Source: Psychromonas algarum
Lineage (GTDB): Bacteria; Pseudomonadota; Gammaproteobacteria; Enterobacterales; Psychromonadaceae
Reading direction: 5' to 3'
Length of the DNA: 64,000 bases
Assembly: GCF_004376845.1 (NCBI RefSeq)
Contig: NZ_SNUW01000002.1
Span: 248,001-312,000, forward strand
The translations under genes and the position numbers were made by a program. The notes below the pieces were generated by a model, which was not told where the DNA came from, ran no database searches, and saw only the letters and a program-made list of their open reading frames with translations. Position 1 is the stretch's first letter. The number at the start of each line of letters is the position of its first letter. Shown piece after piece: positions 1 to 64,000 of the stretch.

Positions 1-1
1 T

Positions 2-373
2 GAAATAAGTTTACGTTTACAACATGCAATGCAACAAAAATGTCAGCAGCAACTTAACCTAACAAACCAATTGCAGAATCGATTACAACAAGCAAGTCCT
101 GCACATTACATTAAAATTGAACAACAAAAGCAGCAACAATTAAACCGCCAGTTAACACAAGCAATATTAGCGAAATTAAATAATTCTGAACAACATCTAC
201 ATCATCAAATGCAACAACTACACGCTTTTAGTCCACTTGCTACACTAGCTCGTGGATATGCCATAGTGAAAGATACCAAAGGTAAAGTGTGTACTGATGC
301 GAGTACTTTAAAAACAGGTGAGAATATTCAAGTTACTTTAGATAAAGGTCAGATTAACGCTCAGGTAATCTAG
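2..373 (+). CDS. xseA: exodeoxyribonuclease VII large subunit, C-terminal part (partial at window start)
   Basis: The reading frame is open from base 2, so the true start lies outside the window and the internal ATG at 29 is not the start. About 123 C-terminal residues remain. They show the Gln-rich coiled-coil region of XseA followed by the conserved SPLATLARGYAIV block and the short beta-rich tail. In the family, XseA joins several XseB subunits to make exonuclease VII, a cytoplasmic nuclease that degrades single-stranded DNA from both ends. A strong hairpin terminator follows the stop codon, and the next gene converges on it from the other strand. The identification rests on the C-terminal motif and is firm for a fragment. 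Confidence 0.93.
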   Translation, partial: EISLRLQHAMQQKCQQQLNLTNQLQNRLQQASPAHYIKIEQQKQQQLNRQLTQAILAKLNNSEQHLHHQMQQLHAFSPLATLARGYAIVKDTKGKVCTDASTLKTGENIQVTLDKGQINAQVI

Positions 374-407
374 TAATAGAGATAATTGATGCCTAGATTT
401 ACATTAT

Positions 408-448
408 AAGTGAGCAGTTAACCATGGCACTGCTCACTTTATTTTTTT
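408..448 (+). terminator. Rho-independent terminator of xseA
   Basis: A perfect stem of at least 10 bp (409-418 with 429-438, AGTGAGCAGT/ACTGCTCACT) has a 10-nt loop and is followed on the plus strand by a T-rich run at 438-448. It lies between the convergent xseA and mshQ genes. On the minus strand the U-tract is poor, so it mainly serves xseA. Confidence 0.85.
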
Positions 449-3400
449 AGTTAAAGGTCTGTAGACGATAAATTATTCTATCGTTTCCTCTAAACAAGCC
501 AAATGCCACATGTCCTGAAATACAGTCTTTTAAAGTACCACTCTCGCCAGAACAAGTTACTGCATTACCAGGATCTAATAACCAAGGAGCCACTGTTTCT
601 AAATTAATAAAGTAATCTAACTCACCACGATTATCAGGAGCAGAAAAATTAAACTGACTTTTACCAGCAATTAATGGGCTATTAATAATACTCAGTTTTG
701 TTGTCCCACTAGTATTACTGATTGGATCGCTCACTTGGATATCATTTGATGCATTCTTAACCGGATCACTTGTCACTTGCGAAAGATTAATAGCCGTACA
801 AACATCACGAGTAAAATTAACAAATCTTGTTCCATCGTAATAAGTAGCCTGTACATCCGTTCTAATCGCTTGAAATTCGCTACCATGACCACTCCCCGCT
901 TGTAAGCGGCCATAAGCTAAATCACCTAAGTCACCTAAGAAACAACTATCGGCAGCACAAGTTGTTGTACTATCCATCTGAATTTTCTCTCCATCTTTCC
1001 CTGTTAATTGAATAAAATAGTTAACTTTGTCGGCACTAAAGTAAGGTCCCTCAGGTGAAGTTGTTTTAGCAATCCCCATTTTAAGCCCAGTAATATCATG
1101 CTGACCCGCTATCCATGAACTGGCTTGATAATAATCGGCAGGTAATAAACGGTCACTTAATGAAAGTAATGTTTGATCAGTATTCGCTTGATCAGAAAAA
1201 CTACCAGAGGCAGTATCTTTTGCAGCCACTGGATAGCCTAAATTATAATCATAATTTACAGTGATCTTTTGCCCCCCCTGCGCATAAGCGATCATGCTGT
1301 AATTTACTTCAATATCTTGCTGGCCAATATAAGTGTAATCACTATTACAGGCAGGAGTAACATTGAAACCATTAAACGCTAAATAATCAGGATAGAAGCG
1401 CCCGATACTTTTAATTGCAGAACTTTCAATTTCATTATTTGCGACTAAATAATCATTTTCAGTTTTAGCAATTAAGCCCAACGTCCCAACTTCATCATAA
1501 GCAAGGTTTTGATAAACAAACTCACCGGATGTCAAATCGACTTTATAACCATCAGTTCCGTTATATTGTAAATTTCCTAATGTGCCACTGCTTGGAAAAA
1601 CTAAACTAGGCTGTAAATTAATCGTACTCGAAAAACTAGGCGTTCGAGTCCCATAAGTTCCATTACAGTGCCCTTTACTATCGTTAGTACAGTCTTTTAC
1701 CGCAGTGACTGTTAGATCAAAAGTATCAACCGCTACAGCACTATAATCGACATTACTTGAACGAATAAAACCACTCCCAACATCACTCGTTTCAGGGTTA
1801 GTTATAGACGTTCCTGCACTGATAGCATCTCGCTTATAACCTGTTACATCGCTAATTTGTAATTCTAAAGGATTCACAATAGTTGACGTACTACCTTGTA
1901 ATTCATCATTTTGATTAGCATCTGCAGGTGGACTCCCAACTCCAGCATCGTCACGAGCATGTATTTGTATTTGGCCTGTATCAGGGTAATTAATAGCAAT
2001 TGGAGTGCTACTAACACCAGAAGAAAATGCAACATCAACTAATGTTGCAGCATTTGCAGACTTACCAACCGGATCCCCCTCCACTTCTACATCGACACCA
2101 ACTGGCGTAGTTGGACTAACGTATGATGACCAAAACTGTAATTCTTTAGTGCCCGTATAACCTTCAACAACCTGACATTGTCCTGTTGTAGTATCTTCCC
2201 CGATAGCTGTTAATGTTAATGAGAAAGGACGATTAGCAATATTAATACAATCACCATTGATATCTTTTTCACAACTTAATGCAGCTTGTAACTTAAAAGG
2301 TCTAAAGGTAATTATCGGAGAATCGATTGTTGCTCCACTCCCTGCAACGGTAACAACGACATCTCCAGCATCTGGATGGAAAAGCGCTAAATTCACAGTA
2401 CCATTATCAGATGCTGAAAAATTATATTCAGCTTTCCCATTGCCATTATTAGTTAAACTACCTTGACCATCACCAATACTCCAATCACCAAGGTTAGTGC
2501 TTGTAGAAAGTGAAATTGCACTCGAATAATCGGTATCAACATTTGCATCTAACAACACTTTTATCGGAATCGTTTGTGCAGAACAAGTCAAACCATTTTG
2601 GTCTAAACCATCAAAGGAGAAGCTATAATTATTATTTGGAGGGGTAATTTCTCCACCACATATAGACTCATAATTAATAATTGTATTACCTCCTAAAAAA
2701 ACATTAGCAGCAGCAATTTGACCATTTAAAGTAAAACCACTAAGAGTAATATCACCTGATGAGTATAATAATGCATCAATAGAATTAGATGCATGAATAG
2801 TTAAATTGCTATTAACAATAAAAAACCATCTACTACTGTTTGAGTTAATCAACTGTCCATTTAAAGCTTGAATATTTTCTACAAATAAAAATACATCTCC
2901 ATCTCCTATAACTTCGATTCGCGCAGTTGGATCCAATTTAAGAGTGTGAATTGCATAAACACCAGCAGACAACTTAACCGTAGCAGTTTCCTGTACCGTT
3001 AATGAATCAACTTGATAAAGCAAACCAGCGTCATAGTCTAAGGGTAAAAAAGTAATTTCAGAGCTACTACCAGCAATGATATTTTCGAAAATAGTCGCAT
3101 TGTATTTTGTATCGCTTTCACCTGTACCGCCTAACTCAATTACTTGAGAGTTCCATAGTGAAAACGACACTCCATTATTATTTTCAACAATGGAAAAATC
3201 ACTTAGCTCTTGTGATGGCGGGCTGGTAACGCCACAACTTACTCCTGCACCACAACTATTTGGAGGAGGGTTACCATTTGTTGCTGTATCTGGATCATAA
3301 TAATAACCCGCAATAGAGCCAAACGGAAAAAGATTCGTTTTTGAATCTAATATCTGAGCTGTGTTTTGCATGAAAAGCTCAGATGTAGAGTTATAACTTT

Positions 3401-3809
3401 GTACAGCATCTGGAAAAATATCAGTACACTGCCCGATTAGCTCATCTACCGGTAAGTCAATTGGTGGCTCTGGCTTAACGTTCTCACAAGTAACACCTAA
3501 AATATCAGCATTAGGTTTAAGTGTGATTGTACCTCCGCTCCAAACATCTTCTGTTACTTTAGACTTATTACCAATGATCACATTGCCTGTCGCATATATA
3601 GAGCCAGTAAATATTGCCTTGTTTCCAATGGTTACGTCACCTTTCACATACATACCAGGGTAGGCAATATCGGTATTGTTATTATCTAATGTGTAATTTC
3701 CATTAACGACTACATAGCTATTTAGATCATCAGGAGGATCGCATTCAGCAGCAAATGCGGTGATCGGAATTAAAAAAAGGATAACAATTAGCTTTTGAAA
3801 TAATCTCAT
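447..3809 (-). CDS. mshQ: MshQ-like large secreted pilus-locus protein
   Basis: This 1120-residue protein has a clear Sec signal peptide (residues 1-20, cleaved after ITAFA). An N-terminal region (about 30-110) repeats a short glycine/asparagine beta pattern (GDVTIGNKAIFTG and similar), suggesting a bactofilin-like or beta-helical fold. A second beta-rich region follows at about 230-385 (LYSSGDITLSGFTLNG). The long C-terminal part carries the MshQ/DUF6701-type block with RFYPDYLAF and CNSDYTYIGQQDIEV. MshQ is the last gene of MSHA pilus loci in Vibrio and Shewanella. Its exact role is not settled, and a surface or tip adhesin is plausible. It overlaps mshP by 4 nt (ATGA), which indicates translational coupling. 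Position and the C-terminal block support the name; the N-terminal fold is inferred. Confidence 0.8.
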   Translation of the reverse strand: MRLFQKLIVILFLIPITAFAAECDPPDDLNSYVVVNGNYTLDNNNTDIAYPGMYVKGDVTIGNKAIFTGSIYATGNVIIGNKSKVTEDVWSGGTITLKPNADILGVTCENVKPEPPIDLPVDELIGQCTDIFPDAVQSYNSTSELFMQNTAQILDSKTNLFPFGSIAGYYYDPDTATNGNPPPNSCGAGVSCGVTSPPSQELSDFSIVENNNGVSFSLWNSQVIELGGTGESDTKYNATIFENIIAGSSSEITFLPLDYDAGLLYQVDSLTVQETATVKLSAGVYAIHTLKLDPTARIEVIGDGDVFLFVENIQALNGQLINSNSSRWFFIVNSNLTIHASNSIDALLYSSGDITLSGFTLNGQIAAANVFLGGNTIINYESICGGEITPPNNNYSFSFDGLDQNGLTCSAQTIPIKVLLDANVDTDYSSAISLSTSTNLGDWSIGDGQGSLTNNGNGKAEYNFSASDNGTVNLALFHPDAGDVVVTVAGSGATIDSPIITFRPFKLQAALSCEKDINGDCINIANRPFSLTLTAIGEDTTTGQCQVVEGYTGTKELQFWSSYVSPTTPVGVDVEVEGDPVGKSANAATLVDVAFSSGVSSTPIAINYPDTGQIQIHARDDAGVGSPPADANQNDELQGSTSTIVNPLELQISDVTGYKRDAISAGTSITNPETSDVGSGFIRSSNVDYSAVAVDTFDLTVTAVKDCTNDSKGHCNGTYGTRTPSFSSTINLQPSLVFPSSGTLGNLQYNGTDGYKVDLTSGEFVYQNLAYDEVGTLGLIAKTENDYLVANNEIESSAIKSIGRFYPDYLAFNGFNVTPACNSDYTYIGQQDIEVNYSMIAYAQGGQKITVNYDYNLGYPVAAKDTASGSFSDQANTDQTLLSLSDRLLPADYYQASSWIAGQHDITGLKMGIAKTTSPEGPYFSADKVNYFIQLTGKDGEKIQMDSTTTCAADSCFLGDLGDLAYGRLQAGSGHGSEFQAIRTDVQATYYDGTRFVNFTRDVCTAINLSQVTSDPVKNASNDIQVSDPISNTSGTTKLSIINSPLIAGKSQFNFSAPDNRGELDYFINLETVAPWLLDPGNAVTCSGESGTLKDCISGHVAFGLFRGNDRIIYRLQTFN

Positions 3810-4243
3810 AATTGAGTAGCCTCAACAGTAATTTGACGACGAGTCATTATTTCACCACTTTCACAAACTGCCGTACTAACTAACTTATAACGTGTTGCAA
3901 TACCAGCTGAAGCTACCTTTTCTGTACAAGTAACATCGACACTACAACTATGAAAACCAGGGTTATTAGGTAAATCAGGAGAAATTAATGTTGCGGGACA
4001 CTCTGTCACACTTGAATCTAAAGGAAATAAGTCAGTTAATACCATTTCACTACCAGAATAAGCCGATAAATATGCGCGGGCGGCATAGACTTCAAAACTC
4101 GCTCCTTGTGCACTATCACGTTGTAATGAAACCAAACTTGCTGCTAATAACGAAACAATAATGATCACAAAAATGGCTATAAGTATGGCACTACCAGACT
4201 GTCTAGGGCTTACTTGAGAGCCAGTGATTTGATTATTTATCAC
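3806..4243 (-). CDS. mshP: MshP-like minor pilin or pilus-assembly protein
   Basis: The protein has one hydrophobic segment near its N-terminus (SAILIAIFVIIIVSLLAASL) preceded by RQSG, as in MshP and PilX-type proteins. A periplasmic domain with several cysteines follows. I place the start at a GTG at 4243, because AAGGAG (complement of 4252-4257) sits 8 nt upstream. This gives 145 residues and leaves 22 nt after mshO. A longer frame from 4318 would overlap mshO by about 50 nt and has no better ribosome binding site. The gene lies between mshO and mshQ, the usual MSHA order. The function is inferred from family and position: a minor component of the type IV pilus made at the inner membrane. 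Confidence 0.75.
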   Translation of the reverse strand: MINNQITGSQVSPRQSGSAILIAIFVIIIVSLLAASLVSLQRDSAQGASFEVYAARAYLSAYSGSEMVLTDLFPLDSSVTECPATLISPDLPNNPGFHSCSVDVTCTEKVASAGIATRYKLVSTAVCESGEIMTRRQITVEATQL

Positions 4244-4265
4244 CTTAACGTCTCCTTGAATTTGC

Positions 4266-5015
4266 TTACGGGACATTGTTAATGTGTAGCGTTTGTTCAA
4301 AAGCCACCTCCAAATCATTTAAAGGCAAACTAAAATTAACTTTCACCAGACTATTGCGTTGTAGTGTTGCATTAATAACTTCAAAGGTTCCTGAAATATT
4401 CTCAGCCATCAATACACCTGTCTCTTGATTTTTTTGACGGTATAAATCATCTCCAATCATACAATATTGTAAACGTTCATTGATGATATAAAGGCGCTTA
4501 GCTGGTGAAGATAATGGGAAACTAATATCACCAGACAAAGATAACGTATCCATAGCGGTGTTGATGCCAGTAATACTCTGAACTTTACTTGATCCATTAG
4601 CATCGCTTACGAATAATTCAGATGCATTTAATAAATACACGACAGCTTTGTCAGCAGCATCATAACTATAATCATCCATCACATTGATCACTGCTTGATT
4701 ATCTTCTATTGGATAAACAGGAAGATCCAAGTATAAACTACTGTTTTTAACGGGGTAAAAACTTAAACAACCATTCTCCACTTTGACACTATTGGGTAAC
4801 GCATTAGAAGCTTCTCTACGCATTCGCTCCATCGCAAAACGAATACTATTCAATGACTTATCTCGATCGGATATTTCATTATAAATATTTAATCCTTTGC
4901 CAATGTAGGTGGTTGTTGCAATACCAAGAGCGGCTAAAATAATGATCACAATAACCAATTCAATTAATGTGAAACCTTTTGTTAACGAAGGATGTGTGAG
5001 TTTATTTATAAGCAT
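4266..5015 (-). CDS. mshO: MSHA minor pilin MshO
   Basis: A type IV prepilin leader precedes the cleavage and methylation motif KGFTLIELVIVIII, which continues as the hydrophobic helix. The following RFAMERMRREASNALPNSV is characteristic of MshO and PilW-like minor pilins. The start is the ATG at 5015, which overlaps the mshD stop as TGATG, with AAGGGG 8 nt upstream; a TTG one codon earlier is less likely. The mature protein of about 235 residues should be processed by the prepilin peptidase and join the pilus or its initiation complex. The peptidase gene and assembly ATPase are not in this window. Confidence 0.85.
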   Translation of the reverse strand: MLINKLTHPSLTKGFTLIELVIVIIILAALGIATTTYIGKGLNIYNEISDRDKSLNSIRFAMERMRREASNALPNSVKVENGCLSFYPVKNSSLYLDLPVYPIEDNQAVINVMDDYSYDAADKAVVYLLNASELFVSDANGSSKVQSITGINTAMDTLSLSGDISFPLSSPAKRLYIINERLQYCMIGDDLYRQKNQETGVLMAENISGTFEVINATLQRNSLVKVNFSLPLNDLEVAFEQTLHINNVP

Positions 5016-5644
5016 CAATAATTCCCCTTTAAAGCAGAGAATGTAATTTCTTCATCCGTTGGTGTTTTGATTGTCACTAAGATCTCTTTAAACACATCTT
5101 TTTTATTTTCTGTTACTTGAATTTTTACAGCATAACTTTGTAGCTCAGAAGAAAGATCATCACCTAGAACATCACCTAGAACATCACCATAGCTAACAGC
5201 ACTAACAAAATCATTTTCAATAAAATCATCAACATCATTAAAGTTTTGATGTTCACCTTCAATTTCACTAGCATCAATACCGTAATTAACTGCTCTTGTG
5301 CACGTAACTGCAATTGGAGTTCCAGTGCTTACCCATGTTTGGCTACTTTGCTCGTACCATAAGTTATTATCTCCCCAGATTTCCCCACAACGATATAACC
5401 CACCGTTATGATCAGAGTTTTGGTCATAAGCACGCGATAAGATATCTTGTAGAATATTTTGTCCAAGTTGAGAGGCTCTTAAGCGATGGATTGGTTCAAG
5501 AGTATCTTTACTTTGTGATATCAACATTGTGGTCATTGACAACAAAGCGAGTGCTAATACAACAATGCCGATAACTAATTCTATTAAAGTAAAACCAGCA
5601 GTTGATTGATGGCGAGTATTAACAACACCTAAGAGTCTATTCAT
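5015..5644 (-). CDS. mshD: MSHA minor pilin MshD
   Basis: The prepilin motif AGFTLIELVIGIVVLALAL is followed by LRASQLGQNILQDILSRAYD and DQNSDHNGGLYRCGE, a block typical of MshD. I chose the ATG at 5644, which has AGAAGG 8 nt upstream and overlaps the mshC stop by 8 nt; the in-frame ATG seven codons earlier would overlap mshC more. This gives 209 residues. Near residues 153-164 the gene has a 12-bp near-tandem duplication that encodes DVLGDVLGDD (about 5158-5190). The gene is coupled to mshC upstream and mshO downstream. Role by family: a minor pilin in the MSHA pilus. Confidence 0.86.
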   Translation of the reverse strand: MNRLLGVVNTRHQSTAGFTLIELVIGIVVLALALLSMTTMLISQSKDTLEPIHRLRASQLGQNILQDILSRAYDQNSDHNGGLYRCGEIWGDNNLWYEQSSQTWVSTGTPIAVTCTRAVNYGIDASEIEGEHQNFNDVDDFIENDFVSAVSYGDVLGDVLGDDLSSELQSYAVKIQVTENKKDVFKEILVTIKTPTDEEITFSALKGNY

Positions 5645-6140
5645 GAATATAACCTTCTGATTCAATGTTAATCATGAGGTTGTTTTCACCAGTTAATGAA
5701 ATGGGGCTATTACCAGTTGTTAAACGACCTTGTAAATCAAAATGATAATTAGCAGGCATTAATATGCCATCACTAAAATTAATAATATTATATTGGCTAT
5801 AGCTATCATCATCACAGCTGATGTTTGCAGAAGGTATCGAACAGACTCCATTATTTTTAGCGGTATGTTCACTATAAAAACAAGCTGATTTAGCAACCAG
5901 CCAATAACAAGCATTGTTGACTGCATTAACAGCGGGGTCAGCGTTCATATTTTGTAATTGTGTTAAACGTAACCGGGAAATGAGTTGGTCTTTGACGGTG
6001 TAATCTTCAAAAGTGGATTGACTCGTTAATTTAGGTAACACAGCTGCAGCAAGTACCGCTAATACAATAACCACAATCACTAACTCAATGAGTGTAAAAC
6101 CCAATGTTTGATGTATCAGCTGTTTTTTTCTAAATGCCAT
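5637..6140 (-). CDS. mshC: MSHA minor pilin MshC
   Basis: This 167-residue type IV pilin-like protein has the leader and cleavage motif LGFTLIELVIVVIVLAVLAA, then KLTSQSTFEDYTVKDQLISR and a region with four or five cysteines, as in MshC. It is the first minor pilin after the two major pilin genes. It is separated from them by about 410 bp that hold a repeat and a terminator, so the minor pilins may be transcribed from their own promoter or by read-through. It overlaps mshD by 8 nt. Assignment between MshC and other minor pilins rests on order and on the motif after the helix. Confidence 0.8.
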   Translation of the reverse strand: MAFRKKQLIHQTLGFTLIELVIVVIVLAVLAAAVLPKLTSQSTFEDYTVKDQLISRLRLTQLQNMNADPAVNAVNNACYWLVAKSACFYSEHTAKNNGVCSIPSANISCDDDSYSQYNIINFSDGILMPANYHFDLQGRLTTGNSPISLTGENNLMINIESEGYIHE

Positions 6141-6202
6141 TGTCTAATCCATTATTAAAAGCAATATAGTTGATAGTACATTATTATAAAATTGAAAATA
6201 AT

Positions 6203-6366
6203 AATACCAATCACAGTAAATAGCGGATCTATTTTACTGGTTAAAACAACTCACTTCGTTTTTATAAATTTCGCAAATGGAACAAGTAATTATCTCAATT
6301 TACGCCTCGAATTGAATTGTTTTTTCTGCGCAAAATTTAGAGCACAGACTTAATGTAATTGCTATA
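6203..6366. repeat. MITE-like repeat between mshC and mshA
   Basis: A 164-bp non-coding stretch has imperfect terminal inverted repeats. The left end (6203-6219, AATACCAATCACAGTAA) and the complement of the right end (6350-6366, TATAGCAATTACATTAA) agree at 13 of 17 positions. The left end continues into ATAGCG, and the same 20-odd bases occur again at 15438-15460. No transposase is nearby, so this would be a non-autonomous or relic element. Whether it is mobile is inference. It sits within the 410-bp gap between mshC and mshA, where I see no gene. Confidence 0.55.
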
Positions 6367-6506
6367 AGCTTTGATTATAAAAATAAATTAACATTTACAT
6401 TACAAGTATTTAAAAATAGCAAAAATAAATTCAGCTATTTTAAAAGTAAAAGAAAGGCAGCAAAAAAGGCAATAATACCTTGATGCTATTCAAGCATAAA
6501 AAAGAC

Positions 6507-6532
6507 AAAAAAAATCCCGCCTAAGCGGGATT
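6507..6532 (-). terminator. Rho-independent terminator after mshA
   Basis: On the minus strand, AATCCCGC-TTAG-GCGGGATT forms an 8-bp stem (6525-6532 with 6513-6520), followed by a U-run complementary to the A-run at 6507-6514. It lies 20 bases after the mshA stop. It should end most pilin mRNA before the minor pilin genes and help set a high pilin-to-minor-pilin ratio. Confidence 0.9.
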
Positions 6533-6550
6533 TTTATTATATTAAATTAA

Positions 6551-7015
6551 TTAACAACCAGATGTATCTACTGTAATTGTTGGGCGAGCTATGCTTGTTG
6601 CATTTGCATAAGTAACACTACAATTTGCTGCACTACCTGAAGCAATATTCGTAGGTGATATTACAACAGAGTCAGTACCTGCCGCAGCAGATGTTGGAGA
6701 CCAATCATCAGCACTCAAATCAACAGCATCAAAAATGCCTGATGCAGTTGGGTAACCAAAAAGGATTTCAACATCAGTACCATCAATATCTAGAGTAGAT
6801 TCAGAGCCTACTTTTTCAACACCGGCGATTGCCGCTTTAGAATAAGTTAGTGTAGCACCACTTTCTAATGCTGCTTTTAAACCTTGTGTCGTAGATGCAC
6901 GCGCATCACCTTGTAAATCGATAAATTTAGGCACTGCAACAGCAGCTAAAATACCTAAAATAATGATCACGATAACTAATTCGATTAGTGTAAAACCTTT
7001 TTGTAGTTTATTCAT
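6551..7015 (-). CDS. mshA: MSHA-type major pilin, copy 2
   Basis: This 154-residue type IVa pilin has a short leader (MNKLQKG), then GFTLIELVIVIIILGILAAV, and the MshA-specific continuation AVPKFIDLQGDARAS. It ends with a cysteine pair (NCSVTY and the final SGC) that should close the D-loop by a disulfide. GGGAAG lies just upstream of the ATG. It is the second of two tandem MshA paralogues, separated by 81 bp and followed by a strong terminator. The first 55 residues are nearly identical to copy 1, and the exposed C-terminal halves differ. By family, MshA polymerises into the mannose-sensitive haemagglutinin pilus used for surface attachment. Confidence 0.9.
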   Translation of the reverse strand: MNKLQKGFTLIELVIVIIILGILAAVAVPKFIDLQGDARASTTQGLKAALESGATLTYSKAAIAGVEKVGSESTLDIDGTDVEILFGYPTASGIFDAVDLSADDWSPTSAAAGTDSVVISPTNIASGSAANCSVTYANATSIARPTITVDTSGC

Positions 7016-7096
7016 TTTTACTTCCCTTTTTTAATTTAGCTTGCCTATTAAGTAAACATTACCTTAACATCTTTAATTTAATGCATTAACCTATAT

Positions 7097-7540
7097 TTAA
7101 CAACCTGTTACAATAGCTTTAATAATAGGTCGTTTACCTGCTGCAACAGCTTCTGTATATTGAACTTCACAATTAGTTGCATTAGATCCTGAAGCTGTAA
7201 TAGTAGTCAATGGAGCGGCATTTACGACAGTCCAATCACCTACGCTTAAATCAACAGCATTATTAATCCCATCAGACGTACTTGCAGGGTAACCAAAAAC
7301 AACAGCGACCCCACTTTTTGTCATTTCCCCTGAAGATACTTTTTCAATTCCTTGAATAGCAGCTTGAGAATAAGTTAGGGTTGCACCACCTTCTAATGCA
7401 GCTTTAACACCTTGCATTGCGGAAGCTCGAGCATCACCTTGTAAATCAATAAACTTAGGCACAGCAGTTGCAGCTAAAATACCTAAAATAATGATCACTA
7501 TTACTAATTCAATTAATGTAAAACCTTTCTGATTTATCAT
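7097..7540 (-). CDS. mshA: MSHA-type major pilin, copy 1
   Basis: This 147-residue type IVa prepilin has the leader MINQKG, GFTLIELVIVIIILGILAAT and the MshA hallmark AVPKFIDLQGDARASAMQG. The C-terminal cysteine pair (NCEVQY and final VTGC) matches the second copy. AAGGA precedes the ATG by about 7 nt. It is the first gene of the pilus locus, with 357 bp of AT-rich DNA upstream that should hold the promoter. No mshB lies beside it, unlike the usual mshB-mshA-mshC order. Which copy is the main structural subunit cannot be told from sequence; the downstream copy may be an alternative pilin. Confidence 0.9.
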   Translation of the reverse strand: MINQKGFTLIELVIVIIILGILAATAVPKFIDLQGDARASAMQGVKAALEGGATLTYSQAAIQGIEKVSSGEMTKSGVAVVFGYPASTSDGINNAVDLSVGDWTVVNAAPLTTITASGSNATNCEVQYTEAVAAGKRPIIKAIVTGC

Positions 7541-7897
7541 TTTATTCCTTTTTAATATTGACGCTCAAATTTAGTACTTTATTAACAACTCATTGTTTAT
7601 GGCAAATAATCAACTAATAATATTTATACAAATTATGTTAGTACAATATATTGGATTAACACCTTGAAAAACAAATAATTAACTATTTTTCTAATTGATA
7701 TATTGTTTTTAAAATTAATAAGTCGATTTTATTGTTCATGCTCATAAAAACATTTTTTTTATAAGCATGAATAAAATACCAAAGCATAATATTTTGGCGA
7801 ATATATCACCAAATGAGTAGAGCAGTCCAACACTTACAGTCAAATAATTCAGGTTTTATATATAATTAAATATTGATTTACTTTTTTGTTATTAAAA
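7541..7897 (-). promoter_or_regulatory. AT-rich region upstream of mshA with a long hairpin
   Basis: This 357-bp gene-free stretch lies between proA and the first mshA. It holds an inverted repeat at 7732-7774 (TTCATGCT at 7735-7742 with AGCATGAA at 7764-7771, then seven A:T pairs inside and a 5-nt loop). That repeat could end proA mRNA, although no clear U-run follows. A weak sigma-70-like pair for mshA on the minus strand is TTGTAC (7641-7646) and TATTAT (7617-7622), 18 bp apart. The hairpin is plain in the sequence; the promoter is a guess. Confidence 0.4.
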
Positions 7898-9145
7898 TTA
7901 AGAACGAATTAAATTATCACTAATACCAATCCATTTATATGTTGTTAATTCAGGCAAGCCCATTGGACCACGAGCATGAAGTTTTTGAGTTGATACTGCG
8001 ACTTCAGCACCTAGACCAAATTGGCTGCCATCAGTAAAGCGAGTACTTGTATTAACATAAACAGCAGCTGAATTAACTGCATTGATAAATTTATTTGCCA
8101 CAGTAAAATCATTCGTCAAAATACCGTCAGAATGTTCTGAACTATGCTCTCGTATATGGGCGAGTGCTTCACTTAAATTAGCAACAATTTTGACACCTAG
8201 GTTTAAAGATAACCATTCACGAGAAAAGTCACCTTCTTGAGCAAGTGTTGCATTATCACCTAAAATTGCTTTTGCTTTCTCTTCTGCAACTAATGTCACT
8301 CCAAGCGGTAATAGATGTGCAGCTAATTTAGGCAAGAAGGTTTCTGCTATATCAGCTTCTACTAATAATGTGTCTAATGCATTACAAACACTTGGACGTT
8401 GTACTTTAGCGTTTTCGATAATTGCTAACGCTTTCTCTACATTAACTGTTTTTTCAGCAAATAGATGACAAATACCAATACCACCAATAATGACTGGAAT
8501 GGTGCTGTTTTCTTTACAGAATTTTTGTAAACCTGAATTACCACGAGGAATAATCATATCTACGTATTTATCTAACTTTAATAATTCGCCCACTAATGCA
8601 CGATCTGTATTTTCTATGTATTGCACTGCTGTTCTTGGTAATCCCACTTTTTCTAATGCATTTTGGATATGTTTTACCAACACTAAATTAGAATTAATGG
8701 TTTCTTTACCGCCACGTAGAATACTTGCATTACCTGTTTTTAAACTAAGAGCCGCAATATCAATAGTTACATTTGGACGCGCTTCATAAATAACACCTAA
8801 TACCCCCACAGGTACTCGACGTTTACAAAGCTTTAAACCATTCTCAAGTAATTTACTATCAAACTCTTCACCTACAGGGTCAGATAATCCAATCACACTA
8901 CGTAAATCAGCAATAACACCAGCTAAACGAGTTTCATCTAATAATAAGCGGTCTAATAAAGCTTCTGTTAGTCCAGCAGCTTTACCTGCTTCAATATCTT
9001 TATTATTAGCAGTGACAATTTCTTCAACATTTGCTTCTAATTCAATAGCAATCGCTTCTAACGCAGCATTTTTTGTAGTTGTATCTGTAATAGCTAATTC
9101 ATAGCTTGCGTCTTTAGCTTGTTGGCCTATTTGTTGTAAATTCAT
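7898..9145 (-). CDS. proA: gamma-glutamyl phosphate reductase
   Basis: This enzyme (415 residues, the family's normal length) reduces glutamyl-5-phosphate to glutamate-5-semialdehyde with NADPH, the second step of proline synthesis in the cytoplasm. It shows the aldehyde-dehydrogenase-type region [17 protein letters not shown], the SILRGGKE block and the cysteine motif [14 protein letters not shown] that carries the catalytic thiol. It follows proB by 41 bp on the same strand, so the two form a proBA operon, fitting the labile intermediate passed between them. The start is ATG with GGAG about 7 nt upstream. Confidence 0.97.
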
Positions 9146-9186
9146 TCCTACTCCTTTGAATTGATCCCAAACTAAGGGATCATTTA

Positions 9187-10296
9187 TTATAAAATTACTA
9201 AATCGTCACGATGGATAACAACAGTACCGTGTTCATAACCTAGTATTTTTTCTATTTGATCTGAATGTTGACCTTTGATTTGCTCAATATCGATACTTTT
9301 ATAACGTACGATACCACGGGCAATTTCTTTACCTAGTTGGTTACAAACGGAAACAACGTAACCACGTAAAAAATGAGACTCAACAGAACAAATACCTTTT
9401 GCTAATAAGCTACTACCAGTAGCTAATATGGCTTGTTCTGCACCTTGGTCAACAACGATCACTCCTGCTGTGCGGGATCCTGCAAAGATCCAATTTTTTC
9501 TCGCTTCTAAGCGACAGTTTTCTGATATAAAACGAGTCCCCACTGCTAAACCATTAGCAGCATCTAAAATAACATTTTTACGTTGTCCGGAAGCAATCAC
9601 AACTTCGATACCAGCACGGTTAGCAACGGTAGCAGACTCTATTTTTGTCGCCATACCACCTGTGCCTAAACCTCCAACACTGCCACCAGCCAATTGATGA
9701 ATGGCATCGGTTATTTCTGTCACTTCAGGGATCAATTGAGCATCAGGGTTATTACGAGGATCTGCTGTAAATAAACCTTGTTGATCGGTTAATAAAATTA
9801 ACTGATCAGCATCGGCTAATAATGCGACTAATGCAGATAAATTATCATTGTCACCCACTTTAATTTCACGCGTTGCAACGGCATCATTTTCATTAACTAA
9901 AGGGATAATTCGATGCTTTAACAATGTATTTAATGTATCTCGAGCATTAAGAAAACGCCCTTTATCATCTAAATCAGCACGAGTTAATAGCATTTGCCCT
10001 ACATGTAAACCGTATATTTTAAATAGGTTTTCCCATTCTCGTACTAGTTGTCCTTGGCCGACAGCGGCTAACATTTGTTTATTAGCAATCGTTGGTTCGA
10101 TATCAGGCATATTTAAATGCTCTTTACCTGCAGCAATGGCGCCTGAGGTAACAACAATAATGGGGTGACCTTGCTGATGTAAAATTGCACATTGACGTAC
10201 AATTTCAACCATTTGTGCTCGATCAAGTTTAGCGGTACCACTGGTTAAGACACTTGTTCCTAATTTAACTACAATTGTTTTTTTAATCGCGTTCAT
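9187..10296 (-). CDS. proB: glutamate 5-kinase
   Basis: This kinase (369 residues) phosphorylates glutamate to glutamyl-5-phosphate, the first and feedback-inhibited step of proline synthesis. The N-terminal amino-acid-kinase domain begins with [12 protein letters not shown] and includes [15 protein letters not shown] and [10 protein letters not shown]-terminal PUA domain (about residues 275-365) includes GSSLLAKGI and ARGIVRY. It is the first gene of proBA. The 179 bp upstream lie between proB and crl, with the crl terminator in the middle. crl, frsA and proBA are also close together in E. coli, which supports the assignments. Confidence 0.97.
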
Positions 10297-10371
10297 TATT
10301 TATGCTTCATTTCAGAAAATAAAAAATACTCAACGTATAGGTAATTCACCTTTAATGGCATTGTTGAGCTT

Positions 10372-10404
10372 AAAAAAAAACAGCAGCTTAAATAGCTGCT
10401 GTTT
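10372..10404 (-). terminator. Rho-independent terminator after crl
   Basis: The 11-bp stem AAACAGCAGCT/AGCTGCTGTTT (10394-10404 with 10378-10388) has a 5-nt loop and is followed on the minus strand by about nine U residues (complement of 10372-10380). It lies about 70 bp after the crl stop and upstream of proB, separating the two units. Confidence 0.92.
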
Positions 10405-10475
10405 CCAGTATAACATTATTGATTCACAAATGAGATGATCAAAAAAATAGCGCTTACCTCTAATTTAATAATCAA

Positions 10476-10847
10476 TTAAGCAGCCGTTAATTTACAACCA
10501 ATTTCATTATCAATTAATACACTCAATTTATCAGTAAAGTGTGTAAAGGATTGATCAAGCTGTTGCATTTGTTTTTTATTGATAGTAGCTTCAACCCAAT
10601 TACCTTGGATATCATATAAACCGTTATATCGTTTATATTGGAAGGTATTTCCAGTACGAGTAACCAATAACCACCAGCCTAAAAATGTTCTATTTTCAGG
10701 TTCTTCTTTATCATCTACACATATTTCTAAACAATCAAAGAAAAAAGTACCTTCGTCCGACTGTAGCTTGCGAAAATATGGACCGATATCGGTAAACAAT
10801 TTAAATAAACGTCCACGTGATGGACCTTTTAAAGCTGTATCTGACAT
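10476..10847 (-). CDS. crl: sigma factor-binding protein Crl
   Basis: This 123-residue protein aligns along its length with E. coli Crl from memory: SRGRLFKLFTDIGPYFRK, FFFDCLEICVD, FLGWWLLV and GNWVEA match in order, including the aromatic residues in GPY and GWW needed for sigma binding. Crl is a small cytoplasmic protein that binds RpoS (sigma-S) and favours assembly of RNA polymerase with it, raising stationary-phase and stress transcription. It lies 56 bp after frsA on the same strand, the same order as in E. coli, and ends at a strong terminator. Confidence 0.92.
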   Translation of the reverse strand: MSDTALKGPSRGRLFKLFTDIGPYFRKLQSDEGTFFFDCLEICVDDKEEPENRTFLGWWLLVTRTGNTFQYKRYNGLYDIQGNWVEATINKKQMQQLDQSFTHFTDKLSVLIDNEIGCKLTAA

Positions 10848-10903
10848 GTTAGGGGGATATCCTTTTTATCTGTATGCTCGAATAATTACTTCAAATATAT
10901 CAG

Positions 10904-12163
10904 CTACTCTTGTAAATGTTGTGTTAACCATTGGGCAGAATACTCCAAAGATTTCAAATAAGAGGCAAAAATGGGAGGTTTATCAATAATATTTGCTTCG
11001 CTTTCATAACTTGCCCGTGCAATTAACTTTAAATCCTCTTCATTACATAAAATATCTTTGCTGTGCCCAATACTTAGAATAGGTGTTTTAGTACGTGTAC
11101 GTCCTAATAATCCTTGTTTTACTAATGAAAATGGTACACAGCTTTGATATAAATTAGCCACATCAGAACTTTTTATTTGCATACGACTAGCAAGACAATC
11201 CAAAGTCATTGGTGGTAATTTTGAAAAATTGCTAATGCTATCAAAGACACTTCCTACAGCAGCACCAACACTCACTACCGTTTTGACTAATTGAGGTTCT
11301 AAATAAGCTAAGCGATTTGCAACATTTCCCCCCATGCGCATCCCCATTAATGACATGCGAGCTTGATCAACCCAAGGTACTTGAGTCATATAATGTAAAA
11401 CTGCTTGATGTAACTGCGAAGTATCTTGCTCTAACTTTAGTTGGCTAGAAAAACCAACACCAGGCATATCGACAGTTAACATTGCTAAACCTGCTGGTTT
11501 AAGCTGTTTTTCAAAGAGGGGTAAAAAGTCACATTGCAGCGTATCGATTCCCCCGCTCACAATAACAACAGGATGAATAACGTCATCGTTTGGCAGATGC
11601 AAATAACAACGGATATTTCTACCTTTAAAAGGAACGAGGATCTCTTTTAATAAAGCAGTTTCTTCTTGATCAAAAGTGCAACGATAATTCGAGAAAGCAA
11701 GTAACTGTGCTTGAATACTATTTTCATCGCCTTTTAGATGAGGATAGCTAGCAATACTGTAACATTGAGAGGCGAGATAAAAGGCTTTTTTAGCTTGTTC
11801 TTTATGGCCAAATTTAACTAACTCATTTGCTTCTCTTTGAAACTTCATGCCTTTACTTGACCATTCATAACTCCAGTTACCAGAGCGAAAACCAATTACA
11901 GTATCTAATAGTTCTGGGTCACTACGTTTATTTTTTGAAGCACTTATTTTTGCTAACACTTCATAGCAGTCAATAATATCCAACCCTTGCCAAGCCCATT
12001 GCATCAATTTAATTAATCGATACCAACCAACCTGCTCTTCTCCATCCATAGTCCGATTATGCAATTTTTTATTTTTTTTAGAGCCGCTATTTGCAATTAA
12101 AGTAGATGTTTCTTGAACATTATATTTTTCAGCAAATAAGACTTCAGATAGATTTTTAGACAT
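10904..12163 (-). CDS. frsA: FrsA family alpha/beta-hydrolase-fold protein
   Basis: This 419-residue protein matches FrsA/YafA: LSEVLFAEKYNVQETSTL at the start, WYRLIKLMQWAWQGLD and LLDTVIGFRSGNWSYEW in the N-terminal helical region, then an alpha/beta-hydrolase fold with VVIVSGGIDTLQCDF. The usual nucleophile elbow GxSxG reads GMRMG here, so a classical serine is missing, as in E. coli FrsA. The family was linked to the EIIA-Glc/fermentation switch and reported as an esterase or pyruvate decarboxylase; these activities are disputed, so I leave the reaction open. The start has GAGAA just upstream. It precedes crl, as in enterobacteria. Confidence 0.9.
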   Translation of the reverse strand: MSKNLSEVLFAEKYNVQETSTLIANSGSKKNKKLHNRTMDGEEQVGWYRLIKLMQWAWQGLDIIDCYEVLAKISASKNKRSDPELLDTVIGFRSGNWSYEWSSKGMKFQREANELVKFGHKEQAKKAFYLASQCYSIASYPHLKGDENSIQAQLLAFSNYRCTFDQEETALLKEILVPFKGRNIRCYLHLPNDDVIHPVVIVSGGIDTLQCDFLPLFEKQLKPAGLAMLTVDMPGVGFSSQLKLEQDTSQLHQAVLHYMTQVPWVDQARMSLMGMRMGGNVANRLAYLEPQLVKTVVSVGAAVGSVFDSISNFSKLPPMTLDCLASRMQIKSSDVANLYQSCVPFSLVKQGLLGRTRTKTPILSIGHSKDILCNEEDLKLIARASYESEANIIDKPPIFASYLKSLEYSAQWLTQHLQE

Positions 12164-12193
12164 AAATTTCTCGTTAAATTATTAGGCTTAACT

Positions 12194-12219
12194 TATTATA
12201 TAATTCAATATTATATAAT
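12194..12219. repeat. paired palindromes upstream of the nnrS-like gene
   Basis: TATTATATAAT occurs twice (12194-12204 and 12209-12219), 15 bp apart, in the 66-bp divergent gap between frsA and the NnrS-like gene. Each copy contains the perfect palindrome ATTATATAAT. They could be an operator or overlapping -10 elements for the divergent genes. They do not match the NsrR consensus that I know. The repeat is certain; the function is not. Confidence 0.45.
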
Positions 12220-12229
12220 AGAGAATAAC

Positions 12230-13423
12230 ATGATCCAGATAAGCGACAATGCCAAAGAACAACAATTGATTCCAATTTTTAGATTAGGTTTTCGACCTTT
12301 TTTTCTTGCAGGAACTATTTTCAGTGTTCTTAGTATGTTGGCTTGGATTTTTATCTTAACAGGAAAGATAACCTTACCTTCACAAATCCCACCTATCATT
12401 TGGCATGCCCATGAAATGCTATTCGGTTTCGCTGGCGCAATCATCCTTGGTTTCTTGCTCACGGCAGTGCAAAACTGGACGGGTTTTCCCGGTTTAAAAG
12501 GCAAAAGATTAGCGAGTTTATTTGCTTTATGGTTAAGCGCCCGTATTGCATTATTTGCTTTTCCAGTCGACCTATTTTGGCTAACTTTTATATTAGAAGT
12601 TAGCTGGATGCCATTAGCGGCAATGGTTTTGGGCCAAGCAGTCATGTCAGCAAAACAGTGGAGAAACTTGTTTTTTGTTCCTTTATTATTTGCCATGAGT
12701 TTATTAAATATTGTTAGTTTATTAGCACTACAATCTGGTGAGTATTTTATTGCTCAACAAGCAATATGGAGTATGTTCTTTTTGGTGTTATTCATTATTG
12801 CAGTCATGGGTGGACGTGTTATCCCATTCTTCACCGCGAAAGGAACAGCAACTGAAAAAGCCACTGTTATATTAGGATTAGAATATTTATGCTTAGCGCC
12901 TCTTTTATTCCTTGCTATTTTAGTCTGGTTCCCTTCATTAGGTGCTTTTGCTGTACCTCTTGCATTAATCGCAGGTATTGCAAATTTAGTTAGATTATTA
13001 CGTTGGAAACCTCAACTGACATTACCAGTCCCTTTATTGTGGTCATTACATTTAAGCTATTTTTTACTTTCTATCGGTTTAGTCTTTTATGCATTAGGTT
13101 TACTCGTCCCATCAGTGAGTAGCGTTAGTATGATCCACTTATCTGCTATTGGTGGAATTGGTGGCGTTATTCTAGCAATGATCAGTCGTGTTTCATTAGG
13201 CCATACTGGACGTACTTTAAATCCATCAAAATGGATGAATATTGCATTTATCGCAACAGCATTATCTGCACTGACAAGAGTTGTTTTACCTTATTTAATG
13301 CCAGATGTGCCATTAATGGGTTATGCCATTAGTGCGCTACTTTGGTGTAGTGCTTTTATGCTATTTATTATTTTTTATGCAAAAATGTTGCTGTCTGCAC
13401 GTATCGATAAACGTCCAGGTTAA
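12230..13423 (+). CDS. NnrS family haem/copper-linked membrane protein
   Basis: This 397-residue polytopic protein has about 12 predicted membrane helices. It carries the NnrS signature WHAHEMLFGFAGAIILGFLLTAVQNWTG near residues 65-92 (here in two overlapping pieces) and GGRVIPFFTAKG. NnrS proteins sit in the inner membrane, often under nitric-oxide control, and protect against NO stress. Their exact chemistry is not firmly known, although metal or haem binding has been reported. GAGAA precedes the ATG. The gene is alone on the plus strand, divergent from frsA and convergent with the broken antiporter gene 7 bp away. No norB, hmp or nsrR is nearby, so NO regulation is only inferred from the family. 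Confidence 0.85.
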   Translation: MIQISDNAKEQQLIPIFRLGFRPFFLAGTIFSVLSMLAWIFILTGKITLPSQIPPIIWHAHEMLFGFAGAIILGFLLTAVQNWTGFPGLKGKRLASLFALWLSARIALFAFPVDLFWLTFILEVSWMPLAAMVLGQAVMSAKQWRNLFFVPLLFAMSLLNIVSLLALQSGEYFIAQQAIWSMFFLVLFIIAVMGGRVIPFFTAKGTATEKATVILGLEYLCLAPLLFLAILVWFPSLGAFAVPLALIAGIANLVRLLRWKPQLTLPVPLLWSLHLSYFLLSIGLVFYALGLLVPSVSSVSMIHLSAIGGIGGVILAMISRVSLGHTGRTLNPSKWMNIAFIATALSALTRVVLPYLMPDVPLMGYAISALLWCSAFMLFIIFYAKMLLSARIDKRPG

Positions 13424-13430
13424 AAGTCTA

Positions 13431-15412
13431 TTATTTAGATGGAGCCTCCCGAACCTTGAGTAAAAGCGTATCTGCTTTTTCAAGGTTCTGCTGTTCACCT
13501 AATAGCAGCAATAAATCATTTACTTTGAAACAACTGGCTGGCTTGATTTTAATTACCTGTCCGCCCTCTCGTTGTAACTTTTTAATGATGACTCCTTTAA
13601 CTTTAAAAGATGAGATAGGTTTACCAATAAACTCAGACAAAGTAGGTAAACGCACTGCATGTAATTTTTCTACTTCATCAAATTCACTGTTATCTGAAAA
13701 GCGTGCCTTAGTTTGCTCTAACTCTCCGTAATAAAATCCATGTAAATTTTCATATTGCATTTTACGTTCATCATCCATTCTTCTCATTATTTTTCGATGT
13801 GAAACACCTGATAAAAGTAAAACATGTGCCACCATCATTAAACTTCCTTCTAGCACTTCAGGCACCACAGCAGTTGCTCCCGCAGCTTTTAATTGAGCTA
13901 GTCCTCGATCACTTTTAGTTCTCACTAACACTTTAATATCTGGGTTAATAGGACGAATAACTTCTAATAGGGCTTTAGAACGTTGTAAATCATCAAAGGT
14001 AATTATTAAGAGTTTTGCTTTTTCTAAACCAGCAATGAGTAAAATATCTCGACGACTCGCATCACCAAACTCAATGTTTTCACCGCCTTTTCTAGCTTCT
14101 TTAACTCGCATGGGATCTCTATCTAAAACAATAAATGGTAGTGATTCCATTTTTAAAAAGCGTGAAACTATTTGTCCAACTCGGCCATATCCGCAAATAA
14201 TCGTATGCTCAGTGAACTGCCCTGGTAAGGTTTTATTCAACCCGAATACTTTTTCAGAATGGTGCATGACTTCTTTAGATATTTTTTGGCTATATTGAAC
14301 CAATAAAGGAGTTAATGACATGCTGATCACGCCTGTTGCTAAAATTAAAGAGGCAAGTTGCTCATCCAAAAGATGATACTTTGTAGCCAAAGCGACTAAA
14401 ATAAATCCAAACTCCCCCATTTGTGCTAATGCAATACCAACGCCTAATGAAGTACTAATATTTTCTTTCATTAAAATGGCAGCAACGGCGACAGTAAAAA
14501 TTTTAGCCGCAATAACCACCACCACTAAAATAAATAATATACCCAGATTATTAGCTAACACCTGCGCATCTAATAACGTGCCAATAGAAACAAAGAACAT
14601 CGCCATCAAAATATCTTTAAACGGACGGATATCACTTAACAATTGATTTCTATAATGACTCTCCGCAAGCATCATACCGGCTAAAAAAGCCCCTAAGGCC
14701 ATCGATAGGCCCAAATATTGCGTAAAAGCAGACGCTAATATAGTAATAAATAAGGTGGAAAGAATAAATATTTCATCGAAACGCACTTTACCAACTTCAT
14801 CAAAGAAGAGTGGCAAAACCCAACGGCCAACGGCTAATAAAATAACCACAGCAAACAACCCTTTGATAAAGGCAAAACCTAATTCAAACAACAACTGCCC
14901 CTCTAACTCAGGCATGGCAATAATAGGAATAATAATTAAAAAGGGAACCACAGCTAAATCTTGAAATAACAAAACAGAAATAGTCAGTTTGCTCGATTCT
15001 GAATGCAACCGTTGCTGATCACTTAATACTTTAATAATGACAGCCGTTGAGGACATGGTAAGTACGCTGGCAACTGTAAAAGATTGTTGCCACGATAAAG
15101 AGAAGAACTGACTCAGCCAATAAAACAAGGAAAAGGAAAGAATAACCTGTAACGCTCCAACACCAAAACAGAGCGGCGCATACTCAATAACTTATCAAAG
15201 GAAAACTCTAAACCAAGTGAAAACATGAGGAAAACAATGCCAAATTCCGCAATCAATTCTATTTCATAGTATGAGCTTAAAAAATTTAATAAAGATGGGC
15301 CAAGCATAAAGCCAGTAAAAAGATAGGCAACAATATTAGACAATCGCAAATGTCTAAAAATAGCCACGCATATGATGGCAAAAAATAACAAAACCAATAA
15401 GTCATTAAGCAT
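13431..15412 (-). pseudogene. Kef/YbaL-type CPA2 cation:proton antiporter, frameshifted
   Basis: Two frames together make one protein. Residues 1-79 (from ATG at 15412) end in LLSMRRSV and then run into a stop at 15113. The rest, starting with FGVGALQVILSFSLFYWLSQ, is in another frame down to 13431. Adding one T in the run complementary to A15165-A15168 restores a 660-residue reading. The joined protein has the 12-13-helix CPA2 exchanger domain (SSTAVIIKVL, LSMALGAFLAGMMLAESHYR), an RCK_N/TrkA-N nucleotide domain (IICGYGRVGQIVSRF) and an RCK_C domain. Such proteins exchange K+ or Na+ for protons in the inner membrane under nucleotide control. It may be a true mutation, a sequencing error in a homopolymer, or programmed slippage. 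Confidence 0.85.
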
Positions 15413-15437
15413 ACATATCTTCCATCGAGAATATACT

Positions 15438-15460
15438 TATACCAATTACAATAAATAGCG
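15438..15460. repeat. second copy of the MITE-like end sequence
   Basis: TATACCAATTACAATAAATAG plus CG matches the left end of the repeat at 6203 and agrees at 15 of 17 positions with the complement of that repeat's right end. A possible opposite end, GGTATA at 15526-15531, would make an element of about 94 bp. It lies in the 314-bp gene-free gap (15413-15726) between tilS and the broken antiporter gene. That gap must also hold the antiporter promoter, but I see nothing else definite there. Confidence 0.5.
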
Positions 15461-15726
15461 CCTTTCCATAAAGAGTAAAAATTGAAATAAAGTGTTGCTG
15501 AATAGTTTATAGGAGGCTTAGTACAGGTATAAAAAGTATTTTAAGAGAACAAACAATCATAGAAGCTATTTACAAGTACTCTGAAAAATAAACGATTTAA
15601 CCTCAATTGCAGATAAGCAAGTCAATACAGCGTCGCTAGTTTTCGTATTTTGATATGAAACCAGCTTGCAATAAACTGACAGGGAGGTGCTTGGCAAAAA
15701 GATAGGAATAATGATAAATGTGAAAA

Positions 15727-17058
15727 TTAACTTAAACGCAATGATAAGGTTAATTTAGGTAATGTAGGCTCTGTACATTGCCATAAACCAACAGCTTCAA
15801 CCAATTTATCATTGATAAAAATAAATATCACCTGCTCTCGCAACCAAGGTGGAACTTGATATTCATGCAATAATTTTTTAATACTTCTACTTTTATCTCG
15901 ACCTTCAGGTAAGCAAACTAAGTTGCTATCGATATGCTGTCGTAAGCAACATTTAATCTGGAAATTTTCAGAAAGTTCACTTTCAACCTTAGAGAAATCA
16001 ACACCTAATTTAGCGTCAACAAGCCACAATATTTTTTCACCTGACCAATCAATAGCTTGCTCTGGAAATTGCATTTTCTGTGTTGTTACCATAAATAAAT
16101 GCTCTTGATAACGACGAATAGATTCTGATTGAAGTTGTAATTTCGGCTGTTTATCCACTTGAGCTAACGCCACTTCATGCCATAAAGCTAACAACTGTTT
16201 ATTACTCGGATATTGTACCCCATTAGATTTTAGCCAATAACGAATGACATTATTACGCCTTGCATCACTTAGCAGGGAAAGCTTTGCAATACTTAACGTC
16301 TGCTGTGAAAAAAATTCACATTGGCAGTTTTCTAAATCTTGCTGTGCAATTTCATTTAATAGGGATTGTTGTTCTTGGCATAACTGTGCAGTACGTGAAA
16401 CTGATTGAGCAATCGCCGGCCATCGTTGTTTTAATAAAGGGGATATTTCATGACGAATAAAATTTCGATCAAAGTCTGTATTTTGATTACTTTCATCTTC
16501 AATCCATTGTAATTGATGCAGCTTTGCATAATCAGTTAATTGTTGACGAGAAAAAATCAAAAGTGGACGCAATAAAGTCCCTTCGAAAAAAGCCTGTGAC
16601 GTTTGAATCCCTTGTAACCCAGTGCTACCAGAGCCTCTTTTTAAAGCTAACAATAACGTTTCTAACTGATCATCTTGATGATGCCCTGTTAAAATTATAT
16701 CGTTTGCTTGCATTTTTTCTCGAAAACATTGATAACGAGCATCTCTTGCTAAGGCTTCTAAACTGGTTCTAGGCCGATTCTCAATATGCACTTTAGAATG
16801 AATTAACGTCACCCCCAACTGCTCACATAATTGAGTACAAAAACTCCCCCAGTGCTCAGCATTTTCACTTAAACCATGATTCACATTATGTGCAAGTAAC
16901 TCAATACCATCTCTGTTTTTTAAAAACTGATGCGCGAGGTGTAATAATACAACTGAATCTAAACCACCACTTAATGCCACAATCAAACGAAACTTAGTAG
17001 TAGACTCGATTAAAAGTTGCTTTAAATGTGCATTAAATAAGTTAGATAATGGCTGCAT
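15727..17058 (-). CDS. tilS: tRNA(Ile)-lysidine synthase
   Basis: This cytoplasmic enzyme (443 residues) uses ATP and lysine to change C34 of tRNA-Ile(CAU) into lysidine, so that the tRNA reads AUA codons. The N-terminal PP-loop ATPase motif is LIVALSGGLDSVVLLHLA (about residues 25-42), followed by HNVNHGLS and GHHQDDQLETLLLALKRG. The C-terminal TilS substrate-binding domains include VPPWLREQVIFIF. It lies 8 bp after dnaE and is probably co-transcribed. In E. coli accA, ldcC and others lie between these genes, and they are absent here. Confidence 0.95.
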   Translation of the reverse strand: MQPLSNLFNAHLKQLLIESTTKFRLIVALSGGLDSVVLLHLAHQFLKNRDGIELLAHNVNHGLSENAEHWGSFCTQLCEQLGVTLIHSKVHIENRPRTSLEALARDARYQCFREKMQANDIILTGHHQDDQLETLLLALKRGSGSTGLQGIQTSQAFFEGTLLRPLLIFSRQQLTDYAKLHQLQWIEDESNQNTDFDRNFIRHEISPLLKQRWPAIAQSVSRTAQLCQEQQSLLNEIAQQDLENCQCEFFSQQTLSIAKLSLLSDARRNNVIRYWLKSNGVQYPSNKQLLALWHEVALAQVDKQPKLQLQSESIRRYQEHLFMVTTQKMQFPEQAIDWSGEKILWLVDAKLGVDFSKVESELSENFQIKCCLRQHIDSNLVCLPEGRDKSRSIKKLLHEYQVPPWLREQVIFIFINDKLVEAVGLWQCTEPTLPKLTLSLRLS

Positions 17059-17066
17059 TTTTAGGT

Positions 17067-20000
17067 TTAACCTTGATCAAAATGTAATGTTACATTTTCT
17101 TCACCAAGTAAGCGCCCTAACTCAAATAACAAATCATCACTTGGGGTGATCGACCATTCTATACCTAGCTCCATTTCTGCTTGAGCTTGATGATTTTGAT
17201 AATTAACAAAAACAGGACACAAACCACCTGCAGCAGGTAATAACGCTTCTTTTAAACGATATTGAAATTGCTCAATGGTATATTTTTGTAGAATATTAGA
17301 AGAGATAGTTAAGCGTAATTTACTGGCAAAACGTTCACGAGCTTGATCAATACTCATGATCTCCCGCGCATTCATTTTCAAACCACCATTAAAATAGTCT
17401 TCACTGACTTGACCTTGCAACACTACAATATTATCAGTAAACAATAAAGCTTCATGTTGGTCTAACAAATCAGCAAAAATGGTTACATCCATGCGTGCAC
17501 TTTTATCATCAAGCGTTAAAATCCCCATACGTTTACCGGCTTTAGTGACCATCACACGCATCGCTAACACTAATCCACAAACTCGACTATTTTGACCTCG
17601 TCCATTAACAGTAAGAGCACTTAACTTAGCACAATTAATCGCACGCAAATGTGGCTCATATTGGTTAATAGGGTGTCCAGTTAAATACAAACCAAGTGTA
17701 TCTTTTTCACCTTTTAACCACTGTTTTTCTGGCCATTTTTCAACAATTGAAAATTTATTTTCAATTTCATCGTGATCCGTAGTCAATACACCAAACAGAT
17801 CTGATTGTCCTGATGACTCTGCCTTTTTATGCTGAGCAGCTCCCAGCAATGCATCACTCAAGTTCTCCATTAATGCTGCGCGATGTGGTCCTAAATTATC
17901 TAAAGCTCCCGCTAAAATTAGTTTTTCAATAATGCGTTTTCCACAACGTTTTAAATCAACCCGAGTACAAAAATCAAAGAGATCTTTAAATTTTCCACCT
18001 TGAGTTCTGGCTTCGATAATGGCATCAATAGGTGCTTCACCAACACCTTTTACCGCACCAATACCATAAATAATGCGCAAGTCTTTATCGACATTAAACT
18101 TAAACAAACCTTCGTTTACATCAGGCGGACATAAGGTTAATCCCATGTTATGGCATTCATCAACTAAAATGACGACTTTATCCGTGTTATCCATATCTGC
18201 AGACATTACCGCAGCCATAAAATAAGAAGGGTAAAAAGTTTTCATCCATAAAGTCTGATAAGACACTAATGCATAAGCCGCTGAATGCGATTTATTAAAT
18301 CCATAACCAGCAAACTTCTCTACCAAGTCAAAGATCTTCATGGCAAGTTCGCCATCGATACCATTTTCAACCGCACCAGATTCAAAGGTAGCACGCTGTT
18401 TGGCCATCTCTTCAGGTTTTTTCTTACCCATCGCACGGCGTAACATATCTGCGCCACCCAATGTGTAACCTGATAATACTTGGGCAATCTGCATTACCTG
18501 CTCTTGATATAAGATGATGCCATAGGTGGGAGATAGAATGTCTTTTAAGGATTCGTGCTGCCATTTCTCATCAGGGTAAGATACAACCTCACGGCCATGT
18601 TTACGCTCAATAAAGTTATCTACCATGCCTGATTGCAATGGCCCTGGACGGAATAAGGCTACCAAAGCGATCATATCTTCAAAACAGTCTGGCTGTAGAC
18701 GACGAATAAGATCCTTCATACCACGAGACTCTAACTGGAACACTGCAGTGGTTTCGTAACGCTTTAATAATTCAAAACAAGCAGGTTCAGTGAGATCTAT
18801 TTTTTCAATATAAATAGGCTCTTCACCACGCTCATGTTTATGCGCATTAGCCATATCTAACGCCCATTGAACTATGGTCAGAGTTCTTAACCCTAAGAAG
18901 TCAAATTTAACCAGCCCCGCCGTTTCTACATCATTTTTATCAAACTGAGTAACCGGATTATGACCTTCATCATCGCAATATAATGGTGCAAAATCGGTAA
19001 TAGTGGTTGGCGATATTACAACACCACCCGCATGTTTACCTGCATTACGAATAGTCCCTTCTAAAGTACGACACATATCAATTAAAGCGCGTACATCTTC
19101 ACTGGCATCATAACGTTCTTGTAATCTAGGCTCTTCTTCAAACGCTTTAGTTAAGGTCATACCAGGAGTGGGCGGAACTAATTTTGAAATACCATCAACA
19201 AAACCATAAGCATGCCCTAATACTCGCCCCACATCGCGGATAACCGCTTTGGCCGCCATAGTACCGAATGTTATAATTTGTGATACGGCATCTCGCCCAT
19301 ATAGTTCAGCTACATGGTCGATAACTTCATCACGTCTATCCATACAAAAGTCGATATCAAAATCGGGCATAGAGACACGTTCGGGATTCAAGAATCGCTC
19401 AAACAGTAACTCTAACTCTAATGGATCTAAGTCAGTAATTTTTAAAGCATACGCAACTAACGAACCAGCACCTGAACCACGGCCAGGACCAACGGGAATA
19501 TTGTTATCTTTACTCCATTGGATAAATTCCATTACGATCAAGAAATAGCCAGGGAACCCCATTTTATTAATAACGGTTAATTCTGTTTCTAAACGCTCAT
19601 CGTAAGGTTTTCTTATTTCTGCAAAATCAGGGCTACTCTTATCAAATAAGAACTCTAAACGAGCCTCCAAGCCTTCACGAGAAGCTTTACAGAAGAACTC
19701 ATCAATAGGTAATCCATCTGTTGGGAAATCCGGTAAAAAGTATTCCCCTAAGCGTAAAGTGACGTTACAGCGTTTGGCTATTTCGACACTATTTTGCAGT
19801 GCTTCCGGAATGTCAGAGAAAAGTTCACACATTTCCTCTTCACTACGTAAATACTGTTCGGGACTGTAATCTTTAGGGCGTTTTTCATCACCTAACGCAT
19901 AACCTTGATTGATACATACGCGAATATCATGTGCATCAAATAATTCTTTATCAGCAAATACAACTTCATTAGTGGCTACCACTGGTAATTGTTGCGCAGC

Positions 20001-20597
20001 AGCCCAATCAACGGCTAAATGAAGATAGTTTTCTTCATCAACTCGATTAGTACGGATCAGTTCAACATAATAACGATCCGGGAAATGTGTTTTGTAAAAT
20101 TGAGTAATTTCAGAAACAGCAAGTTGATTACCCTTTAATAACATTTTACCTAGGTCACCATCTTTAGCACCTGATAATAAAATAACCCCTTGTTGATGTT
20201 CAATTAACCAAGATTGTTCTAAAACGGCACGGCCTTTAACATGGCCCCTAAGATAAGCTTTGGAAATAAGCTCTGTTACATTTTTGTAACCCACTGCATC
20301 CATTGCTAATGCCGTTAAACGAAACTGTTGATCACCAAGTAAATCACTTTTTACCCAGAAATCAGCTCCCACTATCGGCTTCACTCCGGCACCATGAGCT
20401 GCACCATAAAACTTCACTAAACCACAAAAATTAGTTTGATCAGTGATCGCCAATGCAGGCATATTAAGTGCAGCAGTTTTAGCGACTAATGGTTTTACTT
20501 TTGTTAAACCATCCACCATAGAAAAATCACTATGTACACGTAAATGAACAAATTTAGGGGCAACTAATGGGGAAGTTTGATTACTTAATTCAGGCAT
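17067..20597 (-). CDS. dnaE: DNA polymerase III alpha subunit
   Basis: This is the replicative polymerase catalytic subunit (1176 residues; E. coli's has 1160). It has an N-terminal PHP domain starting [15 protein letters not shown] and a C-family polymerase core with the catalytic aspartates in MPDFDIDFC near residue 405. The region [16 protein letters not shown] precedes them and [19 protein letters not shown] follows. A helix-hairpin-helix region and an OB domain ([19 protein letters not shown]) lead to a C-terminal tau/clamp-binding part. It follows rnhB by 6 bp, with GAGA before the ATG. It sits in the conserved lpxB-rnhB-dnaE cluster. It acts in the polymerase III holoenzyme with epsilon, theta, beta and tau. 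Confidence 0.98.
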
Positions 20598-20603
20598 AAA
20601 TCT

Positions 20604-21224
20604 CTACTTCGCTGCTAATGCTAAGATCGCTTTAACGGGTTTAAAACTTTGACGGTATTCAGCGATCACCCCATTAGCTTCTAATGCTTCAAAATGAGCT
20701 TTTGTTGGATAACCTTTATGCTTAGCAAAGCCATATTCTGGATATCGTTGATCTAATTTAACCATCTCACGATCTCGTGTCACTTTAGCAATAATTGATG
20801 CCGCACTAATTTCAGCAACACGTAAATCACCTTTAACGATGGCTTCACTTGGCATATTTAAATTAGGGCAACGGTTACCATCAATAAACACAAAATTAGG
20901 TGTAATAGAGAGTCCTTGCACTGCGCGCTGCATCGCTAGCATAGTTGCATGTAAAATATTTAATTCATCTATTTCCGATGGTGACGCTCGGCCAATACTT
21001 ACCGTTAACGCATTCTCATTAATTTGGTCAAATAGTAGGGCTAATTTCTTTTCACTTAATTTTTTAGAATCTGTTAAACCTTGAATAGGTTTATTTGGAT
21101 CTAAAATAACGGCAGCAGTAACAACATCCCCAACCAATGGACCTCGTCCAACTTCATCAACACCTGCAATATATTGGCAGTCAGGATAAATTACTTCAGG
21201 AAAATCAGTGATTAGTTTAGCCAT
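20604..21224 (-). CDS. rnhB: ribonuclease HII
   Basis: RNase HII (206 residues) cuts the RNA strand of RNA-DNA hybrids and removes single ribonucleotides from DNA. The first motif [19 protein letters not shown] supplies the acidic DE pair, FIDGN gives another aspartate, and [16 protein letters not shown] is the C-terminal signature. It lies 2 bp after lpxB and 6 bp before dnaE, the usual gammaproteobacterial order. The start codon and length match the family. Confidence 0.97.
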
Positions 21225-21226
21225 GT

Positions 21227-22372
21227 TTATTTGTCTCTATTTAATAATTTAATAACCGCATTTGCTGCTTGCGTATCTGCATCACATTTAATTAATTGAT
21301 GTAACTCGGTGAAAGTATCAATCATTTTCTGTGCATCATGTTCAATAAGACGTTCTAATTCAGCAACAATTTTCTCAACGGTACAATCTTTCTGACTTAA
21401 CTCTTTAACCACTTCTTTATCAGCAATTAAATTAGGTAGAGAAGTGAATTTTACGCTCGATAGGGCTTTAGCAATAATATAAGTAATAGGTTTCACTTTA
21501 TAAGCAACAACCATAGGGGCTTTTGCTAACATAGCTTCTAAAGCAGCTGTACCTGACGCTAATAATACCGTGTCAGCTGATTGTAAAACAGCACTAGACT
21601 GACCATCAAATAAAGTAATGGGTAAACTTGATGCTAATGCATCAATTTGAGACTGAAACTGTGCTTTACGACTGTCATTTACCATAGGCACGATAAATCG
21701 ATAATCGGGATATTTTTGATAGATAATTTCCGCTGCTTGTAAAAATATTGGCCCTAACATCTCTACTTCCGCTTTACGACTACCTGGTAATATCGCAATA
21801 ATTTTTTCATCCAGCTGAATGTTGAGTTGTGCTCGAGCACCTGATTTATCGCGTTCTAAAGGTAGTTGATCAGCAAGTGTATGGCCGACAAATTGGCAAG
21901 GTACATCAAACCTATCATAGAAAGCTTTTTCAAAAGGTAAAAATGCTAATACAAGATCTGTTGCTTTAGCAATTTTATGGATCCTCCATTGTTTCCATGC
22001 CCACACAGAAGGACTTACATAATGGATCGTTTTAATTCCTTGTTGTTTTAATTTTAACTCAACAGTTAAATTAAAATCAGGAGCATCAATTCCGATAAAG
22101 ATATCAGGAGGATTGTTAATAAAGTGCTGAATAATTGATTTACGAATGCTTAAAATACTACCTAACTTGCCTAATACTTCTACAAACCCCATTACCGACA
22201 ATGCTTCTAATGGATGTAATGCTGTACAGCCTTGGGCAATCATTCTTGGCCCTGCAATGCCTTCAAAGATAGCATCTGGGTATTGTTTTTTAAGTGCTTT
22301 AATTAACCCTTCACCTAAAATATCACCCGAGGTTTCACCCGCTATTAATCCAATGCGCAATGGTTTTGTCAT
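21227..22372 (-). CDS. lpxB: lipid-A-disaccharide synthase
   Basis: LpxB (381 residues) is a GT19 glycosyltransferase that joins UDP-2,3-diacylglucosamine and lipid X into the lipid A disaccharide on the cytoplasmic face of the inner membrane. Motifs seen include [17 protein letters not shown] at the start, [29 protein letters not shown] and [11 protein letters not shown]. In E. coli it is coupled directly to lpxA. Here 87 bp with a strong terminator lie between them, so lpxB-rnhB-dnaE-tilS probably has its own promoter or receives limited read-through. Confidence 0.97.
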
Positions 22373-22401
22373 GAACTTCTTCTTCTAAAATCGTAGTGAT
22401 T

Positions 22402-22433
22402 AAAATTAAAAAAAAAGGCTCAAAAAGAGCCTT
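22402..22433 (-). terminator. terminator between lpxA and lpxB
   Basis: On the minus strand AAGGCTC-TTTTT-GAGCCTT forms a 7-bp stem (22427-22433 with 22415-22421), followed by a long U-rich run complementary to the A-run ending at 22416. It lies 26 bases after the lpxA stop and about 30 before the lpxB start. This is unusual, because the two genes are normally contiguous in one operon. Confidence 0.85.
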
Positions 22434-22459
22434 GTTTTAAAATACGTAAAACAAACAGC

Positions 22460-23248
22460 TTATCGAACAATACCGCGATTTTCTGCAGAAATAAAATCTA
22501 ATAAAATCTTTAATTCTGGACAATCTGCAACGCTTTCGGCTATTTCAGCTTTTGCTTGTTCCAAGGTATTACCATTTCGACAAATTGCTTTATAAGCTCG
22601 TTTTATTTGCATTATTGTTGCACTACTAAAACCTTGGCGTTTTAAACCAACAGAGTTTATACCCTGTGCCTGAGCATAATTACCCGAGGCCATAAAGTAA
22701 GGAGGAATATCTTTATTGACAGCAGAACAGCCACCAATCATTGCATATTCACCAACACGAGAAAATTGATGTAATGCAGTTAATCCACCAATAATAACGT
22801 TGTTTGCAATTTTACTGTGACCAGCAAGTGTCGCATTATTTGATAGGATAATGTTATTACCTAAGATACAGTCATGTGCAATATGAACATAAGCCATTAA
22901 TAAGCATTTATTACCTATTTTGGTTATACTGTTATCCTGCGCAGTACCACGATGAACAGTACAACTTTCACGGAAAACATTATAATCTCCGATCTCAAGA
23001 TAAGTTATTTCACCATTGTATTTTAAATCTTGGCAATCTTCGCCCACTGAAGCAAATTGGTAAATTTTATTACCTTTGCCCATTTTAGTTGTACCTTTAA
23101 TTACAACATGTGGACCAATCCAGCAATCATCACCAATTTCAACATTATCGCCGATGATGGTATATGGACCGACCTCTACGTTTTTGCCAATAACTGCATT
23201 TTCATGCACTATCGCTGTTGGATGAATTTTTGCTGTAGAATCAATCAT
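22460..23248 (-). CDS. lpxA: UDP-N-acetylglucosamine acyltransferase
   Basis: LpxA carries out the first step of lipid A synthesis, moving a 3-hydroxyacyl chain from ACP to UDP-GlcNAc. It is a left-handed beta-helix built of hexapeptide repeats ([25 protein letters not shown]), with the catalytic-histidine region HIAHDCILGNNIILSNNATL and the GLKRQGFS element. The start is the ATG at 23248, overlapping the fabZ stop as TAATG, with AAGAGAG upstream. This gives 262 residues, the same as E. coli LpxA. A frame beginning 13 codons earlier exists but would lie inside fabZ. Confidence 0.97.
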   Translation of the reverse strand: MIDSTAKIHPTAIVHENAVIGKNVEVGPYTIIGDNVEIGDDCWIGPHVVIKGTTKMGKGNKIYQFASVGEDCQDLKYNGEITYLEIGDYNVFRESCTVHRGTAQDNSITKIGNKCLLMAYVHIAHDCILGNNIILSNNATLAGHSKIANNVIIGGLTALHQFSRVGEYAMIGGCSAVNKDIPPYFMASGNYAQAQGINSVGLKRQGFSSATIMQIKRAYKAICRNGNTLEQAKAEIAESVADCPELKILLDFISAENRGIVR

Positions 23249-23700
23249 TAAATCTCTCTTCTTGCACACATTATTTCGGCCTGACAAACTACTTGCCCAT
23301 CAACTTTAGCATAACATTGGAATTTACCCATTCCACGTTTTTCACTTAAGCATTTCACGTCAAGATCTAATCTATCACCAGGTACTACTGGCTTGCGGAA
23401 TTTAACTTTGTCAATTGAAGCAAAGAAATACAATTCATTTTCAGCAGGTTTACCGTGTTTAGTAAAAGCAAGTACACCTGTTGCTTGCGCTAATGCCTCT
23501 AAAATCAACACGCCTGGGAATACTGGAGTTCCAGGGAAGTGACCAGTAAACTGAGGCTCATTAAATGATACATTTTTATAGCCGATAAGTGTTTCACCAG
23601 GCACATGGTCTACGACACGATCCAGTAATAAAAATGGGTAACGATGTGGCAGAAGATCCATGATCTCTTTAATATCCAGACTATTTAATTCGTTAGGCAC
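23248..23700 (-). CDS. fabZ: 3-hydroxyacyl-[acyl-carrier-protein] dehydratase FabZ
   Basis: FabZ dehydrates 3-hydroxyacyl-ACP in fatty acid synthesis and competes with LpxA and LpxD for the same acyl-ACP. Motifs seen are [14 protein letters not shown], the active-site histidine block [20 protein letters not shown] with its glutamate, and [12 protein letters not shown] place the start at a GTG at 23700, with TAAGGAA 6-7 nt upstream, partly formed from the lpxD stop. This gives 150 residues, close to the family's usual 151. The frame also continues upstream inside lpxD, which would add 13 residues not found in the family. It lies between lpxD and lpxA, the standard order. Confidence 0.96.
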
Positions 23701-23710
23701 GATAATTTCC

Positions 23711-24733
23711 TTAGTTTTTATCTTCAATTTGTTTTTCAAGCTGTTTAACTCGCTTGAACAATTCTTCTATTTTTAAAGTATAAGCAGTTGTTTTACGCCA
23801 TGCTCTATTCTCTTGAGCAGGTACACCTGATGAATATATACCGGGTTTGTTAATACTTCTCATCACCATAGAGTCACCAGTGATCACTACGTTATCAGTC
23901 ACAGTAATATGACCATTAATAGCAACGCTACCACCAACAATACAACTTTTTCCAATCTGAGTACTTCCTGCGACATTTGTGCCACCAGCAATGGCGGTAT
24001 GATCGCCAATTTGTACGTTGTGTGCAATCTGACATAGGTTATCAATCTTAACACCATTACCAATAATAGTATCTGACAACGCACCTCTATCAATTGAAGT
24101 ATTTGATCCTATTTCTACATTATCACCGATGATCACATCACCAATCTGTGGAATTTTAACCCAAGTTCCTTGGTATGGAGCATTGCCAAAACCATCAGAA
24201 CCAATCACAGTATTAGCATGGATAATAACCTTACTTCCTAAATGACAACGATGATAAATAGAAACATTAGAATAGATTTTACATCCTTCTCCTAATGTAC
24301 TTTCTTCGCCAATGACTACATTAGGAAACAATTGACAGTTATCAGCAATCTTTGCACCTTTAGCAATGACTACGTTTTCACCAATAGCCACGTTTTTACC
24401 CAGTACAACAGATTCATGAATTTGCGCAGAGTCTGCAATAACAGTCGATAAATTAGGTGTTGTATCAAATAAACGTGCTAACAATGCATAACCCACATAC
24501 GGGTTATCCATAAATAAAGCATTACCTTGGTAAGTCTCTTTTAACGCAGTAGGTAATACAATTGCACTTGCATTACATTCACTTAAACGAAGCAGTAATT
24601 TTTTATCTGAGACGAATGTAATGTCCCCTTCTTTGGCACCATGAAAGGTAGCTAAACGATGTAATTGTAAATCACCATCACCACCTAATTGAGCAGATAA
24701 TTGTGCAGCTAAGCTAGTTAATGAATAAGTCAT
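23711..24733 (-). CDS. lpxD: UDP-3-O-(3-hydroxyacyl)glucosamine N-acyltransferase
   Basis: LpxD (340 residues) adds the N-linked hydroxyacyl chain in the third step of lipid A synthesis. An N-terminal domain (about 1-100) precedes a hexapeptide left-handed beta-helix (repeats such as [20 protein letters not shown]). The catalytic-histidine region is [16 protein letters not shown], and a C-terminal helix ([18 protein letters not shown]) ends the protein. It lies 8 bp after skp and 10 bp before fabZ in the conserved bamA-skp-lpxD-fabZ-lpxA unit. Confidence 0.97.
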
Positions 24734-24741
24734 AATTAAAC

Positions 24742-25251
24742 CTACTTAGTACTAATTTTTTGAATTACTTTATCTGAAATATCTAGTGCTGGTGTTGAGA
24801 ATACAACTTGCTCACCATTTAAAATAAGATCGTAGTGCCCTTCTTTAGCAATGTTATTAATAACATCTCGAATCACTGCTAGTGCTTTTTGCTGCTCTTC
24901 ACCTTGACGACGACGTTGATCTTCTTCAAAAGCTTTACCCATGAATTTATATTCTGATACTTTAACTTCAATTTGGCGTTTTAATGCTGTTAGTTCATTA
25001 TTACTTAATAACTCACCATCTTTTTTAATTTTTGTTTCTAAAGTACGGATCTCTTTTTCTAATTTTTGTAGTGCTGCAACGCGGTCTTTAAATTCAGCTT
25101 CTAATGTTTTAATAATCTTGTCTCGTTGTGGAGACTCTTGCATTACTTTTGTTGGAAATACCACACCAATTTTTTGTGTTTCCGCAGCATGCACAGCAGA
25201 TACTGTTACCAGTGTAGCGGCTAATGTAATCACTTTTAAAAAGGTCTTCAT
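24742..25251 (-). CDS. skp: periplasmic chaperone Skp/OmpH
   Basis: This 169-residue protein has a signal peptide (1-22, cleaved after SAVHA) and a long Lys/Glu-rich coiled-coil middle (about 45-130) with [12 protein letters not shown]-like residues typical of OmpH/Skp. The C-terminal end returns to the body domain with [20 protein letters not shown]. Skp is a trimeric jellyfish-shaped periplasmic holdase that carries unfolded outer-membrane proteins to the BAM complex. The gene lies between bamA and lpxD, 102 bp after bamA, the canonical position. Confidence 0.95.
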
Positions 25252-25353
25252 GTTGTAACTCCGTATTAAATAATATTTGTCATAAAAAATGTTAAAAATA
25301 AGCTTACAAGTAAAACATACTTTGTAGAGCTAATGAAATACTTACTGCTTTAA

Positions 25354-27774
25354 TTAGAACACGTCACCAATATTGAATGAGAATATCTCAGTTCTATCAC
25401 CTTCATATTCTTTTATTGGTAGTGCTAAAGTAAAGATTAATGGTCCCATTGGTGAAACCCAAGTTAATTGAGTACCAAAAGATGCACGCATTCGACCCGG
25501 TTTAGAATAATCACCTGCATAATCACAATTATATGAACAACTGAAACGGCTGTAAGCATCATAATTATATTCAGTATCCCACGCTTCACCGGCATCAACA
25601 AAGAGACTGCTACGTACTTGACGAGAGTAAGCTTCATCTAAGAATGGAGCAGGGAAAATAAGTTCCGCACTTAATGTGTATTTTGCATTCCCCCCTACCG
25701 CACTATCAGTATAAGAAGAGGTTGCATTACCATTACTTTGTCCAATATACATTGCACGAGGACCAACAGTATTATTAGAGAAACCACGTAATGTTCGGTA
25801 ACCACCTACAAAATAGTTTTCAAAGAAAGGTAGCACTTGGTCATTACCTTCAAACTGACCATAACCATTACCATAACCTAAACTACCACGTAATAATGTT
25901 GTCCATTCACCATCATCGGTGATCCTTTGGTAGTTACGGATATCAAAGTTAATTTTGAAGAATTGTATATCCGAACCTGGCACAGTGATTTTACCACGTA
26001 AAGTATGCATCATACCTTGCGTTGCAAGTTGCCCTTTATCTAGGTTATTTCGAGTCCAAGTGGCTGTTATATCGTAATTTTGGAAATCAGCACTACCATC
26101 AGGATTTTGTAATGAACCATAAATATTCCAGAAATTTCTTAATTGCTCATAACTTTGTAACTCTGAAATACCATTGTTTTCCCAACCGACGCTAAAACCT
26201 AAGCGGTTGATTTCATTTACAGGGAAACCTGTACTTAAACGGATCCCGTAAGTTGTGTTGGTATAATCAACAATGTTTGCATCACCCGCTTCAAATTTGT
26301 CGTAATAAATACGACCACCACCACTAACAGCATCTTTTGTTAGATAAGGTGTATCATAATTCACACTTGCATTAAGACTGTAATCATTAACTTTTACTTC
26401 AAAGCCAACTTTATCACCACTTCCTAAGAAGTTATTTTGTTGTACACCAGCACTTAAACTTAACCCAGATTCAGTACCGTAACCAATACCAGCATTAAAG
26501 TTACCAGAAGGTTGCTCTGCAACGTTAACGCTAACATCAACGAGATCTTCACTCACTCGTTCAGTATTAATATTAACGGTAGAGAAGAAGCCTAAACGAT
26601 TTAAGCGAGCACGTGACGTTTCTAATGCTTCACTTGAAAGCCAGCCACCTTCCATTTGACGCATTTCTCGGCGTAATACAACATCTTTAGTTGTATTATT
26701 ACCTGAAATATTAATATGTCTTACATAACCACGTTGCCCAGGATCAATAGAAAAATTCACCACAACTGTATGCGTTTCATCATCAATTTCAGGATAAGTA
26801 TTTACTTCTGGGAAAGCATAACCTAAACGACCGAAATATTTACGAATACTCTGCTCAGTTGCAGAGACATCAGATGCAGAATAAGTATCACCCTTTTCAA
26901 AGGTCACTAACGTTTTAATATCTTCATCATGACCTAACAAATCACCGATAAAAGTGACATCACCGACTTTATACATATCACCTTCAGTCACATTTACAGT
27001 AACGTAAACACCTTTTTTATTGGGTCTTAATGCGACTTGAGTTTCATCAATTTTAAAACGAATATAACCTCGGTCTAAGTAATAACTTTTAATAACTTCT
27101 AAATCACCAGCTAACTTTTGCTTTTGATAATTATCATCAGCAAAGAAGTCCCACCAACCACCAGAATGGCTTAATGTTAGACGCTTTAATAAGGTGCCAT
27201 CGCTATAAATGGTATTACCGACAATATTAATTTGTTCTATTTTAGCCGTTAAACCTTCACGGAAAACAAACTGCAATGAAACACGATTGCGTGGCAACGG
27301 TGTAACAATTGTTTCAACTTGGGCACTATATTTACCAACACTATGGTAAAAATCTTCTAAGCTTTTTTCTATATTTGATAAAACAGTTCTATCGAGTGAT
27401 TCGCCCACTTGAATAGAAGATGCTTTTAGAGAATCTAAGATTTGATCTTCAGTTAACTTCTTATTACCCGTTAACTCAATCGCACTGATAGTTGGTCGTT
27501 CTTTTACTTTAAAGATAACAACGGAGCCATTTCTAAATAACTCAATGGATTCAAAATGGGCACTACTATAAAGTTTTTTGACGGCCTGAGACAATTCGTA
27601 ATCGTCAACTACGTCACCTTCTCGAATAGGCAAACTTAATAATGCAGCCCCAAGAGTAACTCGTTGCAATCCTTCAAATTGCAAATCTGAAACGGTAAAA
27701 CTTTCAGCAAAAGAAAGAGAAGAGAAAAGTGTTGAAACACTCAGTGCCAATGCTAATAAATACTTCTTAAACAT
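25354..27774 (-). CDS. bamA: outer membrane protein assembly factor BamA
   Basis: BamA (806 residues) is the central subunit of the complex that folds beta-barrel proteins into the outer membrane. It has a signal peptide (1-23), five POTRA domains (about 24-425, the first beginning [14 protein letters not shown]) and a C-terminal 16-strand barrel. The barrel carries the substrate-exit motif GGYRTLRGF in its conserved loop, and the protein ends in FNIGDVF with the C-terminal aromatic residue. The gene lies between rseP and skp. 123 bp separate it from rseP, room for an internal promoter. The family is essential. Confidence 0.98.
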
Positions 27775-27897
27775 TATCTAGAAAATCCTTTACGCACTTT
27801 AGTGCAAACAATTCAAACAGGTAAATTAATAACGGCGCGTAGTGTACCACTTCAATACACTAACAGAATGTGTCGCCTAACAACTTGTTTGCAATTT

Positions 27898-29298
27898 TTA
27901 TAATAAATTAAAATCATTTAATATTGCGATTGACATAAATGTCATCAAAACAGCAATACCAATTTTAAAACCAAATTCTTGTATTCTTTCTGAAACAGGC
28001 TTCCCTGTAATTGCTTCAATAAAGTAATACATTAAATGTCCTCCATCTAATACAGGTAGAGGGATTAAATTCATAATACCTAAATTAACACTGATCAATG
28101 CGATAAAACCTAAGAAAGAAGCAATACCATAATCTGCGCTCATACCAGCCCCTTTAGCAATACCAACAGGACCACTTAAATTTTTAACCGACATTTCACC
28201 AGAAACTAACTTTACTAAAGTAGAAAAAGTAAGTTTTGTTAATTGCCAAGTTTTATCCACCCCTTTACTGACAGATTCGAAGACACCATATTGTAAACTA
28301 ACACGAAACTGTTCGGGGTAAGTATTAACTTTAGGAGCAAGTCCAATATACCCTTGTATAACCCCATTACCGACCTCACGTGCATCAGGTGTTAACATTA
28401 ATATTTTTTGTGAACCTTGTCGTTCAATTACCAGTTTCAGCGCTTTATTGGCACTCTCCTGAATGACCTGAACAAATTGTTGCCAATCTTGTAATGCGAC
28501 TCCATTAACTGCAAGTAATTTGTCTCCAACAGTTAAACCACTACGTTGAGAAGCACTATTATCAGCAATAGTGTTTGCAATTAAATGTACTTTTGGAGAA
28601 TAAGGAATAAAACCTAAACTAGTAATAACGGATTCTTTTTTAGGATCAAATTTCCAATCAGCAAGTGAGACTGTATAAGTTTGGCTTGGTTCCGTCACTA
28701 GAGGTAAGTTGGACTTATTTTTTGAGATAGAATCAATATTTGTTAAAGGATCAATAGTTAACTCAAAATCCGCTTCACCTATTTGTGCAACTAACGCTAA
28801 ATTTAATGCTTCCCAGTCATTAACCGATTGACCATTAACCGCACTCACCTGAAATGCTTTTTGTTGATGCACAACACTCACGGGAGAATATTCTGCTACC
28901 TGACTAATAATAGGCTTTGCGCTGTTTACTCCAATCATATACATCAACCAAAATGCAATAATGGCTAATAAGAAGTTTGCAATGGGCCCTGCCGCAACAA
29001 TAGCAATACGTTGCCACACAGTTTTTTTATCAAATGCAAATTGCTGTAATTCTTCAGGCACTTCTTCAACACGGCCATCTAACATTTTAACGTAACCACC
29101 CAAAGGGATAGCTGCAATAGCAAACTCGGTGCCGTGTTTATCTGTTTTTTTAAATAGCACTTTACCAAAACCAATGGAAAAACGATGTACCTTTACATTA
29201 CAACGACGCGCAACCCAGAAATGTCCATACTCATGAATGGCAACTAAAATACTTAATGCAATAATAAATGCAGCCGTATTCCAAATGAAATCTAACAA
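27898..29298 (-). CDS. rseP: site-2 zinc protease RseP
   Basis: RseP (466 residues; E. coli 450) is an inner-membrane intramembrane protease that cuts the anti-sigma factor RseA to release sigma-E during envelope stress. The zinc motif HEYGH lies in the first membrane helix (about residues 22-26). Two periplasmic PDZ domains follow, and the C-terminal helix has NLIPLPVLDGGHLMYY, the third zinc ligand. The start appears to be a TTG at 29298, with GAGG 6 nt upstream and LDFIWN aligning with E. coli's LSFLWD. It overlaps the dxr stop by 7 nt. In the window it follows dxr and precedes bamA. Confidence 0.96.
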   Translation of the reverse strand: MLDFIWNTAAFIIALSILVAIHEYGHFWVARRCNVKVHRFSIGFGKVLFKKTDKHGTEFAIAAIPLGGYVKMLDGRVEEVPEELQQFAFDKKTVWQRIAIVAAGPIANFLLAIIAFWLMYMIGVNSAKPIISQVAEYSPVSVVHQQKAFQVSAVNGQSVNDWEALNLALVAQIGEADFELTIDPLTNIDSISKNKSNLPLVTEPSQTYTVSLADWKFDPKKESVITSLGFIPYSPKVHLIANTIADNSASQRSGLTVGDKLLAVNGVALQDWQQFVQVIQESANKALKLVIERQGSQKILMLTPDAREVGNGVIQGYIGLAPKVNTYPEQFRVSLQYGVFESVSKGVDKTWQLTKLTFSTLVKLVSGEMSVKNLSGPVGIAKGAGMSADYGIASFLGFIALISVNLGIMNLIPLPVLDGGHLMYYFIEAITGKPVSERIQEFGFKIGIAVLMTFMSIAILNDFNLL

Positions 29299-30488
29299 AT
29301 TAAACCTCGATTAATAACTTGGATAGTGTGCTCTCTTGCTTCCTTATCTATGTGCAATAATTCAGCAATTGTTGAAGCCGTTTGTGTATTTAATTGATTT
29401 AGTACTTGTTCAACAACAACGGCAATCTCAGTGAATTTTATTCTTTTATCTAAAAAGGCTTGCACCGCCACTTCGTTGGCAGCATTTAATGTTGTTGTTG
29501 CATGCTGACCTTGATAACAAGCTTGAATAGCTAAATTTAAGCAGGGATAACGATCATAATCAGGTTCAAAGAAAGTAAAATTATCACTAGCAAAAAAGTT
29601 AAAAGGTTTAGCACCACTTTTGATCCGCCGCTCTCCCCCCATCACATGTGCAATAGGAATACGCATATCTGCATTGCCCATTTGAGAAATGACACTACCA
29701 TCTTGATATTGCACCATGGAGTGAATAACTGATTGTGGATGAATAATGACCTGTAACTGCTCTTTATTGGTATTAAATAACCATCTTGCTTCAATATACT
29801 CCAAACCTTTATTCATCATGGTTGCAGAGTCAATTGAAATTTTAGGCCCCATAGACCAGTTAGGATGTTTGATAGCAGCTTCAGGAGTAATGAACTCAAA
29901 TTCAGATAATGGTGTATTTAAAAATGGACCACCCGATCCCGTCAATAAGATCTTAGATACACCCTCACCATTCAGGTCACAGGCCCCAATATCTTTTTGT
30001 AAAGAGGCAGACATTGATTGAAAAATCGCATTATGCTCACTATCTACAGGCCATAAGGTTGCACCATATTTTTTAACTGCATCGATAAACAATGCGCCAG
30101 ACATTACCAACGATTCTTTATTTGCTAAAAATATTTCTTTTCCTGCGTAAACGGCAGCTAATGTTGTTTTTAAACCAGCCGCACCAACAATGGCAGCCAT
30201 AACGGAATCAATTTCCACACTAGCTAATAAAGTTAAAACTTCATTTTCTGGTAATACTTGGCTGTGTAAATTATTTTGTTGTAGCAAAGTTTGTAATTGC
30301 TGTGATGATCCTTCATCAGATAAAGCAACATAAGCGGGTTGAAACTCCATACAGAGCGACAACATTTTATCGACATTTTTTGCTGCATATAAAAACTGCA
30401 CATTATATAAATCAGGATTATGACGACAAACACTTAAAGTGCTATCACCAATAGATCCCGTTGCACCAAGAACGGCCAGATTTTTCAT
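29292..30488 (-). CDS. dxr: 1-deoxy-D-xylulose 5-phosphate reductoisomerase
   Basis: Dxr (398 residues) converts DXP to MEP with NADPH, the first committed step of the non-mevalonate isoprenoid pathway. It feeds UppS and quinone synthesis. The N-terminal nucleotide motif is LGATGSIGDSTL. The metal and substrate region shows PVDSEHNAIFQ, SGGPFLNTPLSEF, HPNWSMGPKISIDSATMMN and GLEYIEARWLF. It lies 2 bp after cdsA and overlaps rseP by 7 nt, so it is part of one transcription unit. Confidence 0.98.
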   Translation of the reverse strand: MKNLAVLGATGSIGDSTLSVCRHNPDLYNVQFLYAAKNVDKMLSLCMEFQPAYVALSDEGSSQQLQTLLQQNNLHSQVLPENEVLTLLASVEIDSVMAAIVGAAGLKTTLAAVYAGKEIFLANKESLVMSGALFIDAVKKYGATLWPVDSEHNAIFQSMSASLQKDIGACDLNGEGVSKILLTGSGGPFLNTPLSEFEFITPEAAIKHPNWSMGPKISIDSATMMNKGLEYIEARWLFNTNKEQLQVIIHPQSVIHSMVQYQDGSVISQMGNADMRIPIAHVMGGERRIKSGAKPFNFFASDNFTFFEPDYDRYPCLNLAIQACYQGQHATTTLNAANEVAVQAFLDKRIKFTEIAVVVEQVLNQLNTQTASTIAELLHIDKEAREHTIQVINRGLIC

Positions 30489-30490
30489 TG

Positions 30491-31342
30491 TTAAATAAGC
30501 CAGTAGATGTAAATAAGCGCAAATACTGGTACAGCAGCAGTCAAGCTGTCAACACGATCTAAAATACCGCCATGCCCAGGCAATAAATTACTACTGTCTT
30601 TCAAACCAGCTTCTCGTTTGAATATACTTTCTGTTAAATCACCTAAAGCAGAAACTAATGTAGTGATTAATGATGCAACAAAAAATACGCCAAGTTTATC
30701 ATCAGTAATCGCAAAGAAATCACTCGCAAAATAAGCCACGATCATTGCACAAACTAATCCACCTACTAGCCCTTCAATGGTTTTACCAGGACTCACATTA
30801 GGCGCTAGTTTATGTTTACCGAACTGTCTACCAGCAAAGTATGCGCCAGTATCAGCAGCCCATACTAATAAAAACACGTACATTAATAACTGAGCACCAA
30901 AATAGAATTCATGATGCATATTGACTGAACGTAATACAACTAATCCCCAGAAAAACGGGATCAGGGTTAATAATCCAAAAATACTCTTAATAAACTTACT
31001 TGAACGCCACAGAGTTGCTGATGTTGGGTAACGGATCACTAATAAAAAGGCCAGACACCACCAAATAGCGGCAATAACTAATCCTGAAATAATATAAATA
31101 TTAGGCTTTGTCCCCCCCCAAATGGCACCAATAGGCATAAATATTAAGGTAACACCAAGAATAATACCGAAGATATAAAGCGTAGCTGCAGAAGGCTCTT
31201 TACTCACAAATCCCGCCCATTCTTTACTGGCAAGTAAAAAAAGAGCGGCTGCAAATAAAGTGAAAAATTTTAATGGTAAAAAGAAAATAGCAGCGATAGC
31301 TAGTGGCGCTAATACAAGCGCAGTTATAATTCGTTGTTTCAC
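30491..31342 (-). CDS. cdsA: phosphatidate cytidylyltransferase
   Basis: CdsA (283 residues, about 8 membrane helices) makes CDP-diacylglycerol from phosphatidic acid and CTP in the inner membrane, the branch point of phospholipid synthesis. The CTP-transferase signature appears near the C-terminus as FKREAGLKDSSNLLPGHGG followed by ILDRVDSL; NVSPGKTIEGLVGG precedes it. The start is a GTG at 31342, with GGGAA about 7 nt upstream. It lies between uppS (32 bp) and dxr (2 bp). Confidence 0.97.
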   Translation of the reverse strand: MKQRIITALVLAPLAIAAIFFLPLKFFTLFAAALFLLASKEWAGFVSKEPSAATLYIFGIILGVTLIFMPIGAIWGGTKPNIYIISGLVIAAIWWCLAFLLVIRYPTSATLWRSSKFIKSIFGLLTLIPFFWGLVVLRSVNMHHEFYFGAQLLMYVFLLVWAADTGAYFAGRQFGKHKLAPNVSPGKTIEGLVGGLVCAMIVAYFASDFFAITDDKLGVFFVASLITTLVSALGDLTESIFKREAGLKDSSNLLPGHGGILDRVDSLTAAVPVFALIYIYWLI

Positions 31343-31374
31343 AGAAAATTCCCGTTATATCTGTAGGATAAAAA

Positions 31375-32112
31375 CTAACTACTTACTTGCGCGCTGGTTT
31401 GTCCAAAACGTCGCTCTTTACCTGAAAACACATCTACAGCAAGTTGGAAGGTATCGGCATTAAAATCCGGCCATAACACATCTGTAAAATATAATTCAGC
31501 ATAAGCAAGTTGCCACAATAGGAAGTTACTAATACGATAGTCACCTCCCGTTCGAATCATCAGATCAATATCTGAAAATTCAGCCAATGATAATGAATTG
31601 TTTACTAATGATTCATCAATATCATCAATCGCTAATGTTCCATCTTTAACTTGTTTGGCGATTTGTTGGGTTGCATTTGTGATATCCCAACGTCCACCAT
31701 AATTAGCAGCCACATTAACGGCTAAACCAGTATTATTTTCAGTTAACGCCTCAGCATTACTTATTTTTTTTTGCAGACGGTCACTAAAAGCAGAGACATC
31801 ACCAATTATTTTTAAGCTAATATTATTTTTATGTAACTTTTTAACTTCACGTCCAAGAACTGTAAAAAACAGCTCCATCAACATATTAACTTCTTCTTTT
31901 GGACGCCTCCAATTTTCACTACTAAAAGCAAAAATAGTTAGTGCCTCAATTTTATGCTCACTGGCAAAAACAATCGCTTTACGTAGTGCTTTTACACCAT
32001 GTTTATGCCCAAAAACACGATGTTTCCCTTTTTTCTCAGACCAACGACCATTGCCATCCATAATAATCGCAACATGTTTAGGGAATTTCTTTTCAAGTGC
32101 TTTTGTTGTCAC
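31375..32112 (-). CDS. uppS: undecaprenyl diphosphate synthase
   Basis: UppS (245 residues) adds eight isoprene units to farnesyl diphosphate in cis, producing the C55 lipid carrier for peptidoglycan and O-antigen. The substrate-binding loop VAIIMDGNGRWSEKKG is at residues 14-29, followed by FAFSSENWRRP and, later, DLMIRTGGDYRISNFLLWQ. The start is a GTG at 32112, with AAGGA about 7 nt upstream. It lies between frr (75 bp) and cdsA. It is also known as ispU. Confidence 0.97.
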   Translation of the reverse strand: MTTKALEKKFPKHVAIIMDGNGRWSEKKGKHRVFGHKHGVKALRKAIVFASEHKIEALTIFAFSSENWRRPKEEVNMLMELFFTVLGREVKKLHKNNISLKIIGDVSAFSDRLQKKISNAEALTENNTGLAVNVAANYGGRWDITNATQQIAKQVKDGTLAIDDIDESLVNNSLSLAEFSDIDLMIRTGGDYRISNFLLWQLAYAELYFTDVLWPDFNADTFQLAVDVFSGKERRFGQTSAQVSS

Positions 32113-32187
32113 AGTAATCCTTGGTAGTCAGCTAAATGCATCTAATTATAATCATTCTTAGATGCATTTATTTAGCTGTTATTAATA

Positions 32188-32745
32188 TTACACTTCCATT
32201 AATTCAGCTTCTTTAACTGCTAATACTTCATCAACTTTTTTGATGCTTTCATTAGTTACTTTTTGTACTAATTCTTCACCTTGACGTTGCTGATCTTCGC
32301 TGATCTCTTTTTCTTTTTCTAAATCTTTAAAGTCACCATTAGCATCACGACGAATATTGCGAATAGCAATACGTGTATTTTCAGCTTCACCACGAACCAC
32401 TTTAATTAAGTCTTTACGACGCTCTTCTGTTAATGGCGGCAAAGGAATACGAATAACTGTGCCAGCAGACATTGGGTTTAAACCTAAATTAGAGCCCATG
32501 ATTGCTTTTTCTACAGCAGCAATTAATGTTGCATCAAAAACAGTGATTGTTAATGTACGAGAATCTTCTGTAGATACGTTACCCACTTGACGTAGAGGTG
32601 TGTTTGAACCGTAATATGGCACCATAATACCGTCTAGTAAACTAGGGTGTGCTCGGCCAGTACGTACTTTAGCTAATTGGCTTTTAAATGAATCGATGCT
32701 TTTATTCATACGAGTTTGAGCATCATCTTTGATTTCGTTAATCAT
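32188..32745 (-). CDS. frr: ribosome recycling factor
   Basis: RRF (185 residues, exact family length) splits the post-termination ribosome with EF-G. It shows the three-helix-bundle sequences [40 protein letters not shown] and [21 protein letters not shown] lies 7 nt before the ATG. The gene follows pyrH by 37 bp in the rpsB-tsf-pyrH-frr order found across gammaproteobacteria. Confidence 0.98.
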
Positions 32746-32782
32746 ATTTATTTCCTAACTTATTGTTCACTGTTTAATAATA

Positions 32783-33523
32783 TTAAATATTTTGATCTGT
32801 ATGAGTGATTGTTGTTCCTTCATCACCACCTAATACAACACGGCTTAATGCGCCAGGTTTATTCATATTAAATACACGAATCGGTAAACTATGATCACGT
32901 GCTAAGGTAAAGGCAGCTAAATCCATCACTTGTAATTCTTTTTCTAAAACGGTTTGGTAATCTAATACACTGTATAATTGCGCGTCAGGGTTTTTAACTG
33001 GATCTGCATCGTAAACACCATCTACTTTTGTACCTTTAAGTACCGCATCGGCTTCAATTTCAATACCACGTAAGCAAGCTGCAGAATCTGTTGTAAAGAA
33101 TGGGTTACCTGTACCGGCAGAAAAAATAACCACAGTGCCTAATTTTAAATATTTAATTGCTTCAGCCCAGTTATAATCGTCACAAACACCGTTTAGTGGA
33201 ATTGCTGACATTAAACGAGAATTAACATGTGCACGATGTAATGCATCACGCATTGCTAAACCATTCATTACCGTTGCTAACATCCCCATATGGTCACCAA
33301 CAACACGGTTCATACCTGCTTGTGCTAAGCCTGCACCACGGAAAATATTACCACCACCGATAACCAAACCAACTTGCACACCTGATTCAATTAATGATTT
33401 TATTTCTAAAGCCATACGATCCAACACTTTTGGATCAATACCGAACCCTTCTTCACCAACGAGCGCTTCTCCGCTCAATTTTAATAAAATACGACGATAT
33501 GCAGATTTAGGGTTAGTGCTCAT
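32783..33523 (-). CDS. pyrH: UMP kinase
   Basis: UMP kinase (246 residues) phosphorylates UMP to UDP and is a hexamer allosterically controlled by GTP and UTP. The amino-acid-kinase-fold motifs are [22 protein letters not shown] and [21 protein letters not shown] use the ATG at 33523, which has GAGGA 8 nt upstream; an upstream in-frame TTG would overlap this ribosome binding site. It follows tsf and precedes frr. Confidence 0.97.
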
Positions 33524-33628
33524 AATTCTATTCCTCAAGTTGAAATAATACCGATTTTTTAAACTTATTATAAAAAAGAGTTTAAAAAATAGGTCTTTTA
33601 ATAACCAAATTCACTGACTTTTGAATGC

Positions 33629-33660
33629 AAAAGAACCGCAGCCATGCCGCGGTTCTTTTT
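33629..33660 (-). terminator. terminator after tsf
   Basis: An 11-bp stem (AAAAGAACCGC at 33629-33639 with GCGGTTCTTTT at 33649-33659) has a 9-nt loop. It lies about 50 bases after tsf and about 105 before pyrH. The U-run on the minus strand is short, so termination may be partial, allowing pyrH-frr read-through. Confidence 0.75.
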
Positions 33661-33708
33661 TATACTTGATTAATGCTTCGCAACATTAGTCATTATTTTG
33701 CAAGTTAA

Positions 33709-34578
33709 TTACTTAGAAGCAGCCATTGTAGCAGCAACTTCAGCAGCAAAATCTTCTACTTTTTTCTCGATGCCTTCACCAACTTCTAAACGGATGAAAG
33801 TGACAACGTCTGCATTTGCACCTTTAAGAAGTTTAGCAACCGTCATTGAAGGATCTTTAATGAACGCTTGACCAGTTAAGCTTACTTCACCAGTAAACTT
33901 AGCCATACGACCAGTTACCATTTTTTCTGCGATTTCAGCAGGTTTACCACTGTCAATTGCAATTTGTAATTGAATTTCTTTCTCTTTTGCAACAACTTCT
34001 GCAGGTACGTCAGTAGGTTTAACGAACTGAGGTGCAGCAGCAGCAACATGCATTGCAATATCTTTAGCTAATTCAGCGTCACCGCCAGTTAGTGAAGAGA
34101 TAACACCGATTTTGCGACTATGTACGTAAGCGCCAAGGTTTTCACCTTCAACGATTTGTAAACGACGTACAGAGATGTTTTCACCGATTTTAGCAACTAA
34201 TAGTTCACGAGCTTCTTCAACCGTCATATCGTCGTATGCTAATGCATTTAACGCTTCAACTGTATCTACTTTATTTGCAAGCGCGATATCAGCGGCTTTT
34301 TCAGCAAATGCTAAGAAGCTTTTGTCCATAGCAACGAAGTCTGTTTCACAGTTAACTTCGATAATTAATGCTGTAGTACCATTTGATTTAGCAAAAATAG
34401 CACCTTCAGCAGCAACACGGCCTGCTTTTTTAGCTGCTTTGATTGCACCTGATTTACGCATGTTTTCAATTGCAAGCTCGATGTTACCATCAGCTTCAAC
34501 TAATGCTTTTTTACAATCCATCATACCCGCAGCTGTGCGGTCACGAAGTTCTTTAACTTGCTGAGCTGTAATAGCCAT
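33709..34578 (-). CDS. tsf: elongation factor Ts
   Basis: EF-Ts (289 residues) is the exchange factor that removes GDP from EF-Tu. The signature is seen in [20 protein letters not shown] near residue 11, and the TDFVAMDK segment (about 80-87) contacts the EF-Tu magnesium site. It follows rpsB, with an attenuator-like hairpin in the 105-bp gap. Expression is expected to be high, with AGGA 9 nt before the ATG. Confidence 0.98.
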
Positions 34579-34610
34579 TGTTTGAATTCCTATTTTTTAA
34601 TTCTATAAAT

Positions 34611-34634
34611 AAAAAAGGGGCCATATAGACCCCT
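34611..34634 (-). terminator. attenuator-like terminator between rpsB and tsf
   Basis: On the minus strand AGGGG (34630-34634) pairs with CCCCT (34616-34620), and U residues follow (complement of 34611-34616). A second small inverted repeat (TAACCA with TGGTTA, about 34637-34657) lies just before it. In E. coli a similar partial terminator lies between rpsB and tsf. Partial function is inferred. Confidence 0.65.
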
Positions 34635-34683
34635 GATAACCAACCAAAGATTGGTTAATAAGAGCTTCTATTCTAAGAAGAAC

Positions 34684-35415
34684 TTATTTCTCAGCTGATT
34701 CTTCTTCAACAAAACCTTCAGCTACTACTACTTCTTCAGTGCGGCCTTCTTTAACAGCTTCAGCAGCTGCAGTTAAGTAAAGCTTAACAGCACGGATAGC
34801 ATCATCATTACCAGGTACGATATAGTCGATGTTATCTGGGCAAGAGTTAGTATCTACAACAGCGATAACTGGAATACCTAAGTTATTCGCTTCTTTAATT
34901 GCAATGTGCTCGTGATCAGCATCGATTACGAAGATTACATCTGGGATACCACCCATGTTTTTAATACCGCCAAGTGTTTTTTCAAGTTTCTCTAATTCAC
35001 GAGTACGCATAAGCGCTTCTTTCTTAGTTAACTTGTCAAAAGTACCGTCTTGGCTTTGAACTTCAAGATCTTTCAAACGCTTGATCGATTGACGAACTGT
35101 TTTCCAGTTAGTCAACATACCACCTAACCAACGGTGATCAACATAGAATTGCTCACATGAGATAGCAGCTTCTTTAACAGCTTCTGAAGCTGCACGTTTA
35201 GTACCAACAAAAAGAACTTTGCCTTTTTTAGATGCTTTAGCTTCTAAGAAGTTAAGCGCTTGGTTAAACATAGGAACTGTTTTTTCAAGGTTGATGATAT
35301 GAACTTTATTACGAGCACCAAAAATGAATGGTTTCATTTTTGGGTTCCAGTAACGAGTTTGGTGACCGAAGTGAACGCCTGCTTGTAGCATATCGCGCAT
35401 TGATACTGTTGCCAT
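34684..35415 (-). CDS. rpsB: 30S ribosomal protein S2
   Basis: S2 (243 residues) starts [20 protein letters not shown] and shows [41 protein letters not shown] and [19 protein letters not shown], all diagnostic. It belongs on the 30S platform and helps bind S1. The gene starts the rpsB-tsf unit with a long structured leader, and GAGGA lies 8 nt before the ATG. Confidence 0.98.
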
Positions 35416-35424
35416 TTGAATTTC

Positions 35425-35530
35425 CTCTTAGGGGGTTAGGCCTCCACACATCCCATACACTCGACCATTAATTTCTTAAACAGAAAAAGGCACCCCGAGT
35501 GACGTGTCGATGCGTGTGTGTTGTTTAAAT
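35425..35530 (-). promoter_or_regulatory. rpsB leader RNA (S2 autoregulation) and divergent rpsB-map region
   Basis: On the minus strand the mRNA just before rpsB can fold into two stacked helices. CACTCG (complement of 35496-35501) pairs with CGAGTG (complement of 35458-35463). Outside it, a helix with a 2-nt bulge joins 35509-35518 to 35445-35452. Gammaproteobacterial rpsB leaders are known to have such a structure and to let S2 repress its own translation; the match is inferred by eye. The rest of the 399-bp gap to map (35531-35814) holds no gene that I trust. Confidence 0.55.
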
Positions 35531-35814
35531 AATAATCCTTAAATATCAAAGCATTAAATGCGATGACTGAATTATATTGATTAATTGAGAATGTGACTAA
35601 AAAATTAATCTATCAATCTCGGTGCGCTTTATACCATAGTTCCTACTTTAGCTCAATAAATAGCGTATTAATTAGCAACTTTTTTAAGCTATTTTATCCT
35701 CCTATACACCCTATCAATTTTGGGGTTTTCTGTTCATTATTTTATCTAGCACCAAAGGTTAAAATTCTTTATAGTTGTAGACTAAATAAATTATTCAAAG
35801 TATAGAGATCTCAT

Positions 35815-36603
35815 ATGACTGGAATCATCAAAACCGCTCAAGAAATAGAAAAAATGCGCATCGCAGGACAACTTGCAGCAGATGTACTCACTATGATTGA
35901 GCCACATGTTAAAAAGGGTGTAACAACCAACGAATTAAATACACTTTGTCATGACTTCATTGTTAATGAACAAGGCGCGATTCCAGCACCGCTTAATTAC
36001 CATGGTTTTCCAAAGTCAATTTGTACTTCATTGAATTATGTTGTTTGCCACGGTATCCCTAATGATAAAGCATTAAAAGAAGGTGATATTGTGAATATTG
36101 ATATCACAGTGATCAAAGATGGTTACCACGGTGATACTTCAAAAATGTTTATGGTAGGTAAAGCAACTATCCTTGCTGAACGTTTATCTCGCGTAGCGCA
36201 AGAGTGTTTATACATTGGTATTAATATGGTTAAACCCGGTGCTCGTTTAGGCGACATTGGTGCTGCGATTCAAAAACATGCTGAAAACCATAATTATTCA
36301 ATTGTACGTGAATATTGTGGACATGGTATTGGAGCAGGTTTCCACGAAGAGCCACAGGTTTTACATTATGGTAAAAAAGGCACAGGCGAAGTATTAAAAG
36401 CAGGTCAATGTTTTACTATCGAACCAATGCTAAATGCAGGTAAACGTGATTGTAAAGTATTACGTGATGAGTGGACTGTTGTCACTAAAGATAAAAAATT
36501 ATCAGCTCAATGGGAACATACATTATTAGTGACTGAAACAGGTGTTGAAATTTTAACGCTGCGTCCAGAAGAAACAATTGAGCGTATTATTAACCCAGAA
36601 TAA
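35815..36603 (+). CDS. map: methionine aminopeptidase, type I
   Basis: Map (262 residues) removes the initiator methionine from new proteins. The metal-binding residues appear in order: IVNIDITVIKDGYHGDTS (two Asp), EYCGHGIGAGFHEEPQV (His and nearby His), CFTIEPML (Glu) and SAQWEHTLLVTE (Glu). It is divergent from rpsB, with GAGATC just before the ATG, and is followed by glnD after 55 bp. Confidence 0.98.
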   Translation: MTGIIKTAQEIEKMRIAGQLAADVLTMIEPHVKKGVTTNELNTLCHDFIVNEQGAIPAPLNYHGFPKSICTSLNYVVCHGIPNDKALKEGDIVNIDITVIKDGYHGDTSKMFMVGKATILAERLSRVAQECLYIGINMVKPGARLGDIGAAIQKHAENHNYSIVREYCGHGIGAGFHEEPQVLHYGKKGTGEVLKAGQCFTIEPMLNAGKRDCKVLRDEWTVVTKDKKLSAQWEHTLLVTETGVEILTLRPEETIERIINPE

Positions 36604-36610
36604 ATATAAT

Positions 36611-36642
36611 GAGCCTGCTTTTAGTTAATAACAAGTAGGCTC
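36611..36642 (+). other. hairpin between map and glnD
   Basis: GAGCCTGCTT (36611-36620) pairs with AAGTAGGCTC (36633-36642), with one G:U. No U-run follows. It ends 16 bases before the glnD ATG, next to its GAGG ribosome binding site. It may be a weak map terminator or affect glnD translation. Confidence 0.4.
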
Positions 36643-36658
36643 CAATACGAGGCTTTAA

Positions 36659-39271
36659 ATGGATTTCGAACAGTACTCCCCGCAGAATATTCAAAACAAA
36701 GATCTTTCGATCTCTTTTCTCAAAAATCATCTAAAAGAATTTGGCGACTGGCAACTCGAACAATTCCAAGCAAGAAAACACATCAATGAACTGGTTACAA
36801 TGCGTGCTGCCTATATTGATGAATTATTAAGCCGATTATGGGATTTTGTTGGTTTAAATGAAAGTTTTGATTTAAGTCTAATTGCTGTTGGTGGTTATGG
36901 GAGAGGAGAATTGCACCCAAAATCAGATATTGATTTATTAATCCTCTCAGATCATGGCTTTAGTAAAGAATCAGAAGAAAAAATTAGCCAACTCATTATG
37001 CTACTCTGGGACTTAAAGCTTGATGTAGGTAATAGTGTACGCACACTTCAAGACTGTTTAGAGCAAGGTAAAGCGGACATTACTGTCGCAACCAGCATGA
37101 TTGAAGCTCGTTTAATACGAGGTAATGAAACAACCTTTGGAAAATTACAAGATATCATCAGCCAAGATGATTTCTGGCCATCGGCGCAATTCTTTACAGT
37201 CAAAAAAGAAGAGCAGTTTGACCGTCATAGGAACTGTCGCGGTGATGGTTACAATCTAGAACCAGATATCAAAAATGGTTGTGGAGGTTTACGCGATATT
37301 CAAACCATCGCTTGGGTTTCAAAACGTCATTTTGATGCGCATAGCCTTCTAGAATTAACTTCCTATGGTTATATCACACAAGGTGAATACCATGAGATCA
37401 GCGACTGTCAGTCACAACTATGGAGTATTCGCTTTGCGTTACACACGGTTACTAACCGCCCAGACAACCGTTTGTTATTTGATTTTCAAAGTGAAGTTGC
37501 AAAGTTATTAGGTTACACAGGACAACGTAATGAAGCCGTAGAGCAGATGATGAAAATGTTCTATCAAACTATTCGTCGTGTGAAAGAGCTTAACGAAATG
37601 CTATTACAATATTTCGACGAGGCAATTTTAGGTAACGTAGCGACTGAATTTCATATTATCGATGAACATTTTCAAATACGTGGCAATAAAATTGAACTGA
37701 TCTCATCGGGTCACTTTCAAGAAAATCCTGAATCAATTCTACAACTGTTTGTTCACATTGCTAATGATCCTCGTATTAAAGGTATTTATTCCAGCACACT
37801 ACGGGAATTACGTGAAGCAAGACGATGCTTAACACACTGGTTACAAAATATTCCAGAATGCCGAATTATTTTTATGGAGATAATCCAACATCCTCGCGGT
37901 ATGGGGCTTCCTTTTACGCTAATGTATGAATATGGCGTTCTAGCGGCTTATATCCCTCAATGGAGTCGTATTGTTGGACAAATGCAATTTGATCTATTCC
38001 ATGCTTACACCGTTGATGCGCATACACATAAATTAGCAAAATTTATTTATAACTATCCAAAAAGCAAACAAGACCATCCTTTAGCACATGATATTTATGA
38101 AGATCTCGCGAAACCGCACTTATTATTTTTAGCGACTATTTTTCATGATATTGCCAAGGGACAACAGGGAGATCACTCAACATTAGGTGCTGTTGATGCA
38201 TTAGCATTTTGTGAATTACATGGATTAACTCGTCATGAAAGCAAAGTCGTCGCATGGCTAGTTGAACACCATTTAACCATGTCAGTAACTGCGCAACGTC
38301 GTGATATTAGTGATCCAAATGTTATTATTGCTTTTGCAAAAATAGTACGTGATGAAAAACATTTAAATTTACTTTATTGTCTTACTGTTGCTGATATTTG
38401 TGCAACCAATGAAGACACGTGGAATAGTTGGAAAGCTTCATTATTACGTGATTTATACTATAAAACACTAACCATGCTACGCCGTGGTCTTGAAAATCCA
38501 CCCGATATTCGTGACCGTATTCGCGATCGTCAAATGAAAGCATTAGCTAATTTAGCAGAGCTAGGTATTACACCTGAAATGGTAAAACCTTTGTGGAAGC
38601 GTTTTAAATTAAATTATTTTTTCCGTTACACATTTGAGCAAATTAGTTGGCACACCCAACATTTATTAGCACATAAAGATGACAGTAAACCGTTAATCTT
38701 GATCAGCACTAAAAATGCACGCGGTGGTAGTGAAATCTTTGTTTACCATAAAGATATGCCCATATTATTTTCTTCCGTTGTAACAGAGATTGATAATAAA
38801 AAACTCAGTGTGCATGATGCAAAAATTCTCTCAAGTCGAGACAATTATTCTTTAAGCACATTTACAGTATTAGAAGAAGATGGCGAACATATTGACGATA
38901 ATAAAATCCAACGTTTACGTGAAGCGATTTTAGATTCGTTATTAAAACCAGATGTTATTAATTCAAATTTAATCCGATTAGAACGTGTTAAACGTCCTTT
39001 TAAATTTGAGCCTAAAATAACCTTTTTACCTACACGCCGTAAACGTACTCAAATTGAAGTGGTTGCTTTTGACGCTCCTGGTATTTTAGCCAATATTGGT
39101 ACTGTATTTGTGGATCATGGTTTAATGCTTGATACTGCGAAAATTTCTACCATAGGTGAACGAGCTGAAGATCTATTTATTGTCTCAACTGCGGATGGGG
39201 ATTCATTAACAAAAGAGCAGGAAGAGAGCTTACAAGCAAGCTTAATGTATGAGTTGAGCCCTAGCACTTAG
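36659..39271 (+). CDS. glnD: bifunctional PII uridylyltransferase/uridylyl-removing enzyme
   Basis: GlnD (870 residues) senses glutamine. At low glutamine it adds UMP to PII proteins (GlnB, GlnK), and at high glutamine it removes it. The nucleotidyltransferase motif GGYGRGELHPKSDIDLLIL is near residue 80. An HD domain for removal shows FLATIFHDIAKGQQGDHS around 493-510. Two C-terminal ACT domains follow, the last with TQIEVVAFDAPGILANIG. It follows map by 55 bp. Its substrate GlnK is encoded at 58.8 kb in the same window. Confidence 0.97.
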   Translation: MDFEQYSPQNIQNKDLSISFLKNHLKEFGDWQLEQFQARKHINELVTMRAAYIDELLSRLWDFVGLNESFDLSLIAVGGYGRGELHPKSDIDLLILSDHGFSKESEEKISQLIMLLWDLKLDVGNSVRTLQDCLEQGKADITVATSMIEARLIRGNETTFGKLQDIISQDDFWPSAQFFTVKKEEQFDRHRNCRGDGYNLEPDIKNGCGGLRDIQTIAWVSKRHFDAHSLLELTSYGYITQGEYHEISDCQSQLWSIRFALHTVTNRPDNRLLFDFQSEVAKLLGYTGQRNEAVEQMMKMFYQTIRRVKELNEMLLQYFDEAILGNVATEFHIIDEHFQIRGNKIELISSGHFQENPESILQLFVHIANDPRIKGIYSSTLRELREARRCLTHWLQNIPECRIIFMEIIQHPRGMGLPFTLMYEYGVLAAYIPQWSRIVGQMQFDLFHAYTVDAHTHKLAKFIYNYPKSKQDHPLAHDIYEDLAKPHLLFLATIFHDIAKGQQGDHSTLGAVDALAFCELHGLTRHESKVVAWLVEHHLTMSVTAQRRDISDPNVIIAFAKIVRDEKHLNLLYCLTVADICATNEDTWNSWKASLLRDLYYKTLTMLRRGLENPPDIRDRIRDRQMKALANLAELGITPEMVKPLWKRFKLNYFFRYTFEQISWHTQHLLAHKDDSKPLILISTKNARGGSEIFVYHKDMPILFSSVVTEIDNKKLSVHDAKILSSRDNYSLSTFTVLEEDGEHIDDNKIQRLREAILDSLLKPDVINSNLIRLERVKRPFKFEPKITFLPTRRKRTQIEVVAFDAPGILANIGTVFVDHGLMLDTAKISTIGERAEDLFIVSTADGDSLTKEQEESLQASLMYELSPST

Positions 39272-39291
39272 CAGTGCCAAGGTTTATTTAT

Positions 39292-39330
39292 AATACTAGT
39301 GGTGACATAGAAATATTCATCACTAGTATT
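39292..39330. terminator. bidirectional terminator between glnD and fbpC
   Basis: AATACTAGTG (39292-39301) pairs with CACTAGTATT (39321-39330), and TGA/TCA extend the stem inward past one G:U. AT-rich runs flank both sides. It lies between the converging glnD and fbpC genes. Confidence 0.85.
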
Positions 39331-39343
39331 TAAATTTTATTCA

Positions 39344-40393
39344 TTAATGTTCAAACGTCACAAAATCATGATTCAAAACACTTAGTACAACTTTATCCCC
39401 AATATTAAATTGTAAGCATTCACTGCTGTGATTGCTGTGTCTTACAATAAATTCTTGCCCTGAAAAATCGACTGTTATCTGCTGTAATGCACCTTGAAAA
39501 TCCACTTGTTTCACCACAGCTTCACCATTTAAATCAGGTGTAATAGCAATATGTTCAGGACGTAATAATAGGCGTAATTGTTGCCCTGCCTGCTGCTCAA
39601 TAACACTGTTACTACCTAATAAACCAAAGCAAGTTTGATAGCTATATTTATCTACAACCTCAACATTTATATAATTGGCTTGGCCCATAAAATTAGCAAC
39701 ATATACGGTATTAGGTTGGCGATATAACTTCTGCGCAGTATCGATTTGCACAATTTTACCCGCTTGCATCAAAGCAATACGATCTGCAAAAGCAAACCCT
39801 TCTTCTTTAGAGTGTGTTACAAATAAAGCACTCATTTTCCGTTGTTTAAATAATTGACGAATTTCATGGATCAATTGAAACCGAACATGCTGATCTAAAT
39901 TAGAGAAGGGTTCATCTAATAACATTAAGTCTGGCTGATAAGCTAATGCACGTGCAATGGCAATACGCTGTTGCTGCCCACCAGAAAGTTGATGTGGAAA
40001 GCGTTCAGCCATATCAGCTAGCTGTACTAGCGTTAATACTTCTTGCACACGTTGTTGCTTTTCCGTTTTAGACATTTTTGCCAATGAGAAAGCAACATTA
40101 TCAAAAACATTAAGGTGCGGAAAAAGAGCGTAATCTTGAAAAATAAGACCTATCTTTCTTAATTCTGGAGGCATAAATGTTTTGTGATCATTTAAGGTTT
40201 TTTGTTGAATAGTAATTTTCCCGCTTAACTCCGTTTGCAAACCAGCAACTGCTCTTAATAAAGTTGTCTTACCACAGCCACTTTCACCTAATAAACAGAC
40301 TATTTCATTATCGTTTAAGGTTAGATTCAAGGCTTCTAACACCGTTGTTTTTTGATACGAACAACTTAGGTTCTGAATATCTAAAGCACTCAT
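39344..40393 (-). CDS. fbpC: iron(III) ABC transporter ATP-binding protein
   Basis: This ATPase subunit (349 residues) energises ferric-iron import. It has Walker A LLGESGCGKTTLL (about 34-46), signature LSGGQQQRIAIARAL, Walker B LMLLDEPFSNLD and the H-loop in FVTHSKEEG. A C-terminal TOBE-like region (about 240-345, LLLRPEHIAI) marks the FbpC/PotA-type group. Its start overlaps the fbpB stop by 1 nt. The Fbp assignment, rather than polyamine or sulfate import, rests on the neighbouring FbpA-like binding protein. Confidence 0.92.
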   Translation of the reverse strand: MSALDIQNLSCSYQKTTVLEALNLTLNDNEIVCLLGESGCGKTTLLRAVAGLQTELSGKITIQQKTLNDHKTFMPPELRKIGLIFQDYALFPHLNVFDNVAFSLAKMSKTEKQQRVQEVLTLVQLADMAERFPHQLSGGQQQRIAIARALAYQPDLMLLDEPFSNLDQHVRFQLIHEIRQLFKQRKMSALFVTHSKEEGFAFADRIALMQAGKIVQIDTAQKLYRQPNTVYVANFMGQANYINVEVVDKYSYQTCFGLLGSNSVIEQQAGQQLRLLLRPEHIAITPDLNGEAVVKQVDFQGALQQITVDFSGQEFIVRHSNHSSECLQFNIGDKVVLSVLNHDFVTFEH

Positions 40394-42027
40394 TAAGACC
40401 TTTTCTCCAACATATTATTTACTACAATAAACGGAATTAAACCTAATACGATAATCATTAATGCAGGCAATGCTGCATATTCAATCATTTCATCAGAAAC
40501 AAATTGATATACATAGGTTGCTAATGTTTCAAAATTAAAAGGTCGTAATAATAAAGCGGCTGGTAATTCTTTCATCGCTTCAATAAAAACTAAAATGAAG
40601 GCTGTTAACAAACCTTTTTTAATTAAAGGAAGATTAACTCGCCAAATAGTTTTAGCTGGACCATGCCCTAATGTTCTCGATGCAAGATCTAATGATGGAG
40701 AGACTTGCACTAAGCTGCTATCTACGCTGCCCACAGCGATTGCACTAAATCGTACCAAATAACCTAAAACCAAAATAAACAGCGACCCTGATAGCACTAA
40801 TCCTAATGAAGACAATCCCCAACTAATGAATAAGTCATTTAGCCAAAGATCAATATTCGTCAGAGGGATTAAAACACCAATGGCAACAACCGTACCAGGG
40901 ACGGCATAACCAAGCGAAGATAAACGAACTGCAGACTTAGCCCCAAGACCGGGATTTAATCGTTGGTAAAAGTTCACCACCAAAGCAACAGCTAATGCAA
41001 GTATGGCAACCAAAAAAGCTAACCATAAACTGTTTATCGTATAATTGATGAGATCATCATTTAGAGATTCAGCAAAATAATGAACGGCATAATAAAGTAA
41101 TACAGCAATCGGGATAAATAATGACAAGCTTATTAACAACCACGTAAAAGTAAGCGCCCCCCACTTTTTCCAACCTGTTAATACAAAGCGAATATCTGTA
41201 CTTACACTACCGTTGCGTTGATAAACTTTTTGCTTACGACGACTATAGTTTTCCAAGGAAATAAGAATAACTAATACCAACAGCATCACAGAGGAGATTT
41301 TTGCCGCCGTTGTTAAGCTACCTAATTCCAACCAAGTATCATAAATGGCTGTTGTTAATGTACTCACAGCAAAATAGTTCACAGTCGCAAAATCGCCTAA
41401 TGTTTCCATTGCAATTAATGAGATACCAACAGCCATTGCAGAACGTGATAAAGGGATACTGACTCGCCAAAAGGCTCTTAATGGCGAAAGCCCTAAACTT
41501 CTAGCTGCTTGAAATAAACCACCTGATTGGGCTAAGAAAGCACCACGTAACAATAAATATAAATAAGGAAACAACGCTAATGCCAAAATGACAGAAGCAC
41601 CTAATAAGGTGCGGATGTCAGGAAAGTAGTAGTCATTGGCAGATTGCCAACCAAAAAGCTGCCGCAAGGTTCGTTGCACAGGACCTGAGAAATCTAATAA
41701 GTCAGTATAAACAATGGCAATAATGTAAGGAGGCATCGCTAAAGGTAACATTAATACCCATTGCAAAGTTCTACGAGTTGGAAATTCACAACAAGCAACA
41801 AACCAAGCACAAGGCATAGCAAAGCAGATACTAAATAAAACGACACAGAGAATTAATAGAAGGGTATTACTGATATAAGTCAATAAAACAGTATCAAGCA
41901 AATGTTGAAAACTACCGCTGTCATCAATAACAAACGCACTTAAAACAATGGCAATAATTGGAGATAATAAAATACAAGTTACCACCCAAGGCAGTAACTT
42001 GTAGAGATTAAACGACTTAGAGATCAA
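40393..42027 (-). CDS. fbpB: iron(III) ABC transporter permease
   Basis: This fused permease (544 residues, about 12 membrane helices) contains two binding-protein-dependent transport domains with EAA loops, ARSLGLSPLRAFWRVSIPLS in the first half and ASRTLGHGPAKTIWRVNLPL in the second, as in FbpB/SfuB. It forms the inner-membrane channel for FbpC-driven uptake. It overlaps fbpA by 11 nt at its start and fbpC by 1 nt at its end. Confidence 0.93.
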   Translation of the reverse strand: MISKSFNLYKLLPWVVTCILLSPIIAIVLSAFVIDDSGSFQHLLDTVLLTYISNTLLLILCVVLFSICFAMPCAWFVACCEFPTRRTLQWVLMLPLAMPPYIIAIVYTDLLDFSGPVQRTLRQLFGWQSANDYYFPDIRTLLGASVILALALFPYLYLLLRGAFLAQSGGLFQAARSLGLSPLRAFWRVSIPLSRSAMAVGISLIAMETLGDFATVNYFAVSTLTTAIYDTWLELGSLTTAAKISSVMLLVLVILISLENYSRRKQKVYQRNGSVSTDIRFVLTGWKKWGALTFTWLLISLSLFIPIAVLLYYAVHYFAESLNDDLINYTINSLWLAFLVAILALAVALVVNFYQRLNPGLGAKSAVRLSSLGYAVPGTVVAIGVLIPLTNIDLWLNDLFISWGLSSLGLVLSGSLFILVLGYLVRFSAIAVGSVDSSLVQVSPSLDLASRTLGHGPAKTIWRVNLPLIKKGLLTAFILVFIEAMKELPAALLLRPFNFETLATYVYQFVSDEMIEYAALPALMIIVLGLIPFIVVNNMLEKRS

Positions 42028-43036
42028 ATTTCACTTCATCCAGTAACTTGATAGCAGCTTCATGCTGTGCAGCTATATCAGATAATGCGATATCATCTGC
42101 TTTAAATGTGCCCCATGATGCAACTAATTTAGATAGTTGTACATTCTCTTTTACAGGATATTCAAAATTAATTTCTGCATACATTTGCTGAGCAACATCG
42201 CCAGATAAGAACTCCATTAATTTAATAGCATTTTCTTTATTTGGAGAGTATTTAGCTAAAGAAATACCACTCACATTTAAGTGCGAACCTGTTGTCGCTT
42301 GGTTAGGGAAGTTAATGTTAACTGCTTCTGCCCAAGACACTTGTTTTGGATCGTTAACCATTTTTCCTAAATAATAGCTGTTGCCTAATGCATAATCACA
42401 TACACCATCTTTAACTGCTTTAACTTGGCCACGGTCATTACCTTGTGGTTTACGTGCTAAATTTGCTTTCAAGCCTTCTAACCAAACTTTTGCTTTAGCT
42501 TCACCTTCATGTGCAATAATAGAAGCTAATAACGAGACATTGTAAGGATGTTTACCAGAGCGCATACATACTTTACCTTTAAATTCAGGTGTTGCTAAAT
42601 CTTGGTAAGTAATTTTAGGCGCAGGACCAACACGCTCAGAAGATGAATAGATGTTACGTACACGACTTGTTAATGCAACCCATTGATTTTCTTTACCACG
42701 GAATTTACTTGGAATATTTTTATTTAAAATATCACTCGCAACAGGTTGTGCTAAACCATCTTTAGCAAATAATGCTAAACGACTAAAATCAGATGTTAGC
42801 ATAAGGTCTGCAGTTGATAGTTTGCCTTCACGTTTAATACGCTCAATTAAACCTTTTTTAGCAAATAAAATATTTACTTTTATGCCCGTTTCAGCAGTAA
42901 ACTCTTTCATCATAGGTTCAATTAGAAATGGTTGGCGGTATGAATAAACATTGACTTCTTCAGCGGCATAAGACATTGAACTTGCTAGAGCAGATGCACC
43001 AGCTAATAAAACGGTGAAACTTTTTTTAATAGACAT
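42017..43036 (-). CDS. fbpA: periplasmic iron(III)-binding protein
   Basis: FbpA-like protein (339 residues) with a signal peptide (about 1-25, cleaved after MSYA). The family N-terminal block VNVYSYRQPFLIEP supplies one iron tyrosine, and the adjacent pair in ALGNSYYLGKM is the hallmark Tyr-Tyr of FbpA. It binds Fe(III) in the periplasm and hands it to FbpBC. I use the ATG at 43036, with GGAAG 5 nt upstream; an ATG four codons earlier would leave the ribosome binding site inside the gene. It is the first gene of the operon, behind a Fur-like promoter. Confidence 0.93.
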   Translation of the reverse strand: MSIKKSFTVLLAGASALASSMSYAAEEVNVYSYRQPFLIEPMMKEFTAETGIKVNILFAKKGLIERIKREGKLSTADLMLTSDFSRLALFAKDGLAQPVASDILNKNIPSKFRGKENQWVALTSRVRNIYSSSERVGPAPKITYQDLATPEFKGKVCMRSGKHPYNVSLLASIIAHEGEAKAKVWLEGLKANLARKPQGNDRGQVKAVKDGVCDYALGNSYYLGKMVNDPKQVSWAEAVNINFPNQATTGSHLNVSGISLAKYSPNKENAIKLMEFLSGDVAQQMYAEINFEYPVKENVQLSKLVASWGTFKADDIALSDIAAQHEAAIKLLDEVKFDL

Positions 43037-43046
43037 ATTTTCTTCC

Positions 43047-43105
43047 ATAAATAATAGTAATTATCAAGTGCGACAGAGTTTAATGATAACAATTACTATT
43101 TACAA
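43047..43105 (-). promoter_or_regulatory. fbpA promoter with Fur-like boxes
   Basis: A sigma-70-like pair on the minus strand is TTGTAA (43100-43105) and TAAACT (43077-43082), 17 bp apart. Across the spacer and -10 lies AGTAATTGTTATCATTAAA (43079-43097), matching the Fur consensus GATAATGATAATCATTATC at 13 of 19 positions. A second weaker Fur-like site at 43047-43065 matches at 12 of 19. This fits iron repression of fbpABC. Fur itself is not in the window. Confidence 0.7.
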
Positions 43106-43210
43106 GTTTAATTTATAATTATTTCATCATAAATTAAACTGTAAAAAACAACTTACTACTCAGAAAGAGTAAGGAAAAGGAGTCTACTTTAAGGTTTCAC
43201 ATCAAATAAC

Positions 43211-43246
43211 AAAAAGGCATTATATTTTTATATATAATGCCTTTTT
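43211..43246 (-). terminator. terminator after the MaoC-like gene
   Basis: A perfect 15-bp stem joins 43211-43225 (AAAAAGGCATTATAT) to 43232-43246 (ATATAATGCCTTTTT), with a 6-nt loop, and ends in a U-run on either strand. It lies 26 bases after the MaoC-like gene stop and upstream of fbpA. Confidence 0.92.
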
Positions 43247-43272
43247 ATTGACGCAAAAAATAAATCTAAAGA

Positions 43273-43959
43273 TTAAAAATATACGCGTACTACGGATACA
43301 GCCACACAACCAGGACGGCGTGTACCCTGTATTTCGATTGAAATTTCTTTCTCAATTTCTAAGCCACGTTTAATGGGAGAAACTTTAATTAAACGGCTAT
43401 GAGCGCGAATAACACTGCCCGTTTTCACAGGATAAGGAAAACGCACCTGGTTTAATCCATAATTCACAGTCATTTTTGCATTTGGATAAGCGGGACGACT
43501 TGCATCCACACTATCAGTTAAACGTGGTAATAATGATAAAGTTAAAAAACCATGCGCAATCGTTGTTTTAAATGGAGATTCTTTTTCTGCACGCTCTACG
43601 TCGTTATGCAGCCATTGGTGATCTTCAGTGACATTTGAAAACTGATCGACACGATCTTGAGTAATGGTGTACCAGTCTCCAACATGAACCTCTTCTCCAA
43701 TTTGAGTTTGCAAGGTTAAAAAAAGTTCTCTTGCTTCAACTGAAACTTGAATAGGTTTCTGCGCAACTTTTATTGATTGACCATCTTCTAAAACTGAATA
43801 TTCTTTTATCCATGACATTAATTGTGCACGGTTATTATGTGCATTCTTAATAAATAAAGAGTAATAGTCTCGAATCGCAGGTGACATCCACTCTTTAAAA
43901 TCAAAAGCAAATTTTTGCATCAAATCTGCTTTGTATTTATTAATATCTATTTTTTTCAT
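43273..43959 (-). CDS. MaoC-like (hot-dog fold) dehydratase
   Basis: This 228-residue protein has a C-terminal MaoC/(R)-hydratase domain (about 85-225): YTITQDRVDQFSNVTEDHQW contains the Asp and His of the hydratase active site, and TTIAHGFLTLSLLPRL follows. An N-terminal region of about 80 residues (MKKIDINKYKADLMQKFAFD onward) is helical and resembles no domain I recognise. Family members hydrate trans-2-enoyl-CoA or act on polyketide-like acyl thioesters. The natural substrate is not told by the neighbours, pyrF and fbpA. It ends at a strong terminator. Confidence 0.8.
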   Translation of the reverse strand: MKKIDINKYKADLMQKFAFDFKEWMSPAIRDYYSLFIKNAHNNRAQLMSWIKEYSVLEDGQSIKVAQKPIQVSVEARELFLTLQTQIGEEVHVGDWYTITQDRVDQFSNVTEDHQWLHNDVERAEKESPFKTTIAHGFLTLSLLPRLTDSVDASRPAYPNAKMTVNYGLNQVRFPYPVKTGSVIRAHSRLIKVSPIKRGLEIEKEISIEIQGTRRPGCVAVSVVRVYF

Positions 43960-43989
43960 AAAAAATGGCTTTCCCTTAAGGCGTTTTTA

Positions 43990-44694
43990 TTAAATTAATG
44001 AAGCGTTAATTTCATTTAAAATTGCCACAGGGTCTTGCGCCTGAGTAATAGGACGTCCAATCACCAAATAATCAGAACCACTTTCAATAGCCTGTTTTGG
44101 TGTTTTAATACGACGTTGGTCACCCGCATCAGATCCCGCAGGGCGGATACCAGGGGTAATAAGTTTAAATGACTCACCTAATAACGCTTTAAGCTCTTCT
44201 GCTTCATGTGAAGAACAAACAACACCATCTAAACCAGATGATTTAGTTAAGGTAGCTAAACGCTTTACTTGCTCTGCAGGCGTTAGATTTATACCTAATT
44301 CTGTAAGGTCACTTTGATCCATACTAGTTAATACTGTCACAGCAATTAATAATGGGGCTTTGTCACCATAAGGTAACAATATTTCTTTTGCGGCTTCCAT
44401 CATACGACGACCACCACTAGCATGGACATTAACCATCCAAACACCTAAATCAGCAGCCGCTTTTACTGCTTTAGCAACAGTATTTGGAATATCATGAAAT
44501 TTTAAATCTAAAAATACATCAAACCCTTTTGCTACCACTAGCTTTACAAAATCAGGACCAAAATGAGTAAACATCTCTTTACCAATTTTTAAACGACATG
44601 TACTAGGGTCTAACTGTTCAATAAAAGCTAATGCTTGTTGTTTGTTATCATAATCTAGAGCGATAACAACTTTAGGATCTGTAACTTGATTCAT
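43990..44694 (-). CDS. pyrF: orotidine 5'-phosphate decarboxylase
   Basis: PyrF (234 residues) makes UMP from OMP in pyrimidine synthesis. The active-site block [19 protein letters not shown] (about 62-80) supplies the Asp-Lys-Asp catalytic network. RLKIGKEMF and [16 protein letters not shown] are also diagnostic. The length is normal. It lies 51 bp after lapB, the lapA-lapB-pyrF order being conserved in enterobacteria. Confidence 0.97.
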
Positions 44695-44745
44695 TTTGTT
44701 TCCTATCTAAAACGGTATTAATTTACTGTATTAATAATAAAAATG

Positions 44746-45918
44746 TTATTCGCCATCTAAACCTCTAATCGGTTTAATACGTCCCCAACTTTTACAAGAT
44801 GGACACAGCCAAAATAATTTTTTAATGGAATAACCACATTTTTGGCAGCGATACTGTGGACGAAACTTAATTTGTTCACTAACGAGTTGATGTAAAAAGG
44901 TTAAACTTTCTCGCTCATTATCAGATTGCGCTAAACGCAAGTGATAAGTCATCAAATGATTAAAGCCTTTCATCGTTGGATTACGGCGTAACTCCTGCAA
45001 CATAAAGGCTTGTGCTTTTTCTACACTTCTAAATTCAGCAATCAATGTAGATAATAAAATAACCGCACTTGCCCCTCCGCCTAAACTAACAATACGATAT
45101 AAATAATTAATTAACTCATTTTCTGTATGTAATTTTTTATGTAGCGCATACAGTTTATCTAAAATGACTTCTGTAAAATCAATATCTAATTCAGGGATAG
45201 TTTGTAGTATTTTTAATGCTTTTTCAGGCTGTTGATTACGATCATAATAATTAGCCATCGCCATACATGCACGAATACATTCTGGAAAAGTATGTAATGC
45301 CTTTTCATATAATTTAATGGCTTGTTTTTGTTGCTCAGGCTTTTTCATTTGATCCGCTAAGCTACAATACAAATAAGATAATGTTCTTGGTTTGGCATGT
45401 TCTTTGCCCATCTTATTTAATTGCTCAGTACAGGAAACCGCTTCTTTCCATTCCTTTAACTGCTGATGAATAAGTAATAAATTTTCTAGAGCAACTTGTT
45501 TATATTCAGGAGATTCTTTGAGTTGGATAAAAATTTCTTCACTACGATCAAATAAACCAGATTGATAAAAATCTTTACCAAGCTGCAACATAGCTAAATC
45601 ACGTTGTTCAATGGTTAAAGAAGGGCGAGCAATAAGGTTCTGATGAATACGTATAGCACGATCTACCTCGCCACTTTGACGAAATAAATTACCTAAAGCA
45701 AGGTGGGTTTCAATGGTTTCATCATCAACATCTAATAAAGCAATAAAATGATCGACAGCTTTATCAGGTTGTTCATTTAGTAAAAAGTTTAACCCTTGTA
45801 CATAATCGCGACTGAGCTGATTACCCTTTTTTTGCTTTTTTTGATAAACACTGCGCACTCCCATATACCAACCATAGAAGGCTGCGACGGGAAGCAGGAG
45901 AAAGAATATTTCTTGCAC
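44746..45918 (-). CDS. lapB: LPS assembly protein LapB (YciM)
   Basis: LapB (390 residues) is an inner-membrane-anchored protein that tunes LPS synthesis by helping FtsH degrade LpxC. It has an N-terminal membrane anchor (EIFFLLLPVAAFYGWYMGVR), tetratricopeptide repeats through the middle (such as ALGNLFRQSGEVDRAIRIHQ), and a C-terminal rubredoxin-type metal domain with YRCQKCGY and LCPSCKSWG. The start is a GTG at 45918, aligning with the E. coli start; the ribosome binding site is weak. It lies 6 bp after lapA. Confidence 0.95.
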   Translation of the reverse strand: MQEIFFLLLPVAAFYGWYMGVRSVYQKKQKKGNQLSRDYVQGLNFLLNEQPDKAVDHFIALLDVDDETIETHLALGNLFRQSGEVDRAIRIHQNLIARPSLTIEQRDLAMLQLGKDFYQSGLFDRSEEIFIQLKESPEYKQVALENLLLIHQQLKEWKEAVSCTEQLNKMGKEHAKPRTLSYLYCSLADQMKKPEQQKQAIKLYEKALHTFPECIRACMAMANYYDRNQQPEKALKILQTIPELDIDFTEVILDKLYALHKKLHTENELINYLYRIVSLGGGASAVILLSTLIAEFRSVEKAQAFMLQELRRNPTMKGFNHLMTYHLRLAQSDNERESLTFLHQLVSEQIKFRPQYRCQKCGYSIKKLFWLCPSCKSWGRIKPIRGLDGE

Positions 45919-45924
45919 TAAGAG

Positions 45925-46212
45925 TTAATCTTTTTCTGTTTTAGCACGTAAATCATTAAGTTCTCTTCGCTGTTTTATATTTAATTTTTGTAATTTGCGG
46001 TTTCTCATTTTCAATATTAAATAAAAATAACTTGCTAAACAAACCGCCACTAAAAAACCAGATGAAAAAATAATCGCTAATAGTGTTGATAGACGTAATT
46101 CATTCTGAGCGATCAAATAATGTAATGTAACTAATTGTTGGTTTTTCAAACCTAAAATAACGGCAACAACAAAAAATAAGACTGTGATTAATATAGTTAG
46201 AAATCGTTTCAT
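45925..46212 (-). CDS. lapA: LPS assembly protein LapA (YciS)
   Basis: LapA (95 residues) has two hydrophobic helices (FLTILITVLFFVVAVILGL and LLAIIFSSGFLVAVCLASYF), then a charged cytoplasmic helix. The NQQLVTLHYLIAQNELRLS loop is typical of the DUF1049 family. I use the ATG at 46212 (MKRFL); an upstream start would add a 16-residue hydrophobic extension not seen in relatives. It is the first gene of lapA-lapB-pyrF. LapA partners LapB in LPS control. Confidence 0.9.
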   Translation of the reverse strand: MKRFLTILITVLFFVVAVILGLKNQQLVTLHYLIAQNELRLSTLLAIIFSSGFLVAVCLASYFYLILKMRNRKLQKLNIKQRRELNDLRAKTEKD

Positions 46213-46373
46213 ACTGATACCCACACAAAAATAAGAATAGATGAGTGTATTATAAATCAATCATGGAATAAATCATTGATATGAATCGTTTAGTATTATG
46301 GCTCAGATATTGAGAAAATTAATGCTATTTTAGGGGAATAGTGAGGAAAGCGAGTATCCACTTAAACTGTAGA

Positions 46374-46399
46374 TAAAAAAATGGTGCTTTTCAGCACCA
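46374..46399 (-). terminator. terminator after ihfB
   Basis: The stem TGGTGCT/AGCACCA (46393-46399 with 46382-46388) has a 4-nt loop and a U-run complementary to A46374-A46381. It lies 8 bases after the ihfB stop and ends the rpsA-ihfB unit. Confidence 0.9.
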
Positions 46400-46406
46400 C
46401 TTTTAT

Positions 46407-46694
46407 TTAGGTATTTAATGCATTAACTCGTTCTCTCAATGCTTTACCCGGTTTGAAGTGAGGAACATACTTACCACCTAATTCAACCTTATCTCCTGTT
46501 TTAGGATTACGGCCAACGCGTGGTGCACGGTAATGTAAAGAAAAACTACCAAAGCCTCTAACTTCAATTCGATCGCCAGAAGCAAGAGAATTGGTCATCA
46601 ACATTAATGTTTCTTTTACACTATCTTCAACTTCTTTAACCGACAATTGAAAGTGTTTGCTGGTTAGTCTTTCGATCAAATCAGACTTAGTCAT
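46407..46694 (-). CDS. ihfB: integration host factor beta subunit
   Basis: IHF-beta (95 residues) pairs with IHF-alpha to bend DNA. It shows [33 protein letters not shown] (with the intercalating proline of the arm) and [17 protein letters not shown]. The 83-bp gap to rpsA and the following terminator match the E. coli order cmk-rpsA-ihfB. IHF is expected to help sigma-54 promoters such as the one for glnK here, an inference. Confidence 0.97.
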
Positions 46695-46777
46695 AACTTA
46701 CCTCGTATTATGTGAATACAAATTAAAACAGACTTCCAGTTAATGCTTTAAACGTGGCTGTTGCCAGCCACATTTAA

Positions 46778-48448
46778 TTATTTACCTTTAGCAGCGTTAA
46801 ATGCGTCTAACATTGCATTACCCATGCTTGCTTCGTCTTGTTGCTTCAAGCTATCGATAGCATCTTTTTCATCTGCTTCATCTTTCGCTTTGATAGATAG
46901 GCTGATTACGCGGTTTTTACGATCAACACCAACGTATTTAGCTTCAACAGATTCACCAGCTTTTAATACTGTAGATGCATCTTCGATACGGTCACGAGAG
47001 ATATCAGCAACACGAATGTAACCTTCAACACCTTCAGTAAGAGTAACTGTAGCACCCTTAGCATCAACTTCGGAAATAGTACCTGTAACGATAGTACCTT
47101 TCTTGAATTCTGCTAAGTAGTTATTGAATGGGTCAGCAGCGATTTGCTTGATACCTAGAGAGATACGTTCGCGCTCTGGGTCAACTTGTAATACAACAGC
47201 TTCGATTTCGTCGCCTTTTTTGTATTCAAGAACAGCTTTTTCGCCTTCAACTTCCCAACTAATATCAGAAAGGTGAACTAGACCGTCGATGTTTCCGTCA
47301 AGACCGATGAAGATACCAAAGTCAGTGATAGATTTAATCTTACCAGAAACTTTTTGACCTTTATCGTGTGTTGAAGAGAACTCTTCCCACGGGTTAGCTT
47401 TACACTGTTTAAGACCTAGAGAAATACGACGACGTTCTTCATCGATATCTAGAACCATAACTTCAGCCATATCACCTAAGTTAACAACTTTAGATGGGTG
47501 GATGTTTTTGTTAGTCCAATCCATTTCAGAAACGTGAACAAGACCTTCAACGCCTTCTTCAATTTCTACGAAACAACCGTAATCAGTTAAGTTTGTCACT
47601 TTACCAGTTAGACGAGTTGATTCTGGGTAACGCTTAGCGATTGCAACCCATGGATCTTCACCTAATTGCTTAAGACCTAGAGATACACGAGTGCGCTCAC
47701 GGTCAAACTTAAGGATTTTAACGTTGATTTCTTCACCAACAGTTACGATTTCGCTTGGGTGCTTAACACGTTTCCAAGCCATATCAGTAATATGCAATAG
47801 GCCGTCTACACCACCTAAGTCTACGAAAGCACCGTAGTCAGTTAGGTTTTTAACGATACCTTTAACTTCTTGACCTTCTTGAAGGTTCTCTAGAAGCTCA
47901 TCACGTTCAACACTGTTTTCAGTTTCGATAACAGCACGACGAGATACAACAACATTGTTGCGTTTTTGGTCTAACTTGATCACTTTGAATTCAATATCTT
48001 TGTTTTCAAGGTGAGCAGTGTCACGTACAGGGCGTACGTCAACTAATGAACCAGGAAGGAAAGCACGGATACCGTTTAATTCAACAGTGAAACCACCTTT
48101 AACTTTACCGTTGATAACACCGATAACAGTTTCTTGGTCTTCGTACGCTTTCTCTAATTGGATCCAAGCTTCATGACGTTTAGCTTTTTCGCGAGAAAGT
48201 TTAGTTTCACCGAAACCATCTTCTACAGCGTCTAGAGCTACATCACAAACATCGCCAACTTCAACTTCAATTTCGCCAGCAGCGTTCTTGAATTCTTCAA
48301 CTGGGATAGCAGCTTCAGATTTAAGACCTGCATCAACGAATACTAAGTTGTTGCTAATGCGTACGATTGTACCTTTAACAATTGTACCTGGGCGAGTTTC
48401 TACTTGTTGAAGAGATTCTTCAAATAGTTCAGCAAAAGATTCCATCAT
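46778..48448 (-). CDS. rpsA: 30S ribosomal protein S1
   Basis: S1 (555-556 residues) has six S1/OB repeats. The first two bind the ribosome and the rest bind mRNA, for example [20 protein letters not shown] and [20 protein letters not shown]. The N-terminus [20 protein letters not shown] matches the family. Two ATGs in tandem (48448 and 48445) are both possible starts. No Shine-Dalgarno sequence precedes them. That is also true of E. coli rpsA, whose folded leader supports translation and S1 autoregulation. It lies 103 bp after cmk. Confidence 0.97.
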
Positions 48449-48551
48449 CTATTTATTCACACTTATTTTATACAACCACATACAATCCATTCGTACGGGA
48501 GGCAAGAAAGATTACCACTTCATCCATAAAGCAGCTTTATTAAACAACTGA
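48449..48551 (-). promoter_or_regulatory. rpsA leader without a Shine-Dalgarno sequence
   Basis: The 103 bases between cmk and rpsA form the rpsA leader. The bases just before the ATG (GTGAATAAATAG) lack a purine-rich ribosome binding site. In E. coli a comparable leader is known to be translated efficiently through hairpins and to mediate S1 repression. I could not fold this one reliably by eye. Confidence 0.45.
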
Positions 48552-49238
48552 TTATTCAGTTGAAATATTCAATTTAAGTTCAGTAAAAGTTAATATTTTC
48601 TCTACAACTTCATCAATAGTTAATGATGTTGAATCGATCACAAAAGCATCATCTGCAGGGCGTAAAGGAGCAACAGCTCGGTTACGATCTCGGAAATCAC
48701 GCTCTTTAATCTCGCTTAAAATTTGCGCGATACTAACATCAAAGCCCTTACCTTGCAACTGATTAAAACGACGCGTAGCTCGCTCTTCAGCGCTTGCATC
48801 TAAGAAAATTTTAACTGCAGCATCAGGAAATACAACGGTTCCCATGTCTCGTCCATCGGCAATTAATCCAGGTGCTTGTAAAAAAGCTTGTTGGCGCGCT
48901 AACAAAGCTGATCGTACCAATTCAATCGAAGCAACTTCAGACGCAGCTTGACCAACAATCTCAGTTCGTAATTTGTCACCGATATTTTCACCTGATAATA
49001 ACGTATCAACACCACTTCCATTTGAAACAAAAGAAACATCTAACGTCAAGGCTAAGTCAGCTAATGCACTTGAGTCGCTCAAAATGATATTTTTCTGTAG
49101 TGCAGCATAAGCAAGAATTCGGTATAGCGCCCCACTATCTAAAAGATGCCATTGTAATTTTTTCGCTAAGATGTGACACACAGTGCCTTTACCAGATCCA
49201 CTTGGACCATCAACGGTAATTAGATTTGAAACTGGCAT
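48552..49238 (-). CDS. cmk: cytidylate kinase
   Basis: Cmk (228 residues) phosphorylates CMP and dCMP. The P-loop [20 protein letters not shown] lies at the N-terminus, followed by [25 protein letters not shown] and [11 protein letters not shown] of the CMP-binding and lid regions. I use the ATG at 49238, with GGGG 7 nt upstream; an in-frame TTG four codons earlier would cover that site. It precedes rpsA, as in E. coli. Confidence 0.97.
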
Positions 49239-49352
49239 ATTTAACCCCAATTGGTGATTAGATCATTTTTATGAATAATATCTTATACCCTAATCAATTT
49301 GATTAAGAAAATCACTAAGATAATAAATTGTTTATTACAGATACAAAATTAA

Positions 49353-49391
49353 GACAAAAAAATACCCACTTATTTTTTGTAGTGGGTATTT
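49353..49391 (-). terminator. terminator of the ccm operon
   Basis: An 11-bp stem (AAATACCCACT at 49360-49370 with AGTGGGTATTT at 49381-49391) has a 10-nt loop and a U-run on the minus strand (complement of 49356-49362). It lies 28 bases after the ccmI stop. Confidence 0.93.
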
Positions 49392-49418
49392 AGTGGTTAC
49401 CTTAAATAAAGTAGCTCA

Positions 49419-50705
49419 TTAAGACTTTTGATTAATTTCAATATTAATAGCAGCCGCTTCACCAGCGTCAATAACATCACTTTGACCAAACCATTGTCCA
49501 GCAGAGCTATTGGCCGTACCATCCTCAGCAATACGCGCTTTTATTAAAAACTGTTTATGGTCACTTAACTTAACACCTTGCATCATTGCATTTGCATCTG
49601 ACAAAACCACACTAGTAGGAAAGCCTGTGATCGGCAATTTGATTGCCGCAATTGGCATTGCAGGACCACCAGCAGATTGAGCATAAACAAATAACGTAGC
49701 ATTTTTAGTGTAATTAACATCATTGCTTAACGTGATATTGACATGATAAGCAGGCCCATCAACGGCAACAGCATTTTCAGGCTCAGCAGTTTTTTCAACT
49801 GTATTCACTTGCTCTGACTGTGCTTTTTTTTGTAAAGCTAATTGCTCTTTTGCATAAGCAATACTGCTGTTCAACATAGCAGTTTTATCACTATTTGCCC
49901 CTACTAAAGCTAGCATTTTTTGCCAACGATAAATCGCAGCGGCAAAGTCCCCTTGCTGCAAAGCCATGAAACCATACATTGACCAAGCATCATAATTTTC
50001 AGGATGTTTCTGTATAAACTTAGCAAGCATAACTGGAGCGACAGATTGAGAATACTCATCGCCAATTTTCATTTTTAACTCAATATATTCCAATTGAATT
50101 GCTTGATCATCAGGAGCGCCTTGCACTGCTTTTTTAATTGCATCTAAGGCAAGCTCTTTATCTTGGAAAACACGTCCTAAACGACTGTATAAAACCCAAC
50201 CTTGCGCATCTGAAGGTTGATTAGCTAAATGTGTTCGTAAACCTAACATTAAATCATTAAGTTCTTTTTCACTTGGACGAGCATCTGGTTCTTCAAATAA
50301 TTTTTTATGAATATCAGGGTAGCGTTGTAAAGCACCTTGCCAATCATTAACTTCTTTATATGCCCCCACTGACCAATACAACCCAACACTTACAATCACT
50401 AAAAAGACAAGACCAGGGATCCAAATCCACTGAGAGTTATTAACTTTAGCTTGCTCATTTTCATTTATATCATCGAGTAAATTGTATTGTAATTCAGCAA
50501 TCATGGTTTCTTTATCAATAACCACACCTTGATCAATATCTTCTTCTACTTCCTTAACTCGTATATCGTAAAGTTCATGATTAAGTTGATTACGACGTTC
50601 TTGATCAATGCTTTTAGTCGATTTAGCTCGAATAAAAGGAATAACCATCGCTATGCCAAAAAACACTAATAATAACAATGCGGCAATAACAAATTGTAAA
50701 ATCAT
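49419..50705 (-). CDS. ccmI: cytochrome c maturation protein CcmI
   Basis: CcmI (428 residues) has two N-terminal membrane helices (about 1-20 and 95-112) joined by a cytoplasmic loop (NQLNHELYDIRVKEVEEDID) and a periplasmic TPR domain (for example GWVLYSRLGRVFQDKELALD). It holds apocytochrome c for haem attachment by CcmF/CcmH. The C-terminal part (about 320-425) is a beta-rich domain with FVYAQSAGGPAMPIAAIKLP. In E. coli this protein is fused to CcmH; here the two are separate and overlap by 4 nt. It is the last ccm gene. Confidence 0.93.
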   Translation of the reverse strand: MILQFVIAALLLLVFFGIAMVIPFIRAKSTKSIDQERRNQLNHELYDIRVKEVEEDIDQGVVIDKETMIAELQYNLLDDINENEQAKVNNSQWIWIPGLVFLVIVSVGLYWSVGAYKEVNDWQGALQRYPDIHKKLFEEPDARPSEKELNDLMLGLRTHLANQPSDAQGWVLYSRLGRVFQDKELALDAIKKAVQGAPDDQAIQLEYIELKMKIGDEYSQSVAPVMLAKFIQKHPENYDAWSMYGFMALQQGDFAAAIYRWQKMLALVGANSDKTAMLNSSIAYAKEQLALQKKAQSEQVNTVEKTAEPENAVAVDGPAYHVNITLSNDVNYTKNATLFVYAQSAGGPAMPIAAIKLPITGFPTSVVLSDANAMMQGVKLSDHKQFLIKARIAEDGTANSSAGQWFGQSDVIDAGEAAAINIEINQKS

Positions 50706-51196
50706 GATTTTTTATCCTTAGCATGTTGTTTCAATAACTGCTGTAATTTTTGTTGTTCTTGATCGTCTAAATTAGTTTCTTTAGCAGGCTGTTTTTTAAT
50801 TTGTCTAAACAACACTAACAAACCGAATATGATAAATAATAATGGCCCTAGCCATAAAAATATGGTTGCTGGAGTCATCGGAGGATCATAACGAACAAAG
50901 TTTCCATAACGAGCAACCATATAATCAACGACTTCATCTTCACTTTTACCTTGCATCACTAACTCATAAGTTTTATCGCGTAAATCCTTTGCAAGCTCAG
51001 CATTTGAATCTGAGATATTTTGATTTTGACACTTAGGACAACGTAAAATCTTGGTTAAGTCATGAAATGTTTGTTCTTGCTGTGCGTTATCAAAATCAAA
51101 TGTTTCAATTGCTGCATGACTATTATGACTAAAGAGCATAAAACTCAGCAATAACAGTAAAGCCGTTAGGCTAAGAACATGATTTAATAACGTCAT
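50702..51196 (-). CDS. ccmH: cytochrome c maturation protein CcmH
   Basis: CcmH (164 residues) has a signal peptide and a periplasmic three-helix domain with the redox motif LRCPKCQNQNISDSNAELA, then DYMVARYGNFVRYDPP. A C-terminal membrane helix (FLWLGPLLFIIFGLLVLF) anchors it. It reduces apocytochrome thiols or takes part in thioether formation. It overlaps ccmG by 1 nt and ccmI by 4 nt. Confidence 0.95.
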   Translation of the reverse strand: MTLLNHVLSLTALLLLLSFMLFSHNSHAAIETFDFDNAQQEQTFHDLTKILRCPKCQNQNISDSNAELAKDLRDKTYELVMQGKSEDEVVDYMVARYGNFVRYDPPMTPATIFLWLGPLLFIIFGLLVLFRQIKKQPAKETNLDDQEQQKLQQLLKQHAKDKKS

Positions 51197-51738
51197 TATT
51201 GCATACCCTCATAAATTGCTAATAACTTGTTATTCCAGACTTTCTCGTTTAGATCTCCCACATGGCGGTACTGAATAATCCCTTTACTATCAATAAAGAA
51301 AGTTTCAGGCGCACCATACACACCAAGATCCATTCCTAACATACCGCTTTTATCAAACAAACTAATTTTATAAGGGTCATGTAAATCGTTTAACCAACGA
51401 ATTGCTTTTTGACGGTCATCTTTATAGTTCATACCAACAATATACAAACCTTGTTTAGATAATTTATTCAAATAAGTATGTTCTGCATAACAAGTTGGAC
51501 ACCATGTCGCCCATACATTTAACAGCATCTTTTGACCTTTAAAAATACTCGCATCATGTTGCTTATCTTTATCGTAGATATCTTGTAGCGTAAATTCAGG
51601 TACCGGTTGACCAATTAATGCCGATTCTAATTTGCTTGGGTCACTACCCTTTAATAGAGGGGTTGCTAAAAAAACAGCACCAATCACAAAAATAATAAAT
51701 GGAATTAATAAAGTGAATACACGACGTTTATTAAGCAT
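51196..51738 (-). CDS. ccmG: thiol:disulfide interchange protein CcmG/DsbE
   Basis: CcmG (180 residues) is a membrane-anchored periplasmic thioredoxin-fold protein that keeps the CXXCH cysteines reduced. The anchor is at about 9-27. The active site is WATWCPTCYAEHTYLN (CPTC). GVYGAPETFFIDSKG contains the conserved cis-proline, and YRHVGDL is also typical. It overlaps ccmF by 8 nt. Confidence 0.95.
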   Translation of the reverse strand: MLNKRRVFTLLIPFIIFVIGAVFLATPLLKGSDPSKLESALIGQPVPEFTLQDIYDKDKQHDASIFKGQKMLLNVWATWCPTCYAEHTYLNKLSKQGLYIVGMNYKDDRQKAIRWLNDLHDPYKISLFDKSGMLGMDLGVYGAPETFFIDSKGIIQYRHVGDLNEKVWNNKLLAIYEGMQ

Positions 51739-53719
51739 TTTTATCTCCTAGTACTGTTGCTTTTGGCTCTAATGTTTCTTTAGCTACTTTTTTACCACGA
51801 TAACGACGATCACAGATCATAAGTAAACCAGCAAAAGCCATTAATAAAGGGCCTAACCAAATCCAACGAATAAAGGGTTTGTAATAGATACGTACTGCCC
51901 AAGCACCATCAGGTAACACTTCTCCCATTGCGATATAAAGATCACGAGTGAATCCAGCATCAATAGCCGCTTCTGTCATTGGCATACGCTGAACGGTATA
52001 AATGCGTTTCTCAGCTTTCATCACCGCAATTTCTTTTAAGTCATGTTTAACGGTAAATACACCCACTGTTCCCGTGTAGTTTGGACCGTTTAAATCTTTA
52101 ACTTGATCAAAGTGAAAATCGTAATGTTCAAAAGCGATATGATCACCTACAGCTAATTTCACATCTTTTTCAATTGAGTAGTTTTGTGTCATGGTAATAC
52201 CGATGATCATCACCGCTAGACCAAAATGCCCAAAACTCATTGCCCAATGACTATTACCTAATTTAGTAATACCTTCTCGAAATGAATGTCGATGTGTCGC
52301 ACGCAAGTAGATTTCATAGGCAACACCCGCAGTGATCCAAAAACCTAAGAACACCCCCATTAATGCTAACCAAGTGAAAGACGGTGCAAATACCAATAAA
52401 AAGGCAATGGTTAACACAACACTCAATAACAAAATAACAATTAATGGTTTTCTTAAATCGCTTAACTTTTGTTTCTTCCAACGAAATAATGAACCGACAC
52501 CAACAAACAATGCAAATGGCACAATTAAAATACTAAACATACGATTAAAGAAAGGTTCGCCGATGGAGATACTACCTAAACCAATTTCTTTATGTACGAG
52601 TGGTAACAAAGTCCCTAATAACACCACAATTAATGCCGCAATCAGTAATATGTTATTAATTAATAAAATACTTTCACGTGATGCTAATTCATAACGTCCA
52701 CGGCTTTTTACTTTTGATGCTTGAATTGCATACAACAATAATGAACCACCAATCACTAACACTAAGAAACCAAGAATAAACAGCCCTCGTGTAGGATCAC
52801 TGGCAAAAGCATGCACAGAAACCAACACACCTGAACGAACTAAAAATGTACCTAATAAACTTAACGAAAAAGCACTTAACGCAAGTAATACTGTCCATGA
52901 TTTAAACACGCCACGCTTTTCACTTACCGCTAAAGAATGTATTAATGCAGTACCCGCAATCCATGGCATAAATGAAGCATTTTCAACGGGATCCCAGAAC
53001 CACCAACCGCCCCAGCCTAATTCGTAATATGCCCACCAACTACCTAATGCGATACCAACCGTGAGAAACATCCAGGCAGCCATTGTCCAAGGACGAGACC
53101 ATTTAGCCCAAGCACTATCTAAACGACCTTCTAATAACGCAGCAATAGCAAAGGCAAAGGCCACAGAAAAACCAACATATCCCATATACAACATAGGAGG
53201 ATGAATAATTAACCCAAAATCTTGTAATAAAGGATTTAAATCACGCCCATCAATAGGGAAGTACGGTAGAGTTCGTAAAAATGGGTTAGAGGTTAAAATG
53301 ACAAACAGATAGAAGCCAAAAGATAACAAACCTAATACAGCAAGTACTCGTGCCACTGATTCTGCAGGTAAACGTTTACTCATTAACGCAACGGCAATAC
53401 TCCAACCTGCTAATAAGAAAACCCATAATAATAAAGAGCCTTCATGCGCGCCCCATACCGCAGATAAACGATAATACCAAGGCAAAGCTGAATTAGAGTT
53501 AGTAGCGATATACCCAACAGTAAAATCATTCATTAAAAATAGGTAACTTAAAATGAAGAATGAAAAAGCGACCGCTACAAACTGTAAAATAGTAAAAACT
53601 TTAGCACTACGAATAGCGCCTTGATGCCCAGTTTGAACCCCATACAATGGGTAAACCGTTTGTAATAATGACAATATACACGCCAGAATTAAGGAAAATT
53701 GGCCAATTTCAGGAAGCAT
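51731..53719 (-). CDS. ccmF: haem lyase CcmF
   Basis: CcmF (662 residues, about 15 helices) joins haem to apocytochrome c. The tryptophan-rich haem-handling segment WGGWWFWDPVENASFMPW is near residue 235. Conserved histidines appear in HPPMLYMGYVG and SWALSFGHFGLAV-like NSHWAMSFGHFG. A large C-terminal periplasmic domain is also present. It overlaps ccmG by 8 nt and follows ccmE by 12 bp. Confidence 0.97.
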   Translation of the reverse strand: MLPEIGQFSLILACILSLLQTVYPLYGVQTGHQGAIRSAKVFTILQFVAVAFSFFILSYLFLMNDFTVGYIATNSNSALPWYYRLSAVWGAHEGSLLLWVFLLAGWSIAVALMSKRLPAESVARVLAVLGLLSFGFYLFVILTSNPFLRTLPYFPIDGRDLNPLLQDFGLIIHPPMLYMGYVGFSVAFAFAIAALLEGRLDSAWAKWSRPWTMAAWMFLTVGIALGSWWAYYELGWGGWWFWDPVENASFMPWIAGTALIHSLAVSEKRGVFKSWTVLLALSAFSLSLLGTFLVRSGVLVSVHAFASDPTRGLFILGFLVLVIGGSLLLYAIQASKVKSRGRYELASRESILLINNILLIAALIVVLLGTLLPLVHKEIGLGSISIGEPFFNRMFSILIVPFALFVGVGSLFRWKKQKLSDLRKPLIVILLLSVVLTIAFLLVFAPSFTWLALMGVFLGFWITAGVAYEIYLRATHRHSFREGITKLGNSHWAMSFGHFGLAVMIIGITMTQNYSIEKDVKLAVGDHIAFEHYDFHFDQVKDLNGPNYTGTVGVFTVKHDLKEIAVMKAEKRIYTVQRMPMTEAAIDAGFTRDLYIAMGEVLPDGAWAVRIYYKPFIRWIWLGPLLMAFAGLLMICDRRYRGKKVAKETLEPKATVLGDKNA

Positions 53720-53731
53720 TATCTAACCCTT

Positions 53732-54202
53732 TTATTTTGATTGTTCTGTTTTAAGGTGATCCATTCCCTTCAGCGCATCAGCAACTTCAGGTGGCATATA
53801 TTCTTCATCATGTTTTGCAAGTACTTCAAAAGCATCAATTTCATTACTTGATTTCAAATGTCCTTGAGCCACGATCCCTTGTCCTTCACGGAATAGGTCA
53901 GGCAAAATACCATCAAAGTAAACAGTCACAATACCTGCTTTATTATCAATAAGGTCAAAGCTCACTTTAAGACTTTCAGGATCTCGCGAAACCGAACCAT
54001 TTACCACCATGCCACCAACACGTAAACGTTGACCAATTTCAGGTTTTGTACCCGTTTCATTTTTACCATTGATGATCTCAGACGGCGTATAAAATAAGTC
54101 AATATTTTGCTGCAGAGCAAATAACGTTAACCCAATCGCTAACGATAACCCAGCGATCAACGAAGAAGTAATAATTAAACGCTTTTTACGTCTTGGATTC
54201 AT
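53732..54202 (-). CDS. ccmE: haem chaperone CcmE
   Basis: CcmE (156 residues) is an inner-membrane-anchored periplasmic OB-fold protein that binds haem covalently through a histidine and carries it to CcmF. The anchor is at about 8-28. The haem-binding histidine lies in [13 protein letters not shown] near residue 132, the family signature. [13 protein letters not shown] and VAQGHLKS are also characteristic. It overlaps ccmD by 4 nt. Confidence 0.97.
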
Positions 54203-54405
54203 AATGTACCTTTTTTATTTTCTGCTGCTTTAATGCGTTGCTCACGTTGTAAACGTTGTTCAACTTGATTGAATATTTTTTTACGGCGATACACGGTATC
54301 GATAATTAAGAAAATGACACTTAATAGTGAAACACCATAAGCTAGCCAAACATAAAATCCGTAACCACCCATGGCGAGAAACTCTGAAAATGATGAAAAT
54401 GCCAC
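54199..54405 (-). CDS. ccmD: haem exporter accessory protein CcmD
   Basis: CcmD (68 residues) is a small one-helix inner-membrane protein ([20 protein letters not shown]) with a basic cytoplasmic tail ([20 protein letters not shown]). It helps CcmC and the CcmAB ATPase release haem-loaded CcmE. The start is a GTG at 54405, with GAGG 5 nt upstream. The gene is easily missed because of its size and start codon. Confidence 0.93.
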
Positions 54406-54406
54406 G

Positions 54407-55168
54407 TTAACCTCGCTTATTAATTTGAGTAGAAGATTGTTGTACTAATGAAATAACCCAAGGGCGATGGCTTTCTCGGTGTAAAATTTCATTACGAAAT
54501 CGATATAAGCTCATAAATCCTAAAAATGCTGCAAAACTAATAATCATGATCAGCAAAGGATATAACATCGCTGTATCCATTGATGGTTTATCAAATTTAG
54601 TGATCGTTGCACCTTGATGTAAGGTATTCCACCACACCACAGAGAAATGGATAATAGGTAAGTTAATAACACCAACTAGCGTTAAAATAGAAGCCGCTCG
54701 TCCTGCTAACACTTTGTCGGAAAAAGCATTGTATAAAGCAATAATCCCAAGGTAGACAAATAACAAGATTAATTCAGAAGTTAATCTTGCATCCCAAACC
54801 CACCAAGCGCCCCACATAGGTTTTCCCCAAGCAGCGCCGGTGAATAGAGCAATGAAAGTATATACCGCGCCAATAGGTGCCGTTGCCGCCACCGTCATTT
54901 CAGCTAAACGAATTTGCCACACTAATGCGATAAAAGCGGCAATTGCCATAGTTGAATAAGCCGCCATTGCCATCATTGCAGCAGGAACATGTATATAAAT
55001 AATTCGAAAGCTATCACCTTGCTGATAATCAGCAGGTGCAAATGCTAACCCCCATACCATACCTACCACAAAAGTGATCACCGCTGTCACTAAAAACCAC
55101 GGCATCAATTTGCCAGATAACGCATAACTTTTTTCTGATTTTGCGTACGGGTGTAACCATTTCCACAT
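54407..55168 (-). CDS. ccmC: haem handling protein CcmC
   Basis: CcmC (253 residues, six helices) loads haem onto CcmE. The WWD segment WGAWWVWDARLTSELILLF near residue 130 and conserved histidines in YIHVPAAMMAM and FSVVWWNTLHQGATI flank the haem site. It lies 1 bp before ccmD and 58 bp after ccmB. Confidence 0.97.
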   Translation of the reverse strand: MWKWLHPYAKSEKSYALSGKLMPWFLVTAVITFVVGMVWGLAFAPADYQQGDSFRIIYIHVPAAMMAMAAYSTMAIAAFIALVWQIRLAEMTVAATAPIGAVYTFIALFTGAAWGKPMWGAWWVWDARLTSELILLFVYLGIIALYNAFSDKVLAGRAASILTLVGVINLPIIHFSVVWWNTLHQGATITKFDKPSMDTAMLYPLLIMIISFAAFLGFMSLYRFRNEILHRESHRPWVISLVQQSSTQINKRG

Positions 55169-55226
55169 AATTAAATCTCTATCCTTGTTAAAATAAATAA
55201 CGCTTCTTATTTACCTAAACTAATGA

Positions 55227-55895
55227 CTAACTAACGCTAACTCTCAATGAAGCAGCAATTGCAAAAGGAGCTAAAGTAATTGCTCCGACTAACATAGCGC
55301 CTAATAACGCAAGCATACCGATATAGGATTGCCCATACGCTGCAGCATCAATTGCCATGGTTGAAAAAATTAAAATAGGAATACTCAGAGGTAACATAAT
55401 TAAACTTAATAACACACCTCCCTTTCGTAATCCTATGGTCAAAGCGACACCAATGGCACCTAATAAACTTAATATCGGCGTGCCAATTAATAAAGTTAAA
55501 AATAAAGCCCAAAAAGTATTTGCTTCTAATGATAAAAAAATAGCAAGTAATGGAGAGACTAATAAAATAGGCAACCCAGTTAACAACCAATGTGCAAATA
55601 CTTTCGCGCTCACTAACCAAGCTAATGGATAAGGAGCAAGCATCATCTGCTCTAAAGACCCATCAATAAAATCATCTTTAAACAAACGTTCAAAAGATAA
55701 TAAAGCAGCTAATAAAGCAGCAACCCAAATAATACCTGGCGCAATACGCGCTAATAATACAGGATCAGTACCAATACCTAATGGGAATAAGGTCACGACA
55801 ATAACAAAAAACCAAATAGGATTTAAAATATCACTTTGCTGTCGAAATGCACCTAACAACTCTTTACGGACTATCTGCGCGAAAGCATTAAACAT
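55227..55895 (-). CDS. ccmB: haem exporter permease CcmB
   Basis: CcmB (222 residues, six helices) is the membrane subunit of the CcmAB ABC complex needed to free haem-bound CcmE. ILNPIWFFVIVVTLFPLGIG and ARIAPGIIWVAALLAALLSF are family hallmarks, and FKDDFIDGSLEQMML follows. I use the ATG at 55895, with GGAG 6 nt upstream; an ATG four codons earlier would cover that site. It overlaps ccmA by 8 nt. Confidence 0.95.
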   Translation of the reverse strand: MFNAFAQIVRKELLGAFRQQSDILNPIWFFVIVVTLFPLGIGTDPVLLARIAPGIIWVAALLAALLSFERLFKDDFIDGSLEQMMLAPYPLAWLVSAKVFAHWLLTGLPILLVSPLLAIFLSLEANTFWALFLTLLIGTPILSLLGAIGVALTIGLRKGGVLLSLIMLPLSIPILIFSTMAIDAAAYGQSYIGMLALLGAMLVGAITLAPFAIAASLRVSVS

Positions 55896-56526
55896 ATTGC
55901 TCTCCAAATGCCGGTTTCTGTAACGTCAGGTTTTTATATAACTCAGCGGGGATCGATAAATCTTGATGTGTTGTTAAAATAACCATGCCACCATTTTGCA
56001 CATGCTTAATTAATAAATTTTCAATTACTTTTACACCATTTTTATCAATAGCTGTAAAAGGTTCATCTAATATCCATAAAGGGCAATCACTAAACCACAT
56101 TCTTGCTAATGCAACACGACGTTGCTGACCTGCAGAAAGTTGCCCTGTTAATACGTCTTCATAACCCACTAAACCCACTTGAGTGAGTATTTCCCATACA
56201 TCAAACTCAACACTTGGGTTATATAAACGCTGAAAGAATTGTAGATTTTCAAGCGCAGTTAATTCTGGTTTTACACCTGATTTATGCCCAAGATAAAGCA
56301 TCTGCTGATAATAGGATTCACGATCACTCAGAATATTTTCCTGTTGCCAACAAATCTCACCCGAATAAGGTGAAGATAAACCAACCAGCAATCGAAATAG
56401 GCTAGTTTTACCAATACCATTCGGCCCTTCAACATGCAGAATTTCACCAGAAGTCAGGGTAAAGTTTAAATTATTGAACAAAACTCGCTCTTCACGAACA
56501 CAAGTTAAGTTTTTGCACTGCAGCAT
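55888..56526 (-). CDS. ccmA: haem exporter ATP-binding protein CcmA
   Basis: CcmA (212 residues) is the ABC ATPase of the CcmAB complex. It has Walker A HVEGPNGIGKTSLFRLLVG (about 32-50), signature LSAGQQRRVALARMW, Walker B LWILDEPFTAIDK and the switch His in LTTHQDL. It is the first gene of ccmABCDEFGHI. The 294-bp region upstream holds the terminator of the preceding unit, and I saw no certain promoter. Confidence 0.96.
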   Translation of the reverse strand: MLQCKNLTCVREERVLFNNLNFTLTSGEILHVEGPNGIGKTSLFRLLVGLSSPYSGEICWQQENILSDRESYYQQMLYLGHKSGVKPELTALENLQFFQRLYNPSVEFDVWEILTQVGLVGYEDVLTGQLSAGQQRRVALARMWFSDCPLWILDEPFTAIDKNGVKVIENLLIKHVQNGGMVILTTHQDLSIPAELYKNLTLQKPAFGEQYV

Positions 56527-56761
56527 TCAGGCTTACCTTCAGCGATAAAAAAGACACAATAAAGCATAATTACCACATAATGGCATTTAATGTCATAAAA
56601 TGTGACGAATCCTATCATAGAAAAAGCAGAGGAGTAACTGCCAGAATAGGGGAAGGTTAGAAAATAATTAGAAATACTAAAATGATTAATTTACATATCA
56701 ACAATTCAATAAGCCTCAGGCTTACCAAGACAACTTAACAATAATGAATAAACAATAAAAA

Positions 56762-56786
56762 AGGCATTAACAAAACGCTAATGCCT
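56762..56786 (-). terminator. terminator after the LPP20-like lipoprotein gene
   Basis: AGGCATTA (complement of 56779-56786) pairs with TAATGCCT (complement of 56762-56769), with a 9-nt loop and a U-run on the minus strand. It lies 35 bases after the stop at 56821. The remaining gap to ccmA (56527-56761) has no gene that I see. TCAGGCTTACC occurs twice there, at 56527-56537 and 56717-56727. Confidence 0.88.
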
Positions 56787-56820
56787 CGATAATTTCAACA
56801 CATAATCACCATGATTAGAT

Positions 56821-57399
56821 TTATTGTGCTTCAAGTTTTTTTAATTCATCATCCATTTGTTGTTCAGGTTGTTTAGCTTTAAACTCTTGATATAAAGTAT
56901 CTTTTTGTCCCGGACTCATTGGACGATCAGCCGCTTTAACTAACTCATCAAATATTGCTTTAGTTGATTCTTGACCTATTCCAACTAACACGCATAAATT
57001 ATCTTTGTCAGCAATCTTTACAACATCTGTTTTCATTGGAGAAGTCCCCACTAAGGTCTGCTCTGTTATTTGTTTCGATATACTTGTGAAAGTAGAACCC
57101 GATTGAGTCCCTGCAATAGATTCAACTTTATCTCGATACGTTTTATCCATGGCCGTTACACGTGTTTCGATACGTTGCGCTAAAGAAGTACGTGCATTTG
57201 CCATTGCTTGCTGTTTATCAATCGACATATTACCAGACCATAAAACACACTCAGAGACTGCAATACCATCTTCAACTTGAGGGTTTAAAATCCACGTTGG
57301 GATCGTACCAATCGCTGTTTCTTGAGTGGGATTGTTATTAGAGCAAGCACTTAATAAAACAATTACCGGTAAACTTAATAAATGTACTTTTTTAAACAT
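56821..57399 (-). CDS. LPP20 family lipoprotein
   Basis: This 192-residue protein has a lipoprotein signal with lipobox LLSAC (cysteine at about 19). The mature part contains a QQAMANARTSLAQRIETRV segment, typical of LPP20/LPO-type outer-membrane lipoproteins, and a charged C-terminal helix (EQQMDDELKKLEAQ). The start is the ATG at 57399, with AGGA 6 nt upstream; an ATG two codons earlier sits too close to the site. Function is not known. It has its own terminator, and amtB lies upstream beyond another terminator. Confidence 0.75.
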   Translation of the reverse strand: MFKKVHLLSLPVIVLLSACSNNNPTQETAIGTIPTWILNPQVEDGIAVSECVLWSGNMSIDKQQAMANARTSLAQRIETRVTAMDKTYRDKVESIAGTQSGSTFTSISKQITEQTLVGTSPMKTDVVKIADKDNLCVLVGIGQESTKAIFDELVKAADRPMSPGQKDTLYQEFKAKQPEQQMDDELKKLEAQ

Positions 57400-57485
57400 A
57401 ATCATTCCTTAATTAAAAATTAAAATATCGATGTTGAATTATTGTCCTAGGTACTAGTTTAGGCGGATTTAAGAAAACTTAAACT

Positions 57486-57523
57486 AAAAAAAATCCTTCT
57501 CTAATTTATAAGAGAAGGATTTT
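57486..57523 (-). terminator. terminator after amtB
   Basis: A perfect 13-bp stem (AAAATCCTTCTCT at 57490-57502 with AGAGAAGGATTTT at 57511-57523) has an 8-nt loop and a U-run on the minus strand. It lies about 50 bases after the amtB stop, ending the glnK-amtB unit. Confidence 0.95.
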
Positions 57524-57573
57524 AAATTAACTCAGTACTTTCTCACGTTTTATGAAGAGAGTAGAAGTTATTA

Positions 57574-58791
57574 TTAATTTTTAAATTCAGGGTAAGCTTC
57601 AACACCACAGTCATGTAAGTCCATACCAGCATCTTCTTCTTCAGCTGTTACACGAATCCCCATTACCACTTTGATAATTGACCAAATAATCCAAGAAGCA
57701 ATAAATACAAATCCAAAGATTACTGCTGCACCGTATAATTGCGTTACTAGTGATGCATCGCTATTAGTCATAGGAACAACTAATAAACCAAATAGACCAC
57801 ACACACCATGTACAGAGATAGCACCTACTGGATCATCAATTTTAAATTTATCAAAAGTGATGATGCTGTAAACCACGATAACACCAGCAACTAGACCAAT
57901 TCCTGCAGAGAATAATGGTGATGGAGATAGAGGATCGGCAGTGATTGCAACTAAACCAGCTAATGCGCCATTTAAGATCATCGTTAAATCAGCTTTACCC
58001 CATTTTAATTTACTTACTAATAATGCACCGATAGAGCCAGCTGCTGCAGCTGCATTTGTATTAAGGAAGATTTGACTAACTGCCGTTGCATTTTCAGCAT
58101 CAGAAAGTAGTAATTGAGAACCACCGTTAAAGCCGAACCAACCCATCCATAAAATGAATGTACCTAATGTAGCAAGTGGCATGTTTGAACCAGGAATTGG
58201 ATGAACACTACCATCTTTACCGTATTTACCACGACGAGCACCTAACAATAATACTGCTGCTAATGCTGCTGCTGCACCTGCCATATGAACGATACCAGAA
58301 CCAGCGAAGTCACTAAAACCAGCTTCACTTAAGAAACCGCCGCCCCAAGTCCAGTAACCTTCCATTGGATAGATAAAACCAGTTAGGAAGATAGCAAAAA
58401 TCAAGAAAGCCCATAGCTTCATACGTTCAGCTACCGCACCAGATACAATTGACATTGCAGTTGCAACAAATACAACTTGGAAGAAAAAGTCTGACTCTAA
58501 AGAATGGTCAGCACCCGCTGCTTGAGAACCAATTAATGAACCAAATGAAGGTAACCATCCGCCTGCAGAGTTATCAACATACATGATGTTGTAACCTACT
58601 AATAAAAACATCGTACAAGCAATAGAATAAAGTACGATATTTTTAGTTAAAATCTCAGTGGTATTTTTAGAGCGAACCAAACCCGCTTCTAACATGGCAA
58701 AACCTGCTGCCATCCACATAACAAGGACACCAGAGATTAAAAAGTAAAAGGTGTCTAACGCAAATCGTAGTTCTGTAACTGTTGTTTCCAT
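57574..58791 (-). CDS. amtB: ammonium transporter
   Basis: This Amt-family channel (405 residues, 11 helices) lets ammonium enter. The twin histidines lie in DFAGSGIVHMAGAAAA and DPVGAISVHGVCGLFG. The N-terminal MLEAGLVRSKNTTEIL is also a family motif. It lacks an obvious signal peptide, unlike E. coli AmtB, resembling the short-leader group. AAGGA lies 8 nt before the ATG. It follows glnK by 30 bp, and GlnK is known to plug Amt channels at high nitrogen. Confidence 0.95.
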   Translation of the reverse strand: METTVTELRFALDTFYFLISGVLVMWMAAGFAMLEAGLVRSKNTTEILTKNIVLYSIACTMFLLVGYNIMYVDNSAGGWLPSFGSLIGSQAAGADHSLESDFFFQVVFVATAMSIVSGAVAERMKLWAFLIFAIFLTGFIYPMEGYWTWGGGFLSEAGFSDFAGSGIVHMAGAAAALAAVLLLGARRGKYGKDGSVHPIPGSNMPLATLGTFILWMGWFGFNGGSQLLLSDAENATAVSQIFLNTNAAAAAGSIGALLVSKLKWGKADLTMILNGALAGLVAITADPLSPSPLFSAGIGLVAGVIVVYSIITFDKFKIDDPVGAISVHGVCGLFGLLVVPMTNSDASLVTQLYGAAVIFGFVFIASWIIWSIIKVVMGIRVTAEEEDAGMDLHDCGVEAYPEFKN

Positions 58792-58821
58792 AATCTTAAT
58801 CCTTAACGTAATAAATTTGGT

Positions 58822-59193
<372 letters not shown>

Positions 59194-59208
59194 TTATGTG
59201 TTTCTATT

Positions 59209-59224
59209 TACAACTAACGTGCCA
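59209..59224 (-). promoter_or_regulatory. sigma-54 promoter of glnK-amtB
   Basis: On the minus strand TGGCAC-GTTAG-TTGTA (59209-59224) matches the sigma-54 -24/-12 consensus TGGCAC-N5-TTGCA with a single change (TTGTA). It ends about 50 bases before the glnK start, and an NtrC site lies about 70 bp upstream. This supports nitrogen-limitation control. Confidence 0.9.
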
Positions 59225-59286
59225 AAAAAAATAAATCTTTAATTACAACAACTTAAATAAACAAAAAAGAAACACCACCCATCAAA

Positions 59287-59303
59287 TGCACCAATTCAGT
59301 GCA
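59287..59303 (-). promoter_or_regulatory. NtrC binding site upstream of glnK
   Basis: TGCAC-N7-GTGCA is a perfect arm match to the NtrC consensus. It is centred about 73 bp upstream of the -24 element, a normal enhancer distance. A degenerate second half-site (GCGCAC, about 59319) may exist. The rest of the 59225-59480 region has no gene. Confidence 0.88.
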
Positions 59304-59485
59304 CCAAAACAAAATAGAGCGCACTAATATGTAACATATCGGTATCGAACTTAATTACGATTTACATGCCCAAATATATTAAGTTCATTCTAAGGAGCAA
59401 TCACCAGCACTGAAGAGTAGATCTATCATTTATTAAAAACAGATAAAAAGGCATAACAATTAAACAACAAATCCCTCTTACCCCC

Positions 59486-59514
59486 TTAGCAAATAAAGCT
59501 TCATCTGCTATAGT
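59486..59514 (+). promoter_or_regulatory. candidate extended -10 promoter for dacA
   Basis: TGCTATAGT has an extended -10 (TG then TATAGT at 59509-59514). TTAGCA (59486-59491) is 17 bp upstream and matches the -35 TTGACA at 4 of 6 positions. It lies about 43 bp before the dacA ATG. Confidence 0.5.
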
Positions 59515-59556
59515 GCGTAACAATTTTTGACTCACACAACCTTAAAGGTATGCAAC

Positions 59557-60714
59557 ATGAAAAAAATAAGCCTACTGCTTATCACTTTCTGCTTTAGTAT
59601 TAATGTTTTAGCAGCGCCAACGATTATCCCTAAAGTCCCGTCTATTGCAGCCAAAGGTTTTTTACTCATTGATTATGACTCAGGAAAAATTCTGGCAGAA
59701 AAAAATAGTAATGAAGCTTTACCACCTGCATCATTAACTAAAATGATGACAAGCTACATTATTGGACAAGAAATCAAGTCAGGAAACTTAAGCCCAGATG
59801 ATAAAGTGACCATTTCAGAAAATGCTTGGTCTAAAAACTTCCCTGACTCTTCAAAAATGTTTATTGAAGTAGGCAAGCAAGTCACTGTTGCTGATTTGAA
59901 TCACGGTATTATTATTCAATCAGGTAATGATGCATGTGTTGCTATGGCTGAGCATATTGCTGGTAGTGAAGCTGCATTTGCAGATTTAATGAATTCATGG
60001 GCTGCACAGTTAGGCATGAATGACACTCACTTTGTAAACTCTCACGGATTAAATTCAGAAGAACATTACAGTACTGCACATGATATGGCGATCCTTGCTA
60101 AAGCCTTGATTAGAGATGTGCCAGATGAATACGAGCTTTACAAAATCAAATCATTTAAATATAACGGTATTCTTCAATACAACCGTAATAAATTATTATG
60201 GGATAAAGGCTTAAACGTTGATGGTATTAAAACAGGACACACAAGCGCTGCAGGTTATAGTTTAGTTTCATCAGGAACTAAAGATGGTATGCGTTTAATC
60301 AGTGTTGTAATGGGTACTCACTCTGATAATGCACGTCAAACAGAAAGCAAAAAACTACTTAACTGGGGTTTCCGCTTCTTTGAAACTATAACTCCTTATA
60401 AAGCAGGCGATCAATTAGCAAGTGAACGTATCTGGATGGGTAAACAAGCCAATATTCGTTTAGGTGTTGCTGTTAATACGACACTAACATTACCACGCAA
60501 CCAATCTAAAAACTTAAAAGCTGACTTTGTTATTGATAATGAATTACGTGCACCAATTCAAAAAGGAGATGTAGTAGGTAAAGTTAATTACACTCTATCT
60601 GATGAAGCTGTTGCAAGTTACGATTTAGTTGCTTTAGAAACAGTAGAAGAAGGTGGTTTCTTTAGCCGTATGATCGATTATATTAAATTATTATTTATTG
60701 GTTGGTTTGGTTAA
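59557..60714 (+). CDS. dacA: D-alanyl-D-alanine carboxypeptidase (PBP5/PBP6 type)
   Basis: This enzyme (385 residues) trims the terminal D-Ala from peptidoglycan pentapeptides at the periplasmic face of the inner membrane. It has a signal peptide (about 1-20, cleaved after NVLA). The catalytic triad of motifs is PASLTKMM (SxxK), IQSGNDACVAMAE (SxN) and VDGIKTGHTS (KTG). A PBP5_C beta domain follows, with an amphipathic C-terminal anchor (FSRMIDYIKLLFIGWFG). I use the ATG at 59557, with AAAGG 8 nt upstream; a TTG ten codons earlier is unlikely. It is followed by two tandem hairpins. Confidence 0.95.
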   Translation: MKKISLLLITFCFSINVLAAPTIIPKVPSIAAKGFLLIDYDSGKILAEKNSNEALPPASLTKMMTSYIIGQEIKSGNLSPDDKVTISENAWSKNFPDSSKMFIEVGKQVTVADLNHGIIIQSGNDACVAMAEHIAGSEAAFADLMNSWAAQLGMNDTHFVNSHGLNSEEHYSTAHDMAILAKALIRDVPDEYELYKIKSFKYNGILQYNRNKLLWDKGLNVDGIKTGHTSAAGYSLVSSGTKDGMRLISVVMGTHSDNARQTESKKLLNWGFRFFETITPYKAGDQLASERIWMGKQANIRLGVAVNTTLTLPRNQSKNLKADFVIDNELRAPIQKGDVVGKVNYTLSDEAVASYDLVALETVEEGGFFSRMIDYIKLLFIGWFG

Positions 60715-60726
60715 AAAGATCCCCAT

Positions 60727-60795
60727 ATTCAACCTTAATATTTAACTATTAAGGTTGAATCATTATTTATGAGTGAGGCTTAGCCTCACTTTTTA
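60727..60795 (+). terminator. tandem hairpins after dacA
   Basis: A perfect 14-bp stem (60727-60740 with 60747-60760, 6-nt loop) is followed by AGTGAGGC/GCCTCACT (60772-60779 with 60783-60790) and then TTTTTAATTT. The second is a standard terminator, and the first has no U-run. ybeD starts 33 bp later. Confidence 0.88.
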
Positions 60796-60827
60796 ATTTC
60801 AATATGTATTTTGCTCAGGAGTAAAGC

Positions 60828-61097
60828 ATGGCATTAAATACGCATTTTGATGAATTATTAGAATTTCCATGTAGCTTATCATTTAAAATAATGGGTGTAG
60901 CTGATCCACAACTTATTCCTGATGTATTAGCGGTGATTCAAAAAATCGTACCAGGTGATTACGCACCAACCGTCAAACCTAGTTCAAAAGGCAATTACCA
61001 TGCATTGGCGATTCCAGTGGTGGTCAAAAGTAAAAAACAAATCGAAGAAATCTACAGTGATTTAAACAAACTCGATCTTGTTCGTTATATTTTATAA
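60828..61097 (+). CDS. ybeD: YbeD/DUF493 family regulator protein
   Basis: This 89-residue protein matches YbeD (UPF0250): [40 protein letters not shown] and LDLVRYIL, with an ACT-like alpha/beta fold. Its role is not well defined. It lies between dacA and lipB, the same order as in E. coli, with AGGAG 8 nt before the ATG. It may be co-transcribed with lipB-lipA. Confidence 0.93.
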
Positions 61098-61107
61098 GCC
61101 ACTTCCT

Positions 61108-61761
61108 ATGACAGCAATTCAAGATAAGTTAATTATTCGCCATTTAGGGCTGCAACCCTACCAAGAAATATGGCAATCAATGAGTGATTTCACGGAACAA
61201 CGTGACGATAAAACAATTGATGAAATCTGGTTAGTGGAACACACGCCAGTTTTTACACAGGGTTTAGCAGGCAAAGCAGAACATTTATTAACTCATAGTC
61301 ATATCCCTGTTGTTAAAAGTGACCGAGGTGGACAAATCACCTATCACGCACCAGGCCAATTGGTTGCTTATCTACTTATTAATATTCGCCGCAAAGACTT
61401 TAATGTGCGTCGTTTAGTGAGCATCATAGAACAAGCTATTATCGACCTGCTGGCTGAGCATAATGTACTTGCTGTTGCAAAACCTGATGCTCCAGGTGTT
61501 TATGTTGATGGTAAAAAAATTGCCTCATTAGGCTTAAAAATTCGTAAAGGTTGTTCGTTTCATGGTTTAGCATTAAATGTGGATATGGATCTAACCCCGT
61601 TTTTACAAATTAACCCCTGTGGTTATGCTGGATTAGAAATGACCCAGTGTCGCGATCTAGGAATAGCATCTTCTGTCGCACAATTAGCACCGGTATTGAT
61701 TGAAAAATTAAATCAAAATTTACAATACACACAGATAGAGAGTTTTATTAATGAACAATAA
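61108..61761 (+). CDS. lipB: lipoyl(octanoyl) transferase
   Basis: LipB (217 residues) moves octanoyl from ACP to lipoyl domains of 2-oxoacid dehydrogenases and the glycine-cleavage H protein. Motifs are [40 protein letters not shown] (catalytic Lys) and [12 protein letters not shown] (catalytic Cys). The ATG at 61108 is chosen over a TTG ten codons upstream, which overlaps ybeD. The ribosome binding site is weak. It overlaps lipA by 11 nt. Confidence 0.95.
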
Positions 61762-62719
61762 ACCAAGTCAATTAACTGCGGGCAATAAATTACGCGATGC
61801 AGATAAACTGTCTCATATTCCTATTAAAGTGATCCCTTCAGACAAAAATACAATTTTAAAAAAACCGTCTTGGATGAAGATTAAATTAGCTGCTGATAAT
61901 ACTCGTGTTAATGAAATAAAATCTGCATTACGTAAAAATAAATTGCACTCAGTATGTGAAGAAGCATCTTGTCCTAACTTAAATGAATGCTTTAACCACG
62001 GTACTGCAACCTTTATGATTTTAGGTGATATCTGTACACGTCGTTGCCCTTTCTGTGATGTTGGCCATGGTAAACCGCTTGCTGTTGATGAAAATGAGCC
62101 TAAGAAATTAGCTGAAACGATCAAAGATATGAAACTCAAGTATGTTGTTATTACTTCTGTTGACCGTGATGATTTACGTGATGGTGGCGCGCAACATTTT
62201 GCTGATTGTATTCGTGAAATCCGTTTATTAAATCCAGAAATTAAAATTGAAATTTTAGTACCAGATTTTAAAGGTCGTATGGACAAAGCATTAGCTTGTT
62301 TTGAAAAAGATGTACCTGATGTATTTAATCATAATCTAGAAACAGCACCACATTTATACAAGCAAGTACGTCCTGGTGCAGATTACAAATGGTCATTACA
62401 ATTACTGAAAAAATTCAAAGAGCAGCACCCAACAGTACCAACGAAATCAGGTGTAATGATGGGCTTAGGTGAAACTAATGAACAGATTGAAACTGTCATT
62501 AAAGATTTAGCCGCTCATGGTGTGACTATGTTAACGTTAGGCCAATATCTGCAACCTAGCTTGCAACATCTTGCTGTAGAGCGCTACGTTCCACCAGCAG
62601 AGTTTGATGCATTAGGTGAAATGGCAAAATCAGTTGGTTTTGAGCATGCGGCATGTGGACCATTGGTTCGCTCTTCATACCACGCAGATTTACAAGCATC
62701 AGGTAAAGAAGTTAAATAA
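61751..62719 (+). CDS. lipA: lipoyl synthase
   Basis: LipA (322 residues) is a radical-SAM enzyme that inserts two sulfurs into the octanoyl chain. The auxiliary-cluster cysteines lie in [17 protein letters not shown] (C-x4-C-x5-C). The radical-SAM cluster is [15 protein letters not shown] (C-x3-C-x2-C). The C-terminal arm [10 protein letters not shown] holds the serine that caps the auxiliary cluster. It overlaps lipB by 11 nt, so they are coupled, and is followed by a hairpin shared with the converging gene. Confidence 0.98.
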
Positions 62720-62749
62720 TTTTTATTTAAACTATCCCCCTAAGACACA

Positions 62750-64000
62750 TTAAAAAGCCTGTTTTTTTAAAGCAGGCTTTTTTAATTTTAAGACACTGTT
62801 TTCTGGAACATTATCTTTAATAACAACCTTACGTGCTAACCAATCTTCTTCACATACATTCAATTTTTTCTGTTGTGCTTTGTCCTTATCAAGGATCTGT
62901 TTTAAATCCTCTAAATGTTGGCGCACTGCCGCACCATAATGTTTATCATCCCCCCAAACAGAAGACAACTCCAGCAATGCTTTCTCATCATATTGTTTAA
63001 ATAAACGCCCCGCTTTTTGTGCAACATCAGGTTCTTCACCTAATAAAGATAACGCATCCACACCTAAATTAATGGCGGAATCAAAACTTTCTCGCCTAAA
63101 AGTAGTAACGCCTTTATTCATTATTTCATAAGCGTGAGTCCTATCAGTTGCACGAACTGCTATTTTTAAATTAGGGAAGTATTTTTGGGCAATATCAATA
63201 ATTTCGAGCGCTTTAATTGCATCATCAACCGCAATCACTAATAACTTAGCTTGCTTTGCTCCTGCCGCTTTCAATAAATCCCCTCTTGCAGCATCACCAT
63301 AAAAGACTTTCACACCAAAGCGACGTACCAGATCAATCTGAGCAGGACTATGGTCTAAAATAGAGAGGTGATACCCCTGTGCTGTTAATAAACGTCCAAC
63401 CACTTGTCCAAAGCGACCATAACCAACAATTATCACATTATTGGTTGGTTCAATTTGCGCAGGGTCGTCATACTCATTATTTACTTTGTCGGTTAACAAG
63501 AAGCGTTCATAGAGCATGAGTAAGATAGGAGCAAAAAGCATTGAAATGGTAACAACTAAGGTTGTTATTTTAGATTGCTCTGGCGTTAATATGTACAAAC
63601 TGCCAGTTAATGAAATCAATACAAAAGCAAATTCTCCCCCCTGTGCCAAAGCAAAGGTAAAGAGTATTTTTTGCTTTGACTTTAATTTGAAAACAAACGC
63701 GATAAAATATAAAATCAAGGCTTTCAATAGAATTAGCCCGATCACTAAATAAACAATTAAAAGCAACTCTTCAGCTAATAATAAAAAATCAATCGACGCT
63801 CCCACTGCAATAAAAAACAATCCTAGAAGCAATCCTTTGAAGGGTTCAATATCAGTTTCTAATTCATGTCTAAATTCACTTTCGGCTAAGACAACACCAG
63901 CTAAAAAAGTACCTAATGCAGGTGATAAACCAATTTTTTCCATTATCAATGCAATTGAAACAACTAAAAATAACGCAAATACAGTAAAAATTTCGCGTAA
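62750..64000 (-). CDS. KefB/KefC-type potassium efflux antiporter, C-terminal part (partial at window end)
   Basis: The frame is open up to base 64000, so the start is outside the window; about 416 residues remain. The CPA2 exchanger region shows LREIFTVFALFLVV, ALGTFLAGVVLAESEFRHEL and DIEPFKGLLLGLFFIAVGAS, very close to E. coli KefC and KefB. An RCK_N domain follows (VIIVGYGRFGQVVGRLL, VKVFYGDAARGDLL), as in the glutathione-regulated K+ efflux systems. Whether it is KefB or KefC cannot be settled, and no kefF or kefG is in the window. Its last codons contain the lipA terminator hairpin. Confidence 0.9.
   Translation of the reverse strand, partial: LREIFTVFALFLVVSIALIMEKIGLSPALGTFLAGVVLAESEFRHELETDIEPFKGLLLGLFFIAVGASIDFLLLAEELLLIVYLVIGLILLKALILYFIAFVFKLKSKQKILFTFALAQGGEFAFVLISLTGSLYILTPEQSKITTLVVTISMLFAPILLMLYERFLLTDKVNNEYDDPAQIEPTNNVIIVGYGRFGQVVGRLLTAQGYHLSILDHSPAQIDLVRRFGVKVFYGDAARGDLLKAAGAKQAKLLVIAVDDAIKALEIIDIAQKYFPNLKIAVRATDRTHAYEIMNKGVTTFRRESFDSAINLGVDALSLLGEEPDVAQKAGRLFKQYDEKALLELSSVWGDDKHYGAAVRQHLEDLKQILDKDKAQQKKLNVCEEDWLARKVVIKDNVPENSVLKLKKPALKKQAF
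62752..62785. terminator. terminator shared by lipA and the Kef-type gene
   Basis: AAAAAGCCTG (62752-62761) pairs with CAGGCTTTTT (62773-62782) over an 11-nt loop, and T residues follow on the plus strand. It serves lipA. It lies inside the last codons of the antiporter gene (ending PALKKQAF), so the coding end and the terminator overlap. Confidence 0.85.

Follow-up and report, generated by a model that had tools for sequence, protein, structure and literature searches.

The best described counterparts of the protein treated here are the glutathione-gated K+ efflux proteins KefC and KefB (NF002924, NF002973) and the YbaL family (NF007950), in which an exchanger domain is followed by TrkA_N, an order shared by the antiporter described below. 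The counterparts of the lesion itself are isolated frameshift pseudogenes or sequencing errors in prokaryote genomes, and the available portion of one survey (PMC3711429) expects that isolated frameshifts confirmed by BLASTp reflect errors of sequencing and not true indels. The cases in that portion occur in one genome only, are confirmed by homology, lie within a Pfam domain and have intact relatives; the antiporter is alike in all these respects, and no difference from it was noticed. As regards slippage, according to the accessible part of another study (PMC1088944), counter-selection becomes visible in a large proportion of genomes once a run reaches about nine A or T, and its authors allow for slippage at shorter runs in some bacteria. 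Genome reduction in Psychromonas has been described for a 1.69 Mb amphipod-gut genome (PMC5893861), different from the genome analysed here, and in the main text of that paper, as far as it was available, the words pseudogene, antiporter and frameshift are absent. Among the matches listed by a literature search no title dealt with the antiporter locus, which leaves the absence of an earlier report unproven.

The DNA analysed comes from Psychromonas, a marine bacterium, with an assembly of 3,069,985 bases (3.07 Mb) in 38 contigs. The window, that is the whole stretch of 64,000 nucleotides under analysis, covers positions 248001-312000 of contig C12. The antiporter gene is located on the minus strand at 13431-15412 and changes frame once, where four T stand in a row (15165-15168, A on the plus strand); the closer end of the contig is about 213 kb away. 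The upstream fragment (15113-15412, 99 amino acids) spans the initial transmembrane portion of the exchanger domain and is out of frame from about codon 82 on; the downstream open frame (13431-15128, minus strand, 565 codons from a TTG) comprises the remaining exchanger domain, TrkA_N (RCK_N) and a weak TrkA_C (RCK_C). According to the list of open reading frames, the two overlap in different frames. The exchanger profile PF00999 (375 positions) is divided between them, with profile positions 2-86 in the upstream ORF and 94-374 in the downstream one. About 82 residues are read correctly before the missing base truncates the protein, so the full antiporter is not encoded by the sequence as given.

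In a search of 24 Psychromonas genomes, including the source genome, with the downstream fragment, an orthologue was found in 12 other genomes, with 57-69% identity and open frames of 651-674 codons. A single-base frameshift had been predicted from the window alone and a comparison with relatives proposed; the DNA alignment with these 12 orthologues bears the prediction out, with a one-base gap of the window at the T run, while each of the 12 sequences runs through the site in a single frame and with one base more. Elsewhere in this alignment the window is gapped at the start, over three bases, and twice by small gaps within the final codons. In the orthologue of a metagenome-assembled genome (G018) a TGA lies inside the matched stretch, and the reading stops after 646 residues, close to where the protein usually ends. 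The original prediction also spoke of a homopolymer, and this holds only insofar as the break does lie at a T run: the run counts merely four bases, is one of 27 such T runs in the gene, and longer kinds of run are present in the same gene. The site itself reads five T in eight orthologues, GTATTT in three and GTCTTT in one, therefore a homopolymer of constant make-up is absent there. The frame break is confirmed, as an ordinary one.

The product is probably, judging from its domains, a KefC-like cation/proton antiporter of the CPA2 type with RCK domains, not certified as KefB, KefC or YbaL. Its assignment to a Kef/YbaL type agrees with the PF00999 and TrkA_N matches and with KefC as the best NCBIfam match. 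Both fragments pass the PF00999 cut-off and the downstream one passes that of TrkA_N, TrkA_C falling just short (24.6 against 27 bits). Two intact orthologues were scanned, and in both of them the exchanger and TrkA_N matches are above the cut-offs, with a weak TrkA_C which is over the Pfam cut-off in one and under it in the other. With TIGR00932 these orthologues score 223.4 and 225.1 bits, narrowly short of the cut-off of 238.3 bits, in matches that extend over almost the full model, and the window fragments 140.4 and 71.8 bits. KefC and KefB are the best NCBIfam and PDB matches of the downstream fragment, the nearest structures by sequence being those of KefC (8bxg, 9emb). The two orthologues nevertheless reach only 370 and 358 bits with KefC, about half of its cut-off of 752, and 327 and 326 bits with KefB (cut-off 804), so that these scores, together with the additional weak TrkA_C, argue against KefC itself. 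With YbaL the scores are weaker than with KefC (229 and 218 bits) and far under the cut-off of 700.

The locus is embedded in a conserved neighbourhood. The order proA, proB, frsA, a 397-amino-acid membrane protein, the antiporter, tilS and dnaE is shared with two relatives (G011 and G022), hence position, too, marks the antiporter as orthologous to theirs; the spacing between antiporter and tilS amounts to about 1.2 kb and 4.8 kb in these genomes versus 0.3 kb in the window. In a protein search, eight of the ten named loci closest to the antiporter belonged to Psychromonas. The best long DNA match in the other 59 genomes searched was 72%, and of 578 matching records in the plasmid collection none had at least 60% identity.

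Both halves of the gene are under purifying selection. No stop occurs in the left or the right part across 1971 bases, and pN/pS between window and relatives is 0.199 on the left and 0.299 on the right, slightly higher than among the relatives themselves (0.150 and 0.236), in keeping with the predicted conservation of both halves. Where the other 12 sequences are invariant, the window has substitutions in 1 of 42 columns on the left and in 13 of 216 on the right, eight of the latter 13 being exchanges among I, L, M and V; by the same right-side measure two orthologues show more (L029 with 29/232 and L030 with 33/236), and the remaining ten show 0 to 4 each. A relative-rate test computed on the downstream fragment ranked the antiporter 23rd of 26 gene trios by the length of the branch leading to this genome (ratio 0.88, with three trios above it), a slight speed-up inside the range of intact genes, which dates nothing because synonymous sites are near saturation. 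The excess of change in the antiporter is slight at most. The absence of stops sets a limit: 5.4% of single-base changes in the gene create a stop, and a stop-free gene of this length has a 5% chance after about 0.028 (~0.03) neutral substitutions per site. As this bounds the neutral divergence since inactivation, the lesion is either young or not real, and with a single lesion, 12 intact orthologues and no further decay, the predicted alternative of a recent event or a sequencing error is supported.

Between these two, a very recent real loss-of-function deletion in a dispensable gene is slightly favoured as the most likely reading. One base would have been removed from the antiporter gene by replication slippage or a simple deletion, which would be present, as far as could be seen, in the window genome only; the base would then be missing in the organism's own DNA, the truncated protein would presumably be inactive, and the antiporter would have been lost as a dispensable gene while the genome keeps other antiporters. 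The distribution of the gene points in this direction, since an orthologue was not found in 11 of the 24 genus genomes and loss therefore seems tolerable. Nine of these 11 gave no match at 1e-60 and two (G014, G021) only a paralogue of 32-33% identity, the count including two genomes less than 80% complete (G010 with 79%, G020 with 51%). On these comparisons of sequence the gene looks dispensable.

Other exchangers are indeed encoded by this genome: four further intact exchanger genes above the Pfam cut-off have open frames of 680, 555, 541 and 683 codons. The first of them is the second Kef gene at the window end, which had been described as intact as far as it goes; it is intact over its whole length, the 680-codon frame continuing beyond the window, and with 696 bits it lies much nearer to KefC than the broken antiporter, still under the cut-off of 752. 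In addition, contig C38 carries a relic with six in-frame stops (L007, ~1501-2140; matched part G000:C38:125712-126125), which is the old remnant of a sodium/proton exchanger and by eye reads, as we take it, NhaP-like. This old relic indicates that antiporter loss does happen in this lineage. If the new lesion is real, it would show the loss of an antiporter at an early stage, in a small Psychromonas genome in which an old exchanger relic is already present.

The serious competitor, to which we give a somewhat smaller but still substantial chance, is that the assembly alone lacks the base, through a sequencing or consensus error, and that the antiporter of the organism is intact. Neither half has decayed beyond the one base, the values of purifying selection and the stop-free frame are equally predicted by a sequencing error, and the expectation stated for isolated, homology-confirmed frameshifts in the consulted portion of PMC3711429 lies on the same side. 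Weighing against it, the T run is short and longer runs in the gene are correct; none of its 17 runs of five or six bases has a frame break, which makes systematic homopolymer miscalling unlikely. The break also hits a gene absent from many relatives.

The frequency of comparable breaks near the site bears on the same choice. A codon-usage scan for split genes flagged 16 joins in 270 genes (the window and 14 further stretches), the four inside the window being overlapping or abutting neighbour genes, and a ranking of overlapping frame pairs returned 58 pairs; both missed the antiporter, and being too insensitive they were replaced by a protein comparison with two relatives. Within 264 kb of the same contig surrounding the site, a well-covered match was obtained for 53 of the 161 ORF proteins from the G011 stretch and for 38 of the 156 from the G022 stretch, samples biased to conserved genes, and in each set exactly one was split, namely the antiporter. 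The absence of a further split among these 53 and 38 genes speaks against an error, and together with the intact longer runs it underlies the slight preference for a real deletion, albeit with one split in 53 a low error rate and a low pseudogene rate cannot be told apart. Five stop events in the window genome, four within 17 alignment columns of the start and one in the last columns, are start or end differences. The reverse directions of the comparison flagged a chance ORF over crl (10579-10989), the rseP homologue of G022 treated below, a further frame event of that genome (partner g11_54969) and, in the relatives, several stop events.

Public Psychromonas genomes do contain conserved genes with a broken frame, which counts for the assembly error, and an example is the rseP homologue of G022. 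It changes frame at about nine A (C1 ~1853460-1854834, end of L078 and start of L079, run at ~L079:190-205), whereas rseP of the window (27898-29298) is one open frame identified as RseP by NCBIfam. RseP is essential in E. coli. Behind the G022 break there may be an error of the assembly, which is one likely reading, or else slippage within a gene that is otherwise essential; as it lies at a long A run it is not plainly an error, and the balance between deletion and error is left unmoved by it. Nine A is the length named for transcriptional slippage in the accessible part of PMC1088944, so a slippage site is conceivable there.

For the antiporter itself, read-through of the T run by programmed ribosomal frameshifting, transcriptional slippage or phase variation is very improbable. 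The conserved halves and the location of the frame change at a T run would suit it, and the original prediction had mentioned a slippage-controlled gene as an option; this option is not supported. The frame change is shared by none of the 12 single-frame orthologues, and the run has four bases against the about nine named in the part of PMC1088944 available, is one of the gene's 27 such runs and is not kept as such in relatives. By inspection there is no canonical -1 slippery heptamer (T GTT TTG does not fit X XXY YYZ), and as for a stimulatory RNA structure, the segment 15180-15090, which covers the site and what follows it, folds worse than the mean of its shuffles (z +1.20; stability equalled or exceeded by 176 of 200 shuffles). 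Programmed frameshifting or slippage, tried as a candidate, was rejected on these grounds. Equally improbable is the narrower proposal that reversible phase variation of the T run, or low-level read-through, operates in one strain, the break then being a regulated state and not a loss. Least probable of all, with hardly any chance, are two separate functional proteins, the TTG at 15128 serving as start of the downstream one, as the open frame of 565 codons with a possible start would permit, because no Shine-Dalgarno-like sequence precedes the TTG by eye, the split falls inside one Pfam domain that is whole in the two intact orthologues scanned, and all 12 aligned orthologues encode the exchanger domain in one frame. 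Either an ordinary mutation of recent date or an error of sequencing, rather than a new form of gene control, seems to be present at the locus. For annotation it should be marked as frameshifted rather than as two genes, and little follows beyond that.

Some neighbouring features deserve a brief mention. The 397-amino-acid membrane protein beside the antiporter had no NCBIfam match and is presumably NnrS-like. Between frsA and proB sits the gene of the sigma factor-binding protein Crl (10476-10847, minus strand, 123 codons), with an NCBIfam score above the cut-off; the plus-strand ORF at 10579-10989, longer than crl and overlapping it, is open by chance. At 447-3809 on the minus strand a large protein with DUF6701 is encoded, adjoining type IV pilin-like genes (3806-7540), and together they look like an MSHA-type pilus cluster.
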